Shown here: positions 1 to 64,000 of the stretch, in pieces
Numbering within the stretch: position 1 is the first letter of the stretch
Layout of the letters: each line of letters begins with the position of its first letter
Assembly (NCBI RefSeq): GCF_013410545.1
Contig: NZ_JACCFV010000001.1
Coordinates: forward strand, 1,302,001 to 1,366,000
DNA from: Pseudoclavibacter chungangensis
GTDB lineage: Bacteria > Actinomycetota > Actinomycetes > Actinomycetales > Microbacteriaceae
Direction: 5' to 3'
DNA: 64,000 nt
The notes under the pieces: model-generated
Database searches by the model: none
What the model was told of the DNA's origin: nothing
Seen by the model: the letters and a program-made list of their open reading frames with translations, nothing else
Made by a program: the position numbers and the translations under genes

Positions 1-373
1 TGCGACAGGCGGCGAGCTCGGCGAGGGAGTGCGCGAGCGCACCGGCACCTGAGATCGTCGCGTACGGGCCCGAGATCCACTCCTCGCCGACGAGCGGCGA
101 GTCCGCCTCGATGCCCTTGATGTCGCACGCGATCTCGACCCATCGTCGCGCGACCGAACCGAGCGAACGGTGCACCGCCGCGATGATGCTCGCGCGCGCC
201 TCGAGCGAGAGCGTCGCCCAGCGCTCGGACCCGGCCCGGACGCGGGTGATGGCGGCATCCATCGACGCGTGCACGTCGGCGTCGAGCTCCGGCGGTGCGG
301 TGTGCCCGATCGGCGATGTGCGTCGGTCCGATGTGGACCGGTCGAGGGACGAGGGTGCGTTCGAGTTGCTCAC
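1..373 (-). CDS. Aldehyde dehydrogenase family protein, N-terminal part (runs off the window)
   Basis: About 124 codons of an aldehyde dehydrogenase are visible; the gene continues beyond base 1. After a Ser/Asp/Arg-rich N-terminal tail the sequence shows the usual ALDH start: an Ala-rich helix, the RWATLSLEARA segment that precedes the Rossmann domain, and a helix ending in DIKGIEADS. The cofactor and catalytic Cys/Glu regions lie outside the window, so substrate specificity cannot be judged. The start is GTG at 371-373, with GGAG about six bases upstream. The gene is divergent from a broken PucR-type regulator at 601-1689, which may once have controlled it. Family assignment is fairly secure; the individual function is not. 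Confidence 0.7.
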   Translation of the reverse strand, partial: MSNSNAPSSLDRSTSDRRTSPIGHTAPPELDADVHASMDAAITRVRAGSERWATLSLEARASIIAAVHRSLGSVARRWVEIACDIKGIEADSPLVGEEWISGPYATISGAGALAHSLAELAACR

Positions 374-600
374 GGGATCTCCATCGATCGGTGGGCCGGT
401 CGACGGGTGGGCGAGGTCGTCCGCACAGTCTGCGGGATCCAGCCGACGTGCGACACGGACCCCGGCTCGGGATCGTTTGTGCCACGGTACAAATCGGCGG
501 CGCGGCCGCGTATCGTGGGCGCAAGACGACGACGTCTTCCGCACTGCGCGCCACGGTTCCGCGAGCGACGCTCCAACGCGTCCGCGATCGCTCGGAGAGC

Positions 601-1689
601 ATGTCGGCCCGCATCGTCGACCAGATCGTGGAGCAGGAGCACGCGTACGCGACGTCGCCGCTCGCGGCCGATGCGCTCGGTGAGATCGTGCGCGAGAACG
701 TCGAGGCCCTCCGCCACGAACTCGGCGGCGGCCGGGGGAGTCTCGAGCCGGCTCGGCGCGCGGGCCGGATGAAGGCCGAGGCCGGGATTCCCGTCGCGAG
801 TCTGCTGCACGCCTAGCGACTCGCCGGTCTCAAGGCGCTCCGGACCGTCACCGACGAGGCGGCGAGGTTCGGCGAGACGGCGATCGTGCTCGATACGGTC
901 GAGTCGCTGTGGGCGATCCTCGACCGGTTCTCGAACGCCGCGTCCGACGAGTACCGTGCGGTCGTGGAGGCGCTCCGGCGGCGGCAGGACGAGTCCCGTC
1001 GCGCCGCCCTGCTCGCCCTGCTCGAGGGCAGCGACGCGGCCGGTAACGCCGCCCGGCTCGACCTCCCGCCCACGGGCGCGTTCGTCGTCGTGGCCGCGCG
1101 CGTCGCCGCGAGCGCCGAGAGCGGTGATCCTGTCGCACCGGCCGTCCTCCGTTCGTGCGGTGCGGGTGCCGTGTGGGCGTCGTCGCCCGCGGGTCGCATC
1201 GGCCTCGTCAATGCGCACGCGACCGCAGATCTCGAGGCGCTGCTCGTGCGGCTCGACGCCGACCCGGGGACGGCGATCGGCATCAGCCGGGTCTTCGACC
1301 GTCCCGCGGGCGCCGTCACCGCCGGCCGCCAGGCCCGCCTCGCCCTCCTCGCGCTCGGCGGTGGCGGCGGGGTGCGCAGGTTCGAGAGCCGGCCGGTCGA
1401 CGTGTTGCTCGTGTCGGAGCCCGCATCGGCCACGGTACTGCGCGATCTCGTGCTCGGGAACGTGCTCCGCTTGCGGGACGACGACGCCGAGAAGCTCCTG
1501 TCGACCTTCGAGGCGTGGATCGCGTCGGACGGCTCCGCGGCGGCCGCGGGGGAGGCGCTGCACTGTCATCGCAATTCGGTGCTGTACCGCCTGCAGCGGC
1601 TCGAGTCGCTCTCGGGTCGTCGCGTCCGCAGCCCCCTCGAGCTGGCGGAACTCGTCGCCGCGGTGCGCGCCCATCGCCTCGTCGGCTGA
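601..1689 (+). pseudogene. PucR-family transcriptional regulator interrupted by an in-frame TAG
   Basis: The reading frame encodes a PucR-type regulator. The N-terminal part (601-813) ends in the family's typical GRMKAEAGIPVASLLHA segment. A TAG codon at 814-816 sits where relatives usually have Tyr (LLHAYRL), and the same frame continues at once with RLAGLKALRTVTDEAARFG. The C-terminal part carries a GGDEF-like middle region and the HTH_30 helix-turn-helix EALHCHRNSVLYRLQRLE. No frameshift is seen and both halves share the frame, so a single substitution (TAC/TAT to TAG) or a sequencing error is the simplest explanation. A downstream start at 886 could give a C-terminal fragment with the HTH. 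The ATG at 601 is chosen because no other in-frame ATG/GTG/TTG lies close to the N-terminal domain. It is divergent from the aldehyde dehydrogenase gene. Confidence 0.75.
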
Positions 1690-1693
1690 TCGT

Positions 1694-1724
<31 letters not shown>

Positions 1725-1849
1725 TCCACGTCCCGATCCCGGCCACGTCCACGGCGTGATCACCGTGCCGCACCCCGTGCCCCGTCGTCCGCGGAAGAAT
1801 GGTCGCGTCCGCACGAGGGCGGATTCCGGGACGAACGAGGCGGTGGACG

Positions 1850-2830
1850 GTGGTCGTGGCCTGGATGGAGCGGTACCAACTCCCGCTCTACGTCGGCGCC
1901 CTGCTGCTCGGCGCGGTCGTCGGCCTCGTCGTGCCGGCCGCCGGTGCCGTGGCCGTGCACGCGGTCGAGCCGTGCCTCGCGCTGCTCCTGTACGTCACGT
2001 TCCTCGGCATCCCGATGCGTCGTCTCGGCGCCGCACTGCGCGACGCGCGCTTCGTGGGGAGCCTGCTCGTCCTCAACTTCCTGCTCGTGCCGCCCCTCGC
2101 CTGGCTCCTCTCGCGTCTCGTCGCGCACGACGAGGCACTCCTCGTCGGGGTGCTGTTCGTGCTGCTCACCCCGTGCATCGACTACGTGATCGTGTTCGCG
2201 GGCATCGCCGGTGGTGATGCGCGGCGATTGCTCGCTGCGGCGCCGCTGCTCATGGTCGTCCAGGCGCTCCTGCTGCCCGTCTTCCTGTTCCTGTTCGTCG
2301 GGCCCGACACCGCGTCCGCCGTGGAGCCCGGCCCGTTCCTCCGCGCGTTGCTCGTCATCGTGCTGCTGCCGCTCGTCGCGGCCTGGCTCACCCAGCTCGT
2401 CGCACCCAGGTTCGGGTTCGAGGCCGCCGTCGAGCGGTCCGCGAACGCGGCGATGGTGCCGCTCATGATGGTGACGCTCGCGATCGTCGTGGCGTCGCAG
2501 ATCGCGGGCGTCGGGACGGAGCTCGGCGCGCTCGCGCTCGCCGTCCCCGTCTTCGTGCTGTTCGTCGCGGTCGCACTGCCGCTCGGAATGCTCGTCGGGC
2601 GGGTCGCGCGCATCGACGTCGCCGGACGTCGGGCACTGGTGTTCAGCGGGGCGACGCGGAACTCGCTCGTGGTGCTGCCGCTCGCGCTCACCCTGCCCGA
2701 CCGGTTCGCGCTCGCGCCGCTCGTCGTCGTCACACAGACGCTCGTCGAGCTCGGCGCGATGGTGCTCCTCGTCCGTATCGTGCCGCTGCTCGTCCGGGAC
2801 GCTCGTCCCGGGATCGAACGGGCCGGTTGA
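1850..2830 (+). CDS. Arsenic resistance / bile acid-sodium symporter superfamily membrane transporter
   Basis: An integral membrane protein of about 326 residues with some ten hydrophobic segments. It belongs to the BART superfamily branch annotated in Actinobacteria as arsenic resistance protein (ACR3/SBF fold). Visible markers are the LLLYVTFLGIP segment, the helix break LLTPCIDYVIVF containing a Cys (ACR3 exporters use a conserved Cys in this region), and a second break around SGATRNSLVVLPLALTLP, matching the SBF crossover motif. No arsR or arsC lies next to it, so arsenite export is an inference from family only; an organic-anion symporter is possible. The frame is open from 1799, but GTG at 1850 has GAGG (1837-1840) at good spacing and matches the usual N-terminus just before the first helix. 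Confidence 0.7.
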   Translation: MVVAWMERYQLPLYVGALLLGAVVGLVVPAAGAVAVHAVEPCLALLLYVTFLGIPMRRLGAALRDARFVGSLLVLNFLLVPPLAWLLSRLVAHDEALLVGVLFVLLTPCIDYVIVFAGIAGGDARRLLAAAPLLMVVQALLLPVFLFLFVGPDTASAVEPGPFLRALLVIVLLPLVAAWLTQLVAPRFGFEAAVERSANAAMVPLMMVTLAIVVASQIAGVGTELGALALAVPVFVLFVAVALPLGMLVGRVARIDVAGRRALVFSGATRNSLVVLPLALTLPDRFALAPLVVVTQTLVELGAMVLLVRIVPLLVRDARPGIERAG

Positions 2831-2881
2831 CGCGCTCGCGCCGTCGTGCGTCGCACCCACGGGCCCTCCACGTCCGCTCGC

Positions 2882-2887
2882 TAGGGT
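2882..2887 (+). promoter_or_regulatory. -10 box of a leaderless start
   Basis: TAGGGT is followed by exactly 6 nt and then the ATG at 2894. No Shine-Dalgarno fits between them, so transcription probably starts at the A of the start codon. Confidence 0.55.
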
Positions 2888-2893
2888 GGGCCG

Positions 2894-3556
2894 ATGTTCC
2901 GCAACGAGCGCCGCCGTCGTGCGGTCGCCCGCGCGAGACCGGGCGACGGGCACGAACTGGCCCGGTACCGATGGTGGCAACCCTTCTCGCGATCCCTGTT
3001 CCACCTCGATCTCGCGGGCGCCGACGGCAGCGTGCATCGCTGGTCCGTCGACGTCGGCCACGCGGGTGACGAGAACGGCGACGTCCTCGCCAAGCTCTAT
3101 CTCGACGGTCGCAATCGTTCGGTGTCGACACTGCCCGCCGCGTTCGAGGTGCCGGGCGGGGTCATCGAGGTCGCGACGAGCGGGTACGGGCTCAAGCGCT
3201 GTCACTTCGTCCCGGACGCCGGGCCGGAGCGTCAGCTCGTACCCGAGGAGCATTCCGCCGAGGGCCGCCGGGCGGCGCTCGCGCGACGGAGCCCGGGCAC
3301 GAGTCGCGTGATCGGTGCGGTCTCGGTCGTGGTGCTGCTCGTCGCGCTCGTGCTCGGCGTCCCGCAGGTCGTGGCGGACATCACCCAGATCCCGTGGGTG
3401 GCCGAGCGCGTCGGCACGTTCGTCTCGCCCATCCGTCTGCCCGGCTGGGCGAACGTGGGGCTCGTCGTCGGCGCGCTCGTCGCGAGCACCGAACGCGCGC
3501 TGCGGCTCCGGCACAGTCGCGTGCTCGACAGCGGCCTGTTCGACGGCGAGGACTGA
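2894..3556 (+). CDS. Hypothetical membrane protein
   Basis: A 220-residue protein of unrecognised family. The first about 130 residues are soluble and rich in Trp and aromatic residues (YRWWQPFSRSLFHLDL, then a HRWSVDVGHAGDENGD stretch that looks like beta-strands). An Arg-rich linker follows, then two hydrophobic segments at about 136-160 and 182-200, with a charged tail. The fold hints at a small domain facing the cytoplasm and anchored by a C-terminal hairpin. It starts with ATG immediately after a -10 box. Neighbours on the same strand (transporter before, DUF7218 protein after) give no functional clue. No function is proposed. Confidence 0.6.
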   Translation: MFRNERRRRAVARARPGDGHELARYRWWQPFSRSLFHLDLAGADGSVHRWSVDVGHAGDENGDVLAKLYLDGRNRSVSTLPAAFEVPGGVIEVATSGYGLKRCHFVPDAGPERQLVPEEHSAEGRRAALARRSPGTSRVIGAVSVVVLLVALVLGVPQVVADITQIPWVAERVGTFVSPIRLPGWANVGLVVGALVASTERALRLRHSRVLDSGLFDGED

Positions 3557-3648
3557 GACCCGCGGACAGGCGACGTTCGGGTGGTTCGGCGAGCCTTGGG
3601 ACGACGGCGCGCAGCGGCGTGCCGGACGACGACACCGGGAGGCACGGG

Positions 3649-3906
3649 ATGGCACGGCCCAGCATCAAGGACGAGGACGTCTACCGCGCCCTTCGCGAGG
3701 AGGGAGCGTCGGAGGGGAAGTCGGCGCGCATCGCGAACGCGGCGGCGCGCGACGGTCGGCAGGCGGTCGGTCGGCGCGGCGGCGAGTCGCGCTCCTACGA
3801 GGAGTGGACGGTGCCGGAGCTGCGCGCCCGTGCGAAGGAGCTCGGGCTGACGGGGTACTCGCGATTGCGGAAGGACGAGCTCGTCCGCGCGCTGCGCGAG
3901 GACTGA
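3649..3906 (+). CDS. DUF7218 protein with a Rho-termination-factor N-terminal (SAP-like) domain
   Basis: An 85-residue basic protein. The first half (ARPSIKDEDVYRALREEG, then SARIANAAARDGR) matches the small actinobacterial DUF7218 family. The second half (WTVPELRARAKELGLTGYS followed by KDELVRALRED) is a Rho_N/SAP-type helix-extended-loop-helix, a fold that binds nucleic acid in Rho and in SAP proteins. A nucleic-acid-associated role is likely, but no target is known. ATG at 3649 is preceded by a strong GGGAGG at 3637-3642 with six-base spacing. Confidence 0.75.
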   Translation: MARPSIKDEDVYRALREEGASEGKSARIANAAARDGRQAVGRRGGESRSYEEWTVPELRARAKELGLTGYSRLRKDELVRALRED

Positions 3907-3924
3907 CCCGGCGTCGCGGCGTGC

Positions 3925-3930
3925 GAGACT
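3925..3930 (+). promoter_or_regulatory. Probable -10 box of a leaderless start
   Basis: GAGACT (NANNNT) ends 6 nt before the GTG at 3937, the same spacing as many other genes in the window. It is a weak hexamer. Confidence 0.35.
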
Positions 3931-3936
3931 GCCGCC

Positions 3937-4698
3937 GTGGACGACATCGAGATGCGCCGGATCGACGCCGGGACGATCACCCTGCGCGATGCGCGACGTT
4001 CCACGACGCGACGCGTCGACCTGGAGCCGTTCGAGATCGGGGTGTTCGCCGTGACCGAGGAACAGCTCGGCGAACTGCTCGGGATCACGGCGCACCATCC
4101 CCGCCGACCTGCGGTGGACGTCCCCTGGCTCCGGGCCGTTCGCTGTTGCAACGCCGCCTCGGAGTGGGAGGGGCTCGATCCCGTGTACCGCTTCGACGGT
4201 GACGAGGTCACGTGGCTCGTCGACGCCGACGGATACCGACTCCCCACCGAGGCGGAGTGGGAGTTCGCGTGCCGGGCGGGATCGACGGGCCCGCACCACG
4301 GGCCGCTCGACGAGGTCGCCTGGACGAGCGCCGACGGGCTCACCGAGCCGCAGGACGTCGGCACGCGCATGCCGAACCTCAACGGGCTGTTCGACACGCT
4401 CGGCAATGTGTGGGAATGGTGCTGGGATCACCTCGACCCCGCCCGCTACGGCGACTACCGCGTGTTCCGCGGCGGCGGTTTCGCGGACGAGTCGTGGAGC
4501 GTGCGGGCCTCCGTCCGTCGGGGCGGTGCACCCCGCATGCACCACGAGGACGTCGGCTTCCGCTTCGCGCGGGGCGCGATCGATCCGGGTGTCGACGACA
4601 CGGGCCTCGCGGCGGCGCAGGGCTGGTCCGAGCGGGCCGACCGCGAACGCGCCGGCGCCGCGGGGCCGCTCCCACCCGGCTGGACGCCGCGCCGCTGA
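3937..4698 (+). CDS. Formylglycine-generating-enzyme (SUMF1) family protein lacking catalytic cysteines
   Basis: A 253-residue FGE-sulfatase-fold protein. The fold signatures are clear: YRLPTEAEWEFACRAGS in the middle, NLNGLFDTLGNVWEWCWD, then the RVFRGGGFADESWS strand pair and VGFRFAR near the end. True FGE enzymes oxidise a sulfatase Cys using two cysteines in the segment just before the final GFR motif. Here that segment (RASVRRGGAPRMHHEDVGFR) contains no Cys, so copper-dependent formylglycine formation is unlikely. The N-terminus is also shortened. The protein may be a non-catalytic or differently acting member, as many single-domain FGE-like bacterial proteins are. No sulfatase gene lies nearby. 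The GTG start directly follows a possible -10 box. Confidence 0.75.
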   Translation: MDDIEMRRIDAGTITLRDARRSTTRRVDLEPFEIGVFAVTEEQLGELLGITAHHPRRPAVDVPWLRAVRCCNAASEWEGLDPVYRFDGDEVTWLVDADGYRLPTEAEWEFACRAGSTGPHHGPLDEVAWTSADGLTEPQDVGTRMPNLNGLFDTLGNVWEWCWDHLDPARYGDYRVFRGGGFADESWSVRASVRRGGAPRMHHEDVGFRFARGAIDPGVDDTGLAAAQGWSERADRERAGAAGPLPPGWTPRR

Positions 4699-4833
4699 GC
4701 ACCCGGCACGGGTACTGCGGGCCGTCGGCGCGTTGCGGGGGCGATCCGCCGCTTGCATACTGGTCGGGTGCGGCGCCGCGACGTCGCGCCGTGCCCCACC
4801 GTCCGCCGGAGACACGCGAACGTCGGAGGCAGC

Positions 4834-6282
4834 ATGTGGAACTGGGGCCAATCGGGGGCCGAGTTCGTGCTCGCGCTCGTCGTGTTCCTCCTGCACATCG
4901 CCGTCATCTGCCGGGCGATCACGAAACCCGATCGAGCGCCCGCGTCGCGCGTGGCCTGGGTGGCGTGCATCATGCTCGTCCCGGTCCTCGGCATCCTCGC
5001 CTACGCCCTGCTCGGCGAGACGAGCATCGGGCGCGACCGTGAACGCCGCTTCCGTGCGGCCGAGGAGGGGCTGGCCGAGCCCGAGCAGGCAGCCGACGCG
5101 CCCGCGTCGCTCGACCCGACCGAGCGGTCCCTGTTCGACCTGACCCGATCGATCAACGGGTTCGGCCCGACCGCCGGGAACCGCGTCGTCCTCACGGCCG
5201 GGTCGGACGCCGCGATCGAGGACCTCGTCGCCGACATCGACCGCGCCCGCGAGACGGTGCACATCAGCTTCTACATCTGGCTCGACGACGGGAACGGCGG
5301 ACGCGTCGTCGACGCGCTCGTCGCCGCCGCAGCGCGCGGGGTGACCTGCCGCGTGCTCGTCGACGCGCTCGGCTCGCGCGCCTTCATCGCCTCGCCGCAG
5401 TGGGAGCGCATGCGCGACGCGGGCGTCCACGCGGTCGCCGCGCTCGACGACATCCCGCGCCTCGGCCACCTCGCGATCGGCCGCATCGACCTGCGCAACC
5501 ACCGCAAGATCGTCGTCGTCGACGACGAGATCGCCTACTGCGGGAGCCAGAACTGCGCCGATCCGGCGTTTCGCGTCAAGCCGCGCTTCGCGCCCTGGGT
5601 CGACGTCTTCTTCCGCTGCGAGGGCCCGATCGTCGCGCAATTGCAATGGCTGTTCCTCGCCTCCTGGATCGCCGAGACCGACGAGGCCCCGCCGGGCGAC
5701 CACGTCCGATCGGTCGATCCCGTGCCGGACGGCACCGTCGTCGGAGCCGTGTTCGGCACGGGGCCGACCCAACGACCCGGTGCGATGTCCGACGAGTTCG
5801 TCGCGACCGTCTTCGCCTCCCGCCGCGAGCTCACGATCACGACGCCGTACTTCGTGCCGGACGAGCCGTTGCTCGAGGCCATCTGCGCGGCACCGCGGCG
5901 GGGCGTGCGCACCGTGGTCGTCATCCCGGCGCACAACGACTCCTGGTTCGTCGCGAACGCCGCGCGCAGCACCTACTCCGATCTGCTCGAGGCGGGCGTC
6001 GAACTGTACGAGTACCCGCTCGGACTCCTCCACAGCAAGACGATCACGGTGGACGGACGGATCGAGCTCGTCGGCTCCGCGAACATGGATCGCCGGAGCC
6101 TCGAGCTCAACGAGGAGAACAATCTGCTCGCGGTCGACGAGGGTCTCGCGGCGGCGGTGCGCACGCGACAGCAGACGTACCTCGACGCCTCGAACCGCGT
6201 CGATCCCGCCGCCGTCGCGGCGTGGAGCTTCCCACGCCGACTCGTGCAGAACGGCATCTCCATGATCGCGCCGCTTCTCTGA
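4834..6282 (+). CDS. cls: Cardiolipin synthase (phospholipase D superfamily)
   Basis: A 482-residue membrane enzyme that condenses two phosphatidylglycerols (or PG and CDP-DAG) to cardiolipin. Two N-terminal transmembrane helices with a PLDc_N motif (VLGILAYALLG) are followed by two PLD domains. Each carries the HxKxxxxD catalytic motif: HRKIVVVDD starting at His223 with the downstream GSQN, and HSKTITVDG starting at His400 with GSANMDRRS. Length is normal for the family. ATG at 4834 has GGAGG just upstream. The same frame stays open to a GTG at 4768 that directly follows a CATACT -10-like box, so transcription may start there with a leader of about 66 nt, or the protein may be 22 residues longer. 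Confidence 0.88.
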   Translation: MWNWGQSGAEFVLALVVFLLHIAVICRAITKPDRAPASRVAWVACIMLVPVLGILAYALLGETSIGRDRERRFRAAEEGLAEPEQAADAPASLDPTERSLFDLTRSINGFGPTAGNRVVLTAGSDAAIEDLVADIDRARETVHISFYIWLDDGNGGRVVDALVAAAARGVTCRVLVDALGSRAFIASPQWERMRDAGVHAVAALDDIPRLGHLAIGRIDLRNHRKIVVVDDEIAYCGSQNCADPAFRVKPRFAPWVDVFFRCEGPIVAQLQWLFLASWIAETDEAPPGDHVRSVDPVPDGTVVGAVFGTGPTQRPGAMSDEFVATVFASRRELTITTPYFVPDEPLLEAICAAPRRGVRTVVVIPAHNDSWFVANAARSTYSDLLEAGVELYEYPLGLLHSKTITVDGRIELVGSANMDRRSLELNEENNLLAVDEGLAAAVRTRQQTYLDASNRVDPAAVAAWSFPRRLVQNGISMIAPLL

Positions 6283-6345
6283 TCGAGCGTCGAGCGACGC
6301 ATCCTCGCGCGAACGTGAACATCGGTCGCGAACCGGGCATTGCGC

Positions 6346-6364
6346 ACAGGTAAGCCTAACCTCA
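6346..6364. promoter_or_regulatory. DtxR/IdeR-type iron box upstream of the glutamate synthase operon
   Basis: The 19-bp element ACAGGTAAGCCTAACCTCA matches the DtxR/IdeR consensus (TTAGGTTAGCCTAACCTAA) at 15 of 19 positions, including the whole GCCTAACCT arm. It is partly palindromic and overlaps a CATAAA -10-like hexamer at 6363-6368, where bound Fe-DtxR would block transcription. It lies about 107 nt before the gltB start. The match was made by eye; binding is inferred. Confidence 0.65.
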
Positions 6365-6470
6365 TAAATGTCGAGCCGAGTCGGCACCGGGAACGAGCCC
6401 GGCGCCGTTCACGTCACCCAACCCGCTGGAGGACTTGCCGCACAGGCCGTCACGAACACCCGGAGCCGCC

Positions 6471-9400
6471 ATGAACGAACCCCGTCTGGGCCTCTACGAC
6501 CCCACCGCCGAGCACAGCGCGTGCGGCGTCGGATTCATCACGAGGAAGAGCGGGGTTCCCGATCACGACGTCATACGTCGCGGTCACCAGGCACTGTGCG
6601 CGATCCCGCACCGTGGCGGCATGTCCTCCGAGGGCGTCGGCGACGGTGCGGGCGTCAGCATCGACCTCTCGGCCTCGTTCTTCGGCGCACTCGTCGGTCG
6701 CGAACTCGCCGCCGGTCGCTTCGGGGTCTGCAACGTGTTCCTGCCCGACGAGGAGTCGGAGCACGAGGACGCGCGCCGCCTCGTCCGTGAGACGCTGACC
6801 GCCGCGGGCCTCACGGTCGAGCTCGAACGCGAGCTGCCGGTCGACGATCGCGTCATCCGAGCCGCGGCGGTCCGCTACCAGAAGGCGATCGTCCAGTGGG
6901 TGTTCACGGGGCCCGCGGCGTGGCAGCGAGCCGACCTCGACCGCGCCGCCAACCGCGCCCTCCTGGAGATCGAGCAGCACGCGTACGGCCGGCCGGAGCT
7001 GACGGGCCTCTACCCGCTCTCGCTCGGCACGCGCACCCAGGTGCTCAAGGGCCGCCTCAACGCGAACGAAGTGATCCCGTACTTCGTCGACCTCCTCGAC
7101 GAGCGCCACACCGTGCGCACCCTCTACTTCCACACGCGGTTCTCGACGAACACGGAACCGCGGCCGAGCATGGCGCAGCCGTTCCGCCTCATGGCACACA
7201 ACGGCGAACTCAACACCGACCGCAAGAACCGGCTGTCCGACGAGACCCTCGCGCGCGCCCGCTCGCGCGACATCGTGCGACCCCCGGGACAATCCGACTC
7301 GAGCCGCCTCGACCAGACACTCCAGAGCCGCGTCTTCGACGACGGACTCGACCTCGTCGAGGCCGTCGTCGCGCTCATGCCGCCCGCGTGGGAGAACGAC
7401 ACCGAGCTGCCGAGCCCCGTGCGCGACATGCTCGAGTTCTTCTCGCTCTACGAGGAGAAGAACGACGGCCCGGCCGCACTCATCTTCAGCGACGGCGACG
7501 TCATCGGCGCGCGCCTCGACCGCCTCGGGCTGCGCCCGCTACGCACGACCGAGACGGACGACTACCTCATGGTCAGCTCCGAGTCGGGGCAGCTCGGCGT
7601 GCCCGCGGCCGAGGTGATCCGTCGCGGTCGCATCGAGGCCGGCGGCATGCTCCACTTCGATCACCGCACGGGTCGCGCGTACCGCACGGGCGAGACGCTC
7701 GAGCTGCTCGCCGCGCGGCGCGATTACGGGACGCTGCTCGGGGACGCGCGCCGCCACATCGACGACATCCCCCTCGGCGACCTCGAACGCGGGCACGACA
7801 CGCTCGGGTACGACGGCGATCTCGCCCTCGCGAGGCGCTACGTCGCCTACGCGATCAATCAGGAGAGCTTCCGGTTCATGATGGACCCGATGCTCGCCGA
7901 CGGTGCCGAGCGCATCTCCGCGATGGGGTACGGCAACGCGATCAACGCGCTCGCCGACCAGGAGGGCGGCATGGCGAAGTACTTCTCGCAGCGCTTCGCC
8001 CAGGTCACGAACCCGCCGCTCGACAGCATCCGCGAGGCCGACGGCATGACGTTCCGCGTCGCACTCGGTGCCAAGCCGGGCAGCGGTGCGCCGCCGTCGC
8101 GGCAGATCGTCGTCGACAGCCCGATCCTCAGCCACCTCGACATGGTGCGGCTCCGCGAGCAGGAGGTCTCGCCGCTGCGCCGCTTCGACCTGCTGTACGT
8201 GCCCGTGCCGGGCGACGAGTCGGCGAATGCCGCGGCCGTTCTCCGTGCCCTCGACGCGCTGTGCGACGAGGTCGAGGCGTTCGCGTCCGAACTCGGTGGC
8301 ATCGCCGTGCTCACCGATCGCGGCATCACGAGCGAATACGCCCCGCTCCCGCTGCTCCTCGCCGTCGCCGCGGTCGACCAGCGACTCATCGAGACCGGCC
8401 TTCGCCTGCGCGTATCGCTCGTCGCGGAGAGCGGGCAGCTGCCGAGCTCGCACCACATCGCCGCCGCGCTCGGCTTCGGCGCGAGCGCCGTCTACAGCCT
8501 GAGCGCGCGCCTCCGCGCGGAGGAGAAGTACCCGAGCCCGACCGGCCCCGCGCAGACGGAGACCGACACCGACCTCGCGTTCGCCCGCTTCCGCAAGGCG
8601 GCGCTCAAGTCGCTCGCGAAGACGATGGGTCGCGTCGGCCTCTGCACCGTCGAGAGCTACATCGGCGGCGCGTTCTTCGAGCCGAACTACCTCGACACGC
8701 GTGATCCCGTGCTCGCGCGCTGCTTCCCCCACCTGCTCGCACCCGTCGGTGGCGTCGGCTTCGCGCGCATCGCGCAGGCGACGACCGAGTGGCACGACCG
8801 CGCCCGCACCGTCGCGTCCGAACAGCAGATCCCACTGCTCGGACTCTTCAAGGAGCGGCAGGAGGGTGCGGGCCACTCGTTCGGCGCGACCGCGGTGCGC
8901 GGATTCACCGCGATGACGGAGGAACGCCCGACGTTCGCCCCTGCGGGCGAGGGGGACGACGCGCTGCGCCTGCTCACCCTCGGCCAGCTCGGCGACGCGT
9001 TCGGCCTCGACGACGAGGCGTACCAGAACGCCGGCTACGACGAGCTCGAACCCGAGCAGATCGACGCGTTCCGCATCACGCCCGGCTACCGGGACTTCGT
9101 GTCGGACACGGAGGCCGAGCGCGCCCGCCGACCGTCCGCACTGCGCGACGTGCTCTCGCTCCCCGCCGATGCGCGGGGCCTCCGGACCGCCGAGGACTTC
9201 GAACGCGAACTCGGCCGGTTCTCGCCCTTCGGCAACATCGACATCAAGGTGCGCGGCATGTCCGTCGGGCTCGGCGACCCGCTCGCAGACCTGCCGGGGC
9301 GGCACGCGACCCTCCGCCTCGACGACCCGTCCGCCGAGCGCGTCGGTGCCCTCGCCGGTTGGCTCGGCGAGCGGTTCCCCGGCGACGCGCACGAGCTCCG

Positions 9401-11996
9401 GACGACCGTCGACGGCGTCGCGCTGCGGGCGACCGGCGCCCTCGAACACCTGCTGTCGCTCTTCGCCCCGGCCCCCGAGGCCGTCGCGCTCGACGAGGTC
9501 CAGCCCGCCCACGAGATCACCCGCACGCTCGCCTCGGGGGCCATGAGCCACGGTGCGCTCGTCGCGACGGCCCACGAGTCCGTCGCGCACGGCACGAACA
9601 TGGTCGGTGGCATGTCGAACTGCGGCGAGGGCGGCGAGCACTTCACGCGAGCCGGCACGATCCGAGGTTCGCGCATCAAGCAGTTCGCGTCCGGCCGCTT
9701 CGGCATCTGGGCCGGCTACCTCGCCGACCCCCAGCTCCAGGAGCTCGAGATCAAGATCGGCCAGGGCGCGAAGCCGGGGGAGGGCGGCCAGCTCCCCGCA
9801 CCCAAGGTGACGGTCGACATCGCCGCGGCCCGTGGCGGTACACCGGGCGTCGAGCTCGTCTCCCCGCCGCCGCACCACGACACCTACTCGATCGAGGACC
9901 TCGCGCAGCTCATCCACGACTGCAAGGCGGCGCGCGTCCGCGTCATCGTCAAGCTCGTCTCATCCGAGGGCATCGGCACGATCGCCGTCGGCGTCGCGAA
10001 GGCGGGGGCCGACGTGATCAACGTCGCAGGCAACACGGGAGGAACCGGCGCGGCAGCGGTCACGAGCCTCAAGTACGCGGGCCGCTCGGCCGAGATCGGC
10101 GTCGCGGAGGTGCACCAGGCACTTCTCGCGAACGGCCTGCGACGCAAGGTCACGCTGCGCTGCTCGGGTGCGCACCAGACGGGTCGTGACGTCGTCGTCT
10201 CGGCGCTCCTCGGCGGCGACAGCTTCGAGTTCGGGACGACCGCGCTCATGATGCTCAAGTGCGTCATGGCGAAGAACTGCAACATCAAGTGCCCCGCCAG
10301 GCTCACGACGAACCCCGAGGTCTTCGACGGTGACCCGCGAGCCCTCGCGCAGTACCTGCTGAACATCGCGCACGACGTGCGGGAACTCCTCGCCCACCTC
10401 GGCCTGCGGTCGTTGCGCGAGGCGAGGGGGCGCAGCGATCTGCTGCAATTGCTCGACCACCCCTCGAGCGTCGGCTCGCTCGACGTCCGGGCCATGCTCC
10501 AGTCGGTGCCCGAGAAGGTCGTCACGGACCCCGTCTACCTCGAGAAGCACTTCGCGACCGACGACGCGCTGCTCGAGCGGTTCCGTGCGCTGCTCGTCGA
10601 CGGCCGGGGGACCGACATGCGGATCGACGACGTCGAGCTCCGCAACAGCGACAAGTCGGTCGGCGGCCAGTTCTCGATCGACGTCGAACGACTCCTCAAC
10701 CACGAACTCGACGCGACGATCGTCGACGCGATGCCCGCGACGATCCGTGACGACCGCGGGCGGGCCAGGCTCGGTGACGGGGCCGTGCACGTGCGCACGC
10801 ACGGCTCGGCGGGCCAGTCCTACGGCGCGTTCTGCAACGACGGCGTCGTCCTCGAGCACGCCGGCACCGCGAACGACGGCGTCGCGAAGAGCCAGTCCGG
10901 CGGCACCGTCACGGTGCGCTCCGCGGGCGGCGGCGCCGACGAGGCCGGTGGGAACGTCCTCATCGGTAACTTCGCGCTGTTCGGCGCCACGGGCGGTCGA
11001 CTGTTCGTGCAGGGCGAGGCGGGCGACCGCTTCGCGGTGCGCAACTCGGGGGCCTCGGCGGTCGTCGAGGGCGTCGGCGAGTTCGCGTGCGAGTACATGA
11101 CGAACGGCGCCGTGCTCAATCTCGGCGAGGTCGGCAAGGGATTCGGCAACGGCATGAGCGGTGGCTTCGCCTACCAGTACGACCCGCACGGTCGACTGCC
11201 CGGCATGGTGAGCGGCGATTCGCTCCTGCTGTTCCCCATCACCGACACGGCCCACGGCGCCTTCCACGAGCAGGCCGTCCGTCAGCTGCTCGGCTGGCAC
11301 CTCGAGGCGACCGGCTCGCCGCTCGCGGCCCGCATCCTCGACGAGTGGGCGACCGAGCACGAGCACATCGTGTGCGGCATGCCGCGCGCGTTGCTCCTCT
11401 ACCAGGACGCCGACGAGATCCTCGCGGCGAAGAGCCGCAAGGAGCTGCTCGACGAGCTCGCCACCTCGATCGCGGTCGACCGACTCCGCGCGTTCAAGCA
11501 CGACTGGCGCGATCGCCGCACGCTGCACGGTGGGCGCGCGCCGCGGCTCGGGGAGCGCGGTGACATGTTCGCGCTCCTGTCGTCGTACACCGTGCTCGCC
11601 GCCGCCCGCGAGGTCGCCGCGGAGCGCGTACCCGAGGCGAACGGCCCGGACGACCTGCGCGTGCAGGCCATGGCGCGACGGCTCATCATGACCGAGGACT
11701 TCTTCGTGCGTCAGCGCGTGCAACGGCACCTGCGGGAGGCGCTCGACCGCTTCGAGGACGCGGAGCTCGCGGGGTTCATCGCGGCCAAGCGTCTCGACGA
11801 TTACAAGCGTTCGCTCGCGCTCCGCAACGTGCGCGGCATCGACGCGCCCGGGACGTACGGCTGGATCCTGCACCAGGACCGCAAGAACGCCGCGTTGACG
11901 CGTGAGGCGCGCTTCGACGAGCTCATCGCCACCTCCGCGCTCGACGACCTCGCCACGCAGGTCGCGAGCGAGCGCCCCGAAGGGATCGTCGCATGA
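6471..11996 (+). CDS. gltB: Glutamate synthase large subunit, long divergent form
   Basis: A 1841-residue glutamate synthase (glutamine + 2-oxoglutarate to two glutamates). The short propeptide ends before Cys18 (ACGVGF), the N-terminal nucleophile of the amidotransferase domain. The central domain and FMN barrel follow (GEGGE, ASGRFG, KPGEGGQLP, SPPPHHDTYSIEDLAQLI), then the GXGXG beta-helix (GKGFGNGMSGGFAY). It is some 310 residues longer than the usual 1500: roughly 110 extra residues at about 895-1005 before the FMN domain, and about 200 after the usual C-terminus (from about 1645). The iron-sulfur cysteines are C1264, C1270 and C1274 (C-x5-C-x3-C), one residue tighter than the usual C-x5-C-x4-C. 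ATG 6471 has GGAG upstream; a TTG at 6435 is a weaker alternative. It is first in an operon behind an iron box, and no gltD follows. Confidence 0.85.
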   Translation: MNEPRLGLYDPTAEHSACGVGFITRKSGVPDHDVIRRGHQALCAIPHRGGMSSEGVGDGAGVSIDLSASFFGALVGRELAAGRFGVCNVFLPDEESEHEDARRLVRETLTAAGLTVELERELPVDDRVIRAAAVRYQKAIVQWVFTGPAAWQRADLDRAANRALLEIEQHAYGRPELTGLYPLSLGTRTQVLKGRLNANEVIPYFVDLLDERHTVRTLYFHTRFSTNTEPRPSMAQPFRLMAHNGELNTDRKNRLSDETLARARSRDIVRPPGQSDSSRLDQTLQSRVFDDGLDLVEAVVALMPPAWENDTELPSPVRDMLEFFSLYEEKNDGPAALIFSDGDVIGARLDRLGLRPLRTTETDDYLMVSSESGQLGVPAAEVIRRGRIEAGGMLHFDHRTGRAYRTGETLELLAARRDYGTLLGDARRHIDDIPLGDLERGHDTLGYDGDLALARRYVAYAINQESFRFMMDPMLADGAERISAMGYGNAINALADQEGGMAKYFSQRFAQVTNPPLDSIREADGMTFRVALGAKPGSGAPPSRQIVVDSPILSHLDMVRLREQEVSPLRRFDLLYVPVPGDESANAAAVLRALDALCDEVEAFASELGGIAVLTDRGITSEYAPLPLLLAVAAVDQRLIETGLRLRVSLVAESGQLPSSHHIAAALGFGASAVYSLSARLRAEEKYPSPTGPAQTETDTDLAFARFRKAALKSLAKTMGRVGLCTVESYIGGAFFEPNYLDTRDPVLARCFPHLLAPVGGVGFARIAQATTEWHDRARTVASEQQIPLLGLFKERQEGAGHSFGATAVRGFTAMTEERPTFAPAGEGDDALRLLTLGQLGDAFGLDDEAYQNAGYDELEPEQIDAFRITPGYRDFVSDTEAERARRPSALRDVLSLPADARGLRTAEDFERELGRFSPFGNIDIKVRGMSVGLGDPLADLPGRHATLRLDDPSAERVGALAGWLGERFPGDAHELRTTVDGVALRATGALEHLLSLFAPAPEAVALDEVQPAHEITRTLASGAMSHGALVATAHESVAHGTNMVGGMSNCGEGGEHFTRAGTIRGSRIKQFASGRFGIWAGYLADPQLQELEIKIGQGAKPGEGGQLPAPKVTVDIAAARGGTPGVELVSPPPHHDTYSIEDLAQLIHDCKAARVRVIVKLVSSEGIGTIAVGVAKAGADVINVAGNTGGTGAAAVTSLKYAGRSAEIGVAEVHQALLANGLRRKVTLRCSGAHQTGRDVVVSALLGGDSFEFGTTALMMLKCVMAKNCNIKCPARLTTNPEVFDGDPRALAQYLLNIAHDVRELLAHLGLRSLREARGRSDLLQLLDHPSSVGSLDVRAMLQSVPEKVVTDPVYLEKHFATDDALLERFRALLVDGRGTDMRIDDVELRNSDKSVGGQFSIDVERLLNHELDATIVDAMPATIRDDRGRARLGDGAVHVRTHGSAGQSYGAFCNDGVVLEHAGTANDGVAKSQSGGTVTVRSAGGGADEAGGNVLIGNFALFGATGGRLFVQGEAGDRFAVRNSGASAVVEGVGEFACEYMTNGAVLNLGEVGKGFGNGMSGGFAYQYDPHGRLPGMVSGDSLLLFPITDTAHGAFHEQAVRQLLGWHLEATGSPLAARILDEWATEHEHIVCGMPRALLLYQDADEILAAKSRKELLDELATSIAVDRLRAFKHDWRDRRTLHGGRAPRLGERGDMFALLSSYTVLAAAREVAAERVPEANGPDDLRVQAMARRLIMTEDFFVRQRVQRHLREALDRFEDAELAGFIAAKRLDDYKRSLALRNVRGIDAPGTYGWILHQDRKNAALTREARFDELIATSALDDLATQVASERPEGIVA

Positions 11997-13780
11997 GCGA
12001 ACTCGTGTGGGACCAGGCGCTCGGCGCACCTCCAGCTACCCTCGACCCGATCTTCGCCGACGCGCCGTTCTCGGCGGAGCAGCGGGCCTGGCTGAGCGGC
12101 TTCCTCGCCGGGATCGCGGCGGGGAAGGCCGCGAGCGGTCCGACGACCACCGCCACACTGACGGTGCAGGTGCTCTACGGTACCCAGACCGGCAACTCCC
12201 TCGAACTCGCCGAAACGGCGGCCGGCGCCCTGCGCGGGAGCGGCCTCGGCGCCGAGCTCCGGGAGCTCGACGCCGTGAGCCCCGGCGATCTCGCCGCCGC
12301 GAGCCACGTCCTCGTCATCACCTCCACGTACGGCGAGGGCGAGATGCCCGACAACGCGGAACTGTTCTGGGACGCGCTCGCCGGCGAGGCGGCGCCCCGA
12401 CTCGAACAACTGTCGTTCTCGGTCCTCGCGCTCGGCGACTCCGGGTACGACGACTTCTGCCAGGCCGGCAAGCTCATCGACCTGCGCCTCGAACAGCTCG
12501 GTGCGACCCGCATCGAGCCCCGCGTGGACTGCGACGTCGACTTCGACGGGCCCGCCGCCGGGTGGACCGAACGCGTCACGGCCGCCCTCGTCGCGCTCGC
12601 GCCCGCGGGCACCGCGGCCGCGCCGCAGTCGTCACCCACCGCGGTACCGGCCCGGCCCCGATCCCGCTGGAATCGCAACACGCCCTCCGCGTCCCGGCTC
12701 GCCGTCAACCGGGTCGTGTCCGGGCCCGGCAGCGCGAAGGAGATCCGCCACTTCGAGTTCGACCTCGGCGACAGCGACATCGGGTACTCGGCCGGTGACG
12801 CGCTCGCCGTCGTGCCGCGCAACGATCCCGGCCTCGTCGGCGCCCTGCTCGAACGCCTCGGCATCGACCCCGAGGACGACGTCGACGGTGTCCCCGTGGA
12901 GCAGCGGTTGCACGCCGAGTGGGAGATCCGCACGCCCTCGAAAGATCTCGTGGCGGGTCTCGCCGAACGCGCGCCCGCGAGCGAACTCGCGAGCATGGTC
13001 CGCCGCGACGACCGCGAGACACTCGACTCGTGGCTCTGGGGCCGCGACGTTCTCGACCTGCTCGAGGAGACCGGTGTCCGGCTCACCGCCGACGAACTCG
13101 GTGGCCTGCTGCGACCGCTGCAGGCACGCCAGTACTCGATCTCGTCGAGCCCGCTCCACAGCCCCGACCGCATCCACCTCACGATCGCGTCGGTGCGGCA
13201 CGCCGGCCCCGGGGGATCGAGCCGCGTGCGCGGCGGCGTGTGTTCGACGTTCCTCGCCGACCGGTGCGGCGACGACGGGGCCGTCGGCATCTTCCCCCAG
13301 CCGAATCACGCGTTCTCGGTGCCGGAGGACCCCTCGACCCCGATCATCATGATCGGCCCCGGGACGGGTATCGCGCCGTTCAGGGGCTTCCTGCAGGAGC
13401 GCGCCGCGTCCGGCGCGACGGGCGGCAACTGGCTCTTCTTCGGCGACCAGCACCGCGCGAGCGACTTCATCTACGAGGACGAGCTCACGGACTACCGCGA
13501 ACGCGGGCTGCTGACGCGACTCGACCTCGCGTTCTCGCGCGACCAGACGGACAAGATCTACGTCCAGACGCGCATGCGCGAGGCGGCGACCGAGCTGTAC
13601 CGCTGGGTGGACGAGGGCGCCTACCTCTACGTGTGCGGCGACGCGTCGCGCATGGCGAAGGACGTCGATCGAGCGCTCCACGACGTGGTCGAGTCGGTGC
13701 GCGGTCTCGGCGACGACGACGCCGCCGAGTACGTGGCCGCACTCAAACGCGAGAAGCGATACGTGAGGGACGTGTACTGA
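11993..13780 (+). CDS. Diflavin NADPH oxidoreductase (CysJ/cytochrome P450 reductase type)
   Basis: A 595-residue FMN/FAD/NADPH reductase. After an N-terminal helix typical of CysJ (FSAEQRAWLSGFLAG) comes a flavodoxin domain (VLYGTQTGNS phosphate loop, STYGEGEMPDN, LALGDSGYDDFC). Then come the connecting and FAD domain (RQYSISSSP, GGVCSTFL) and the NADPH domain (GPGTGIAPFRGFLQER, LFFGDQH, YLYVCGDASRMAKDV). Such proteins pass electrons from NADPH through FAD and FMN to a metal or flavin partner. It overlaps the glutamate synthase gene by four bases (ATGA) and the next gene by one base (TGATG), so all three are translationally coupled. No sulfite reductase hemoprotein gene is near. The natural partner could be the glutamate synthase (replacing GltD) or the HemS-like protein that follows. 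Confidence 0.85.
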   Translation: MSELVWDQALGAPPATLDPIFADAPFSAEQRAWLSGFLAGIAAGKAASGPTTTATLTVQVLYGTQTGNSLELAETAAGALRGSGLGAELRELDAVSPGDLAAASHVLVITSTYGEGEMPDNAELFWDALAGEAAPRLEQLSFSVLALGDSGYDDFCQAGKLIDLRLEQLGATRIEPRVDCDVDFDGPAAGWTERVTAALVALAPAGTAAAPQSSPTAVPARPRSRWNRNTPSASRLAVNRVVSGPGSAKEIRHFEFDLGDSDIGYSAGDALAVVPRNDPGLVGALLERLGIDPEDDVDGVPVEQRLHAEWEIRTPSKDLVAGLAERAPASELASMVRRDDRETLDSWLWGRDVLDLLEETGVRLTADELGGLLRPLQARQYSISSSPLHSPDRIHLTIASVRHAGPGGSSRVRGGVCSTFLADRCGDDGAVGIFPQPNHAFSVPEDPSTPIIMIGPGTGIAPFRGFLQERAASGATGGNWLFFGDQHRASDFIYEDELTDYRERGLLTRLDLAFSRDQTDKIYVQTRMREAATELYRWVDEGAYLYVCGDASRMAKDVDRALHDVVESVRGLGDDDAAEYVAALKREKRYVRDVY

Positions 13781-14691
13781 TGGCCGAGCCGCGGGAGCAC
13801 CGGGGGAGGGGACAGCCGTCAGGAGTCGAGGGCGGGTGCGGCTGCCGCCACGCCGTCCGGGCGTCCGCGGGTGCCGTGTCGACCCTGCTGCCGACGCTCG
13901 ATCACGTGCTCGCGGTCACGCGCGGTCGCTGGGCGATGCTCGCTGCGGCGGGCCGCTACGCCGTGCCGAGCGTCCGTGGGAACGCGTTCGGGCCGGTGTC
14001 CGGACGGACGGTGCTCCGCCTCGATCCGGAGCGCCTCACGGTGGTCCACGAGTCGTGTCCCGGCGAATCGACGCTCTCGTTCGAGGCCACGACCGCGCAC
14101 ACGTCGCACCGTGTCCTCGCCCGGACGGCCGTCGATCGGCTCGTCCTCGACGGGCTCGCGCGACCCGATGCGTTCGACGGCTCGCCGGCGTGCGCCGCGG
14201 CCGCACCGGCGCCGCACTGGCGTGCGGGTGACCAGCTCGCACAGCTCGACGCGGGGCTCGCGGGTGAGGGACGTGAGCGGCGACGCGCGCTCACGGACGA
14301 CGACGCGCCGCTCGCACGCCGATTCGACGATCGCCTCGTGCCCGAGATCCTCGAGCACCTGTGCGCGACCGGCGTCCCGATCGGGGTCGCCGTGTTCGCG
14401 CCCGGTGTCGTCCAGCTCGAGACGGGCGTGGTGCACGCGACGTCCGCGGATGAATCGGGCACGCTCACGACCAGGGTCGGCGACGCGACGCTCCGGGTCG
14501 CGCTCCCCGCGGTGCGTGACGGGCTGCTCGTCACGACGCACGGCCCTCACGGCCCGACGAGCGCCCTCGAACTGCACGACGACGACGGCGACGTCGTCGC
14601 GATGCTCGGACAGTTCGGTCTCGTCCATCCCGAGGTGCATCGCATGTGGGCGCACCTCACGGCATCGCTGCCGGCGGCCGAGCGCGGCTGA
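13780..14691 (+). CDS. HemS/HmuS/ChuX-like heme-utilisation protein
   Basis: A 303-residue protein with two related halves, as in HemS/ChuS hemin-processing proteins. The C-terminal half matches best: VVQLETG corresponds to the CIQIHTG strand of HemS, and it is followed by SALELHDDDGDVVAMLGQFG (HemS: SLELFD..G..IA.LFG) and a final helix with Trp and a LP end. The N-terminal half is weaker (GRYAVPSVRGNAFG, LTVVHESCPGESTL). The first about 25 residues are Gly/Cys-rich (GGCGC). HemS-type proteins bind heme and degrade it or strip its iron. Being coupled to a diflavin reductase and lying behind an iron box fits iron recovery from heme. The assignment rests on pattern resemblance only; start ATG 13780 overlaps the upstream stop. 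Confidence 0.55.
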   Translation: MAEPREHRGRGQPSGVEGGCGCRHAVRASAGAVSTLLPTLDHVLAVTRGRWAMLAAAGRYAVPSVRGNAFGPVSGRTVLRLDPERLTVVHESCPGESTLSFEATTAHTSHRVLARTAVDRLVLDGLARPDAFDGSPACAAAAPAPHWRAGDQLAQLDAGLAGEGRERRRALTDDDAPLARRFDDRLVPEILEHLCATGVPIGVAVFAPGVVQLETGVVHATSADESGTLTTRVGDATLRVALPAVRDGLLVTTHGPHGPTSALELHDDDGDVVAMLGQFGLVHPEVHRMWAHLTASLPAAERG

Positions 14692-14695
14692 TCGA

Positions 14696-15127
14696 TCAGG
14701 GACGTCCGGCATCCGCCGGCCGCGTCGCCCCGCGCGCAGGCCACAAGCGCCGCACGAGGAGCGCGAGGCCGCCCGCGACGAGCCCCCACACCGCCCCCGT
14801 CAGGAGCACGGGCCCTATCGCGATCGGATTCGCGAGCGGGCCCGCGAGTTCGCCGTCGATGATCGGCGAGAGGACACCGCTCAGCAGGATGGCGAGGACG
14901 CCGTAGGCGAGCCCGGCGAGCACGAGGGTCAGCAGGGGCTGCGGTGCGCGACCGCGCCCGACGACGATCGCCCACACGAGTGTGATGACGACGGTCAGCC
15001 CGATCGGCAGCGCGGGGCCCGTCTCGACCCCGAGCACGGTCAGGACGATTCGAACAGCCGGGCGCACGAGGCCGATGAGTGCGAGGAGGACGACGAGGAG
15101 CGGACTGACGGAGCGCAGGCGATTCAT
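14696..15127 (-). CDS. Hypothetical small membrane protein
   Basis: A 143-residue protein with four predicted transmembrane segments (LLVVLLALIGLV, IGLTVVITLVWAIVV, LLTLVLAGLAYGVLAILL, VLLTGAVWGLVAGGLALLV) and an Arg-rich C-terminus ending in about 15 polar residues. The pattern resembles small actinobacterial membrane proteins of unknown role encoded beside two-component systems. It is divergent from the sensor kinase at 15282. The ATG at 15125-15127 is chosen because a TAGCGT -10 box ends 7 nt upstream; the frame is open further but without the character of coding sequence. No function is proposed. Confidence 0.65.
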   Translation of the reverse strand: MNRLRSVSPLLVVLLALIGLVRPAVRIVLTVLGVETGPALPIGLTVVITLVWAIVVGRGRAPQPLLTLVLAGLAYGVLAILLSGVLSPIIDGELAGPLANPIAIGPVLLTGAVWGLVAGGLALLVRRLWPARGATRPADAGRP

Positions 15128-15134
15128 GCTCGAG

Positions 15135-15140
15135 ACGCTA
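15135..15140 (-). promoter_or_regulatory. -10 box of a leaderless start
   Basis: On the minus strand TAGCGT ends 7 nt before the ATG at 15127; there is no Shine-Dalgarno between. Confidence 0.45.
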
Positions 15141-15269
15141 TGCGGGGCCCCGGGCCGAGCGGATCCGTCGTGCGACCCGATCCCGGTCGCGTCTCGACGA
15201 CGCGCGGTGTCGTCGGGAGGCGACCGGTTCGACCGCCGGGAGGCCGACGGCGGCCACGGTCGTGCCTCG

Positions 15270-15275
15270 TACGCT
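15270..15275 (+). promoter_or_regulatory. -10 box of a leaderless start
   Basis: TACGCT is followed by 6 nt and GTG at 15282. The intervening GGAGGT looks like a Shine-Dalgarno but is too close to the GTG to serve it. Confidence 0.5.
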
Positions 15276-15281
15276 GGAGGT

Positions 15282-16487
15282 GTGAAGCAGTGGTTCGATC
15301 GCGACGGACGCGACGGCGCGGTCGAGGCCCGTCGCCACGGGACGACGCGGCGCGATGTCGCCCTCGCCGTGCTCGTGACGCTCGTGCTCGCCGCCGTCAT
15401 CGCGCTCTCGGCCGCGGGTTCCCGCACCGCCCCGCCTCCGCTCGCGTTCGTGTTCGCGCTCGGGTTCGGCGCCGTCCTCCTCGCGCGCCGCCGGTTCCCG
15501 GTGCTCGTGCTCGCCGTGAGCGTGCTCGCGACCTTCGGGTACTACACCCTCGGTCTGCCGACGATCGGCGTCGCACTGCCCGTCGTCGCCGCGCTCGGTT
15601 CGGCGGCCGAGCGTGGCCGGACCGCGTGGGCCATCGGGGCCGGCGTCCTCGTGTTCCTCGTCGCGCTCGCGTTCCGCCTGCGCGACGACCCGCTTCCACT
15701 CGGCGCCCTGCTCGGACCGGACGCGATGTCGAACATCGCGCTGCTCGCGGCGGGGATCGCGATCGGGGCCCTCGTGCGTGAACGACGGACGGGTCGTGCG
15801 CAACAGCGGCGCATCGCCCTGCTCCGGCAGGAGCAGGCCGAGCGGGAGAGCGCGGCCCGGGTGCAACTCGAACGCGAAGAGCTCTCGCGAGAGCTGCACG
15901 ACACGATCGGACACGCGCTCTCGGTCATCGCCCTGCACGCGGGCGTCGGCGCGGAGTCGCTCGGTCGGGACGGGAGCGCCGCCGAGGCGGCGTTCGATCG
16001 GATCAGAACGCAGAGCACCGCCTCGCTCGACGAACTGCGGACGATGGTTCGCGTCCTCCGCTCCGGCGGCGGGCCGTCACCGGAGCGACGCATCGCCTCG
16101 CTCGCGGACGCCCCGCTGCTCGTCGAGCGGGCGAGGGCCACCGGTCTGGCCGTGGAGGCATCGATCGACCTCGACGGTGCGGTGCTCACGTCGGGTGTCG
16201 AGGCGGCCGCCTACCGCGTGCTCCAGGAGTCGCTCACGAACGTCCTGCGTCATGCGTGCGCCTCGCGGGTCGAGGTCCGTGTGCGGGTCGAGGACCGCGG
16301 GCTCGTCGTCCTGGTCGCCGACGACGGCCGAGGCCCCACCGACGAGGGCGACGACGGGTTCGGCGTCGTCGGCATGACCGAGCGGGTGCGGCTGCTCGGC
16401 GGCTCTCTCACGACGCGCCGCGGAACGGACGGCGGAACGGTCGTCGAGGCACGACTGCCGAGCGCTCCGCACGGGGACGACGCATGA
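15282..16487 (+). CDS. Sensor histidine kinase (HisKA_3 / NarL-type system)
   Basis: A 401-residue membrane sensor kinase. The N-terminal about 160 residues carry four to five transmembrane helices with almost no extracellular domain. A linker helix (RRIALLRQEQAERESAARVQ) leads to the HisKA_3 dimerisation helix SRELHDTIGHALSVIALHAG with phospho-acceptor His206. The HATPase_c domain has the N box (QESLTNVLRHA), DDGRG and the GFGVVGM G box. Such intramembrane-sensing kinases typically respond to cell-envelope stress. The gene overlaps the response regulator by four bases (ATGA), so they form one operon and a cognate pair. The stimulus cannot be told from the sequence. Confidence 0.88.
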   Translation: MKQWFDRDGRDGAVEARRHGTTRRDVALAVLVTLVLAAVIALSAAGSRTAPPPLAFVFALGFGAVLLARRRFPVLVLAVSVLATFGYYTLGLPTIGVALPVVAALGSAAERGRTAWAIGAGVLVFLVALAFRLRDDPLPLGALLGPDAMSNIALLAAGIAIGALVRERRTGRAQQRRIALLRQEQAERESAARVQLEREELSRELHDTIGHALSVIALHAGVGAESLGRDGSAAEAAFDRIRTQSTASLDELRTMVRVLRSGGGPSPERRIASLADAPLLVERARATGLAVEASIDLDGAVLTSGVEAAAYRVLQESLTNVLRHACASRVEVRVRVEDRGLVVLVADDGRGPTDEGDDGFGVVGMTERVRLLGGSLTTRRGTDGGTVVEARLPSAPHGDDA

Positions 16488-17158
16488 TCCGCGTCGTGAT
16501 CGTCGACGACCAGGCGCTCGTCCGGACGGGGCTGCGCATGCTGCTGGAGCACGATTCCGACATCGAGGTGGTCGGCGAGGCCGCGGACGGCGGACGCGGC
16601 GTCGACCTCGTGCGCTCGTCGCACCCCGACATCGTGCTCATGGACATCCGGATGCCGCACCTCGACGGTATCGCCGCCACGTCGGCCATCGTCGCGGAGG
16701 AGGCCCTGGACGACGTGCGCGTCGTCGTGCTCACGACCTTCGACGACGACGAGGACGTGCTCGCGGCGGTCCGCGCGGGCGCCGTCGGTTACCTGTTGAA
16801 GGACGTCGCACCCGACGCACTGCGGGACGCGGTGCGGACGGTCGCGGAGGGAGGCTCGCTGCTCTCGCCCGCGATCGCGGCCACGGTCATGCGCCAGCTC
16901 GGCGACCGCCTCGGCGCCTCGGTGCGGCCCGAACTGCTCGAACCGCTCACGGAGCGCGAGCGAGAGGTGCTCGCAGCGATCGCCCGCGGACGGTCGAACG
17001 ACGAGATCGGACGCGAGCTGCACCTCAGCCCCGCCACGGCACGGACCTACGTGGGGCGTCTGCTCACGAAACTCGGGGTGCGCGACCGCGCCCAGCTCGT
17101 CGTGCTCGGCTACGAATCCGGGCTCGTGGTGCCGGGCGACCGACGCGACGGGACCTGA
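16484..17158 (+). CDS. Response regulator, NarL/FixJ (LuxR HTH) family
   Basis: A 224-residue regulator with an N-terminal receiver (VVIVDDQALVRTGLRMLL, phospho-acceptor Asp54 in DIVLMDIRMP, Thr in VVVLTTF, Lys in GYLLKDV). A LuxR-type C-terminal helix-turn-helix follows (LTEREREVLAAIARGRSNDEIG, LHLSPATARTYVGRLLTKLG). It is the partner of the overlapping histidine kinase. There is no transporter operon directly beside the pair, so the target genes are unknown; autoregulation is common in this class. Confidence 0.9.
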   Translation: MIRVVIVDDQALVRTGLRMLLEHDSDIEVVGEAADGGRGVDLVRSSHPDIVLMDIRMPHLDGIAATSAIVAEEALDDVRVVVLTTFDDDEDVLAAVRAGAVGYLLKDVAPDALRDAVRTVAEGGSLLSPAIAATVMRQLGDRLGASVRPELLEPLTEREREVLAAIARGRSNDEIGRELHLSPATARTYVGRLLTKLGVRDRAQLVVLGYESGLVVPGDRRDGT

Positions 17159-17210
17159 GCCGAACCGCAGCCGCCACTCGTCCGACTTGATCCTGCCGCA
17201 CATGCGGCCG

Positions 17211-17216
17211 TATGGT
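17211..17216 (+). promoter_or_regulatory. -10 box of the molybdate operon (leaderless start)
   Basis: TATGGT ends 7 nt before the ATG at 17224. This favours 17224 over the in-frame ATG at 17212, which lies inside the -10 box. Confidence 0.5.
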
Positions 17217-17223
17217 CTCGTTC

Positions 17224-17628
17224 ATGACGCAGTATCGGATCAGTGATGCGGCTGCACTGCTCGGGGTCAGCGACGACACCGTGCGGCGCTGGGTCGCCGA
17301 CGGCCATCTCACCGCCACCAAGGACGAGTCCGGGCGACAGGTCGTGCCAGGGGCGGAGCTCGCCGAGCGCGCCAAGGCGATCGCCCCGGAGGTCGTCGAC
17401 CGGTCGCGGGTGCGCCGCAGTGCGCGCAACCGCTTCGTCGGCCTCGTGACCGAGGTCCGGATCGAGGGCCTCATGGCCCAGATCGAGCTGCAGTGCGGCC
17501 CGCACCGAGTGGTGTCGCTCATGTCCGCCGAGGCCGCCCGCGAGCTGCAGCTCGAGGTCGGGTCGACGGGTATCGCCGTGGTGAAAGCGACCACGGTCAT
17601 CATCGAAACGGAAGAGGAAGCCTCGTGA
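17224..17628 (+). CDS. Molybdate-responsive HTH-TOBE regulator/molbindin
   Basis: A 134-residue protein joining an excisionase/MerR-like winged helix-turn-helix (YRISDAAALLGVSDDTVRRWV) to a Mop/TOBE domain (RNRFVGLVTEVRIEGLMAQIEL to GSTGIAVVKATTVIIE). TOBE domains of this kind bind molybdate. The protein therefore probably senses intracellular molybdate and controls the transporter operon it heads, a job done by ModE in Proteobacteria. It overlaps modA by four bases (GTGA). A plain molbindin role is possible, but the N-terminal HTH argues for DNA binding. Confidence 0.8.
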   Translation: MTQYRISDAAALLGVSDDTVRRWVADGHLTATKDESGRQVVPGAELAERAKAIAPEVVDRSRVRRSARNRFVGLVTEVRIEGLMAQIELQCGPHRVVSLMSAEAARELQLEVGSTGIAVVKATTVIIETEEEAS

Positions 17629-18473
17629 ACACGCGAACGGACACCCGCATCGGAACGGGGGCGCGACGCCGCCTCGCCACCGCGACCGCCCTGCTCGGCG
17701 CCCTGCTCCTCGCGGGCTGCTCGAGCACGCAGAGCCCGCCCGCGGCGACCGAGTCGACGGACGACTCGGCGCTCACGGGACAGTTGACGATCTACGCCGC
17801 CGCGTCGCTCACCGAGGCGTTCGACGAGCTCGCGACGCAGTTCGAGGCGGCGAACCCGGGAGTCGAGGTCGTCCCGATCACCTACGACGGATCGTCCGTC
17901 CTCGCGACGCAGCTCATCGGGGGGGCGCCCGCCGACGTCTTCGCGTCCGCCGACCAGAAGAACATGCAGAAGGTCGTCGACGCGGGTCTCGCGGACGAGC
18001 CCGTCGATTTCGCGACGAACGTCCTCCAGATCGCCGTGGCGCCGGGGAACCCGCTCGGCATCACGGGGCTCGCCGATCTCGCGGACGGCGTGAAGACGCG
18101 GGCCGACGGGAGTCCCGCGTCGGTCGTGCTCTGTGCCCCGGACGTGCCCTGCGGTGCCGCCTCGAAGACGCTCATCGACGCTGCCGGGATCACGGTCACG
18201 CCCGTGAGCGAGGAGCAGAACGTGACCTCCGTGCTCACGAAGGTGAAGTCCGGCGAGGCCGATGCCGGTCTCGTGTACGTCACCGACGTGACCGCGGCGG
18301 GCGACGCCGTCGAGGGCGTTGCCATCGAGGGGGCGGACGCCGCCACGAACGTCTACCCGGTGACATCGCTCAAGGCCGCGGCCAACCCGGAGGCGGCGGC
18401 GGCGTTCGTCGCGTTCGTGACGTCGGCCGAGGGGCAGCAGCTCCTCGACTCCTACGGCTTCGGCGCACCGTGA
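17625..18473 (+). CDS. modA: Molybdate ABC transporter substrate-binding lipoprotein
   Basis: A 282-residue secreted binding protein. The twin-Arg-containing signal (GARRRLATATALLGALL) ends in the lipobox LLAGC with Cys32 as the lipid-anchored residue, followed by a Ser/Thr/Pro linker. The mature part has the ModA signatures LTIYAAASLTEAFDELA, the oxyanion-binding Ser-rich loop (YDGSSVLATQLIGGAPADVFASAD) and GLVYVTDV. It binds molybdate or tungstate outside the membrane and delivers it to ModB. Start GTG 17625 overlaps the upstream stop; the downstream junction with modB is also GTGA. Confidence 0.92.
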   Translation: MNTRTDTRIGTGARRRLATATALLGALLLAGCSSTQSPPAATESTDDSALTGQLTIYAAASLTEAFDELATQFEAANPGVEVVPITYDGSSVLATQLIGGAPADVFASADQKNMQKVVDAGLADEPVDFATNVLQIAVAPGNPLGITGLADLADGVKTRADGSPASVVLCAPDVPCGAASKTLIDAAGITVTPVSEEQNVTSVLTKVKSGEADAGLVYVTDVTAAGDAVEGVAIEGADAATNVYPVTSLKAAANPEAAAAFVAFVTSAEGQQLLDSYGFGAP

Positions 18474-19306
18474 CGAGTGGGCGGACGACGGAGGCGCTCC
18501 GCGAGCACACGCGTGCCGCGGGGCGCTTCCCCGTCTGGCTCTACGTCCCCGCCGCGATCGGTGCGCTCACGCTCCTGCTCCCGCTCGCGGCCCTGCTCCT
18601 CCGGCTCGACGGGCCCGGCGTCATCGCGTCCGTCACCTCGCCCGCCGCGCTGCAGGCCCTCGGCCTGTCGATCTCGACCGCGTCGGTCGCGACGGTCGTG
18701 TGTCTCGTGCTCGGTGTGCCGCTCGCGTTCGTCATCGCGCGCAGCGATCCGCGCCTTGCCGCGGTCCTGCGGACGCTCACGACCCTGCCACTCGTCCTGC
18801 CGCCCCTCGTCGGTGGTATCGCACTCCTCTCGCTGCTCGGACGCACGGGGCTGTTCGGCGAGGCGCTCGGCCTCGTCGGCATCCGGATCCCGTTCACGAC
18901 CGCCGCGGTCGTGATCGCGCAGGTGTTCGTCGCCATGCCCTTCCTCGTCGTGTCCGTCGAGGGCGCGCTCCGCACGGCGGGAACGTCCTACGAGGGCGTC
19001 GCCGCGGGGCTCGGTGCGGGCCGGTTCACCGTGTTCCGCCGCATCACGCTGCCGCTCGTCGCCCCCGGACTCGTCTCGGGTGCCGTCCTGTGCTTCGCGC
19101 GGGCGCTCGGCGAGTTCGGTGCGACGGCGCTGTTCGCGGGGAACGCCGCGGGGACGACCAGGACCATGCCGCTCGCGATCTACACGGCCTTCAACGGTGC
19201 GGGCGTGAGCGAGGACACGGCGATCGCGCTCTCGCTCATGCTGATCGTCGTCGCGGTCGGTGTTCTCGTGCTCATGCGGGGCTGGCGAGCGGACGCGGCA
19301 CGGTGA
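18470..19306 (+). CDS. modB: Molybdate ABC transporter permease
   Basis: A 278-residue inner-membrane permease with six transmembrane helices. Its cytoplasmic EAA-type loop (EGVAAGLGAGRFTVFRRITLP) docks the ATPase, and the signatures GIALLSLLGRTGLFG and ARALGEFGATALFAGN are typical of ModB/CysT. It forms the channel of the ModABC importer. The GTG start overlaps modA and its end overlaps modC, both by four bases, indicating tight stoichiometric coupling. Confidence 0.92.
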   Translation: MTSGRTTEALREHTRAAGRFPVWLYVPAAIGALTLLLPLAALLLRLDGPGVIASVTSPAALQALGLSISTASVATVVCLVLGVPLAFVIARSDPRLAAVLRTLTTLPLVLPPLVGGIALLSLLGRTGLFGEALGLVGIRIPFTTAAVVIAQVFVAMPFLVVSVEGALRTAGTSYEGVAAGLGAGRFTVFRRITLPLVAPGLVSGAVLCFARALGEFGATALFAGNAAGTTRTMPLAIYTAFNGAGVSEDTAIALSLMLIVVAVGVLVLMRGWRADAAR

Positions 19307-20502
19307 CCGCGCCGGTCGGGGACACGCTCCGCATCGACGCCGCGCTCGACCGCCCGGGGTTCCGGCTCGAGGTCGCCGTGACCGCGGAGCCGGACGAGGT
19401 CGTCGCCGTGCTCGGTCCCAACGGGTCCGGGAAGTCGACCCTACTCGGCCTCGTCTCTGGCGACATCGACCCGACGGACGGGGTCGTGCGGATCGGCGCG
19501 CACGAACTGAGCCGGGCGGGGGAGCGCGGCGTTCCACCCGCCGCGCGCGGCGTGGGACTGCTCGGACAGCGCGCCCTGCTCTTCCCGCATCTCAGCGTGC
19601 TCGAGAACGTCGCGTTCGGCCCTCGCGCGCAGGGCCGGCGCGCGGCCGACGCCCGGGCCGCCGCGGCGGAGTGGCTCGAGCGCGTCGGCCTCGCGGACTT
19701 CGCTGCACGCAGGCCCTCGGAACTCTCGGGCGGCCAGCAACAGCGCGCCGCGCTCGCCCGCGTGCTCGCCGCCCGACCGCGTGTGCTGCTGCTCGACGAG
19801 CCTTTCGCTGCGCTCGACGTCGAGGCGGCCGTGCAGATGCGGCGCCTCGTCCGCGAACAGCGCGCCGCGCTCGGCGTCCCGATGCTCCTCGTGACCCACG
19901 ATCCCGTCGACGTCGTCGTCCTCGCCGATCGGGCGATCGTGCTCGATGCCGGTCGTGTCGTCGACGAGGGCAGCGTGACGGACGTGCTCGGGGCGCCGCG
20001 GACCCCGTTCGCGGCTGCGCTCGCCGGAGTGAATCTGCTCGCGGGTCGCGTCGCCGACGACGGGTCGGTCCGGCTCCGCGACGGCCTCGTCCTGCATCCG
20101 TCACTCGACGGTGCCGGGGTCGGTGCCGGTGACGAGGTCTCGGTCTCCTTCGCACCGAGCGCCGTGCGCGTACGCGGCATCGCGGCGGGCGGCGGGGACG
20201 CGAACGACGCGGGTGCGAACGACGCGGACCGGGAACGGCACGACCACTGGCGAGGCGTCGTGTCGTCGCTCGAGCCCGTGCGGGGAGGCGTGCGTGTCGT
20301 GTGCGACGAGCACCCCGGGGTGTCCGCCGATCTGCCGACGGCGTCGGCGCTCGCGCAGGGTGTCGAGCCGGGCGTCGTCGTGCACTTCGCGATCGAGGTG
20401 CGTGACATCACGGTTCGGGCGGAGCGCCACGGGGACGGTGCGGAACAGCCGGACGAGCCGCTCGCGACCACGAACCACTCGAGGGACGGCTCGCGCCGCT
20501 GA
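19303..20502 (+). CDS. modC: Molybdate ABC transporter ATP-binding protein
   Basis: A 399-residue ATPase of the ModABC importer. Walker A GPNGSGKST is at 38-46, the Q loop is GLLGQRALLFPHLSV, the signature LSGGQQQRAALARVL starts at about 141, Walker B is VLLLDEPFAALD and the switch His is in LLVTHDP. After about residue 240 comes a C-terminal regulatory region with one TOBE/Mop-like domain (DHWRGVVSSLEPVRGGVRVV), interrupted by a low-complexity Asn/Asp/Ala stretch. It is last in the four-gene operon. Its stop lies two bases from the convergent stop of the next gene, with no terminator hairpin between them. Confidence 0.92.
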   Translation: MTAPVGDTLRIDAALDRPGFRLEVAVTAEPDEVVAVLGPNGSGKSTLLGLVSGDIDPTDGVVRIGAHELSRAGERGVPPAARGVGLLGQRALLFPHLSVLENVAFGPRAQGRRAADARAAAAEWLERVGLADFAARRPSELSGGQQQRAALARVLAARPRVLLLDEPFAALDVEAAVQMRRLVREQRAALGVPMLLVTHDPVDVVVLADRAIVLDAGRVVDEGSVTDVLGAPRTPFAAALAGVNLLAGRVADDGSVRLRDGLVLHPSLDGAGVGAGDEVSVSFAPSAVRVRGIAAGGGDANDAGANDADRERHDHWRGVVSSLEPVRGGVRVVCDEHPGVSADLPTASALAQGVEPGVVVHFAIEVRDITVRAERHGDGAEQPDEPLATTNHSRDGSRR

Positions 20503-20504
20503 GT

Positions 20505-20972
20505 TCAGATCGCGTCGTGGCTCGTGCGGATCCCGGCACCCGTGAGGGCCGCGACGAGCGCCGCGAGCGGTGCGAGGGGCGCGGGCACGCCGGAGGCGGG
20601 TCGTCCACTTCGCTCGACGACCTCACCGTGCGTGACCGTGCGGTCGCCGATCCGGGCGAGTGGCGAACCCGACCAGACGGCGTCGCGGGACGTCCCCGCG
20701 CTAGCCGGCGTCCCCGTGTCGGTATCGGTGTCCGTGAGGACGAGACCGAGGCTCGCGGCGGCGAGCGCACGGCACAGGCCCTCCGTCTCGTCGATCGGCG
20801 GCAGCCTGAGCGTGCCCGACTTCGCGTCGTCGGTGTCGGCGAGGTGGCGGACGAGCGTGTCGACCCGACGTGCGAGCTGGGCGATCGTCATGCTCGTGCC
20901 CGCCACGTCGACGGTCGCATCGGGTGCCGTCTCGACCGCGGATTCGAGCGCGAAGGGGATGGACAGGCTCAT
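20505..20972 (-). CDS. Hypothetical protein resembling a shrunken AMP-binding (adenylation) domain start
   Basis: A 155-residue protein starting at ATG 20972 with AGGAGG upstream. The first about 70 residues follow the pattern of acyl-CoA synthetase N-termini (SIPFALESAVETAPDATVDV, then TIAQLARRVDTLVRHLA and RALAAASLGLVLTDTD). The second part has a lone IGDRTVTHGEVVERSG segment that resembles the post-A3 ITHRELV stretch. No complete phosphate loop or catalytic Lys motif is present, so it is not an active adenylating enzyme. It could be a degenerate remnant or a small protein of its own. It is divergent from the HspR-controlled clp gene and shares its upstream region. Confidence 0.5.
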   Translation of the reverse strand: MSLSIPFALESAVETAPDATVDVAGTSMTIAQLARRVDTLVRHLADTDDAKSGTLRLPPIDETEGLCRALAAASLGLVLTDTDTDTGTPASAGTSRDAVWSGSPLARIGDRTVTHGEVVERSGRPASGVPAPLAPLAALVAALTGAGIRTSHDAI

Positions 20973-21055
20973 GGCGACCTCCTCGGTGGGTGACAGCACC
21001 GTAGTGGATGCGCCCGGGGAGCGCGTGAGGACCGCAGCCGTTCGCCGTCCGTGAA

Positions 21056-21076
21056 CTTGAGCGGAATCGACTCAAC
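21056..21076. promoter_or_regulatory. HAIR-like HspR operator 1
   Basis: CTTGAGC-N7-ACTCAAC matches the HspR-associated inverted repeat (CTTGAGT-N7-ACTCAAG) at 12 of 14 arm positions. It covers the probable -35 element (TCAACA, 21072-21077) of the clp promoter. Confidence 0.7.
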
Positions 21077-21094
21077 AAGCCAGTCCGTGCGGAA

Positions 21095-21100
21095 TACGCT
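21095..21100 (+). promoter_or_regulatory. -10 box of the clp promoter
   Basis: TACGCT, with a TCAACA -35-like hexamer 17 nt upstream; it lies between the two HAIR operators. Confidence 0.5.
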
Positions 21101-21117
21101 GTGCTCCCCATCGTTGA

Positions 21118-21138
21118 GTTGAGTAACGCACACTCAAG
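21118..21138. promoter_or_regulatory. HAIR-like HspR operator 2
   Basis: GTTGAGT-N7-ACTCAAG matches the HAIR consensus at 13 of 14 arm positions. It sits just downstream of the expected transcription start and just ahead of the Shine-Dalgarno of the clp gene. Confidence 0.75.
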
Positions 21139-21155
21139 TTCCAGGGAGGACCACC

Positions 21156-23702
<2,547 letters not shown>

Positions 23703-23713
23703 CCCGAGGACGG

Positions 23714-23749
23714 AACGACCCCGCCGTGCGCGCACACGGCGGGGTCGTT
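23714..23749. terminator. Perfect 15-bp hairpin after the clp gene
   Basis: AACGACCCCGCCGTG pairs perfectly with 23735-23749 across a 6-nt loop. It lies between convergent genes and could stop transcription from both sides; only two T residues follow on the plus strand. Confidence 0.75.
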
Positions 23750-23839
23750 CGCGTTCGGACGCGTCGGGCGGCTCGGCACCCCGGACGGCTCGGCTCGTCG
23801 GACGGTTCACGCCTCGAGCGCACCGGCCCGTCGGACGAT

Positions 23840-24727
23840 TCAGTGTCCCGCGTCGTCGGTGCCTGCGGCACGGGTCCGCGCGAGCTCCTGCGCCTCGCGG
23901 AGCCGCGTCACCTCGTCGCGCAGGGCCCGGATCTCCGTGAGGAGGAGGTCGTCGCGTTCGGCGGCGGCATCCCGAGCGGAGGTGTTCGCGTCCGCTCCCG
24001 CGACGTCGGTCGCGGCGGCGGCCTGTTCCTCGTCTCGCTGTGTGCTGAGTGCCTCCGTCGTGACCGCGATGAAGAGGTTCAGCACGACGAACGTCGACAC
24101 GATCGTGTAGAGGATGAAGAACGGCCAGGCCACCGGCTCCTGCTCCGCGAGCGGCATGACGATGTCGAACCAGCCGTCGCCGATGAGCAGCCGGAACAGC
24201 GAGATGCCCGAGCGTGCGAGGTCACCGAAGTGATCGGGCCGGATCGACCCGAACAGCGTCGTCGAGACGATCACGAACACGTAGCCGATGATCACGAGCA
24301 GACCGGCGATCGACGCGATGCCCGGGATCGCGCTCAGCAGCGCACCGACGACACGGCGCATGGAGTGGACCTGCGACAGGAGCCGCAGCACCCGCAGCAC
24401 GCGCAGCACACGGACGACCTGCATGCCGGGCAGTGCCGGGACGTACGAGACCGCGACGATGATGAAATCGAACACCGACCAGCCGTCCCGGAAGAACGAC
24501 CACCCGTAGGCGACGAGGCGGAGCACGATCTCGACGGTGAAGACGCCCACGACGAACCAGTTGAACGCGACGATCACGCCGCCGAACCGGTCCATGACGG
24601 CGGGGTAGGTCTCGAGGCCGAGCACGACCGCGTTCACGAGGATGAGGGTCGTGATCGTGTTCTGGAACGTGCGGGACTCGACGATGGTCGCGACGCGTGC
24701 GCGAGCGGGGGAGGCTGGAGTCGGCAC
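23840..24727 (-). CDS. Voltage-gated ion channel, NaChBac/BacNav-like, with atypical selectivity filter
   Basis: A 295-residue six-helix ion transporter domain protein. S1-S3 lie within 20-100. S4 carries Arg106, Arg109, Arg112 and Arg115 at every third position (RVLRVLRVLRLL). The pore loop has I182-G-D-G-W-F-D188 as filter, and S6 includes NLFIAVTTEAL. A C-terminal coiled coil (ERDDLLLTEIRALRDEVTRLREAQE) matches the tetramerising helix of BacNav channels. The classic Na+ filter is TLESW; here Asp replaces the Glu and Gly follows, closer to the TLEGWVD filter I recall for the calcium-selective CavMr. Ion selectivity is therefore uncertain. Start GTG 24727 comes 6 nt after a TAGGCT -10 box. 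Confidence 0.85.
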   Translation of the reverse strand: MPTPASPARARVATIVESRTFQNTITTLILVNAVVLGLETYPAVMDRFGGVIVAFNWFVVGVFTVEIVLRLVAYGWSFFRDGWSVFDFIIVAVSYVPALPGMQVVRVLRVLRVLRLLSQVHSMRRVVGALLSAIPGIASIAGLLVIIGYVFVIVSTTLFGSIRPDHFGDLARSGISLFRLLIGDGWFDIVMPLAEQEPVAWPFFILYTIVSTFVVLNLFIAVTTEALSTQRDEEQAAAATDVAGADANTSARDAAAERDDLLLTEIRALRDEVTRLREAQELARTRAAGTDDAGH

Positions 24728-24733
24728 GGTGCG

Positions 24734-24739
24734 AGCCTA
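24734..24739 (-). promoter_or_regulatory. -10 box of a leaderless start (ion channel)
   Basis: On the minus strand TAGGCT is followed by 6 nt and the GTG at 24727. Confidence 0.55.
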
Positions 24740-24770
24740 TGAGCTCCCGACGACACGCTGCGTCCGACAC

Positions 24771-24776
24771 TAGGCT
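24771..24776 (+). promoter_or_regulatory. -10 box of a leaderless start (Nif3 protein)
   Basis: TAGGCT is followed by 6 nt and the ATG at 24783. This and the ion channel promoter form a divergent pair with the same hexamer. Confidence 0.6.
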
Positions 24777-24782
24777 GACGTC

Positions 24783-25607
24783 ATGTCCGCGACGCTCCGA
24801 GACCTGCTCGACACGTTCGAGGCGATGTGGCCCGCGGGCCGCGCCGAGTCGTGGGACTCGGTCGGGCTCGTGACGGGCGACCCGGCCGCGCCCGTCTCGC
24901 GTATCCTGCTCGCGGTCGACGCCGTGGACGAGACGATCGTCGAGGCCGAGGAGCTCGGCGCGGACCTGCTCGTGACGCACCACCCGGTGCTGCTGCGCGG
25001 CGTGCACACGATCGCGGAGACGACCGCGAAGGGGAACCTGCTCGCCCGCCTCGTCCGCGCCGGCTGTGCGCTCATGGCCGCACACACGAACGCCGATGTC
25101 GTCGAGCGCGGCACGTCCGACGAGCTCGCCCGCCGACTCCGACTCGTCGACACCGAGCCCATCGAGCCCGCCGCCGACGACGCCACCCTCGGCCTCGGTC
25201 GCGTCGGTCGGCTGCCCGAGCCGCTCACGCTCGGCGCACTCGCGATCACCGTCGCCAAGATCCTCCCGGCCACCGCGACGGGCGTCCGCGTCGCCGGCGA
25301 CTTCGACGCCGAGGTCGAGCGCATCGCCGTCTGCGGGGGTGCCGGGGACTCGTTCCTCGCGGACCCGGCCGTCGTCGGCGCCGACGTCTACATCACGAGC
25401 GATCTCCGTCACCATCCCGCCTCGGAGGCTCGCGAGCAGGCGCGGCTCGCGGGCGGCCGCCCGTTCCTCGTCGACACGTCGCACTGGGCGAGCGAATGGC
25501 TCTTCCTCGACGGCGCCGCCGAGGAGTTGCGTCGCCGCCACCCCGACGTCGAGGTGGTCGTGAGCGAACGCAACACCGACCCCTGGGACTTCGCCGTCCC
25601 GCAGTAG
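24783..25607 (+). CDS. Nif3-like dinuclear metal centre protein (YbgI/YqfO family)
   Basis: A 274-residue member of the Nif3 family, which forms a hexameric ring with a two-metal site in each subunit. Expected metal ligands are visible: LLVTHHPVL (His66, His67), AAHTNAD, and near the C-terminus DTSHWASEW with His and Glu. The family is sometimes annotated as GTP cyclohydrolase 1 type 2 homolog; the true role is not settled. In Actinobacteria it is almost always followed by the coiled-coil zinc-ribbon protein gene, as here (44 nt downstream). Length is short, like bacterial YbgI, without the PII-like insertion. Confidence 0.88.
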   Translation: MSATLRDLLDTFEAMWPAGRAESWDSVGLVTGDPAAPVSRILLAVDAVDETIVEAEELGADLLVTHHPVLLRGVHTIAETTAKGNLLARLVRAGCALMAAHTNADVVERGTSDELARRLRLVDTEPIEPAADDATLGLGRVGRLPEPLTLGALAITVAKILPATATGVRVAGDFDAEVERIAVCGGAGDSFLADPAVVGADVYITSDLRHHPASEAREQARLAGGRPFLVDTSHWASEWLFLDGAAEELRRRHPDVEVVVSERNTDPWDFAVPQ

Positions 25608-25651
25608 CTCCCGGCCGTCGCCCCGCGACGGTCGACGACAATGAGGAGAAC

Positions 25652-26389
25652 ATGAAAGCCGATCCCGCCATCCAGCGTCGCCTGCTCGACCTCGCGGCAC
25701 TCGACGCCTCCCGGGCGCGTCTCCAGCACCGGGCCAACACCATTCCGGAGCAGAAGGCGCTCGGCGAACTCGAACAGGCCCGCGTCGAGCACCGTGCCTG
25801 GGTCGCACGCGCCGTCGGTGCGCTCGAGGACGCGCAGACCGAGCTCGCCCGCATCGAGTCCGACACGCAGCTCGTCGAGCAGCGACTCACGCGCGACCGG
25901 GACCGGCTCGAGAAGACCTCGTCGGTGAAGGACGTCGCCGCGCTCGAGAGCGAGATCGCGACGCTCACGCGGCGTCGCAGCGATCTCGACGACATCCAGC
26001 TCGAGCTGATGGAGCGGGTCGAGGAGCACGAGGCCGAACTCGCGCGCGCCCGCGACGCGCAGCTCGCGGTCGAGCAGGAGGCCGAGGTCCTCATCACGAA
26101 GCGCGACGAGGTGCGCCGGGAACTGCAGGCCGAGGCGAAGGTCATCGCCGGGGGACGCGCGACGGTCGTCGCGGACCTCCCCGCCGATCTGCTCGAGCTC
26201 TACGAGAAGCAGCGCACGCGCTACGGCGTCGGGGCGGCCGAACTCGTGGGTGCCCTCACGACCGGCTCGAACGTCACGCTCGACAACGTCGATCTCGCGC
26301 GCGTCCTCGCCGCGGCACCCGACGATGTCGTCCTGTGCCCAGATTCGAGCGCGATTCTCGTTCGGACGGAGCGTTCCGCGACGGCATGA
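25652..26389 (+). CDS. Coiled-coil DUF164/CdsZ-type protein with a degenerate zinc ribbon
   Basis: A 245-residue protein. Residues 1-170 form an antiparallel coiled coil (LLDLAALDASRARLQHR, ELARIESDTQLVEQRLTRDRDRLEKTSSVKD split into helices, then ELMERVEEHEAELARARDAQ). The C-terminal about 60 residues align with the C4 zinc ribbon of this family. However, the first CxxC is replaced by LTTGS and the second reads CPDSS, so three of the four zinc cysteines are missing. The surrounding residues (LLELYEKQR, DLARVLAAAPDDVV, AILVRTE) remain conserved. Normal members bind nucleic acid or translation-linked partners through the ribbon; that function is probably altered. AGGAG precedes ATG 25652. rnpB follows immediately, as in many Actinobacteria. 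Confidence 0.82.
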   Translation: MKADPAIQRRLLDLAALDASRARLQHRANTIPEQKALGELEQARVEHRAWVARAVGALEDAQTELARIESDTQLVEQRLTRDRDRLEKTSSVKDVAALESEIATLTRRRSDLDDIQLELMERVEEHEAELARARDAQLAVEQEAEVLITKRDEVRRELQAEAKVIAGGRATVVADLPADLLELYEKQRTRYGVGAAELVGALTTGSNVTLDNVDLARVLAAAPDDVVLCPDSSAILVRTERSATA

Positions 26390-26406
26390 CCCGGCGAGCG
26401 TCGGGG

Positions 26407-26412
26407 TAGGAT
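26407..26412 (+). promoter_or_regulatory. -10 box of rnpB
   Basis: TAGGAT lies 8-9 nt before the first base of the P1 helix, as expected for the RNase P RNA promoter. Confidence 0.5.
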
Positions 26413-26420
26413 CGACGAAG

Positions 26421-26779
26421 CGAACGGGCCGGCCAGACGGTCGCGTCATCCGGCAACGGATGCCGAGGAACGTCCGGGCTCCACAGGGCAGGACGGTGGG
26501 TAACACCCACCCGGGGCAACCCGCGAGACAGTGCCACAGAAAACAGACCGCCCCCTCGGGGGTCAGGGTGAAAAGGTGGGGTAAGAGCCCACCGGGTGCC
26601 TGGTGACAGGCATCGCACGGTAAACCTCGTCCGGAGCAAGGTCAGACAGGGGACGGTGACGCTGCCCGCCGAGTCCCCGGGTGGACCGCTGGAGGCGTGC
26701 GGCGACGTACGCCCGAGAGAGATGGCCGTCACGGGCTTCGGCCCGGACAGAACCCGGCGTACCGGCCGACCCGTTCGCA
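26421..26779 (+). ncRNA. rnpB: RNase P RNA, bacterial class A
   Basis: The catalytic RNA that matures tRNA 5' ends. The 5' strand cgaacgggccggcc pairs with ggccgacccgttcg at the 3' end (helix P1). Universal elements are present: GAGGAACGTCCGGGCTCC (the conserved 5' CR-I region, with one change from GAGGAAAGTCC), the ACAGAAAACAGACCGCC segment, GGGTGAAAAGGTGGGGTAAG with the following GAGCCCACCG, and a late AGAGAGATGG region (CR-V). Length, about 359 nt, is normal for actinobacterial type A. Ends are set by P1 pairing and may be off by a few bases. Confidence 0.95.
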
Positions 26780-26854
26780 TCGACATCGGTCCGGGAACCA
26801 CTGCCTCGGACCACGACGCACGCTCGTACGTCTCCGCTCGCGACGGGAGGGACC

Positions 26855-27280
26855 ATGCCGGAGAGCGACGCCCGGGCCGTGCGGTCCGCGTTCATCACGA
26901 ACGTCGAGGACAGCATCCGTCGCCGTGAGCCCGTCGAGCGGACGTGGGGCGACATCGTCTGGGCGTGGTGCGACGTGGACGGAGCGGTCGTCACGGCGGT
27001 CGCCCAGCTCGCGGACATGCCGTTCCCGCTCGGGATCCGGCTCGATTGCAACTGGTCGATGCGTCCCGACGAGTGGGAGTTCCAGGCATGGATGCTCGCC
27101 GAGGTCATCATCGAACCGCACGGCACCGACGTGTCGGTCTTCCGCTGCAGCCACGGTGGGATCGGGTGGATGGGGGACCTGGACGGCTTCGAGGATGCCG
27201 GGGAGCTCGCGCTCACCGAATCGCGGACCGACCCTGACGTGCCTCGTCCAGGAGCTCGGCGCATCCCCCTCGGGCGGTAG
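26855..27280 (+). CDS. Hypothetical protein
   Basis: A 141-residue acidic, Trp-rich soluble protein (TWGDIVWAWCDVDGAVV, RLDCNWSMRPDEWEFQAWML, CSHGGIGWMGDLDGF). No signal peptide, membrane segment or known motif is seen. The codon pattern is typical of the window and GGGAGG stands four to nine bases before ATG 26855, so it is likely expressed. It lies between rnpB and a strong terminator and converges on ppgK. I do not recognise the family. Confidence 0.6.
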   Translation: MPESDARAVRSAFITNVEDSIRRREPVERTWGDIVWAWCDVDGAVVTAVAQLADMPFPLGIRLDCNWSMRPDEWEFQAWMLAEVIIEPHGTDVSVFRCSHGGIGWMGDLDGFEDAGELALTESRTDPDVPRPGARRIPLGR

Positions 27281-27300
27281 CGCTGATCGCGTACGACACG

Positions 27301-27338
27301 GACGCGGGGCCCGGCGAACAGGCGCCGGGCCCCGCGTC
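27301..27338. terminator. Perfect 16-bp hairpin between convergent genes
   Basis: GACGCGGGGCCCGGCG pairs with 27323-27338 around a 6-nt loop. It separates the hypothetical gene from ppgK. Confidence 0.8.
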
Positions 27339-27346
27339 GCGATCGG

Positions 27347-28138
27347 TCAGCCCCAGTGCTGGCCCGCGAGCCAGGCCACTCCCACGATGCCCGCGTTGTT
27401 GCGCAGCTCCGCCGGGATGATCGGCGTCGTGATGTCGATGAGGTGCAGGAACTCGTCGGCCCGCTTCGAGATGCCGCCCGAGACGACGAACACGTCGGGG
27501 GCGAACAGACGCTCGAGGTGACGGTAGTACGGCGTGAGACGGGCCGACCACGTCGCCATGTCGAGGTCTTCGCGCTCACGGACCTTCGCGGACGCGAAAC
27601 GCTCGTAGTCCTCGTGACCGTCGAGCTGGAGGTGGCCGAGTTCCGTGTTCGGGAAGAGGCGGCCGTCGTGGAAGAGCGCGCTGCCGATGCCCGTCCCGAG
27701 GGTCGTTACGAGCACGGCGTCGAGCCGGCCCTTCGCGGCACCATAGTGCACCTCGGCGACACCCGCCGCGTCCGCGTCGTTGACGAGCGTCACCTCGTGG
27801 CCGAGGGCGTCGCCGAACAGCGCGGCGGCGTCGAGGCCGAGCCAGCGCTGCGAGATGTTCGCGGCCGAGTGGCTCACGCCGTGCTTGAGGATCGTCGGCA
27901 GGCTCACGCCGATCGGCGACGACTTCTTGAGCGGCGTGTCGAGCTCGCGCAGTTCGCCGACCATCGTGACGACGGCGTCCCGGATGTCGCCCGGGTCGCC
28001 CCCCTCGGGAGTCGGGATCTTGTGGCGCTTCGTGAGGAGTTCGCCCGTCGCGAGATCGACGACCGCGCCCTTGATGCCCGTTCCGCCGACGTCGATGCCG
28101 ATCGCGGTGGCGTGCGCTTTGTCCGTGGCCTTGCCCAT
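27347..28138 (-). CDS. ppgK: Polyphosphate glucokinase (ROK family)
   Basis: A 263-residue actinobacterial glucokinase that phosphorylates glucose with polyphosphate or ATP. It has the ROK N-terminal phosphate motif IGIDVGGTGIKGAVVD, the substrate region (SLPTILKHGVSHSAANI, LVNDADAAGVAEVHYGAA), the second phosphate loop VTTLGTGIGSALF, and the PPGK-typical ELGHLQLDG and FVVSGGISK. The zinc-binding Cys cluster of many ROK proteins is absent, as is normal in PPGK. A TAGAGT -10 box ends 6 nt before ATG 28138, so the mRNA is probably leaderless. It lies 19 nt downstream of map on the same strand. Confidence 0.92.
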   Translation of the reverse strand: MGKATDKAHATAIGIDVGGTGIKGAVVDLATGELLTKRHKIPTPEGGDPGDIRDAVVTMVGELRELDTPLKKSSPIGVSLPTILKHGVSHSAANISQRWLGLDAAALFGDALGHEVTLVNDADAAGVAEVHYGAAKGRLDAVLVTTLGTGIGSALFHDGRLFPNTELGHLQLDGHEDYERFASAKVREREDLDMATWSARLTPYYRHLERLFAPDVFVVSGGISKRADEFLHLIDITTPIIPAELRNNAGIVGVAWLAGQHWG

Positions 28139-28144
28139 GCGACG

Positions 28145-28150
28145 ACTCTA
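28145..28150 (-). promoter_or_regulatory. -10 box of a leaderless start (ppgK)
   Basis: On the minus strand TAGAGT is followed by 6 nt and ATG 28138. It gives ppgK its own promoter inside the map-ppgK gap. Confidence 0.55.
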
Positions 28151-28157
28151 GTGGGCG

Positions 28158-29036
28158 TCACGCACGCGGCGGCAGGGTGAGAATCTCGGTGCGGTCCCCG
28201 AGCACGACGATCGTGTGCTCCCACTGCGCGGTGCGCGAGCCGTCGTCGGTCACGATGGTCCAGCCGTCGTCCCACTGGCGCCACCCGGCAGCGCCGCCGA
28301 GGGTGAGCATCGGCTCGACCGTGAACACCATGCCGGGCTCGATCACGTCGGCGTACGACGGCGCGTCGTAGTGGGGGATGATGAGCCCCGAGTGGAACGC
28401 GGCGCCCACACCGTGCCCCGTGTAGTCCCGCACGACGCCGTAGCCGAAGCGGTTCGCGTACTTCTCGATCACGCGACCGATGACGTTCACCTCACGGCCC
28501 GGGCGGGCCGCCTTGATGCCGCGCATCATGGCCTCATGCGTCCGCTCGACGAGCAAGCGGCTCTCCTCGTCGACGTCGCCCACGAGGTACATGCGGTTCG
28601 TGTCGCCGTGCATGCCCTCCTGGTAGGCGGTGATGTCGACGTTGAGGATGTCCCCGTCCTCCAGCACGGTGTCGTCGGGGATGCCGTGACAGATGACCTC
28701 GTTGAGCGAGGTGCAGATCGACTTCGGGAAGCCCCGATAGTGCAGCGTCGAGGGGTACGCGCCGCGCTCGACCATGAAGTCGTGCGCGATGACGTCGAGC
28801 TCATCGGTCGTCACACCGGGACGCACGAACTGCTCGAGGTGCTCGAGGGCCGCGGCGGCGATCGCGCCGGAGCGCCGGATGCGCTCGATCTCGGCCGCGT
28901 CGTACACGTCACCGTGGTCGATCGGCTCGGGCCCCGGTCGCCCGACGTACGGCGGACGCGCGATCGACGGCGGCACGCGAAGCTCCGGTGCGACGTTTCC
29001 GGGAACGAGCAGGGTCGAGGAGGGGTCCTTGGGCAT
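28158..29036 (-). CDS. map: Methionine aminopeptidase, type I with N-terminal extension
   Basis: A 292-residue enzyme that removes the initiator Met. An about 45-residue N-terminal extension contains the PPSIARPPYVG SH3-ligand-like motif, as in the type 1c MetAP of mycobacteria. The pita-bread domain has the five metal ligands: Asp in ILNVDITAY, Asp in GMHGDTNRMY, His in YTGHGVGAAFH, and the Glu residues of FTVEPML and AQWEHTIVV. The conserved SLNEVICHGIP loop is present. Its start codon is 11 nt from that of the divergent SPOR gene, with interlocked -10 boxes. Confidence 0.94.
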   Translation of the reverse strand: MPKDPSSTLLVPGNVAPELRVPPSIARPPYVGRPGPEPIDHGDVYDAAEIERIRRSGAIAAAALEHLEQFVRPGVTTDELDVIAHDFMVERGAYPSTLHYRGFPKSICTSLNEVICHGIPDDTVLEDGDILNVDITAYQEGMHGDTNRMYLVGDVDEESRLLVERTHEAMMRGIKAARPGREVNVIGRVIEKYANRFGYGVVRDYTGHGVGAAFHSGLIIPHYDAPSYADVIEPGMVFTVEPMLTLGGAAGWRQWDDGWTIVTDDGSRTAQWEHTIVVLGDRTEILTLPPRA

Positions 29037-29041
29037 ACGCT
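29036..29041 (+). promoter_or_regulatory. -10 box (plus strand) of an interlocked divergent leaderless promoter
   Basis: TACGCT, then 6 nt, then ATG 29048 of the SPOR gene. The first base of the hexamer coincides with the map start codon on the other strand. Confidence 0.6.
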
Positions 29042-29042
29042 A

Positions 29043-29048
29043 AGCCTA
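29043..29048 (-). promoter_or_regulatory. -10 box (minus strand) of an interlocked divergent leaderless promoter
   Basis: On the minus strand TAGGCT, then 6 nt, then ATG 29036 of map. It overlaps the first base of the SPOR start codon. Confidence 0.6.
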
Positions 29049-29239
29049 TGACCGAGCATCACGACGATCAGTACTGGTTCAACACCCGCACGGGCAAGGT
29101 CGAGCGCGGCAATCAGTCGATCGCGAGCGAGCTCCTCGGGCCGTTCGCGACCGAGGCCGAGGCCGCTCGAGCGACCGAGAAGCTGCAGGAGAACGCCCGC
29201 CGCTGGGCCGAGGAGGACGCCGCGGAGGACAACTCCTAG
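29048..29239 (+). CDS. Small SPOR-domain-like protein
   Basis: A 63-residue protein of a small family found in many Actinobacteria beside map. It reads YWFNTRTGKVERGNQ, then SELLGPFATEAEAARA and an Ala/Glu helix, with no signal or membrane segment. In NCBI-style annotation such proteins are called SPOR domain-containing, because the GPFATEAEAA pattern matches the peptidoglycan-binding SPOR repeat, but at this size and without export the cell-wall role is doubtful. Start ATG 29048 follows a -10 box by 6 nt. A perfect palindromic terminator follows. Confidence 0.8.
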   Translation: MTEHHDDQYWFNTRTGKVERGNQSIASELLGPFATEAEAARATEKLQENARRWAEEDAAEDNS

Positions 29240-29256
29240 CCCCCGACCGATCCGCG

Positions 29257-29292
29257 ACGGGGCCGGACGAGCGATCGCTCGTCCGGCCCCGT
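29257..29292. terminator. 36-bp perfect palindrome between convergent genes
   Basis: ACGGGGCCGGACGAGCGA is followed directly by its own reverse complement; folded, it gives an about 16-bp stem with a 4-nt loop. It lies between the SPOR gene and panB. Confidence 0.8.
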
Positions 29293-29337
29293 TCGTTCCC
29301 GGCGGCCCTCGTCGCGGGGCCGGCGCCCGGTGGGCGC

Positions 29338-30171
29338 TCAGTCGGCGGTCGGGTCGGAGAAGCTCTCAGACGCGGCGGGGAACGTGCCGTCCTTGACGGC
29401 GTCGCGGTACGCGGTGGCGGCGTCGAGGAACACGGCCCGTGCATCTGCGAAGGCGCGGACGAAGGACGGCACGCGCCCCGAGCCGAGCCCGAGGGCGTCG
29501 GTCCACACGAGGATCTGCCCGTCGCAGCCGGCGCCGGCGCCGATGCCGATCGTCGGGATCTCGAGCTGCGCCGAGACCTCGGCGGCGATCTTCGCGGGCA
29601 CCATCTCGAGTACGACCGCGAACGCGCCGGCCTCCTGCACGGCGAGCGCATCGCGCAGCAACTGTGCGCGCCCCGTCTCGCCCTTGCCCTGGATGACGTG
29701 CCCGCCGAGGCCGTGCTCCGCCTGCGGGGTGAAGCCGATGTGTCCCATGACCGGGATGCCCGCGTCGACGATGCGCCGGATGACGTCGGCACTGCGCTCG
29801 CCGCCCTCGAGCTTCACCGCGGCGACCCCCGTCTCCTTCATGAAGCGGACGGCCGTGTCGAGCGCCTGCTCCGGCCCCCGCTCGTAGCTGCCGAACGGCA
29901 GGTCCGCGACGACGAGTGCGCGCGACGCGCCGCGGACGACGGCCTTCGCGAGCGTGATGATCTCGTCGACCGTGATCGGCAGCGTCGTGTCGAGACCGAG
30001 CACGACGTTCGCGGCCGAATCGCCGACGAGGAGCACGTCGATGCCCGCCTCGTCGAAGATGCGCGCCGTCTGCACGTCGTAGCTCGTGAGCGCCGTGATC
30101 TTCTCGCCGGACGCCTTCGCCTGTGCGAAATGACGGATTCGGACACGCTTACGGGCAGCTTGCTCGGACAT
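29338..30171 (-). CDS. panB: 3-methyl-2-oxobutanoate hydroxymethyltransferase
   Basis: A 277-residue first enzyme of pantothenate synthesis, transferring a hydroxymethyl group from methylene-tetrahydrofolate to 2-oxoisovalerate. Markers are [30 protein letters not shown] (metal-binding Asp), LPFGSYE (second metal Asp in VVADLPFG), [20 protein letters not shown] (catalytic Glu) and [18 protein letters not shown]. Length is normal. TAGACT ends 6 nt before ATG 30171. It is divergent from glnA2. Confidence 0.95.
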
Positions 30172-30177
30172 GCGCTC

Positions 30178-30183
30178 AGTCTA
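30178..30183 (-). promoter_or_regulatory. -10 box of a leaderless start (panB)
   Basis: On the minus strand TAGACT is followed by 6 nt and ATG 30171. Confidence 0.6.
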
Positions 30184-30218
30184 GGACGCGTCGTCAGCCG
30201 CGAGGACGCCGGGACGGA

Positions 30219-30224
30219 TAGCCT
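30219..30224 (+). promoter_or_regulatory. -10 box of the glnA2-glnE operon
   Basis: TAGCCT lies about 36 nt before the glnA2 GTG, leaving a leader of about 30 nt with a GAGAGAGGGG ribosome-binding site. Confidence 0.5.
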
Positions 30225-30260
30225 GGAGACGCGTTCACCGACGACGAGAGAGGGGTCCAC

Positions 30261-31598
30261 GTGGACAAGCAACAGGATTTCGTGCTCCGCACCATCGAGG
30301 ACCGCGGGATCAAGTTCATCCGCCTCTGGTTCACGGACGTCCTCGGCACGTTGAAGTCCGTCGCGATCGCCCCCGCCGAGGTCGAGGGCGCGTTCGCCGA
30401 GGGCATCGGATTCGACGGGTCCTCGGTCGAGGGCTTCACGCGCCGCACCGAGGCGGACATGCTCGTGCAGCCCGACCCGACGACGTTCCAGGTGCTGCCG
30501 TGGCGCGGCGAGATCGACCCGACGGCGCGCATGTTCTGCGACATCCTGACCCCCGAGGGGCAGCCCGCCGTCACCGACCCGCGCAACGTGCTGCGTCGCT
30601 CGCTCGACCGGGCCGCGGATCAGGGCTTCACGTTCTACACGCACCCCGAGATCGAGTTCTACCTCCTGAAGTCCGCCGACTACGGCCCCGACGGTCCCCA
30701 GCCGGTCGACTCCGCGGGCTACTTCGACAACGTCCCCGGCGGCACCGCGCACGACTTCCGCCGCCGCGCCGTGCGCATCCTCGAGGACCTCGGCATCTCG
30801 GTCGAGTTCAGCCACCACGAGGCCGGGCCCGGCCAGAACGAGATCGATCTGCGCTACGCCGACGCGCTCTCGACGGCCGACAACATCATGACGTTCCGCA
30901 CGGTCGTGAAGGAGGTCGCGATCGAGCAGGGCGTGCACGCGACGTTCATGCCGAAGCCGATCTGGAAGTACCCGGGCTCCGGCATGCACACCCACCTGTC
31001 GCTGTTCGAGGGCGACACGAACGCGTTCTACGAGGCCGGTGCCCAGTACCAGCTCTCGAAGATCGGCAAGCACTTCGTCGCCGGCATCCTGCAGCACGCG
31101 GCGGAGATCACGGCCGTGACCAACCAGCACGTGAACTCCTACAAGCGCATCTGGGGCGGCGACGAGGCCCCGAGCTTCGTGTGCTGGGGGCACAACAACT
31201 CGTCCGCGCTCGTCCGCGTGCCGCGCTACAAGCCCAACAAGGGCGGCTCGGCTCGCGTCGAGTACCGCGGCATGGACGCGGCCGCGAACCCGTATCTCGC
31301 GTACGCCGTCCTCCTCGCGGCCGGACTCAAGGGCATCGAGGAGGAGTACGCGCTGCCGCCCGAGGTCGAGGGCGATGTACGTGACCTCACGCCCCGCGAG
31401 CGGTCCGTCCTCGGATTCCGCCCCCTGCCCGCGAGCCTCGACGAGGCGATCGCCGTCATGGAGGAATCGGAACTCGTCGCCGACACGCTCGGCGAGCAGG
31501 TGTTCTCGTACTTTCTCGCGAACAAGCGGCAGGAGTGGGACCAGTACCGTTCGCAGGTGACACCGTTCGAGCTCGACTCGAGCCTCCGGACCCTCTAG
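30261..31598 (+). CDS. glnA2: Glutamine synthetase type I, GlnA2 paralog
   Basis: A 445-residue glutamine synthetase. It has the beta-grasp domain with FDGSSVEGF, the catalytic PEIEFYLL and GQNEIDLRYADAL metal-binding Glu motifs, PGSGMHTHLSLF, and the ATP/Glu site WGHNNSSALVRVPRYKPNKGGSARVEYRGMDAAANPYL (in parts). The C-terminus (RSQVTPFELDSSL) matches GlnA2 of mycobacteria and Streptomyces. The canonical adenylylation loop (DLYELPPEE of GlnA1) is replaced by EEYALPPEVEG plus an RDLTPRER insert, so control by GlnE is doubtful although glnE lies 4 nt downstream in the same operon. Start is GTG 30261. Confidence 0.93.
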   Translation: MDKQQDFVLRTIEDRGIKFIRLWFTDVLGTLKSVAIAPAEVEGAFAEGIGFDGSSVEGFTRRTEADMLVQPDPTTFQVLPWRGEIDPTARMFCDILTPEGQPAVTDPRNVLRRSLDRAADQGFTFYTHPEIEFYLLKSADYGPDGPQPVDSAGYFDNVPGGTAHDFRRRAVRILEDLGISVEFSHHEAGPGQNEIDLRYADALSTADNIMTFRTVVKEVAIEQGVHATFMPKPIWKYPGSGMHTHLSLFEGDTNAFYEAGAQYQLSKIGKHFVAGILQHAAEITAVTNQHVNSYKRIWGGDEAPSFVCWGHNNSSALVRVPRYKPNKGGSARVEYRGMDAAANPYLAYAVLLAAGLKGIEEEYALPPEVEGDVRDLTPRERSVLGFRPLPASLDEAIAVMEESELVADTLGEQVFSYFLANKRQEWDQYRSQVTPFELDSSLRTL

Positions 31599-31602
31599 TC
31601 CG

Positions 31603-34600
31603 GTGGCGCGGAACGAGGGACGCGCGCGGCTCGTCCGCGCGGGGTTCGCGGCGCCGACCGCGGCCGAAGCCGACCTGACGCAGCTGTGCGAGCTCCTCGG
31701 TGTCGAGCAGGACACGGTGCTCGCGTTCTACGACGAGACGGTGCCCGACCCCGACCAGTCGCTGTGCGAACTCCTGCGGATCGCGCGCGATTCACGGGAC
31801 GCGCTGCGTCGGGCCGCCGCCGATCCCGCGGTCATCCGCACCGCGGTCCGTGTGCTCGGCGGGTCGAGCGGCCTCGCGTCGTTCCTCCACCGGCACCCGG
31901 ACCTCCTGCCGAGCGTCCACGACGGGGCTCGCGAACTCGCCGACCGCGCGACGCTGCAGGAGCGCCTCGCGACCGCCGTCGGCGTGACACCCGCCGACCT
32001 CGTCGAGGACCGCGGGTACGGTCTCGCGAAGGCGACGATCACGGGCGAGGAGGCGCGGCGCGCGCTGCGCATCGCGTACCGGCTCGAGCTCGCCCGCATC
32101 GCGGCCTACGACCTCGGCCGGGCGGCGCCCGCCGACGCGATCAGCCAGGTGAGCCACGCGCTCGCCGACCTCGCGGGCGAGGCACTCGATGCCGCCCTCA
32201 TGGTCGCGCGCGCCGACGTCTCGGCACCACCGGCCGGATTCGGCCGGTTCCCTGCACACGAGGTCGAGCAGGTTCGCCTCGCCGTCATCGGCATGGGCAA
32301 GTCCGGCGCTGAGGAACTCAATTACCTGTCCGACGTCGACGTCATGTTCGTCGTCGCGACGACCGAGGACGGTGAGCTCACGACCGCGCGCGGCGTCGAG
32401 ATCGGCACGCGCCTCGCGAGCACGACGATGCGCGTCATCGACGACGTCGGCGTGGAGCCCGCCCTGTGGGAGGTCGACGCGAACCTCCGGCCGGAGGGCA
32501 AGGACGGCGCACTCGTCCGCACGCTCGACAGCTACGTGTCGTACTACGGGCGCTGGGCGAAGAACTGGGAGTTCCAGGCACTGCTGAAGGCACGGCCGAT
32601 CGCGGGCGACCTCGACCTGGGCGGCGAGCTCGTCGACCGGCTCTCGCCGCTCGTGTGGGCGAGCGCGGGACGCGACGACTTCGTGGGCCAGGTGCGCGCC
32701 ATGCGCGAGCGGGTCATGGAGCACATCCCGGCGGACGAGGTCGACATCCAGCTCAAGCTCGGTCCGGGCGGTCTGCGCGATATCGAGTTCACGGTGCAGC
32801 TGCTGCAGCTCGCGCACGGCCAGACCGACGAGTCGCTGCGGGTGCGCGGCACGCTCGACGCGCTCGAACGCCTCGCGGACGGAGGCTACATCGCGCGCGA
32901 CGACGCCTCGGAGTTCGCCGACGACTACCGGTTCCTGCGGTTGCTCGAACACCGCCTGCAATTGCGCGGGCTCCGTCGCACGCACCTCATGCCGCGCGAC
33001 GAGGAGGGGCTGCGCATCCTCGCTCGTGGCGCGCGATACGAGAACGCCGAGGCGTTGCTCGAGCACTGGCGCGGTGTGAAGCGTCGCGTGCGCGGGTTGC
33101 ACGAGAAGGTCTTCTACCGGCCGCTCATCGATGCCGTTGCGGCGCTCACGGCCGACAGTTTCCAGCTCACGAGCGACCAGGCCCTCGAACGACTGCGGGC
33201 GATCGGCTACCGCGATCCGCGCGGCGCGCTCGGGCACATCCAGGCCCTCATCCGCGGCGTCTCGCGGCGGGCCACCATGCAGCGGAACCTGCTGCCCGTC
33301 CTGCTCGACTGGTTCGCGCAGGGGAACGATCCGGATCAGGGCCTGCTCGCGTTCCGCAAGCTGTCGGAGCAGATCGGTGACGCGCCCTGGTATCTCCGAT
33401 TGCTGCGCGACAGCGCGGCGGCGGCGAAGCGTCTCACGACGCTCCTCACGAACTCGAAGTTCGCGGCCGTGTTCATCGAGCTGTATCCCGAGGCCGTGCG
33501 GTGGCTCGACGATGATCGACTGCTCGTGCCGCGCTCGCTCGACGCCCTCCTCGAGGAGGTGCGCGGCACCGTCAAGCGCCACGACGAACCGGAGGCGTTG
33601 CAGCGCGCGCTGCGCACGTTCCGTCGCCGCGAGGTGCTCCGCCTCGCGATCGGCACGATGCTGCGCGTCAACGACATCGAGACGACGGGCCGGGGGCTGA
33701 GTGACGTCGCCACCGCGACGCTCGCGGGTGCCGAGATCTCGGTCCGGGCGATCGACGACGTCGTGTATCCGCCGTTCGCGATCGTCGCCATGGGCCGCTA
33801 CGGCGGTGGCGAACTCGGTTTCGGCTCCGACCTCGACGTCATGTACGTCTACGACGACGGTGGCGTCGACGATCCGGCGAAGCTCGCGAAGCAGCTCGTC
33901 GCGCGCATCATCGAGTTCACGAGCGATCCGCGCATGCCGATCGACCTCGACGCGGATCTGCGACCGGAGGGCAAGAGCGGGCCGCTCGCACGCTCGTTCG
34001 AGGCGTACGTCAGCTACTACGCGAAGTGGTCGCTCGGGTGGGAGGCGCAGGCACTGCTGCGTGCCCGGGCCGTCGTCGGCGATCCCGAGCTGTGTGCACG
34101 CTTCGAGGAGCTCGCCGACACGGTGCGGTACCCAGCCGGACTCTCGGAGGACGGGCTCCGGGAGATCCGTCGCATCAAGGCGCGCGTCGAGTCCGAGCGG
34201 TTGCCGCGCGGGGTCGACCCGAGGCGGCACCTCAAGCTCGGCCGGGGCTCGCTGAGCGATGTCGAGTGGCTCGTGCAGACGCTCCAGCTGCAGCACGCGT
34301 CCGAGGTGCCCGAGCTGCGCACGACGTCGACGCTCGGCGCGCTCCGCGCCGCGACGGACGCGGGGTTCGTCGATGCGGACGACGCCGAGGTACTGCGGGA
34401 GGCGTGGGTGCTCGCGTCTCGCGTGCGTTCGGCCGTCTATCTGCAGGGCAACCGCCAGGCAGACGTGCTGCCCGATGTGAGCGCTCGTCTCGAGGGTGTC
34501 GCGCGCCTGCTCGGCTACGAGCCGGGCGAGGCACAGGAGCTCGAGTCCGACTACCTCGGCACGACGCGACGCGCGAGGCGCGTGTTCGAACACGACTTCT

Positions 34601-34611
34601 ACGGCGAGTGA
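31603..34611 (+). CDS. glnE: Glutamine synthetase adenylyltransferase/deadenylylase
   Basis: A 1002-residue bifunctional enzyme that attaches AMP to, and removes it from, the GlnA1 tyrosine according to nitrogen status. There are two nucleotidyltransferase domains: the N-terminal deadenylylase with GMGKSGAEELNYLSDVDVMFV and the C-terminal adenylylase with MGRYGGGELGFGSDLDVMYVY. Each is followed by a GlnD_UR/HD-like helical region (KLGPGGLRDIEFTVQLLQL and KLGRGSLSDVEWLVQTLQL). Length is normal. GTG 31603 starts four bases after the glnA2 stop, so translation is probably coupled. The target Tyr is in glnA1, 3 kb away on the other strand. A very long perfect hairpin follows the stop. Confidence 0.95.
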   Translation: MARNEGRARLVRAGFAAPTAAEADLTQLCELLGVEQDTVLAFYDETVPDPDQSLCELLRIARDSRDALRRAAADPAVIRTAVRVLGGSSGLASFLHRHPDLLPSVHDGARELADRATLQERLATAVGVTPADLVEDRGYGLAKATITGEEARRALRIAYRLELARIAAYDLGRAAPADAISQVSHALADLAGEALDAALMVARADVSAPPAGFGRFPAHEVEQVRLAVIGMGKSGAEELNYLSDVDVMFVVATTEDGELTTARGVEIGTRLASTTMRVIDDVGVEPALWEVDANLRPEGKDGALVRTLDSYVSYYGRWAKNWEFQALLKARPIAGDLDLGGELVDRLSPLVWASAGRDDFVGQVRAMRERVMEHIPADEVDIQLKLGPGGLRDIEFTVQLLQLAHGQTDESLRVRGTLDALERLADGGYIARDDASEFADDYRFLRLLEHRLQLRGLRRTHLMPRDEEGLRILARGARYENAEALLEHWRGVKRRVRGLHEKVFYRPLIDAVAALTADSFQLTSDQALERLRAIGYRDPRGALGHIQALIRGVSRRATMQRNLLPVLLDWFAQGNDPDQGLLAFRKLSEQIGDAPWYLRLLRDSAAAAKRLTTLLTNSKFAAVFIELYPEAVRWLDDDRLLVPRSLDALLEEVRGTVKRHDEPEALQRALRTFRRREVLRLAIGTMLRVNDIETTGRGLSDVATATLAGAEISVRAIDDVVYPPFAIVAMGRYGGGELGFGSDLDVMYVYDDGGVDDPAKLAKQLVARIIEFTSDPRMPIDLDADLRPEGKSGPLARSFEAYVSYYAKWSLGWEAQALLRARAVVGDPELCARFEELADTVRYPAGLSEDGLREIRRIKARVESERLPRGVDPRRHLKLGRGSLSDVEWLVQTLQLQHASEVPELRTTSTLGALRAATDAGFVDADDAEVLREAWVLASRVRSAVYLQGNRQADVLPDVSARLEGVARLLGYEPGEAQELESDYLGTTRRARRVFEHDFYGE

Positions 34612-34668
34612 GTTCCGGGCGGTTTTCGGGGTTCCGGGGCACCCGGAACCCCGAAAACCGCCCGGAAC
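34612..34668. terminator. 27-bp perfect inverted repeat after glnE
   Basis: The arms 34612-34638 and 34642-34668 are perfectly complementary with a 3-nt loop (GCA). The arm begins GTTCCGGGCGGTTTTCGGGG. It begins right after the glnE stop, between convergent genes, and probably acts as a bidirectional terminator. It is unusually long and less GC-rich in the middle than the other hairpins here. Confidence 0.75.
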
Positions 34669-34696
34669 GTCGTTGCGCGCCGTGGGCGGCGCGGTG

Positions 34697-35017
34697 TCAG
34701 TCGACCTTGAGCTCGCCCATCTCGTCCCAGCCCGAGCCGTCGACGGTGCGGCTGATGATGCGGGGCGTCGAGCGCAGTGCGGGCTTCATGTCGACCATCG
34801 CCTTCGCGAAGTGGTCAGAGGACACGTGCGCCTCGGCCGCGTCGTCCTGGAAGGCCTCGATGAGCGTGAACACGCCTGGCTCCTCGACCGAGCGGTTCCA
34901 CTCGTAGAAGATGTTGCCCGGCTCGGCGCGCGTCGCCTCGGTGAACGACCGCGTGAGATCGAGCCACGAGTCCACGTACTCCGGCTTGACCTCGAACTTC
35001 ACGACGATGAGGATCAT
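34697..35017 (-). CDS. Putative quinol monooxygenase (ABM domain)
   Basis: A 106-residue dimeric alpha+beta barrel protein of the antibiotic biosynthesis monooxygenase family. Markers are ILIVVKFEVKPEYVDSWL, TRAEPGNIFYEWNRSVEEPGVFTLIEAFQD and the SSDHFAKAM segment with the family's conserved His. Relatives (YgiN, YdhR) oxidise quinols or take part in quinone turnover without cofactors. A good AAGGAG precedes the ATG. It is the first gene of a short accessory stretch that separates glnE from glnA1. The substrate cannot be told from sequence. Confidence 0.82.
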   Translation of the reverse strand: MILIVVKFEVKPEYVDSWLDLTRSFTEATRAEPGNIFYEWNRSVEEPGVFTLIEAFQDDAAEAHVSSDHFAKAMVDMKPALRSTPRIISRTVDGSGWDEMGELKVD

Positions 35018-35098
35018 GGTTCCACTCCTTCGGTTTTCGGTGCGCGGCCATGGTGCCGAGCCGGTCGACCCCGCGTCAAACCGAGGCCGGGCGAGTGC

Positions 35099-35539
35099 TC
35101 AGGAAGCGAGGACGACACGCCCCTGCTCCGCCGGATCGACGAGGACGGGCCAGGTCGAACCGGCCGTGTACGGGCCCGGCCCCGAACGATCGAACAGCGC
35201 CCCCACCCGCACCCGGTACGGGCCGCGATCGGGCAGCCGGACCTCGAGCACGAGCACGTGCGTGGGGCATCCGGGGCGTGGAGCGGGATCGTCGGTGCGC
35301 TTGAGGATCGTCGCCTGGCCACGCGGAGCGGACCCCTGCAGGCGGGCGGCCGCTTGCGCGTCGTCGAATCGGGGCAGACTCGCGGTGTCGTCCGAGGTCC
35401 CGGCGTGGGGGAGCGGGAGCCCGGGGTCCGTGTTTCCCGCTGCGCGCTGGGCTTCGAGGTGTGCCGCCCACTCCCGCTGCTGCGCGCCGGCGCCGGTCGC
35501 GTCGTTGAGGGCGTTCGTGAGCCGATCGAGGAATCCCAT
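35099..35539 (-). CDS. Hypothetical protein
   Basis: A 146-residue soluble protein. It begins with a short helix (GFLDRLTNALNDATGAG) and a Gln/Ala-rich stretch. The second half forms beta-strands (THVLVLEVRLPDRGPYRVRVGALFDRS, then STWPVLVDPAEQGRVVLA) that look like a small beta domain binding a ligand or partner; this resembles small actinobacterial proteins with an N-terminal amphipathic helix. ATG 35539 is chosen because the upstream frame is low-complexity Arg/Pro and lacks coding character; GGAG lies 11 nt upstream. I do not recognise the family. Confidence 0.55.
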   Translation of the reverse strand: MGFLDRLTNALNDATGAGAQQREWAAHLEAQRAAGNTDPGLPLPHAGTSDDTASLPRFDDAQAAARLQGSAPRGQATILKRTDDPAPRPGCPTHVLVLEVRLPDRGPYRVRVGALFDRSGPGPYTAGSTWPVLVDPAEQGRVVLAS

Positions 35540-35834
35540 GCCGTGCGCTCCATCCCGAGACGTGTCCACGCTCCTCGTGGTCGGCCGTCGGGGACAGCCT
35601 ATGCGCGCGTGGTGACGGCCACCGCATGCCGTGTCGCGGCCCGGTCCTCCGCGACCTGGCACGCCGGGCGTTCGATCGTGCGCGCCGTGCCTCACCCGCC
35701 GTGGGCTCGCACTCGTCGGGCCTCCCGCGGCCTGGGTCTCGCACGAGGCTCCCGACCGAGTCGGCCGTGACACGGCCTGCGGTCGTTCGCTCGTCGGTGG
35801 ATTCTCGCCCGCGGCGCGGAGCGCTCCTCGAGTG
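35540..35834. other. Stretch without a recognised gene
   Basis: Short open frames exist on both strands, but they are Arg/Pro/Ser-rich, overlap one another and have no ribosome-binding site. No repeat, RNA or clear terminator was seen. The region may hold the promoter of the hypothetical gene at 35099-35539. Confidence 0.4.
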
Positions 35835-36470
35835 TCAGTTCGCGACGTACACGTGACGACGGTCGAGGTCGTCGCGCTCGACGATGTCCAATAGCGCTGC
35901 GGCCATGTCGGGCGCGGTGATCGACCACCCGCGCCGCAACGGTCCGGCCGTGCTCGAGCGATAGCTCCCGCGGGGGTCGACGGGTCTGATCCGGGGCGCG
36001 CGGATGGCGGTCCAGCGCGCTGCGCTCTCCCAGAGCACGATGTCCATGCGACGCATGTCGTCGTACGTGGCGCCGAGGAACCGCTGGAGCAGCGGCAACA
36101 CGATCCAGAGCTTGACGGGGCCCTGATGCGCCCAGTGCTCCGCCACCTCGGACGAGATCACCACGAGGCGTCCGACACCGTGTCGCGCCATACCGTCCAC
36201 GATGTTCCGCGTCCCCTGCGAACAGAGCGTCGTCGGGGTCCGTGACGTTCCGATACCGACGCAGCTCACCACGGCATCGGCCCCCTCGAGGACGTTCTGT
36301 ACGCCCTCGGCATCGAGGACGTCGACGGCCGCGACGCGGAGCCGCGGGATCCCACTGTCGAGCGCTCGAGGATCGCGGGCGACGGCGACCACCTCGAGAT
36401 CGCGCGCGAGCGCCTGATCCACCACGTGTCGGCCGACGTTGCCGGTTGCCCCGGTCACCACGATGCGCAT
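35835..36470 (-). CDS. NAD(P)-binding SDR-like protein (atypical, NAD(P)H-binding)
   Basis: A 211-residue Rossmann-fold protein of the NAD(P)H-binding group (NmrA/SDR-a5 like). It has MRIVVTGATGNVGRHVV (GxxGxxG dinucleotide motif), then VVAVARDP, AVDVLDAEGVQNVLEGADAVV, LVVISSEVAEH and ESAARWTAIRAPRI. There is no YxxxK catalytic pair, so it may be a redox sensor or an isomerase/reductase of unknown substrate. GGAGGACAC precedes ATG 36470. It is divergent from a MarR regulator and is probably its target. Confidence 0.82.
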   Translation of the reverse strand: MRIVVTGATGNVGRHVVDQALARDLEVVAVARDPRALDSGIPRLRVAAVDVLDAEGVQNVLEGADAVVSCVGIGTSRTPTTLCSQGTRNIVDGMARHGVGRLVVISSEVAEHWAHQGPVKLWIVLPLLQRFLGATYDDMRRMDIVLWESAARWTAIRAPRIRPVDPRGSYRSSTAGPLRRGWSITAPDMAAALLDIVERDDLDRRHVYVAN

Positions 36471-36527
36471 GTGTCCTCCGTGTGCCTCATCGATCCCGGT
36501 TCGGTAGCTAGACTCGACGCCGAACTC

Positions 36528-36555
36528 ATTCTGAATCGGGATCATTCCGAATCGG
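36528..36555. promoter_or_regulatory. Candidate MarR operator: two 12-bp direct repeats
   Basis: ATTCTGAATCGG (36528-36539) and ATTCCGAATCGG (36544-36555) differ at one base and are spaced 16 bp apart in the divergent promoter region of the NAD(P)-binding gene and marR. A partial third copy (GGTTCGGTAG) lies near 36500. Confidence 0.4.
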
Positions 36556-36582
36556 TAGTAAGTGTAGCCCGAGGAGAGCGCG

Positions 36583-37041
36583 ATGACCGATGAATCGATC
36601 GAAGGTGTCCGACGCGCGATGCAGCGGCACCTGGTGCATGCGGTGCTCGGCAACGATCGGGTGGCTCGGGAGCATGGTCTGCTCAGCGCGGACCTGCAGG
36701 TGCTCCACCTGCTGGTGCTGCGCGAGGACGTGCGGACCCCGAAGCAGATCAGTGAGGTCACCGGCACGCCGGCGAGTACGGTGACGAAGCTCGTGGACCG
36801 TCTCGAGACGGCAGGCTACGTGCGCCGCACGCCCGATCACGCCGACCGCCGCAGAACGCGCATCGAGCCGATTCCCGAGGCGATCGAGGCGCTGCACGTG
36901 CACTACGCACGTGCCGATGACGAGTTCGACGAGATGAGCAGCGCGTTCTCGGCGGACGAACTCGCGATCGTGCGGCGATATCTCGACGCCGCCACGGAGT
37001 TCTACACGAGGCAGGCGACGACGCCGTCCCGTCTGCCGTGA
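36583..37041 (+). CDS. MarR-family transcriptional regulator
   Basis: A 152-residue winged helix-turn-helix regulator. The recognition region reads KQISEVTGTPASTVTKLVDRLETAGYVRRTPDHADRRRTRI (helices plus wing, in order), with the MarR-typical DxRR wing motif (here ADRRRTRIEP). N- and C-terminal helices would form the dimer interface. The AGGAGAGCGCG ribosome-binding site precedes ATG 36583. It faces the NAD(P)-binding gene across a repeat-bearing 112-nt region, the usual layout for a MarR repressor and its target. The inducer is unknown. Confidence 0.88.
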   Translation: MTDESIEGVRRAMQRHLVHAVLGNDRVAREHGLLSADLQVLHLLVLREDVRTPKQISEVTGTPASTVTKLVDRLETAGYVRRTPDHADRRRTRIEPIPEAIEALHVHYARADDEFDEMSSAFSADELAIVRRYLDAATEFYTRQATTPSRLP

Positions 37042-37070
37042 CACGCATCCGACGATGAGCCCGCGTGCAC

Positions 37071-37106
37071 GACGACGCCCCTCGCCGGAGGGCGAGGGGC
37101 GTCGTC
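37071..37106. terminator. Perfect 16-bp hairpin between marR and glnA1
   Basis: GACGACGCCCCTCGCC pairs with 37091-37106 around a 4-nt loop, between convergent genes. Confidence 0.8.
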
Positions 37107-37121
37107 GATCTGAGCGTCGGA

Positions 37122-38546
37122 TCAGACGCCGTAGTAGAGCTCGAACTCGTAGGGGTGCGGGCGCTGCGCGAGCGGCTGCACCTCGTTCGTGATCTTGTAG
37201 TCGATCCAAGTCTCGATGAGGTCCTCGTCGAACACGTTGCCCTGCGTGAGGTACTCGTGGTCGTCCTGCAGCGCCTTGAGTGCCTCGGGGAGGCTCGTCG
37301 CGAGCTGCGGGATGCTCTTCGCCTCCTCCGGCGGGAGCTCGTAGAGGTCCTTGTCGATCGGCTCGTGCGGCTCGATGCGGTTCTGGATTCCGTCGAGGCC
37401 CGCCATGAGCTGCGCGGCGAAGGCGAGGTACGGGTTCGACGAGGCGTCGGGCGCGCGGAACTCGATGCGCTTGGCCTTCGGGTTCGAGCCCGTGATCGGG
37501 ATGCGGATGGCCGCGGAGCGGTTACCGGCCGAGTAGACGAGGTTGATGGGGGCCTCGAAGCCCTTGACGAGGCGGTGGTACGAGTTCGCCGTCGGGTTCG
37601 TGAACGCGGCGAGCGAGTTCGCGTGGGCGAGGATGCCACCGATGTACCAGCGCGCGAGGTCCGACAGCGAGCCGTAGCCGGCCTCGTCGTAGAACAGCGG
37701 GTCGCCGCCCTTCCAGAGCGACTGGTGCGTGTGCATGCCCGAACCGTTGTCACCGAACAGCGGCTTCGGCATGAACGTCGCCGTCTTGCCCCACTGCTGC
37801 GCGACGTTCTTGACGATGTACTTGAACTTCAGGATGTCGTCCGCCGCGTGCACCATCGTGTCGAAGCGGTAGTTGATCTCGGCCTGGCCACCCGTGCCGA
37901 CCTCGTGGTGCGCACGCTCGAGCTGCAGGCCGGCCTTGATGAGCTCGACCGAGATCGCGTCGCGCAGGTCGGCCTGCTTGTCGACGGGGGAGACCGGGAA
38001 GTAGCCACCCTTGTAGGGCGTCTTGTTGCCGAGGTTGCCGCCCTCTTCGACACGGCCGGAGTTCCAGGCACCCTCGATCGAGTCGACCTTGTAGAAGCTC
38101 TCGTTCGGGACGGTGCTGTAGCGCACGTCGTCGAAGACGTAGAACTCGGCCTCGGGGGCGAAGAACGCAGTGTCCGCGATGCCCGTCGACTCGAGGTACT
38201 TCTCGGCCTTCTTCGCGACCTGACGGGGGTCGCGGTGGTAGATCTCACCCGTGCGCGGGTTGTAGATGTCGAAGAGCATGACGAGCGTCTTCTCGGTGCG
38301 GAACGGGTCGAGGTACGCCGTCGTCACATCGGGGATGAGCTGCATGTCCGACTCGTGGATGCTCGCGAAGCCGCGAATCGAGGACCCGTCGAAGAGCTGC
38401 CCGACGCTGAAGAACTCCTCGTCGACCGTGCTCGCCGGGATGTTGAAGTGCTGCTGCACGCCGGGGAGGTCGGTGAAGCGGATGTCGAGGAAGACCACCT
38501 CCTCGTCCTTCAGGAATGCGAGGACTTCTGCGGGGTCTTTGAACAT
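37122..38546 (-). CDS. glnA: Glutamine synthetase type I
   Basis: A 474-residue dodecameric glutamine synthetase, the main ammonium-assimilating enzyme. Markers are [43 protein letters not shown], the ATP/Glu site [15 protein letters not shown] and [17 protein letters not shown]. The adenylylation loop [12 protein letters not shown] has Tyr402, the target of GlnE. The N-terminus ([17 protein letters not shown]) is typical GlnA1. ATG 38546 has GGAGAC upstream. The frame remains open far upstream, but that part is shadow coding of other genes. Confidence 0.96.
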
Positions 38547-38705
38547 TGCGTCTCCAGATTGGTCGTGGCGGTGGAGGGCGGGACACGGTGCCCCGCGGTG
38601 ATCACACGCTATGTGCGCGCTGTTGCCCGGTCGTGACTGCCGTGTTTCCTGAATGTTACGCGGAGCGCCCCGTCGCGCGCGGTGAAAGGGGTTGCGCGCG
38701 GCCGG

Positions 38706-38711
38706 TAGACT
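38706..38711 (+). promoter_or_regulatory. -10 box of a leaderless start (RDD protein)
   Basis: TAGACT is followed by 6 nt and ATG 38718. Confidence 0.6.
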
Positions 38712-38717
38712 CGGCGG

Positions 38718-39143
38718 ATGCCCTCGACTGCTCCCGACGCCTCGTTCGCCAGCGCGGAGAACAACTCGTATCCGGGCTACCGCCTCGGGTACCCGGAGGA
38801 CGGGCCCGGTTCCATCGGCGGCATCGGTCGGCGCATCGGTGGCCTCGTCGTCGACTGGATCTTCGCGATGGGACTCGGCAATCTGTTCTTCGGGGGAGAT
38901 CCCGTCGCGCTCATGGGCCTCTTCGTCATCGTCACGACCGTGCCGATCATGCTGTTCGGCTCGACGCTCGGTCACCGTCTGTTCGGCCTGCAGCTCACAC
39001 GCCTCGACGGGGCGGCGCCGGGCCCGTGGCGCCCGCTCGTCAGGCAGGTCCTGCTCGTGCTCGTCATCCCGGCCGCCGTGTGGGACTCGGATCACCGCGG
39101 CGGGCACGACATCCTCACGCGGCTCGCACTGCGCCGCCGCTGA
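38718..39143 (+). CDS. RDD family membrane protein
   Basis: A 141-residue membrane protein. A Tyr/Gly/Pro-rich soluble N-terminus leads to the RDD motif region ([15 protein letters not shown], with the Arg and Asp that name the family). Two or three helices follow ([45 protein letters not shown]), and the end is [18 protein letters not shown], a classic RDD ending. The RDD-DUF4191-glnA1 neighbourhood is conserved across Actinobacteria. Transport or osmoprotection roles are known for some RDD proteins, but none can be assigned here. Confidence 0.88.
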
Positions 39144-39227
39144 GACGCTCGCGGTCCGCCGGGGCCCGCAGCCCGACGTCGCCGGACGACGCACGATCTC
39201 CCCGCGGATGGACGGTGCGGCGCGATG

Positions 39228-39259
39228 CACGAACGCCCCGCCGGAGCGGGGCGTTCGTG
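39228..39259. terminator. 14-bp hairpin between convergent genes
   Basis: CACGAACGCCCCGC pairs with 39246-39259 around a CGGA loop, between the RDD gene and the DUF4191 gene. On the plus strand it is followed by GTGTG rather than a T tract. Confidence 0.75.
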
Positions 39260-39280
39260 TGTGCGAGTCGAGCTGCGGGA

Positions 39281-40006
39281 CTAGCGCATCTGCGACCGCG
39301 AGGGACGCATCTTGTACGGGTCGATGCCCTTCGGGATGGGCAGCTGGTTGCCCGAGAGCGACTTGAGGCGATTCGCGACGGCGAGGATCTCGGGCTTCGT
39401 GAGCTTCTTGGGAAGCTTGCCGAGCTCGCGCCGCAGCTTCAGCAGCTTGACGTCGCCCTCGCCCGTGCCGACGTGCAGGTGGTGGACGGGGACGTTCGAG
39501 AGGAGCCGCTGCGTGCGACGGCGCTCCTCCTCGAAGATGCGCTTGACGCCGCTGGGGGACCCCTCCGTGATGAGGACGACGCCGGGCTTGCCGATCGCGC
39601 GATAGACGGCGTCCTGCGTCTTGGCGTTGAACGCGACGGGCATCTCGCTCGTCTGCCACTGACCGCGCAACGAGCTCTGCAGCACCTGGCCCGTCGCGCC
39701 CGCGCGGCCCTCGATCTGCGAGAACGCGACCTTCTCGGCACGCCAGTTGAGCGTGAACATGAACAGCAGCAGCCCCGACATCAGGCCGAGCACGATGATG
39801 AGGACGAGCATGATGATGTTCGTCCCGAAGAAGATGATCGCAACGGCCACCGCGATCGCGATCGGCACGATGACGGCACCGACGAGCAGCCAGACGGCCG
39901 CCTTGTCGTACTTGGCCGTCATCTTGAGAACCTGCCAGATCTGCTTGAACCGGCCGGGTTCCTTCGCAGACGAGTTCGACGATGCTGCGGTCGAGGATTT
40001 TGCCAT
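39281..40006 (-). CDS. DUF4191 domain membrane protein
   Basis: A 241-residue protein with two adjacent transmembrane helices ([19 protein letters not shown] and [21 protein letters not shown]). A cytoplasmic domain follows, typical of DUF4191 ([54 protein letters not shown]). It is conserved beside glnA1/lipA in Actinobacteria, with no established function. The Ser/Ala/Lys-rich N-terminus is disordered. A TATCCT -10-like box lies 9 nt before ATG 40006, so any leader would be very short. Confidence 0.88.
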
Positions 40007-40143
40007 AGTGCGTCCAGGATACCGTTCCGGTCACCATCCATTCACACCCGCGTGCCGACTCGTTCGTCCACAGCGGAGTCGTCGTCCTGACGCGCTGGGG
40101 CGGGCGTCCTGCATCCTCGTCCGACGGGCGTGGGGAGGGCGAT

Positions 40144-41499
40144 GTGGACCGGTGGGGACGAGGGGGCCGAGGCCGTGCCGGTGACGTGCTTGCTCGCGTG
40201 CGACGCGGCGAGGCCCGTCCGCCGACCGGCGTGGCACCACCGCGAGGTGACGGTTTCGAGTGCGCGTCGGCGGTGGACGCCGACACGGTCGCTGCGCTGC
40301 TCGGCGAGGTCGCGGTCCTTCGCGCCCTCGAAGCGGCGGCGGTGGAGGCCGCACCACGTGTCGTGTCCTGTGTTCGGCGCTCCCGCGGCCGGCCCGGAAC
40401 GAGTGCCGGTCCGGCAGCGGGGCTCGTCGCCGTCTTCGATGTCGCACGGGGGCCACAGCTCGCGGACGTGATCGGCACGCGGGCCGTCCGTCGTGCGGGT
40501 CAACTCGTCACCGTGTTCGCGCCGATCGCGGAGGCCCTCGCCGCCGCACATCATGCGGGCGCGGTGCACGGCGACGTCCGCGCCGAACGCGTCCGGTTCG
40601 ATGCGTCGGGCCGTCCGGAGCTGCAGGGGTGGGGGAGGCCACGGACGGACGGCGCGGTTCCGACCGACGATTGGCGCGCGTTCGATGGGTTGCTCGACGC
40701 GGCCTGTCGGAGTGTGGCGGTGACTCCGCCCGGTGGCGTGCATCGCGCGCTCGTGAGCTTGGTCGCACGGGAGACGTCGCCGGACGCGCGTGCGCGCACG
40801 GCGGGTTCGCTCGTCGACGAGCTGTACGAGTGGGCGACGCCCGAGGCGGTGGAGCCGTTGGCGACGGACGAGGCGGAGACCACCGGTGACGACGTCGCAG
40901 GGGTGCCGCGCACACGGACCGCGTCACCCTCGACGCCGTCGCGGAGGCGGCCCGTCCGGCGGCGGACCGTGGTGCTCGGAGGGATGGCGGTGGTCTTCGG
41001 GGGAGCGGCCCTGTGGGTCACCCTCGCCGATCGGAGCGGAACGGAGCCGGACACGGGAAGCGCCGGCCCCGGGGTGACGACCGCACCGGCTGCACCGGCG
41101 TCCGCCGAACCAGCACCGGGCAGGACGAACGCAACCGATGCCGGCACGGCACCGGTCGAGGACCTCGTCGCGGGCGCCGAGCGACTGCTCGTCGAACGCG
41201 TCGCCTGTATCGAGCGGGGCGATGTGCGGGGGCTCACCGCACTCTACGAGCCGGGCGCGCCGAGCCTCGAGGCGGACCTCGCCGACGTCGCGACCGGACG
41301 CGCACCCCTCCTCGGCGCCCCCGAGGACGGCAGTGTCATCGAGCATCCCGACGACACCGAGCTCGCCGACGACACCGAGCACGCCGGAGCGCGCCGCGTC
41401 GACTTCGTGACCGTCGGGGAGGACGCCGAACGACATCCGGCCTCCGCCGTGCTCGCGCACGGGGAGGCCGGATGGCTGCTGCGTTCGGTGACGGGCTAG
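40144..41499 (+). CDS. Serine/threonine kinase-like protein, probable pseudokinase, with one membrane helix
   Basis: A 451-residue protein. Residues 1-240 look like a degenerate Hanks-type kinase. The only clear signature is the catalytic-loop relic [23 protein letters not shown]. The Asp remains, but HRD is HGD, the metal-binding Asn is Arg, the DFG motif is QGWG, and neither a glycine-rich loop nor an ATP-anchoring Lys is recognisable. One transmembrane helix ([19 protein letters not shown], about 275-295) follows, then an extracytoplasmic Pro/Ala/Thr linker and a small C-terminal domain. It is therefore probably a membrane pseudokinase or scaffold. GGGAGGG precedes GTG 40144. It lies where lipB-lipA often stand in Actinobacteria. 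Its stop codon overlaps the convergent sucB stop. Confidence 0.6.
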
Positions 41500-43271
41500 A
41501 TGCCGAGGTCGCCCTCGAACGCGCCCGCCTCGAGGCGGGCCCGGATCTGGCCGAGGAACCGTGCGGCGTCGGCACCGTCGATGATGCGGTGGTCGTAGCT
41601 CAGGGCGAGGTACACGAGCGACCGGATCGCGATCGACTCCTGTCCGTCGTCCGTCTTCACGACCGCCGGACGCTTCGCGACGATGCCCGTACCGAGGATC
41701 GCGCTCTGCGGGAGGAACACGACGGGCGTGTCGAACAGCGCGCCGCGCGAACCCGTGTTGGTGACCGTGAACGTACCGCCCGCGAGCTCGTCGGGGAGCA
41801 GCTTGTTGTCGCGCGTGCGTCCCGCGAGGTCGGCGATCGCCGCGGTCAGACCCGCGATGTCGAGCGACGCCGCGTCCTTGATGACCGGCGTGAGCAGACC
41901 GCGCTCGGTGTCGACCGCCATCGACACGTTCTCCTGTGCCGGGTAGACGATCTCGTCCCCGTCGACCGTCGCGTTGATGATCGGGTACGTCTGCAGCGCC
42001 TCGATCGCGGCGAGCGTGAAGAACGGCAGGAACGACAGCTTGTTGCCGGTCTTCTCGAGGAACTGCTCCTTCACGCGGTCACGGAGCTTCGCGATGCGCG
42101 TCACGTCGACCTCGACGACCGTCGTGAGCTGCGCCGTCGACGTCATCGACTCGACGGCGCGCTGGGCGACGACCTTGCGCAGGCGCGTCATCTTGGCCCG
42201 CGTCCCGCGCAGCGGCGAGACCTCGAGCGGTGCCGGAGCGGCCGCCGCGGTGGGCTTCTCCGACGCGGCGGGCGCGGCCGACGCCTTCTCGGCCGCGGTC
42301 TGCACGTCCTCCTTGCGGATGCGACCGCCGACGCCGGTGCCCTGCACCGTCGCGAGGTCGACACCGAGTTCGCCCGCGAGCTTGCGCACGATCGGGGTCA
42401 CGTAGCGTGCGTTCGACGTCGAGGCCGGAGCGCTCGACGCCGCGTCGGCCGCGGCCTTCGGAGCCGAGGCCGACGCGGCCTCGGACGGCTTCTGCGGTGC
42501 GGCCGGCGGCTGCTGCTGGCCGGGACGCTGCGGCTGCACGGGCTGCGTCGGGGCCGGCTCCGTGCGCGCGGGCTGCGGCTCGGGTGCGGCCTCGGGCTCG
42601 GGCGCGGGGGCCACGTCGGGCTCCGCGGCGGGCTCGGGCTCGGCCGGTGCGGACTGCGCGCTCGGCGCACCGCTGCCGACACGCGCGAGCACCGCGCCGA
42701 CGTCGACCGTCTCGTCCTCGCCCACGAGGATCTCCTGCAGGGTCCCGGCGACGGGCGACGGCACTTCGGTGTCGACCTTGTCGGTCGAGACCTCGAGCAG
42801 CGGCTCGTCGACGGCGACCTCGTCGCCCACGGCCTTGAGCCAGCGGGTGACGGTGCCCTCGGTCACGCTCTCGCCCAGTGCGGGCAGCGTGATGTCCTGG
42901 CTGTCGCCACCGGCGGCCGGTGCCGCATCGGCCGCGGGGGCCGGCTCGGGGGCCGACTCCGCGGCGGGCTCGGCCTGGGCGGGCTCGGCCGCTTCCTCTG
43001 CCGGTGCCGCGGGCTCCGCCGACGACGCGCCGGAGCCGTCGCCGATGCGGGCGAGGACGCTGTCGACCTCGACCGTCTCGTCCTCGGGGACGAGGATCTC
43101 CTCGATCACGCCGGCGACGGGCGACGGCACCTCGGTGTCGACCTTGTCGGTCGAGACCTCGAGCAGCGGCTCGTCGACCTCGACGGTGTCGCCAACGCCC
43201 TTGAGCCACCGGGTCACGGTGCCCTCGGTCACGCTCTCCCCGAGTGCGGGGAGCTTGACGTCTACGCTCAT
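41496..43271 (-). CDS. sucB: 2-oxoglutarate (or 2-oxoacid) dehydrogenase E2, dihydrolipoamide succinyltransferase
   Basis: A 591-residue acyltransferase core of a 2-oxoacid dehydrogenase complex. Two N-terminal lipoyl domains carry lipoyl lysines Lys43 and Lys165 in STDKVDTEV. Ala/Pro/Glu-rich linkers and a peripheral-subunit-binding domain (TPIVRKLAGELGVDLATVQGTG split by a linker) follow. The catalytic domain ends in SYDHRIIDGADAARF with the active-site His and Asp. In Actinobacteria this SucB-annotated E2 serves pyruvate dehydrogenase and often 2-oxoglutarate dehydrogenase with OdhA. lpd lies 50 nt upstream on the same strand, giving E3-E2 in one operon. ATG 43271 has GAGGAG upstream. Confidence 0.93.
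   Translation of the reverse strand: MSVDVKLPALGESVTEGTVTRWLKGVGDTVEVDEPLLEVSTDKVDTEVPSPVAGVIEEILVPEDETVEVDSVLARIGDGSGASSAEPAAPAEEAAEPAQAEPAAESAPEPAPAADAAPAAGGDSQDITLPALGESVTEGTVTRWLKAVGDEVAVDEPLLEVSTDKVDTEVPSPVAGTLQEILVGEDETVDVGAVLARVGSGAPSAQSAPAEPEPAAEPDVAPAPEPEAAPEPQPARTEPAPTQPVQPQRPGQQQPPAAPQKPSEAASASAPKAAADAASSAPASTSNARYVTPIVRKLAGELGVDLATVQGTGVGGRIRKEDVQTAAEKASAAPAASEKPTAAAAPAPLEVSPLRGTRAKMTRLRKVVAQRAVESMTSTAQLTTVVEVDVTRIAKLRDRVKEQFLEKTGNKLSFLPFFTLAAIEALQTYPIINATVDGDEIVYPAQENVSMAVDTERGLLTPVIKDAASLDIAGLTAAIADLAGRTRDNKLLPDELAGGTFTVTNTGSRGALFDTPVVFLPQSAILGTGIVAKRPAVVKTDDGQESIAIRSLVYLALSYDHRIIDGADAARFLGQIRARLEAGAFEGDLGI
42745..42812. repeat. 68-bp near-identical repeat, copy 1 (second lipoyl domain of sucB)
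   Basis: It differs from 43111-43178 at a single base. It encodes the same lipoyl-lysine segment in the second lipoyl domain. Confidence 0.75.
43111..43178. repeat. 68-bp near-identical repeat, copy 2 (first lipoyl domain of sucB)
   Basis: Partner of 42745-42812. Identity at the DNA level, including third codon positions, suggests recent duplication or gene conversion between the two lipoyl domains. Confidence 0.75.
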
Positions 43272-43321
43272 GTTGTTCTCCTCACACGACGGCCCGTGGG
43301 CACGTCGTCGGTCTCAGTGGG

Positions 43322-44695
43322 TCAGATCGCGTGCAGCGGGCGGCCTGCGAGGGCCATCGAGGCCTCGCCGATCGTCTCGCCCTGGGTGGGGTGCGCGTGG
43401 ACGAGCTGCGCGACGTCCTCGGGGTAGGCCTCCCAGTTGACGATGAGCTGCGCCTCGGAGACGAGCTCGCCGATCCGGGGACCGATCATGTGCACGCCGA
43501 CGACCGGGCCGTCGTTGAGCCGGATCATCTTCACGAAGCCGCCACCGCCGAGGATCGAGCTCTTCGCGTTGCCCGCGAGGTTGTACTCGTAGCTCGTGAT
43601 GCGGTCGGCACCGTACTCGGCCTCGGCCTTCGCCTGGCTCAGGCCGACCGAGGCGATCTCGGGCTCGCTGTAGGTGACCTTGGGGACGTTGATGTCGGGG
43701 GTCTGCACGGGGTCGAGGCCCGCGATCTGCTCGGCGACGAAGATGCCCTGCTGGTAGCTGCGGTGTGCGAGCTGCAGGCCGGGCGTGATGTCACCGATCG
43801 CGTAGACACCGGGCACGTTCGTCTGCTGGTGCTCGTCGACGAGGACGAAGCCGCGGTCGGTCTCGACGCCGACCTCCTCGAGGCCGATGCCCGAGGTGCT
43901 CGGGCCGCGTCCCACGGCGACGAGGAGCAGGTCGGCGTCGATCGTCTCGCCCGACTCGAGCGTCACGTGCACGCCCGTGTCGTCCTGCGTGACGCCCTGG
44001 AACCGGACGCCGAGCTTGAACGCGATGCCGCGCTTCTTGAACTGGCGCTCGAGCTGCTTCGAGATGGCCTCGTCCTCGGCGGGCGCGAGGTGCGCGAGGC
44101 CCTCGATGATGGTCACCTCGGCACCGAACGAGCGCCACACGCTCGCGAACTCGAGGCCGATGACGCCGCCGCCGAGGATCGCGACGCGCTCGGGCAGCCA
44201 CGTGAGCTGGAGCGCCTGGTCCGAGGTGATCACGTTGCCCGTGATCTCGAGGCCGGGCAGCGACCGGGCGTACGAGCCCGTCGCGAGCACCACGTTCTTC
44301 CCGACGAGGGTGTCGTCGCCGACCTTCACGGTCGTGGGGGAGACGAGCGTTCCCGCGCCCTCGACGACGTGCACGCCCTTCGCCTTCAGGAGGCCCTGGA
44401 GCCCCTTGTACTTACCGGCGACGACGCCGTCGCGGAACGCGCCGACGCGGTCGATGTCGATGCCCTTGAACTCGGCGTTGACGCCGTAGTTCGACGCCTC
44501 GCGGGCGTTGTCGGCGAGCTCGGCCGAGTGGAGCATCGCCTTCGTGGGGATGCAGCCGCGGTGCAGACAGGTGCCCCCGAGCTTGTCCTTCTCGACGAGC
44601 GCGACCGTCGAGCCGAGCTGCACGGCTCGAATTGCCGCCGCGTAGCCGGCGCTACCGCCGCCCAGGACGACGAGGTCGAAATTCTGTTCTGACAC
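43322..44695 (-). CDS. lpdA: Dihydrolipoyl dehydrogenase (E3)
   Basis: A 457-residue flavoprotein that reoxidises dihydrolipoamide with NAD+. It has an FAD motif VVLGGGSAGYAAAIRA, the redox-active disulfide GGTCLHRGCIPTKA, a central GSYARSLPG, the NAD motif AILGGGVIGLEFASVW, the second FAD motif VYAIGDITPG, and a C-terminal interface with the catalytic dyad in HAHPTQGETIGEA. GTG 44695 is preferred over the longer frame because AAGGAG lies just upstream and the protein then starts at the FAD fold. It is first in the lpd-sucB operon. Confidence 0.95.
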   Translation of the reverse strand: MSEQNFDLVVLGGGSAGYAAAIRAVQLGSTVALVEKDKLGGTCLHRGCIPTKAMLHSAELADNAREASNYGVNAEFKGIDIDRVGAFRDGVVAGKYKGLQGLLKAKGVHVVEGAGTLVSPTTVKVGDDTLVGKNVVLATGSYARSLPGLEITGNVITSDQALQLTWLPERVAILGGGVIGLEFASVWRSFGAEVTIIEGLAHLAPAEDEAISKQLERQFKKRGIAFKLGVRFQGVTQDDTGVHVTLESGETIDADLLLVAVGRGPSTSGIGLEEVGVETDRGFVLVDEHQQTNVPGVYAIGDITPGLQLAHRSYQQGIFVAEQIAGLDPVQTPDINVPKVTYSEPEIASVGLSQAKAEAEYGADRITSYEYNLAGNAKSSILGGGGFVKMIRLNDGPVVGVHMIGPRIGELVSEAQLIVNWEAYPEDVAQLVHAHPTQGETIGEASMALAGRPLHAI

Positions 44696-44818
44696 CCAGG
44701 TGCTCCTTCGATCGAGGATTGCAACGGCTCCGGCGTGCGGAGTGGGCACGCCGAAACGCACGCGTACGCGTTCGCCCAGCCTACTACCTGACGGCTGTCG
44801 CGGGGACGGTCGAGCGAG

Positions 44819-46315
44819 TCAGTCGCGCGGCACGAGCGACTCGATGGCCGCGACGAGGGTGCGCACCATGACGCCCGTCGCCCCCTTGGGGGTGACCCCG
44901 TACGCGGACCCCGAGTTCATCGACGGGCCGGCGATGTCCAGGTGCACCCACGGGATGGGGCCGCTCCCGTCCGCACGATCACCGACGAAGCGGCTCAGGA
45001 ACCATGCGGCGACGAGCATGCCGGCGGCACGGTGACCGGGCTTCGCGTTCTTGAGGTCGGCCACGTCCGAGGCCAGGACCGATTCGAGTTCCTCGGGGAT
45101 CGGCATCGGCCACGCCGGTTCACCGACGGCTGCCGCGGCGTCGAGGACGCGCTGCGTCCAGGCGTCGTCGTTGCCGACGACACCGGTCGTCCGTTCGCCG
45201 AGCGCGACGACCTGGGCACCCGTGAGCGTCGCGATGTCGATGATCGCGTCCGGTTGCTCCTCGCTCGCGGTGACGATGCCGTCGGCGAGCACGAGGCGCC
45301 CCTCGGCATCCGTGTTCGTCACCTCGACGGTCGTCCCGCCGCGGATCGTGATGATGTCGTCGGGTCGCGTCGCCGAACCCGAGGGCATGTTCTCGGCGAG
45401 GCACAGGTACCCCGTGACCGCGACCGGGACCCCGAGCGAGGCGATCGTCGTGACGACCGCGAGCGCGATGGCGGCGCCCGACATGTCGGACTTCATACCG
45501 ACCATCGAGGTCGGCGGCTTGAGCGAGAGGCCACCGCTGTCGAACGTGATGCCCTTGCCGACGAGCGCGATCCGAGCGACGGCGTGCTCGGGCGACCATG
45601 CGAGCCGGACGAACCGCGGCGGACGCACCGAACCGCGGCCGACGGCGAGGATCCCGCCGAAACCGTCCCGTTCGAGCGCCTCCACCCCGAGCGACGTCAC
45701 GTCGATGCCGACCGCGCGAGCACTCGTTTCCGCCGCCGTCGCGAGCGCGTCCGGGGAGAGATCGTTGGGCGGCGTGTTGACGAGATCACGCGCGAGCCAG
45801 ACCGCCGAGGCGATCGAGCGGACGCGGCCGAACACGTTCTCCGCCTCGTCGGCGTCGAGCCCGTGGATCGCGAGGCCGGGGACGTCCTGCGGGTGCGTGT
45901 CCTCCTCGGAGCGTCCCGTGCGATAGGTGTCGAAGCGATAGAGGCCGAGGGCGAACCCGAGTGCGGCCGCTTCGACGATGTCGGCCGTCGTGGACGGCAG
46001 GGCGAGGACGACGGCGCCGTCGTCGCTGCAGGACCTGGCGAGCGAGCCGGCGGCCTCGCGCCAGGACGCGGCCGACGCCTCGTCGCCGAGCCCGACGAAG
46101 AGGACGGGGGCGATCGCGTCGTCGATCTGCACGGTGCCCCGGGAGACGCGGCCGCGGGCGCCGCTCACCCGGAGGGGGCCGACGAGGGGGCGGACGGGGT
46201 CGAGGGCGTCGTCGCCGAGGACCTCGACGCCGTCCTCGGTCTCTCTCACGCCGACGGCGGTGACGGTGTCCGGGGCGAACAGGGTTTCGGTGGTTTCGAA
46301 TCGGGGCATGCGCAC
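44819..46315 (-). CDS. pepA: Leucyl aminopeptidase (cytosol aminopeptidase, M17)
   Basis: A 498-residue M17 metallopeptidase removing N-terminal amino acids. The C-terminal catalytic domain has KGITFDSGGLSLKP (Lys and Asp metal ligands), MKSDMSGAA, the signature NTDAEGRLVLAD (Asp, Glu and catalytic Arg) and TLTGAQVVALG. The N-terminal domain is variable. GTG 46315 is taken as start because TAGGCT ends 6 nt upstream; ATG 46309, two codons in, is an alternative but no Shine-Dalgarno supports either. It is syntenic with the lpd-sucB neighbourhood in other Actinobacteria. Confidence 0.93.
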   Translation of the reverse strand: MRMPRFETTETLFAPDTVTAVGVRETEDGVEVLGDDALDPVRPLVGPLRVSGARGRVSRGTVQIDDAIAPVLFVGLGDEASAASWREAAGSLARSCSDDGAVVLALPSTTADIVEAAALGFALGLYRFDTYRTGRSEEDTHPQDVPGLAIHGLDADEAENVFGRVRSIASAVWLARDLVNTPPNDLSPDALATAAETSARAVGIDVTSLGVEALERDGFGGILAVGRGSVRPPRFVRLAWSPEHAVARIALVGKGITFDSGGLSLKPPTSMVGMKSDMSGAAIALAVVTTIASLGVPVAVTGYLCLAENMPSGSATRPDDIITIRGGTTVEVTNTDAEGRLVLADGIVTASEEQPDAIIDIATLTGAQVVALGERTTGVVGNDDAWTQRVLDAAAAVGEPAWPMPIPEELESVLASDVADLKNAKPGHRAAGMLVAAWFLSRFVGDRADGSGPIPWVHLDIAGPSMNSGSAYGVTPKGATGVMVRTLVAAIESLVPRD

Positions 46316-46319
46316 CGCA

Positions 46320-46976
46320 TCAGCCTACGGCGCCGTGTCCGTCCTGCGTGCGCTCGACGGGCGGGAGTCCGATGACGATCCACGCGTGGGGGAATCGCCG
46401 CAGGAGGACCGGCGTCCCGGGCGTGGGGAGGTCGACGTTGCGTCGGCTCCGGAGGTTCGGGCCGATGCGGGCGGACACGATCGTCTCGCCGCCGGCCCGG
46501 ACCGCGAGGACGAGCGCACGGAGTGCGGCGGGGCGCTCGGGCGACGGGAGCGGTCGCGCCTCGATCACGACCGCCGGTTCGGCGTGCGCCGGGACGTCCA
46601 GCCGCGTGTACGCGGCGCGGACGTCCACGAGTTCGGGTCGTCGCCGCCACCGTCGGAGCCCCGTGACCACCGTGCCGACGAACGCGACGAGGAGGACCAG
46701 TGCGAGCACCGACACCGCGACGACGAATGCGACGTCGCCGACGAGATCCGAGACCCCGGCCTCGCCGGACAGGGCGAACACCCCGGCGGCGAACGCGATC
46801 GCCATGAGCGGATACAGCAGTGCGACGCCCCCGTACGCGAGCACGAGGCGGCGTGCGGAGAGAAGGGGGCCGAACACGAGATCGAGGTCGGCGGGGAGGG
46901 CCCCGGAGGGCTCGCTGGCGCACACCACGACCCGGCGCGCCGAGGGCGCCGCGGCGGCCCCGTGCGGCCCGGGCAT
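46320..46976 (-). CDS. Hypothetical membrane protein
   Basis: A 218-residue protein of unrecognised family. A short polar N-terminus containing RRVVVCASEPSGALPADL leads to two transmembrane helices (LVLAYGGVALLYPLMAIAFAAG and VAFVVAVSVLALVLLVAFVG). A cytoplasmic basic stretch (RRWRRRPEL) and a beta-rich C-terminal domain follow (ALVLAVRAGGETIVSARI, PTPGTPVLLRRFPHAWIVIG). The frame is open to an ATG at 47042; ATG 46976 is preferred because the extra N-terminus is His/Arg-rich and unlike a protein start. It ends five bases before the pepA start, so its 3' end holds the pepA -10 box (46322-46327). Confidence 0.55.
   Translation of the reverse strand: MPGPHGAAAAPSARRVVVCASEPSGALPADLDLVFGPLLSARRLVLAYGGVALLYPLMAIAFAAGVFALSGEAGVSDLVGDVAFVVAVSVLALVLLVAFVGTVVTGLRRWRRRPELVDVRAAYTRLDVPAHAEPAVVIEARPLPSPERPAALRALVLAVRAGGETIVSARIGPNLRSRRNVDLPTPGTPVLLRRFPHAWIVIGLPPVERTQDGHGAVG
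46322..46327 (-). promoter_or_regulatory. -10 box of a leaderless start (pepA)
   Basis: On the minus strand TAGGCT is followed by 6 nt and GTG 46315. It lies inside the last codons of the upstream gene. Confidence 0.55.
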
Positions 46977-47125
46977 CGGCCGTCGGGTTCGGTGGTCGGT
47001 CCTCGCCGTGTGTGCGTGACTCCTCGGCTGGCATGCGGCCATCCTGCGTCACCGTGTGACGCGTCCGCATCGTGCGACCGACGGAGGGCTCGTGCGACGT
47101 GGGGCGGGTGCGGAGGACCGCCCAA

Positions 47126-47131
47126 TACGAT
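47126..47131 (+). promoter_or_regulatory. -10 box of a leaderless start (PAC2 protein)
   Basis: TACGAT ends 7 nt before ATG 47139. A GGAGG in between is too close to the ATG for normal initiation. Confidence 0.5.
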
Positions 47132-47138
47132 CGGAGGC

Positions 47139-48062
47139 ATGGTCGACGTCGGTTTCGTTCGAGAGGGTGCCGCATGGGCGGAGGTCCCGAAGGGGCTCCC
47201 GCTGCTCATCGCGCTCGCCGGATTCCGGGACCCGGGCTCGGCGGTCGCGCAGGTCGTCGAGGCGGCCGGTGCGGATCACGACCCGGAGGACGAACCGGAG
47301 GTCGTCGTCGCGACGTTCGATCCGGACGAACTGTTCGACTATCGTGCGCGTCGGCCGGTCGTCGAGGTCGACGGGGGCCGCATGGTCGCGCTCGAGACGC
47401 CGGGCCTCGTGCTCTCGTTGCGTCACGACGCTCTCGGCCAACCGTTCCTCCTGCTCGCGGGCTTCGAACCCGACTTCCGGTGGCGCGCCTTCACCGACGT
47501 CCTCCGCGATCTCGTCGCCGAGTTCGACATCGCGTCGACGACGTGGGTGCAGTCGGTCGCGATGCCCGTTCCGCACACGCGCCCGATCCGATTGAGTGCC
47601 GTGGGGAACCGCGCCGATCTCGTCGAGCGACTCGCCGTGTGGACGCCGCACACGCAGGCGCCGGCCCTCGCCGTCCACCAGCTCGCCTTCGCGCTCGCCC
47701 GCGACGGTCACCCCGTGCTCGGTCTCGTGGCACTCGTCCCGCACTACGTCGCCGAGGTGCCCGTCCCCGGTGGCGCCGTCGCGCTGCTCGAGGCGCTCAC
47801 CGAAGCGACGGGCATCGTGCTCGCGACGGACGGGCTCCGCGACGCCGAGCGCGAGTTCCGTCGTGGTGTCGACGAGCAGATCGCGGGGAACGACGAGGTC
47901 GTGACGCTCATCGCGGCGCTCGAGCAGCAGCACGACGCGTATCTCGAGGACCTTCCCGACGGTTCCCGGCTCGCGGCGTCGGAGGGGGAACTCCCCGACG
48001 CGGAGGAGATCGCGGGCGAACTCGAGCGATTCCTCGCGACACGCCCCGACGACGACGCCTGA
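47139..48062 (+). CDS. PAC2 family protein (proteasome assembly chaperone fold)
   Basis: A 307-residue actinobacterial PAC2 protein. The fold signature is in the N-terminal half: LLIALAGFRDPGSAVAQVVE, ATFDPDELFDYRARRP, LSLRHDALGQPFLLLAGFEPDFRW, and later APALAVHQLAFALARDGHPVLGLVALVPHYV in parts. The C-terminal part is an acidic helix pair (IAALEQQHDAYLEDLP). Relatives are sometimes encoded with proteasome genes, but none are visible here, so a role in proteasome assembly is only family-based. Confidence 0.88.
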   Translation: MVDVGFVREGAAWAEVPKGLPLLIALAGFRDPGSAVAQVVEAAGADHDPEDEPEVVVATFDPDELFDYRARRPVVEVDGGRMVALETPGLVLSLRHDALGQPFLLLAGFEPDFRWRAFTDVLRDLVAEFDIASTTWVQSVAMPVPHTRPIRLSAVGNRADLVERLAVWTPHTQAPALAVHQLAFALARDGHPVLGLVALVPHYVAEVPVPGGAVALLEALTEATGIVLATDGLRDAEREFRRGVDEQIAGNDEVVTLIAALEQQHDAYLEDLPDGSRLAASEGELPDAEEIAGELERFLATRPDDDA

Positions 48063-48092
48063 CCTCCGTCCGGTCGGGGTGCGCGGCGCTGG

Positions 48093-48098
48093 CATCAT
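48093..48098 (+). promoter_or_regulatory. Possible -10 box of a leaderless start (MFS transporter)
   Basis: CATCAT is followed by 6 nt and GTG 48105; the hexamer is weak. Confidence 0.35.
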
Positions 48099-48104
48099 GG
48101 ACGG

Positions 48105-49436
48105 GTGAAGAGCAGTTCCGCGTACGCGATCATCGCCGTGACGAGTGGCGCGTACCTCGTGGCGGTCGCCCAGCGTTCGTCGCTCGGTGTCGTCGGCGTG
48201 CTCGCCGCAGAACGGTTCGAGGCGAGCGCGACCGCGCTGTCGACGCTCGCCGTCGCCCAGCTCGTCGTGTACGCGGGACTCCAGGTTCCCGTGGGCATGC
48301 TGCTCGATCGCTTCGGACCGACGAAGCTCATCGCGATCGGTGCCGGACTCATGGCGGTCGGGCAGACGGCGGTCGCGCTCGCGCCCGATCTCGGCGGTGC
48401 CGTCGCGGGACGCATGCTCGTCGGGGCGGGCGACGCCACCACCTACGTGTCGGGCCTCCGCCTCATCGCGGCATGGTTCCCGTCGAAACGCGTGCCGATC
48501 ATGACGCAGTGGTACGGCTCGCTCGGCCAACTCGGCCAGGTCCTCTCGGCCGTCCCGTTCGCGGCACTCCTCGGCACGGTGGGCTGGGTTCCCGCGTTCT
48601 GCTCGATCGCGAGCCTCAGCGTCATCGTCCTTGTCGCGGTCCTGATCCTCCTCCGCGACTCCCCGGCGGCACGATCGACGGCACGTCCCGTCGCGTTCGC
48701 CGAAGCGTTCCGGGTGCTGCGTGGCGCGCTCGCGAGGCCCGGCACGCGGCTGGGATTCTGGACGCACTTCACGACGCAGTTCCCCATGACCGTGTTCCAG
48801 CTCCTCTGGGGCTACCCGTTGCTCGTCACGGGGCTCGGCATGGAACCACTCACGGCGTCCGCACTGCTCCCGGTCATCGTCGTCGCGGGCATGGTCGCAG
48901 GGCCACTCATCGGGATCGTGACCGCGCGATTCCCGTTGCGCCGATCGAACGTCGTGCTGCTGCTCGCGGCCATCATGCTCGTCGGGTGGGTCGCGTTCCT
49001 CGTCTGGCCGGGCTCACCCCCGTTCTGGGCGGTCGTCGTGCTCCTCGTGCTGATGGGCGCCTGCGGGGTCGGGTCCACCATCGGGTTCGACTTCGCGCGC
49101 ACTGCGAACCCCGCCTCGAGCTTCGGCTCGGCCTCCGGCTTCGTCAACGTCGGCGGCTTCACCGCGACGTTCACGAGCATGTTCCTCATCGGCCTCCTCC
49201 TCGACCTCGGCTCCCGCGGCGGGCTCGAGCCCCTGGACGCCTATCGCGGTGCGTTCTGGGTCGTGCCCGCCGTCATGGTCGTCGGCATGGCCGCGATCGT
49301 GATCGTCCGACGGAAAGCGCGCCGACGGCTGGGAGAGGAAGAGGGCATCGTCGTCGATCCGCTCTGGGTTGCGCTCGTCCGTGCGTGGCGGCGTGGCGGG
49401 AAGGGCCGTTCCGGGCACGACAGCGCGCCGGAGTAG
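48105..49436 (+). CDS. MFS transporter
   Basis: A 443-residue major facilitator with twelve hydrophobic segments. The motif A-like loop between helices 2 and 3 reads GMLLDRFGPTKLI, with matching loops in the second half (GIVTARFPLRRSNV). Conserved helix features (AVTSGAYLVAVAQRSSLGV, VGAGDATTYVSGLRLIAAWF) place it near nitrate/nitrite or anion:cation symporter-like members. No substrate-specific motif or neighbouring pathway gene allows a closer call. Its C-terminal tail is basic and ends about 150 nt before sigA. Confidence 0.85.
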   Translation: MKSSSAYAIIAVTSGAYLVAVAQRSSLGVVGVLAAERFEASATALSTLAVAQLVVYAGLQVPVGMLLDRFGPTKLIAIGAGLMAVGQTAVALAPDLGGAVAGRMLVGAGDATTYVSGLRLIAAWFPSKRVPIMTQWYGSLGQLGQVLSAVPFAALLGTVGWVPAFCSIASLSVIVLVAVLILLRDSPAARSTARPVAFAEAFRVLRGALARPGTRLGFWTHFTTQFPMTVFQLLWGYPLLVTGLGMEPLTASALLPVIVVAGMVAGPLIGIVTARFPLRRSNVVLLLAAIMLVGWVAFLVWPGSPPFWAVVVLLVLMGACGVGSTIGFDFARTANPASSFGSASGFVNVGGFTATFTSMFLIGLLLDLGSRGGLEPLDAYRGAFWVVPAVMVVGMAAIVIVRRKARRRLGEEEGIVVDPLWVALVRAWRRGGKGRSGHDSAPE

Positions 49437-49498
49437 GCCCACGCATTAGTACGAATACGCTCACGGCGCAAGCGCGATCGAGCGGATCACGCAGAACC

Positions 49499-49527
49499 GT
49501 GACATACTGGATCCTCGGACCCATCAT
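49499..49527 (+). promoter_or_regulatory. Candidate sigA promoter
   Basis: GTGACA (49499-49504) and CATCAT (49522-49527) are separated by 17 nt. This would leave a leader of about 60 nt before the sigA ATG. Confidence 0.4.
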
Positions 49528-49590
49528 GCCCCTCCCAGGGCTTGACATGGGCCTTCCTTATGCTCGCAGCTCCATGCGAAGGGGTACACC

Positions 49591-51039
49591 ATGCCAACAC
49601 GCGCAACGCCCGCGGTCGAGACCGCGGAGGCCGAGCAGACGACGTCTGCCGGCACCGCCGCCCGTAAGCCTGCGGCGAAGAAGACGACGACGCGCTCGAA
49701 GGCCGCTCCCAAGACGACCACGAAGCGCGCAACCGCCGGTTCGAGCGGCACGAAGACCGCAGCGTCGAAGTCGAGCGGCACCACCGCCAAGACCGCCACC
49801 GCGAAGTCGGCCGGTACCAAGACGGCGGCGAAGGCCACGGCCCGGGGCCGCAAGTCGGCGGCCAAGCCCGAGGACGAGCAGGTCCCCGAGGACGACGAGG
49901 TCGACACCGAGGCCGTCGAGGACGACGCGGCCACCGACGGCGACGCCGAGACCGACGAGTCGGACGGCGACGACGACAAGGACGACGACGCCGAGAGCTC
50001 GACGGACGACACGAACGACGTCATCGCCGCCGGAGCCGCGGCCGAGGCCGCTCGCGCGGCGGGCGCCATCGTCCTCAAGGCGACGGACGACGAGGACGAG
50101 ACCCCCGTCTACTCGGGCGTCATCACGGGTGCGACCGCCGACCCCGTGAAGGACTACCTGAAGCAGATCGGAAAGGTCCCGCTCCTCAACGCCGAGCAGG
50201 AGGTCGACCTCGCGATGCGCATCGAGGCCGGGCTCTTCGCGGAGGACAAGCTCAAGAACACCGAGGTCACCGACAAGAAGCTCGAGCGCGAGCTCAAGTG
50301 GATCGTCCGCGACGGTGAGCGCGCCAAGAGCCACCTGCTCGGCGCGAACCTCCGTCTCGTCGTGAGCCTCGCGAAGCGCTACACGGGTCGTGGCATGCAG
50401 TTCCTCGACCTCATCCAGGAGGGGAACCTGGGCCTCATCCGTGCGGTCGAGAAGTTCGACTACACGAAGGGCTTCAAGTTCTCGACCTACGCGACGTGGT
50501 GGATCCGCCAGGCGATCACGCGTGCGATGGCCGATCAGGCGCGCACGATCCGCATCCCCGTCCACATGGTCGAGGTCATCAACAAGCTCGCGCGCGTGCA
50601 GCGGCAGATGCTGCAGGACCTCGGGCGCGAGCCGACGCCCGAGGAGCTCGCGCAGGAGCTCGACATGACGCCCGAGAAGGTCGTCGAGGTGCAGAAGTAC
50701 GGTCGCGAACCGATCTCGCTGCACACCCCGCTCGGCGAGGACGGCGACAGCGAGTTCGGTGACCTCATCGAGGACACGGAGGCGGTCGTCCCGGCCGACG
50801 CCGTGAGCTTCACGATGCTGCAGCGTCAGCTCGAGTCGCTGCTCGACTCGCTCTCGGAGCGCGAGGCGGGCGTCATCCGCATGCGCTTCGGCCTCGGCGA
50901 CGGCATGCCGAAGACCCTCGATCAGATCGGTGACACGTTCGGTGTCACGCGAGAGCGCATCCGCCAGATCGAGTCGAAGACGATGGCGAAGCTCCGCCAC
51001 CCCTCGCGTTCGCAGTCGCTGCGCGACTACCTGGAGTGA
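49591..51039 (+). CDS. rpoD: RNA polymerase primary sigma factor (SigA/RpoD, HrdB-like)
   Basis: A 482-residue principal sigma factor. Residues 1-95 form a Lys/Thr/Ala-rich basic region, followed by an acidic Asp/Glu tract up to about 145; such tails are typical of actinobacterial SigA. Region 1.2 is [16 protein letters not shown]. Region 2 has [30 protein letters not shown] and the -10-binding [13 protein letters not shown] (split at usual domain borders). Region 3 is [21 protein letters not shown]. Region 4 is [27 protein letters not shown] precedes ATG 49591. A 23-bp hairpin closes the unit. Confidence 0.95.
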
Positions 51040-51063
51040 CGTCAGCCGGGCCCGTGGCCCGGT

Positions 51064-51113
51064 GACACACGACGACGGCGGGGTCCTCTCGGACCCCGCC
51101 GTCGTCGTGTGTC
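51064..51113. terminator. 23-bp perfect hairpin after rpoD
   Basis: The arm 51064-51086 (starting GACACACGACGACGGCGGGG) pairs perfectly with 51091-51113 around a TCTC loop, between convergent genes. Confidence 0.85.
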
Positions 51114-51155
51114 GTGGGAACCGAACGGTATCGCCCGATCGGCCCCGCCGACGGA

Positions 51156-51410
51156 TCAGTCGTCCGCGGGCTGGTGCGTGCGGGCGTCCGCGGCGCGGAG
51201 CTTCGACGTCTCGTCGTACCAGTCGATGGCCTGAGGGCGCAGCTTGTCGCTGTGCTTCGTCGCGTGGTGGGCGCAGAACAGGAACTCGCCGACATCGAGT
51301 CGGACCCGCACGTACGCCTGCGCGCCGCAGGCGTCGCAGCGGTCGAGCGACGTGAGCGGCGTCCTGCTGTCGGTCGCAGCGACTGCCCCGTAGGACATGG
51401 TGTCGTTCAT
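51156..51410 (-). CDS. DUF7455 small zinc-binding-like protein
   Basis: An 84-residue protein typically encoded next to sigA in Actinobacteria. The core reads LTSLDRCDACGAQAYVRVRL, then FLFCAHHATKH. CxxC plus CxHH supply four likely zinc ligands, giving a single zinc knuckle. The C-terminal about 25 residues are polar. ATG 51410 has GAGGAGG upstream. The function is unknown. Confidence 0.85.
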   Translation of the reverse strand: MNDTMSYGAVAATDSRTPLTSLDRCDACGAQAYVRVRLDVGEFLFCAHHATKHSDKLRPQAIDWYDETSKLRAADARTHQPADD

Positions 51411-51751
51411 GCTGCCTCCTCGTTGGGTCTGGTGGTGACACCATCGTAGGTGCCCGCGGCTCGGGAGCGGTGCACGGTGGCCGGGTTTCGCTGGACGCGT
51501 ACCGGTCGGGGCGAGGCCCGAGCCGCGAACGAACCGGTTCCCGTCGGTGCGCGCGTCGACGGCCGCCCCGGCGAGTGACCCGCCGGAATCGACCGTGCGA
51601 TACTTGAGCACCGTGCGCACGGCGTGCGACCCGCGCGGCGGCCGGCGCACATCGCTCGGGGCGTTGACGTCGCGTGCGACGCGAGAGGGGCACCGCGAGT
51701 TCGGTGCCGGAGACGAACCGCACCCGTCGGGTGCGTGAGAGGTGCGTGACG
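51411..51751. other. 341-bp gap between DUF7455 gene and the MurT-like gene
   Basis: It holds the divergent promoters. A GATACT -10-like hexamer at 51599-51604 points toward the MurT-like gene and is followed by the 12-bp palindrome CCGTGCGCACGG at 51611-51622. Short open frames are present, but they are Arg/Pro-rich and unsupported. No RNA gene was recognised. Confidence 0.4.
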
Positions 51752-53041
51752 GTGGCCGGATTCGACGGCATCAGACGATCGGTCGCGACGGGGCTCGGGC
51801 GAGGCGCCCGAGCGGCCATGCGACTTCGCGGCGGAGGATCGGCGGTTCCCGGTCGGGTCGCGCTCGCGATCGACCCGGGCTTCCTGTCGAACGCGGTCGC
51901 CGGGCTCCCGCTCGGTGTGATCTTCGTCTCCGGCTCGAACGGGAAATCGACGACGACGCACTTCGTCACGAAGATCCTGCGCGCGCACGGCCTCACCGTC
52001 TTCACGAACTCGTCCGGCGGCAACCTGCCGCAGGGCATCGCGTCGTCGATGCTGCCCGACGTGGGGCCGGACGGCCGGCTGAAGGCGGATATCGCCGTGC
52101 TCGAGGTCGACGAGGCGTTCGGGCCACAGCTCATCCCGCACCTGCATCCGCGCGGCGTCCTCCTGCTCAACGTGCAGGTGGATCAGCTCAATCGCTTCTT
52201 CGACCCGGCCCGGGTCGCGGGATTCCTCGCGACGATCGCCGACGCCTGCGGTGATTTCGTCGTGCTCAACGCCGACGACGACTCGCTGCGTGGACTCGCG
52301 ACGGGTGTGCGCGCACCGATCGGTTGGTTCGGTGTCGACGCGGCGCTCATCGACGCCTCGCCCAACGGACTCTCGAACGTCGAGGACCTCTCTGGTGGTG
52401 CGCCGCTCGTTCCCGTCGATGACCGCACGGTCGAGGTCGTCGCACTCGTCGACGGCGGCGCGCGACTGCGGATCGGCAGCGAGGTGCACGACTTCCGGCT
52501 GCCGGCCCGTGGGCTGCACTACGCGATCGATGCCGCGGGGGCCGTCGCGACGGCGGTCCAGATCCTCGGCGTCGACTTCCGTGCGAACACGGCGCGCGAT
52601 GCGCTCGCCGTCACGGAGACCGTCTTCGGGCGCGGCGAGCTGCTGCGCAACGGTGACGAGGAGATCGAGATCGTCATGATGAAGAACCCGCCGAGCCTGC
52701 AGATGAACCTCGACGCACTCGACGAGGTGCCCGAGCAGGTGCTCGTCGCGGTCGACGAGGGCACCCCCGACCCCTCGTGGATGTACGGCATCGACCTCTC
52801 CAGGCTCGACCACGCGGACGTCGTGACGGGAACGAAGGCGTGGCAGGTCGCGACGGTGCTCGAGTACGCGGGCATCGACGTGCGGGCGGTCGAACCGTCG
52901 ACCGGCGCCGCGCTCGACCAGTTCCTCGCCCTGCCGCGCCCCTCGCGGGGACGCAAGCTCATGATCGTGAACTACGAGCAGATGATGAACATCAGGCGCC
53001 GACTCGGCGCACCCGGCATCGAGGGGAAGGTCAACTCGTGA
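51752..53041 (+). CDS. murT: MurT-like Mur ligase (DUF1727) without the zinc ribbon
   Basis: A 429-residue ATP-dependent Mur ligase. MurT works with GatD to amidate the alpha-carboxyl of D-Glu in lipid II. The P-loop VSGSNGKSTTTHF, AVLEVDEAFG and NVQVDQLNRFFDPARV mark the central domain; DEGTPDPSWMYGIDLSRL marks the DUF1727 C-terminal domain with its catalytic Asp. Normal MurT inserts a four-Cys zinc ribbon into the central domain. Here the region after APIGWFGVDAALIDASPN continues as DLSGGAPLVPVDDR with no cysteine, and the ribbon is absent. GTG 51752 has AGAGG 9 nt upstream; GTG 51746 is an alternative. It overlaps the GatD-like gene by GTGA. Confidence 0.85.
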   Translation: MAGFDGIRRSVATGLGRGARAAMRLRGGGSAVPGRVALAIDPGFLSNAVAGLPLGVIFVSGSNGKSTTTHFVTKILRAHGLTVFTNSSGGNLPQGIASSMLPDVGPDGRLKADIAVLEVDEAFGPQLIPHLHPRGVLLLNVQVDQLNRFFDPARVAGFLATIADACGDFVVLNADDDSLRGLATGVRAPIGWFGVDAALIDASPNGLSNVEDLSGGAPLVPVDDRTVEVVALVDGGARLRIGSEVHDFRLPARGLHYAIDAAGAVATAVQILGVDFRANTARDALAVTETVFGRGELLRNGDEEIEIVMMKNPPSLQMNLDALDEVPEQVLVAVDEGTPDPSWMYGIDLSRLDHADVVTGTKAWQVATVLEYAGIDVRAVEPSTGAALDQFLALPRPSRGRKLMIVNYEQMMNIRRRLGAPGIEGKVNS

Positions 53042-53793
53042 CGCTCCGTATCGTCCACCTCTTCCCGCGCGAACTCGGCATCAACGGTGACGTCGGCAAC
53101 GTGACCGCGCTCGTCGAGCGGGCTCGCGAGTACGGCATCGCGACCGAGGTCGTCGACGTCGGTCGCGGCGACGAACTGCCCGCGTCGGCCGACCTCGTGC
53201 ACATCGGCTCGGGCCCGCTGTCCTCCGTCGAACTCGTGCTGCCGGACGCCGTGCGGCTCGGCGGAACCCTCCGCGCCTGGGCGGCCGACGGCGTTCCGTT
53301 CCTCGCGATCGCCGCGGGGTGGGAGGTGCTCGGTCGCTCGATCACGACCGAGGACGGCCGCGTGCTCCAGGGCGCCGGGGTGTTCCCGACCCGCGCGGTC
53401 CGGCAGAACGTGCAGGCAGTGGGGGAGACGGTGCTCCGCACGCGCGGCGGCCTGCTCGCGGGCTACGTCAACCAGAACTCGATCACGCAGCTCGAGGACG
53501 GCGCCGCCTCGCTCGGTGAAGTCGTCAAGGGCTTCGGCAACGGCGGGATCGAACAGCCCGATCTCGGTCTCGAGGGGGTCGTCGCGGGCTCGCTGTTCGG
53601 CACGCACCTGCACGGGACGGCACTCGCCATGAACCCCGGCCTCGCCGACCGACTGCTCACGATCGCCGTGCAACGGCAGGACGCGGGCGCACACCTGCAG
53701 CGGCCCTCGGCGGGCGGTCGCCTCGATCGGATCGACCACTTCGCGCGGGGTTCCCGCGAGGCGCTCATGCGGCGCGTCGGCGTCGCCGAGTAG
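53038..53793 (+). CDS. gatD: GatD-like class I glutamine amidotransferase lacking the catalytic Cys
   Basis: A 251-residue partner of the overlapping MurT-like ligase. In GatD this subunit hydrolyses glutamine and feeds ammonia to MurT. The fold is intact (RIVHLFPRELGINGDVGNV, GSGPLSSVELVLPDAV, NGGIEQPDLGLEGVV). The nucleophile-elbow motif, normally AICGGYQ or AICAGLQ, reads AIAAGWEVLG: position 92 is Ala (GCC) instead of Cys. The catalytic-type His is kept (LFGTHLHGTALAMNP). Glutaminase activity should therefore be lost. The complex may use free ammonia, use another amine donor, or have become an amino-acid ligase. A convergent hairpin follows. Confidence 0.85.
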   Translation: MTLRIVHLFPRELGINGDVGNVTALVERAREYGIATEVVDVGRGDELPASADLVHIGSGPLSSVELVLPDAVRLGGTLRAWAADGVPFLAIAAGWEVLGRSITTEDGRVLQGAGVFPTRAVRQNVQAVGETVLRTRGGLLAGYVNQNSITQLEDGAASLGEVVKGFGNGGIEQPDLGLEGVVAGSLFGTHLHGTALAMNPGLADRLLTIAVQRQDAGAHLQRPSAGGRLDRIDHFARGSREALMRRVGVAE

Positions 53794-53813
53794 TCGTCGG
53801 CGCGAACGCGGGA

Positions 53814-53840
53814 GGGGCCCGGTGCACTGCACCGGGCCCC
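53814..53840. terminator. 13-bp hairpin between the MurT/GatD and Alr gene pairs
   Basis: GGGGCCCGGTGCA and its complement at 53828-53840 flank a single C. It folds as a 10-bp stem with a 7-nt loop and is followed by a C tract. Confidence 0.75.
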
Positions 53841-53870
53841 CCCCCGCGTCACGTGTGCACGGGGTGCGAC

Positions 53871-54932
53871 TCAGACGACGACGCGTGGCACCCGCGTGGT
53901 GACGCCGGTCACGAGCTCGTCCGGGACGGTGTCGTTCCAGGCGGCCCACTCCTCGGCCGTCGGCTCGCCGTCGTCACCGGTGCCGAAGACGATCGCCTCG
54001 TCGCCGACGGTGATGCGTGCACCGGAGAGCTCGACGACGGATTCGTCGACACCGACGTGCACGATCGGCTGACGGCGGCCCCCGAGCAGCACCTCGCGTT
54101 CGGCACCGGCGAGCGACTGGAGTCCGTCGCCGTAACCGATCGCGATCGTGGCGCGGGCGCCGTCGAGGTGCGTCACGGGCGCGCGCAGGGACATGACCGG
54201 CACGAGTCCGAGATCGCGTCCCGAGCGGTCGTGGAACGGGGAGATGCCGTAGGCCGCGATCCCGAATCGCACGAGGTCGAAGCGTGCCGCGGGGAGGTCG
54301 ATCGCCGCGGACGACGCGGCGAGGTGCAACAGCTCGAACTCGGCACCGAGATCGCGCGCGACGGCGACCGCGGCCTCGAATCGTGCGAGCGCCTCGAGGT
54401 CGGCCTCGTGCGAGGTGTCGCTCAGGTGACTCCACGCGCCCACGATGCGGACGAGTCCGGCCCGCTGGAGTTCGAGGGCGTGCTCGACGAGCGTGGGCCA
54501 GTCCTCGGGGTTCGCGCCCGAGCGGTGGAGGCCCGTGTCGATCTTGAGATGGACGCGCGCCGGCCCCGCGTCGCCGGCCGAGCGAGCACCCTCCGCGGCG
54601 CCGTCGAGGTGCGCGATGAAGGCGGCACCGAGATCGATGCGCTGTTCGACCGCGCTGCGGAAGTCGGCGTCGCGCCCGTGCATCCACGCGAACATCGGCG
54701 CGTCGACGCCTGCCGCGCGGAGCGCGAGTCCCGTGCCGATCTCGAGCACACCGAGCCAGCTCGCACCGGATTCGAGTCCCGTCCGGACGCACGAGAGGAG
54801 CCCGTGCCCGTAGGCGTCGGACTTGACGGCGAGCATGGTCGCGGCGGGCGCGACGAGCCCCGAGAGCTGCGCGACGTTGTGCCGCAGTGCCTGCTCCGAG
54901 ATGCGCGCCACAGCGCGCCCGGCCGCGCTCAC
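53871..54932 (-). CDS. Alanine-racemase-like protein A: has PLP Lys, lacks the catalytic-Tyr segment
   Basis: A 353-residue fold-III PLP protein. The barrel is complete for an Alr: Lys37 in MLAVKSDAYGHG (Schiff-base Lys), HLKIDTGLHRSG (carboxylate-region Arg), GAWSHLSD, HLAASSAAI and DLVRFGIAAYG. In the C-terminal domain the stretch that normally reads GEGVSYGxTYRT is deleted: SLRAPVTHLDG runs straight into ATIAIGYGDGL. The usual RxCMDQ is HVGVDES. The residues a subunit contributes to its neighbour's active site (catalytic Tyr, Met-Asp) are therefore missing. The GTG start overlaps the stop of racemase-like gene B by GTGA, so the two are translationally coupled. Confidence 0.85.
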   Translation of the reverse strand: MSAAGRAVARISEQALRHNVAQLSGLVAPAATMLAVKSDAYGHGLLSCVRTGLESGASWLGVLEIGTGLALRAAGVDAPMFAWMHGRDADFRSAVEQRIDLGAAFIAHLDGAAEGARSAGDAGPARVHLKIDTGLHRSGANPEDWPTLVEHALELQRAGLVRIVGAWSHLSDTSHEADLEALARFEAAVAVARDLGAEFELLHLAASSAAIDLPAARFDLVRFGIAAYGISPFHDRSGRDLGLVPVMSLRAPVTHLDGARATIAIGYGDGLQSLAGAEREVLLGGRRQPIVHVGVDESVVELSGARITVGDEAIVFGTGDDGEPTAEEWAAWNDTVPDELVTGVTTRVPRVVV

Positions 54933-55642
54933 GCGAGGATCCGCTCGACGGTGGGGGCGATGCGTGCGCAGATCGCGGCAGCGGCGATCCCCGTCGTTCC
55001 CGCCCAGTCGAGCACGTGCGGCTCACCGCGGGCCGGATCGCCGAAGAGCACGGCGTCGCTGCCGACCTCGACGTCGGCGCCGTGGACGTCGACCGAGAAC
55101 TGGTCCATCGAGATCGCGCCCGAGATCGTGCCCGTCACGCCCCCGACGAGCACGGGGGAGCGGTTCGTGGCCCGTCGGACGGCACCGTGGGCGTAGCCGA
55201 TGCCGACGAGCGCGAGGTTCGTCGCCGCAGTCGTGCGATAGCTGAAGCCGTAGGACACGCCTTCGCCCGCGGCGAGCGTCTTGACGGCGAGCACCTCGGC
55301 GGCGAGGCGCAGTGCGGGTGACAGGGAACGATCCGTGAGCCCGAGCAGGGCGGGGCCGACGGCCGCATCGGGCCTCGGGTCACCGGGCTCCGCGATGACC
55401 GGGTCGAGGCCGGAGCGGCGGACCTCGTCGGCGTCGTGCGGCGTGGAGACGTAGGCGGTGCGGGTACCCGATACTCCGAGGACGTCCGCGATCCGCCCGG
55501 CGCCGTGGCCGTAGGCGCCGGCGCGCAGGTCGACGGGATCGCCGGGTTCGAGGCCGAGCGATGCGATGTTGCGGAGCACCGCTCCACGATGGATGACGGC
55601 GACGCGCCGGACGGTTGCCGGCGCGGAGACAGGTGCGTTCAC
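54929..55642 (-). CDS. Alanine-racemase-like protein B: has catalytic Tyr and MDQ, lacks PLP Lys
   Basis: A 237-residue protein with the Alr C-terminal domain but a shortened barrel. The N-terminal motif is VDLRAGAYGHG: Arg40 replaces the PLP Lys. Most of the barrel, including the Arg, His and Ser PLP ligands, is missing between about 60 and 108. The C-terminal domain is classic: LAAGEGVSYGFSYRT with Tyr131 (equivalent of Tyr265 in Geobacillus Alr), IGYAHG, and GAISMDQFSVDV with Met179-Asp180. Alone it cannot hold PLP, but it supplies exactly what protein A lacks. GTG 55642 follows AAGGGGACGT; TAGCCT at 55667-55672 is a likely -10 box. Confidence 0.85.
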   Translation of the reverse strand: MNAPVSAPATVRRVAVIHRGAVLRNIASLGLEPGDPVDLRAGAYGHGAGRIADVLGVSGTRTAYVSTPHDADEVRRSGLDPVIAEPGDPRPDAAVGPALLGLTDRSLSPALRLAAEVLAVKTLAAGEGVSYGFSYRTTAATNLALVGIGYAHGAVRRATNRSPVLVGGVTGTISGAISMDQFSVDVHGADVEVGSDAVLFGDPARGEPHVLDWAGTTGIAAAAICARIAPTVERILA

Positions 55643-55768
55643 ACGTCCCCTTCCTGAGTGCGGGCCAGGCTATCAGGCGGGGTGTCGGCGAGCGCATCGA
55701 CCGCGCTCCGACTAGCCTCGGCAGGGCGCACGACGCGACGAGCGGCGATGCGGACAGCGAGGAGCACC

Positions 55769-57868
55769 ATGGCCCAACCGACACCCGACGCCTACTCGGC
55801 CCGGCACCTCTCGGTGCTCGACGGGCTCGAGGCGGTCCGGAAACGGCCGGGCATGTACATCGGCTCGACCGACTCGCGTGGCCTCATGCACTGCCTGTGG
55901 GAGATCATCGACAACTCCGTCGACGAGGCGCTCGGCGGGCACGGCGACCGGATCGGCGTGCACCTGCACCCCGACGGTTCGGTCACGGTCTCGGACCGCG
56001 GGCGCGGTGTGCCCGTCGACATCGAGCCGAAGACCGGCCTCAGCGGTGTCGAGGTCGTGTTCACGAAGCTCCACGCCGGCGGCAAGTTCGGTGCCGACAA
56101 CTACGGTGCGGCCGGTGGTCTGCACGGCGTCGGTGCGTCCGTCGTGAACGCGCTCTCGGAGCGGCTCGACGTCGAGGTCGACCGCGGTGGGCGCACGTAC
56201 GCGATGAGCTTCCGGCGCGGTGAGCCGGGCCACTTCGAGGACGGTGCCGACGGTCCCCGGCCCGACGCCCCCTTCACGCCCTACACGGAACACTCCGAGT
56301 TGCGCGTCGTCGGCAAGGTCGCGAAGGGCGTCACGGGTACACGCGTGCGCTACTGGGCCGATCCGCAGATCTTCATCCGCGGTGCCGAGTTCAAGGCCGA
56401 CGAGCTGGCCGCCCGCGCCCGGCAGACCGCGTTCCTCGTGCCCGGACTCGACATGGTGATCGAGGACGGTCGCAGCGACGACGCGGCACCCGAGGTGCAG
56501 TCGTTCCGCTACGACGGCGGCATCACGGAGTTCGCGGAGTACCTCGCGCCCGATGCCCCCTCGACCGACACATGGCGCATCCAGGGGGAGGGGACGTACG
56601 AGGAGACCGTGCCCGTCCTCGACGAACACGGCCACATGGTCTCGACCGACGTGAAGCGCACGATGCACGTCGATATCGCGATGCGCTGGGGAGTCGGCTA
56701 CGACACGACGCTGCGCTCGTTCGTGAACATCATCGCGACGCCCAAGGGCGGCACCCACGTGACGGGCTTCGAGCAGGGCCTGCTGAAGTTCTTCCGGGCC
56801 GAGGTCGAGCGCAATGCCCGACGCCTCAAGGTCGGCAACGACAAGCTCGAGAAGGACGACGTGCTCGCCGGTCTGACCGTCGTCGTCACGGTGCGGCTGC
56901 CGGAACCGCAGTTCGAGGGGCAGACGAAGGAGGTGCTCGGTACGCCGCCCGTCCGCGCGATCGTCGCCCGCGAACTCACGAAGGGGCTCACCGCGAAGTT
57001 CGCCTCCACGAGCCGGCAGGACAAGGCCGAGGCCTCGCTCCTGCTCGACAAGGTCGTCTCGGAGATGAAGTCGCGCATCTCGGCCCGAGCCCACAAGGAG
57101 ACGCAGCGACGCAAGAACGCGCTCGAGAACTCGTCGCTGCCGACGAAGCTCGTCGACTGCCGATCGAACGACGTGGCGCGCTCGGAGCTGTTCATCGTCG
57201 AGGGCGACTCGGCGCTCGGCACGGCGAAGCCCGCGCGCAACAGCGACTACCAGGCGCTCCTGCCCATCCGCGGCAAGATCCTCAACGTCCAGAAGGCGTC
57301 GATCAGTGACATGCTCGGCAACGCCGAGTGCGCGAGCATCATCCAGGTGATCGGTGCGGGGTCCGGGCGGTCCTTCGACCTGGGGGCGGCGCGCTACGGC
57401 AAGGTCATCCTCATGAGCGACGCCGATGTCGACGGCGCGCACATCCGAACGCTCCTCCTGACCCTCATCTTCCGGTACATGCGTCCGCTGCTCGACGACG
57501 GTCGCGTCTACGCGGCCGTGCCGCCCCTGCACCGAGTCGTCGTCATCAACCCCGGCTCGAAGCCGAACGAGACGATCTACACGTACTCCGAGACCGAGCT
57601 GCAGACGCTCCTCGCGAAGCTCCGCAAGCAGAACAAGCGCTACCAGGACCCCATCCAGCGCTACAAGGGACTCGGCGAGATGGACGAGGACCAGCTCTGG
57701 ACGACGACGATGGACCCGAGCGCCCGACTCCTGCGACGCGTGTCGATCAGCGACGCGGCCGCCGCCGAGCAGATGTTCAACCTGCTCATGGGCACCGAGG
57801 TCGCACCCCGCAAGGAGTTCATCATCGACGGCTCCAAGGACATCACCCCGCAACTCATCGATATGTGA
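55769..57868 (+). CDS. parE: DNA topoisomerase IV / gyrase-type subunit B
   Basis: A 699-residue type IIA topoisomerase ATPase subunit. The GHKL domain has VRKRPGMYIGST, EIIDNSVDEALGGHG and GGLHGVGASVVNALS. The transducer has a QTKEVLGTPPVR stretch. The TOPRIM domain has FIVEGDSALGTAK, LPIRGKILNVQKA and the metal-binding DADVDGAHIRTLLL. It ends in RYKGLGEMDEDQLW and FIIDGSKD-type residues. Position away from dnaN-recF and proximity to parC favour the topoisomerase IV (ParE) assignment over GyrB. GAGGAGCACC precedes ATG 55769. Confidence 0.92.
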   Translation: MAQPTPDAYSARHLSVLDGLEAVRKRPGMYIGSTDSRGLMHCLWEIIDNSVDEALGGHGDRIGVHLHPDGSVTVSDRGRGVPVDIEPKTGLSGVEVVFTKLHAGGKFGADNYGAAGGLHGVGASVVNALSERLDVEVDRGGRTYAMSFRRGEPGHFEDGADGPRPDAPFTPYTEHSELRVVGKVAKGVTGTRVRYWADPQIFIRGAEFKADELAARARQTAFLVPGLDMVIEDGRSDDAAPEVQSFRYDGGITEFAEYLAPDAPSTDTWRIQGEGTYEETVPVLDEHGHMVSTDVKRTMHVDIAMRWGVGYDTTLRSFVNIIATPKGGTHVTGFEQGLLKFFRAEVERNARRLKVGNDKLEKDDVLAGLTVVVTVRLPEPQFEGQTKEVLGTPPVRAIVARELTKGLTAKFASTSRQDKAEASLLLDKVVSEMKSRISARAHKETQRRKNALENSSLPTKLVDCRSNDVARSELFIVEGDSALGTAKPARNSDYQALLPIRGKILNVQKASISDMLGNAECASIIQVIGAGSGRSFDLGAARYGKVILMSDADVDGAHIRTLLLTLIFRYMRPLLDDGRVYAAVPPLHRVVVINPGSKPNETIYTYSETELQTLLAKLRKQNKRYQDPIQRYKGLGEMDEDQLWTTTMDPSARLLRRVSISDAAAAEQMFNLLMGTEVAPRKEFIIDGSKDITPQLIDM

Positions 57869-57886
57869 ACGGTCATCGCCGCGCGG

Positions 57887-57892
57887 TAGCCT
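57887..57892 (+). promoter_or_regulatory. -10 box of a leaderless start (HAD hydrolase)
   Basis: TAGCCT is followed by 6 nt and ATG 57899. Confidence 0.6.
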
Positions 57893-57898
57893 CGACCC

Positions 57899-58717
57899 AT
57901 GGCGATCCGCGATCACGTTGAATGCTGGCTGACCGACATGGACGGCGTCCTCGTCAAGGAGGAACACGCTCTGCCGGGTGCGGCCGAGCTGCTCGAGCAG
58001 TGGCAGCGGGACGACACGCCCTTTCTCGTGCTCACGAACAACTCGATCTTCACGGCTCGCGATCTCGCGGCCCGCCTGCGGTCGAGCGGCCTCGACGTCC
58101 CCGAGCGGGCGATCTGGACGAGCGCACTCGCGACGGCCGACTTCCTGCGCCAGCAGGTGTCGGGCGGCAGCGCATTCGTCGTCGGCGAGGCCGGTCTTCT
58201 GACCGCGCTCCACGAGGCGGGCTTCATCATGACGGAGTCGGACCCCGACTTCGTCGTCGTGGGGGAGACGCGCAACTACTCGTTCGAGGCGATCACGAAG
58301 GCGATCCGGCTCATCGACCACGGTGCCCGCTTCATCGTGACGAACCCCGACGCGACGGGGCCGAGCACGCACGGCCCCATGCCCGCGACGGGTGCGATCG
58401 CCGCGCTCATCACGAAGGCGACCGGCCGGGAGCCGTACGTCGTCGGCAAGCCGAATCCCATGATGTTCCGCTCCGCGCTCAACAAGATCGGCGCCCACTC
58501 GCACAACACCGCCATGATCGGCGACCGGATGGACACCGACATCGTCGCGGGCATGGAGGCGGGCCTGCACACGGTGCTCGTCCTGTCCGGAATCGCGACG
58601 CGCGACGAGGTGGAACGGTACCCGTTCCGGCCCGACGAGATCATCTCGGGAGTGAGCGAGCTCGTCCGACGCGACGGCGACCCGGAGCCCGAGCAGGTCA
58701 TCGAGGTCGTCGAGTAG
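57899..58717 (+). CDS. HAD-IIA family hydrolase (NagD-like)
   Basis: A 272-residue haloacid-dehalogenase hydrolase with a C2 cap. Motif I is LTDMDGVLV (Asp13 nucleophile, Asp15 acid/base) and motif II is FLVLTNNS. The cap region includes VVGETRNYSFEAITKAIRLI and VTNPDATGPSTHGPMPATGAI. Motif III Lys is in YVVGKPNP, and motif IV is AMIGDRMDTDIVAGMEAG. NagD-type enzymes dephosphorylate nucleotides or sugar phosphates; the exact substrate is unknown. It is located between parE and the convergent unrecognised gene-parC pair. Confidence 0.92.
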   Translation: MAIRDHVECWLTDMDGVLVKEEHALPGAAELLEQWQRDDTPFLVLTNNSIFTARDLAARLRSSGLDVPERAIWTSALATADFLRQQVSGGSAFVVGEAGLLTALHEAGFIMTESDPDFVVVGETRNYSFEAITKAIRLIDHGARFIVTNPDATGPSTHGPMPATGAIAALITKATGREPYVVGKPNPMMFRSALNKIGAHSHNTAMIGDRMDTDIVAGMEAGLHTVLVLSGIATRDEVERYPFRPDEIISGVSELVRRDGDPEPEQVIEVVE

Positions 58718-58759
58718 TTCCCACGTCCGGTCGTTCCGCCCGGGCGACGGGCGGTGCCG

Positions 58760-59722
58760 TCACCGGGGTGCCCGTCGGAGCGCCGCGCGCACCTCGATCC
58801 GCTCACCGAGCCGCACGTCGAGCTCCGTGAACCGGACGTCCGGGTCCGCGTGTCCCTCGGGTGTCGCGGCGGCGTCGAGCGGGATGGTTCGCGGTGCGAG
58901 CTGCGCGATCCTCGAACGCAGCACGAGGAGGGGGACGGCGACGACCGGGTTCGCGCTCGTGATGCGCAGTCGATCGACGTGGAGCGCGTACGGCGGTCCC
59001 TCGAGGCGGGCCGACACGGCGACACGGGCACCGAGCGAGAGCGGACCGCGACCCACGCGCGCATGGACGGTCGCGTCGAAGCGCGTCGGGGACGTCTGAG
59101 TCACGTCGACATCGAATGCGCGCAGCCGGAGTCGCATGCGCGCGCACACGAGTTCGGCCACCTCGCGGAGCAGCTCCACGAGTGCGGCGAACGGAGCACC
59201 CGCACGGAGGCGCACCTCGAACCGGTCGTCCGCACCGGGGCGGATCCGGTCGAGGACGAGCGCCCCGTCCGCCGTCTCGGACCACTCGAACTCGACGAGC
59301 GACACGTCGAGCGTCGCGTCGAACGGGACCCCGGCGATCTCGGCACCCGGCACGTCGAATCGAGCGTGCCGGAGCGTGGCCGGTGTGCGCGTCACGATGT
59401 GCGGCTCGGTGTGGCGATCGCCCCGCTCCTGCGGAGCGGCCGGTGCCGGGGGCTCCTCGTCGAGGAGTGCGCCGAGGTCGACGGGCACCCGCAGCTCGCG
59501 GATCCCGAGTTCGAGGTCGATCCCTTCCGGGCCGTCGAGTGCGGCACGCCCGTCCGCGTCGAACGTCGCACCTTCGGGGAGCTCCTCGGCGAGGACGTCC
59601 CTGATGCGTGCGACGAACGCGTCGCCGGTCGCGGGGCGCGGGACCGAGCCGAACGGGATCCGATCGCTCGGTTCGGTCGCCGCCGACGGTGCCGACGGCG
59701 TGGCTCCCTCCCCGTCCGTCAT
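58760..59722 (-). CDS. Hypothetical protein coupled to parC
   Basis: A 320-residue soluble protein with a disordered N-terminus (PSAPSAATEPSD) and no signal peptide. The body alternates beta-strands and short helices (GIDLELGIRELRVPVDLGALL, LDVSLVEFEWSETADGALVL, RLRITSANPVVAVPLLVLRSRIAQLAP), suggesting a beta-rich ligand-binding fold with two similar halves. I do not recognise the family with confidence. ATG 59722 overlaps the parC stop (ATGA), so it is translated with topoisomerase IV subunit A; whether this is functional or just compact packing is unknown. Confidence 0.65.
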   Translation of the reverse strand: MTDGEGATPSAPSAATEPSDRIPFGSVPRPATGDAFVARIRDVLAEELPEGATFDADGRAALDGPEGIDLELGIRELRVPVDLGALLDEEPPAPAAPQERGDRHTEPHIVTRTPATLRHARFDVPGAEIAGVPFDATLDVSLVEFEWSETADGALVLDRIRPGADDRFEVRLRAGAPFAALVELLREVAELVCARMRLRLRAFDVDVTQTSPTRFDATVHARVGRGPLSLGARVAVSARLEGPPYALHVDRLRITSANPVVAVPLLVLRSRIAQLAPRTIPLDAAATPEGHADPDVRFTELDVRLGERIEVRAALRRAPR

Positions 59723-62196
59723 GCGTCCTGCGCGGGTGCGTCGCCGATCGGACCACCGAGTGCGCCGATCACGCGATCGACGGGGATGCCCGAGCCGTCG
59801 CGGCGCGCACCACCGTCCGGCAGCGGGCGGGTCGCCCCGTCGGCGCCGAGCGCACGCGGGTCGGGACCGACCCACGCGTCACGCAGGCGGTCCTCGCCGC
59901 GCACGAAGCGCTGTGCGCGGACCCCGCCCGTCGCGCGCCCCTTCGCCGGGAACTCCGCGAAGTCGGAGACCTTGGCACTGCCCGGGTCGCTCGCGTCGGC
60001 GGAGGATTCGGCGACGGTCACGACCTCGGCGCGCTCCACATCGTCGGCGGGCAGCACGACGAAGCGCGCGACGCTCGCGTCGCCGGTGAGCTTGATGCCG
60101 GCCATGCCCGCGGCCTGGCGTCCCTGCGGCCTGACGGCCGAGCCCGCGAAGTGCAGCAACTGGGCGTCGCTCGTGACGAACACGAGCTCGTCGCCGTCGC
60201 CGGCCGGCCCGGCGCCGACCACCTCGTCGCCCTGCTTGAGTGCGATGACCTCGAACTCGCGATGCTTGCCGGGGTCGCCGACGGCGACCCGCTTGACGAC
60301 GCCGAGGCGCGTCCCGATCGCGACCGGGGCCGGATCGTCGAGTGCCACGACCGCCACGACGCGCTCGGTGCGGTCGGTGAGTCCCACGTAGTCGCTCGCC
60401 TTCACGCCCGCCGAGAGCTGGACGGAGGCCGCAGGCGCCACGGGGAGCGCGACGACGGGAACGAGGAGGAGCCGTCCGCGGTTCGTGATCGCGCCGATCT
60501 CGGCGCGGACGCTCGTGCGGACCTCCGAGACGATCGCATCGTGCTTCGACCGCCGGGCCGGTCGCGGCAGCGGGGCGTCCGGTTTGACGTCGACGCGAAG
60601 GATCCGGCCGGTCGCCGACAGCAGGACGCGCGTCGGCGCGTCCGCCTCCTGCAGCGCCTCCGGATCGGTCGGGCCCGCGCGACGTGATGCGGTCACCGCG
60701 GTGCCGCCCTCGGTGAGGAGCGTGCGGCGGGGCGTCGCGAACCGTTCCGAGACCTCGGCGAGCTCGGCGCTCACCTGTGCGCGCAGGCGCGCCTCGTCGG
60801 CGAGCAGGGCCTCGAGCGTCGCGATCTCCCGACGCAGCTCGTCGGCCTCGGCCTCGAGTTCGAGGCGGGAGAACTTCGTGAGGCGCCGGAGCCGGAGCTC
60901 GAGGATGTACTCGGCCTGGGGCTCGGACAGATCGAACACCTGTCGCAGGCGCGCTCGTGCGGCCTCGGCGTCGTCCGAGGTGCGGATGACCTGGATGACC
61001 TCGTCGATGTCGAGGATCGCGATGAGCAGGCCCTCGACGAGGTGCAGGCGTTCGCGTCGACGTGCGAGCCGGTACTCGCTGCGGCGGCGGACGACGGACA
61101 CGCGGTGACCGAGGTAGACGCGCAGCAGCTCCAGGAGGCCGAGCGTCTGCGGCCCGCCGTCGACGAGCGCGACGTTGTTGATGTGGAACGTGTCCTCGAG
61201 CGGCGTGTGGCGGTAGAGCTGCTCGAGGACGGCCTCGGGGGCGAAGCCCGTCTTGATCTCGATCACGAGGCGCATGCCGTGTTTGCGGTCCGTCAGATCC
61301 GCGACGTCGGCGATGCCCGCGAGCTTCTTCGACTGCACCCCCTGCTTGATCTTCTCGATGACCTTCTCGGGACCGACCATGTAGGGCAGTTCGGTGACGA
61401 CGATGCCGCTCTTGCGGGCCGTGACCCGCTCGATGGACGTCGTCGCGCGCGTCCGGAACGATCCGCGGCCGGTCGCGTACGCGTCGCGCACGCCGTCGAG
61501 CCCGACGATCGTGCCGCCCGTCGGCAGATCGGGCCCGGGGACGAACGCCATGATCTCCTCGAGCGTCGCCTCGGGGTGGTCGAGGAGGTGGCGGGCGCCG
61601 GCGATCACCTCGCCGAGGTTGTGGGGTGCCATGTTCGTGGCCATGCCCACGGCGATACCGCTCGCACCGTTGACGAGCAGGTGCGGCCACGCGGCGGGCA
61701 GCACCTCGGGTTGCATGATCGAGTTGTCGTAGTTCGGGACGAACTCGACGACGTCCTCGTCGAGGTCGTCGGTCATGGCCATCGCGGCTTCGGCGAGTCG
61801 CGCCTCGGTGTACCTCGGCGCCGCGGGCCCGTCGTCGAGCGAGCCGAAGTTGCCGTGGCCGTCGACGGTCGCGAGCCGCTGCACGAACGACTGGGCCATG
61901 CGCACGAGCGCGTCGTAGATCGCCGTGTCGCCGTGCGGGTGCAGCTTGCCCATGACGTCGCCGACGACGCGCGCCGACTTCACGTGCCCGCGATCCGGCC
62001 GCAGCCCCATCTCGCGCATCTGGAACAGGATGCGTCGCTGCACGGGCTTGAGGCCGTCCCGGGCGTCGGGCAGGGCCCTGGAGTAGATCACCGAGTACGC
62101 GTACTCGAGGAACGACGTCGACATCTCCTGCGAGACGTCGACCTCCTCGATGCGTCCGACGGGGGTGTGATCTGGTTCAGCGGGGGTGCGGCTCAT
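59719..62196 (-). CDS. parC: DNA topoisomerase IV / gyrase-type subunit A
   Basis: An 825-residue breakage-reunion subunit. The winged-helix domain reads DGLKPVQRRILF and GKLHPHGDTAIYDALVRMAQ, with Thr91 where quinolone-sensitive GyrA/ParC usually have Ser. The catalytic Tyr129 is in APRYTEARLA. The tower and coiled coil include AEYILELRLRRLTKFSRLELE. The C-terminal domain is a six-bladed beta-pinwheel with repeated motifs (GRILRVDVK, GRLLLVPV, DELVFVTSDAQLLHFAG). There is no clear GyrA-box QRRGGKG, which agrees with ParC. It pairs with parE at 55769. Confidence 0.92.
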   Translation of the reverse strand: MSRTPAEPDHTPVGRIEEVDVSQEMSTSFLEYAYSVIYSRALPDARDGLKPVQRRILFQMREMGLRPDRGHVKSARVVGDVMGKLHPHGDTAIYDALVRMAQSFVQRLATVDGHGNFGSLDDGPAAPRYTEARLAEAAMAMTDDLDEDVVEFVPNYDNSIMQPEVLPAAWPHLLVNGASGIAVGMATNMAPHNLGEVIAGARHLLDHPEATLEEIMAFVPGPDLPTGGTIVGLDGVRDAYATGRGSFRTRATTSIERVTARKSGIVVTELPYMVGPEKVIEKIKQGVQSKKLAGIADVADLTDRKHGMRLVIEIKTGFAPEAVLEQLYRHTPLEDTFHINNVALVDGGPQTLGLLELLRVYLGHRVSVVRRRSEYRLARRRERLHLVEGLLIAILDIDEVIQVIRTSDDAEAARARLRQVFDLSEPQAEYILELRLRRLTKFSRLELEAEADELRREIATLEALLADEARLRAQVSAELAEVSERFATPRRTLLTEGGTAVTASRRAGPTDPEALQEADAPTRVLLSATGRILRVDVKPDAPLPRPARRSKHDAIVSEVRTSVRAEIGAITNRGRLLLVPVVALPVAPAASVQLSAGVKASDYVGLTDRTERVVAVVALDDPAPVAIGTRLGVVKRVAVGDPGKHREFEVIALKQGDEVVGAGPAGDGDELVFVTSDAQLLHFAGSAVRPQGRQAAGMAGIKLTGDASVARFVVLPADDVERAEVVTVAESSADASDPGSAKVSDFAEFPAKGRATGGVRAQRFVRGEDRLRDAWVGPDPRALGADGATRPLPDGGARRDGSGIPVDRVIGALGGPIGDAPAQDA

Positions 62197-62234
62197 GGGA
62201 CCTGTCGTGCGAGTCGGATCGAAGTTCCCTGTGG

Positions 62235-62240
62235 AAGACT
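62235..62240 (+). promoter_or_regulatory. Possible -10 box of a leaderless start
   Basis: AAGACT ends 7 nt before ATG 62248; the hexamer is weak. Confidence 0.35.
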
Positions 62241-62247
62241 GGGAACG

Positions 62248-63417
62248 ATGCCGACCATGTTATTGAGTGGCGCGAGCGGTCGCCCGACGCTCGCCGACGT
62301 GTTGCCGAATTGTCTCGATGCGCTCCAGGGCGTGGAGGGGCCGCTCGCGCTCCCCGCCGCGAGGTCAGCGGTGGTGCTGCTCGTGGACGGGCTCGGTGCC
62401 TCGATGCTCCGTCGACGTGCGGGTCATGCCCGCCACATCATGTCGGGCTGGGCGAAGCGCGACACCGCGTTCTCGTTCCCCTCGACGACGGTCGCGGGCA
62501 CGACGAGCCTCACGACGGCGGCGCCCGCCGGCGTGCACGGGCTCGTCGGCTACACGGTGTACGACCGCGCAGCGGGCATCGTGCGCAACCAGCTGCACGG
62601 CTGGGACGTCGACGGCATGGAGCCCGCACACTGGCAGCCGGCGCCCACGGTTTTCGAACGCCTGGCCGCGGCCGGCGGCCCCGAGCCCTACGTCGTCGCA
62701 CAGTCCGACTACACCGACTCGGGCCTCACGCGGGCATCGCTCCGTGGCGCGACGTACGTCGTCGGTGAGTCCATGGCCGATCGGGTGGAGGCGACCCTCG
62801 ACCTCGTCGCGGCGGGGCAGCCGCGCCTCGTGTACTGCTACGTCGCCGAGCTCGACCAGGCGGGGCACCGGTACGGATGGGAGTCCGACGAGTGGCTCAT
62901 CCGACTCGAGGAACTCGACGCGGCCGTTGGGGACCTCGTCGCGGGACTCCCGCGTGACGTCGGGCTGCTCGTGACCGCCGACCACGGAATGCTCGACATC
63001 CCGCCCGAACGTCAGATCCTCGTCGACGAGGACTCGCCGCTGCTCGACGGCGTCGTCGCGGTCGCGGGCGAGCCGCGCCTGCGTCACCTCGCGCTCGACG
63101 ACGATGCGTCGGCGGACCCGGCGTCGCGCGCGGCGCACGCGCTCGCCGAGCGGTGGCGGGAGTCGGAGGGCAAGCGCGCGACCGTCCTCCTGCGCGAGGA
63201 GGCGATCGCCTCGGGCTGGTACGGTGACCCCGCACTCGTGACGCCCGCCGCGGCATCGCGAGTCGGTGACGTCGTCGTCGCGGCGACGAAGCTCGTGACG
63301 TACTACCCGCCGGGTGTCCCCGATCGTGCACGACTCATGATCGGGCAACACGGGTCCATCACGCCCGAGGAGACGATCGTCCCCCTCATCAGGAAGGGCG
63401 CGTTCGCACGCGTCTGA
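62248..63417 (+). CDS. Alkaline phosphatase family protein (nucleotide pyrophosphatase/phosphodiesterase fold)
   Basis: A 389-residue alkaline-phosphatase-superfamily protein conserved in Actinobacteria, usually beside sepH. It has a metal-binding VVLLVDGLGASML, the nucleophile Thr in FPSTTVAGTTSLTT, GLVGYTVYD, a second metal site YCYVAELDQAGHRYG (Asp and His), VTADHGMLDIPP, and a final GQHGSITPEETIVPL. No signal peptide or membrane segment is seen, so it is cytoplasmic. The substrate is likely a phosphodiester or nucleotide sugar but is not established. Confidence 0.9.
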   Translation: MPTMLLSGASGRPTLADVLPNCLDALQGVEGPLALPAARSAVVLLVDGLGASMLRRRAGHARHIMSGWAKRDTAFSFPSTTVAGTTSLTTAAPAGVHGLVGYTVYDRAAGIVRNQLHGWDVDGMEPAHWQPAPTVFERLAAAGGPEPYVVAQSDYTDSGLTRASLRGATYVVGESMADRVEATLDLVAAGQPRLVYCYVAELDQAGHRYGWESDEWLIRLEELDAAVGDLVAGLPRDVGLLVTADHGMLDIPPERQILVDEDSPLLDGVVAVAGEPRLRHLALDDDASADPASRAAHALAERWRESEGKRATVLLREEAIASGWYGDPALVTPAAASRVGDVVVAATKLVTYYPPGVPDRARLMIGQHGSITPEETIVPLIRKGAFARV

Positions 63418-63426
63418 CGCCGTGCG

Positions 63427-64000
63427 TCAGCGATCGTCGTCGCTGCGTGTCCCGAAGACGATCTCGTCCCAGCTCGGCATCGCTGCCCGTCCGCCGCGCT
63501 TCCGACCCAGGGGGCCGGTCGCGTCCTGGCGCGACGAGCGCCCGGGTTCGGGTGTCGTATCGGACTCGAGGCCGGCGAGCGGCACGTCAACGACACGCTC
63601 GGTGGTCCGTTCGCTGCGCGGCGCCGGTTCCGGCGCCGACGGGGCGTCGTCCTCGGCGGAGTCGGGAGCGGCCGTCGTCGGGGTGAGCGTGTCGACGGTG
63701 TCGTCCTCGGCGTCGCGGGGATCGGCGGGTGTCGTCACGGCGATCGGCCGAAGCGGGGCGACGGGGGAGGTGCGGTGCGTCGGATCGGGCGTCGGCTCGT
63801 CGTCCTCGTCGAACTCGTCGTCGTAGGGCGCGAAGCGCTGCGGGTCCCGCTCGCCACGACGACGCCGGAGCGCCTCGAGCAGATCCGCCGTCTCGTCGCG
63901 CTGCGCGCGCGACTCGTCGCGAGGAGCGTGACCGATGCTGCTGACGGCAGGACCGAGCCAACCCGCACCACGGGACTCGTCGGCGCGGGAGAGCGGTGCC
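63427..64000 (-). CDS. sepH: Septation protein SepH, C-terminal part (runs off the window)
   Basis: About 191 codons of an uninterrupted frame that continues beyond base 64000. The visible part has the SepH-typical ETADLLEALRRRRGER helix. A long acidic/Pro/Thr-rich disordered region (DDEFDEDDEPTPDPTH) follows, and the conserved C-terminal tail is PSWDEIVFGTRSDD. SepH binds FtsZ and stimulates its assembly in Actinobacteria; the N-terminal DUF3071 DNA-binding-like domain lies outside. The stop lies 9 nt from the convergent phosphatase-family stop. Confidence 0.85.
   Translation of the reverse strand, partial: APLSRADESRGAGWLGPAVSSIGHAPRDESRAQRDETADLLEALRRRRGERDPQRFAPYDDEFDEDDEPTPDPTHRTSPVAPLRPIAVTTPADPRDAEDDTVDTLTPTTAAPDSAEDDAPSAPEPAPRSERTTERVVDVPLAGLESDTTPEPGRSSRQDATGPLGRKRGGRAAMPSWDEIVFGTRSDDDR

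Follow-up and report, generated by a model that had tools for sequence, protein, structure and literature searches.

Textbooks describe alanine racemase (Alr), a drug target, as a homodimer. It is a PLP enzyme of fold type III, described by the Pfam domains PF01168 and PF00842 and by the NCBIfam model TIGR00492. Serine palmitoyltransferase is a heterodimeric PLP enzyme with one live site, where LCB1 and LCB2 are paralogues and the one lacking the lysine completes the site of its partner. The serine racemase VanT is membrane-bound, has the Alr fold and a complete catalytic chain, and acts on an altered substrate.

Alr has activity only in dimeric form, and its two bases, a Lys and a Tyr, come from different monomers (PMC3146814, in the part of the text available). 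Tyr354 of Alr hydrogen bonds to the PLP phosphate, and the gap between Tyr265 and Tyr354 sets the specificity for alanine. The Tyr354 position is occupied by Thr in lysine racemase, Ala in Bar, and Asn in VanT (PMC3485190, excerpted text). Lyr and Bar (PDB 4dza and 4dyj) share the Alr fold, have Tyr354 replaced at the substrate entry, and act on basic substrates. Another described system that bears on this locus is MurT-GatD, the lipid II amidotransferase. In the accessible passages of PMC5871853 and PMC6085368, S. aureus GatD requires C94 and H189, and the former source reports that C94A or H189A abolishes glutaminase activity.

The window is the whole stretch of DNA that was analyzed, 64,000 nucleotides of the Pseudoclavibacter chungangensis genome. 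It contains two overlapping genes encoding protein A and protein B, which very probably form an obligate heterodimeric Alr-type PLP racemase, as judged from the residues that each protein has kept. As far as the open-licence literature goes, the system is a hitherto undescribed form of a known kind of enzyme. Searches of that literature for an alanine racemase that is heterodimeric or split found none, though this is weak evidence of absence, and the initial annotation of the window, which proposed the heterodimer, likewise knew of none.

Genes and active-site residues of the window pair

The positions, lengths, and GTGA overlap of the two genes proved correct on re-check (Table 1). Translational coupling of B and A through the overlap is probable. 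A 4-nt overlap is present in eight of nine relatives having both genes, with L102 as the exception, a count that depends on start codons chosen by the analyst. Protein A matches Ala_racemase_N (160 bits) and a truncated Ala_racemase_C (profile positions 33-126 of 127), and protein B matches Ala_racemase_C alone (100.6 bits). Against the TIGR00492 cut-off of 168, A scores 184.3 bits and B 90.9 bits. Because only A passes this alanine racemase cut-off, the system is easily overlooked.

Table 1. Positions in the window of the racemase-like pair and its neighbors.
Feature	Positions	Strand	Observation
Divergent MurT (Mur ligase)	51674-53041	+	MurT_C 22.9 bits, below Pfam cut-off 25; convergent with the pair
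GatD homologue	53041-53793	+	Ala at glutaminase nucleophile Cys, motif FLAIAAGW
Protein A, 353 aa	53871-54932	-	Complete racemase barrel and C domain without Tyr265 loop/Met312
GTGA overlap, B stop/A start, 4 nt	54929-54932	-	Sequence
Protein B, 237 aa	54929-55642	-	Half barrel and complete C domain
ParE/GyrB-type topoisomerase subunit	55769-57868	+	Conserved neighbor marking the locus

Protein A retains Lys37 and the barrel ligands, lacks the Tyr265-bearing stretch of Alr, and reads GVDES in place of CMDQ, all as first described. Lys37, Tyr41, Lys130, Arg137, His169, Ser207, and Arg222 are invariant across nine aligned A proteins. In the alignment, Val falls at Met312, and Asp338 is the equivalent of Alr Tyr354. 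Protein B, also as described, has Arg40 in the catalytic Lys position and retains Tyr131, the equivalent of Tyr265, and Met179-Asp180, the equivalent of Met312-Asp313. These three residues are invariant across 10 aligned B proteins. The losses had been called exactly reciprocal. This holds for the Lys on one side and Tyr265 and Met312 on the other, but not for Asp313, whose equivalent, the Asp beside the lost Met, is still present in the GVDES motif of A.

The predicted single-chain fold of A is confident, and that of B is of high confidence, with 229 of 237 model residues aligning to Alr chain residues 4-376; the alignments behind both models contain ordinary Alrs. Since the B model spans this range, B consists of about half a barrel plus the C domain and is not a bare C domain. 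B is truncated, as had been noted, but it was said to lack most of the barrel and in fact has about half. By both sequence and fold, the nearest relative of A and B is actinobacterial Alr.

Because the two Alr bases come from different monomers, a dimer of A and B would have one complete site and one with neither base. In the complete site, A would provide one base, Lys37, along with the barrel, PLP, and the phosphate and substrate ligands, including Asp338. B would reach across the interface with the other base, Tyr131, and with Met179-Asp180. The mirror-image site would be dead on both sides, with Arg40 in B and Tyr265 missing in A.

The pair shares with homodimeric Alr the fold (barrel and C-terminal beta domain), the barrel active site, the cross-interface Tyr265 and Met312-Asp313, and the sequence. 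It differs in dividing the catalytic parts between two non-identical chains, neither of which has the PLP lysine and the trans-acting Tyr within one polypeptide. The Tyr354 gate that limits the substrate to alanine is also absent, with Asp or Glu in its place. Replacement of Tyr354 at the substrate entry is shared with Lyr and Bar, which are homodimers, have Thr or Ala rather than Asp/Glu, and are 22-23% identical to A. At the Arg136-Leu137 position, Lyr and Bar have Arg-Asn, window A has Arg-Ser, and other A proteins have Arg-Gly or Arg-Asn. This position is not diagnostic here because the consensus of ordinary Alrs in the family also reads Arg-Asn. VanT resembles the pair in that an altered substrate goes with a replaced Tyr354, but its catalytic chain is complete. 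The pair is like LCB1/LCB2 in its logic, a paralogue without the PLP lysine completing the site of its partner, and unlike it in having another fold type, in being a racemase, and in that both chains are reciprocally lossy.

The window genome is a single contig of 3.985 Mb. Matches to Ala_racemase_C occur in A, B, and one long frame, which has two, and this search found no canonical intact Alr. The third intact alr considered in the initial annotation is therefore absent, the long frame being the one additional gene. In this frame (L001, about 630 aa counted from a GTG start chosen by the analyst), A-like and B-like halves are joined in that order in one chain and show the complementary losses seen in the pair, with Tyr354 kept. 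The fused gene is probably the alanine racemase proper of this genome.

Recurrence and conservation in the family

Of the 398 family genomes covered by profile searches and reading of loci, at least 115 have B-A pairs, and these represent 30 of 85 genera. Coordinate pairing alone, with A directly downstream of B and an accepted gap of -1 to 180 nt between the matched stretches, gave 70 genomes in 25 genera; the remaining 14 and 31 genomes come from later-read loci that pairing had missed. Carriers include Gulosibacter sp. 10 (L044), Microbacterium mangrovi (L048), M. barkeri (L053), M. jejuense (L055), Microbacterium sp. HD4P20 (L049), and Microbacterium sp. SS28 (L052). An assembly error behind the window pair is untenable because B-A pairs occur in 30 genera. 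Among the listed genomes of genus g85, three of 12 show no B row. Across 297 genomes of the order, only the family of the window has B-like matches that extend over the N-terminal part at E <= 1e-45, and two genomes of other families match over the C domain only (97-229).

Alr domains were aligned to a model of 12 ordinary Alrs of the family, in sets of 204, 35, and 40 loci. The 204 loci of the first set hold 266 distinct units, which were sorted into classes on Lys39, Tyr265, and residue 354; independent tests therefore come only from the remaining positions. Five short B units (L015, L018, L029, L054, and L070) were judged to be ordinary genes, end-cut or frameshifted, and are to be discounted. 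Two types of pair are distinguished: type 1 has the order A-B with Tyr354, and type 2, the window kind, has the order B-A with Asp or Glu354. Gene order and residue 354 go together. Asp/Glu354 is found in 66/66 B-A pairs with the residue aligned (two of them fused), and Tyr354 in 13/13 A-B pairs (10 fused). Later loci gave Asp/Glu in 31/31 B-A pairs and Tyr in 3/3 A-B pairs. Where aligned, residue 354 of A units is always Asp, Glu, or Tyr; six units are unaligned there.

The 70 A units with Asp/Glu354 (38 Asp, 32 Glu) all have Tyr43, Lys129, Arg136, His166, Ser204, and Arg219 intact, and all have lost Met312. Asp313 is retained in 55 of them, so the dead half is not wholly erased. The barrel residues are likewise intact in 14/14 A units with Tyr354, with Ser204 changed to Thr in 13. 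Among B-class units, Met312 is retained in 97/97, and residue 313 is Asp in 88 and Asn in nine. The lysine column of partnered B units holds Arg in 44, Ser in six, Asp in four, Thr in four, Ala in three, and Gly in one, and is unaligned in 23.

An A unit stands beside or is fused to 85 of the 97 B-class units. These comprise 64 B-A pairs with a type-2 A, 10 fused A-B genes, three separate A-B pairs (genus g77), two fused B-A genes, and six units with an incomplete A; L054, counted among the 85, is an ordinary gene with a frameshift. Judged from coordinates, the 12 partnerless B units either are truncated where a locus or contig stops or are second copies of inspected loci. L274 is an additional fused B-A gene. 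Conversely, 31 A rows had no listed B. When these loci were fetched, B adjoined A in 31/31, with one B cut by the contig end. At L153, the contig stops where B would stand. Contig ends aside, no A without B was seen among the inspected loci, and the loss of one gene with persistence of the other, which would have spoken against a heterodimer, was not encountered. The heterodimer proposed at the outset is thus supported by the recurrence of the pair, by the co-occurrence of its genes across relatives, and by the lack of a third intact alr, all comparative evidence.

The function of A and B is maintained by selection, with dN/dS of about 0.1 in one genus. Ten comparisons per gene within genus g1 gave 0.08-0.15 for A and 0.06-0.10 for B.

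Ligase cassette and candidate substrate

Twenty-four type-2 B-A loci were compared: the window, L205-L221, and the six carriers named above. ParE is present in 24/24 and SigA in 23/24, L207 having no SigA in the stretch covered. An amide-ligase cassette lies near B-A in 23 of the 24 loci, located between ParE and SigA or next to them. MurT and GatD occur in 12, a CofE-like gene (F420_ligase) in 11 (L044, L048, L049, L052, L053, L055, L205, L206, L210, L212, and L215), and both in none. At L207, neither cassette was found within the 16 kb examined. The CofE-like gene, accompanied in 9/11 of these loci by a PF14397 ATP-grasp gene, occupies the position of MurT-GatD. In six other loci, MurT-GatD is codirectional with and upstream of B-A, whereas it is convergent in the window. 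Of 34 hand-picked MurT_C rows, 30 have an A row no more than 4 kb away, and the other four are on other contigs.

The window neighbors are homologues of MurT and GatD, but GatD here lacks the glutaminase Cys of the MurT-GatD isoglutaminyl synthase (C94 in S. aureus). Its nucleophile position, placed by motif and not by alignment to S. aureus GatD, is Ala or Gly in 12/12 loci (the window, L208, L209, L211, L213, L214, and L216-L221). The GatD His is also missing in six of the 11 non-window loci. MurT with a Cys-less GatD is possibly a repurposed ligase, and the conserved ligase-cassette locus supports a putative role of the pair in the cell wall.

Group B peptidoglycan cross-bridges attach to the alpha-carboxyl of D-Glu. 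No enzymes are known to be assigned to this cross-bridge, and none of the open-licence papers listed deals with them by title. The acidic residue 354 throughout type 2 suggests a basic substrate. For the window pair, a basic diamino acid (2,4-diaminobutyrate, ornithine, or lysine) is given an even chance. The pair would racemize this diamino acid for the group B cross-bridge and then hand it to the adjoining ligase. It would be a second system, with Asp for Tyr354, beside the fused alanine racemase. The explanation as a whole, a heterodimeric racemase that forms a second, diamino-acid system beside a fused Alr, is considered likely.

Wall composition and genome content bear on the substrate in both directions. 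Rhodoluna lacicola (Microbacteriaceae) has D-Dab in its wall (PMC4156110, available portion), and Microbacterium species differ in their wall diamino acid, which is D-Orn, L-Lys, or Dab (PMC10757982, available portion). The small genomes G010, G013, and G059 lack the pair and have a single ordinary Alr with Tyr354, and the pair is present in other small-genome genera (g31, g39, and g68). Pairless small genomes, set beside D-Dab in the Rhodoluna wall, count against a diamino-acid substrate, though small-genome genera of both kinds exist. Also set against this substrate are at least nine B-A carriers that have an ordinary Alr as well. A D-diamino-acid role universal for the family is rejected because genomes without the pair exist. 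A homologue of diaminobutyrate--2-oxoglutarate transaminase is next to the cassette at L210 (11146-12459) and L044 (8877-10856). The L210 homologue, the one scored, reaches 619 bits against a cut-off of 438. This transaminase could serve ectoine synthesis instead.

A broader reading falls somewhat short of an even chance. The family would have reshaped homodimeric Alr, probably more than once, into heterodimers and pseudo-dimers, with type 1 as the essential Alr and type 2 as a D-diamino-acid racemase feeding a precursor ligase for the group B cross-bridge. The ligase would be either MurT acting with a GatD that is no glutaminase or a CofE-like/ATP-grasp cassette that can take its place, and it would build the cross-bridge by joining the D-diamino acid to D-Glu at the alpha-carboxyl. 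If the substrate lead is true, it points to genes for this cross-bridge.

A possible but doubtful alternative is that the pair is an obligate heterodimer serving as a second alanine (or serine) racemase, with Asp/Glu354 merely tolerated. The nearness of both proteins to actinobacterial Alr fits this, as does VanT, which also replaces Tyr354, by Asn (PMC3485190, excerpt). Tolerance is hard to square with Asp/Glu354 in every B-A pair of both sets and with the conserved ligase-cassette locus. In addition, a canonical Tyr354 Alr accompanies the B-A pair in at least nine genomes (G001, G006, G041, G066, G080, G089, G103, G106, and G113), so not every carrier needs the pair for D-Ala.

Fused genes and evolutionary intermediates

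Several genomes appear to rely on complementary chains. The fused A-B gene is the sole Alr found by Ala_racemase_C in G120, G127, and six genomes placed in the genus Gulosibacter (G020, G100, G168, G217, G260, and G297). In G049, G119, and G181, the sole Alr found is one open frame that combines an A half with only the C domain of B and with a TsaE-like part, named by eye and not by family search. At loci L244, L245, and L246, a TsaE-like P-loop part shares a single frame with an A-type half and a bare B-type C domain. G077, G147, and G282 have two complementary pairs and no other Alr. Completeness is 90% for G127 and 99-100% for the others. No D-amino acid transaminase scored above the family cut-off in the seven genomes tested, and G120 had no match at all. 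Since D-Ala is needed for the wall and no other Alr was found, the complementary arrangement must presumably be able to work in these genomes. Fusions in both orders, together with fused genes as the sole Alr, are strong indirect evidence for what would be a physical A:B unit. The fused chains of relatives would be obligate pseudo-heterodimers with one complete site.

These genomes also bear on an improbable alternative, in which A alone is a homodimer with other chemistry (e.g., a retro-aldol or decarboxylating PLP enzyme) and B is a scaffold or regulator. A has a complete barrel and is predicted to fold confidently by itself, and Tyr265 mutants of Alr have aldolase activity. However, Met312, next to the class-defining Tyr, is kept in every B-class unit, and scaffolding needs neither residue. 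One genus has B cut to little beyond the Tyr/Met-Asp domain and fused to A, and in 11 genomes no Alr other than a fused gene was found.

The proposed heterodimer probably arose from tandem or duplicated homodimeric alr genes, which would have become a B-A pair through reciprocal loss. Intact tandems of alr1 (Tyr354) and alr2 (Asp354) occur, e.g., at L157, L158, and L280-L282, and an intact second gene with Asp at Tyr354 was also noted at L031, L298, and L299. The window system may have a homodimeric relative in the tandem alr2 with Asp354. At L145-L148, L269, and L279, B has a full-length barrel but has lost the lysine, and a full-length dead B is fused to A at L155 and L274. Within genus g77, G370 retains the intact alr1-alr2 tandem, and the seven other inspected genomes (G077, G147, G198, G243, G282, G316, and G345) have a type-1 A-B pair. 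A series from intact tandem to dead full-length barrel, half barrel, bare C domain, and fused chain would show stepwise how a symmetric enzyme turns obligately asymmetric.

In the N-barrel tree, A with Asp/Glu354 and intact alr2 with Asp/Glu354 form one clade (SH-aLRT 98), apart from A with Tyr354. AU tests on thinned rows, with groups named after seeing the first tree, rejected all A together without the intact alr2 rows (p 0.0001), weakly rejected Asp/Glu354 A alone without intact alr2 (p 0.029), and did not reject all A plus the intact alr2 rows (p 0.6). A single clade of all Tyr354 A was not rejected (p 0.83). In the C-domain tree (129 columns), the g77 B falls with intact alr2 (96) and outside the main B clade (95). 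The tree tests therefore indicate two or more losses, or reversions, and no number of origins is claimed.

That the genes are pseudogenes undergoing decay, or frameshifted versions of a single ordinary alr, has a negligible probability given 30 genera, mostly one locus, the low dN/dS, invariant active-site residues, and high-confidence folds; such an origin is refuted for the window pair by its conservation and is likely for L054 only, which does resemble a frameshifted canonical alr. In its record, this Pseudolysinimonas kribbensis alr (about 4904-6364 of L054) appears frameshifted.

A third Alr-like gene of about 390 aa is present in four genomes of the window's genus (L097, L106, L107, and L108). 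It has Ser at Lys129, Asn at Asp313, and Ala or no aligned residue at Tyr354, and represents another racemase type.
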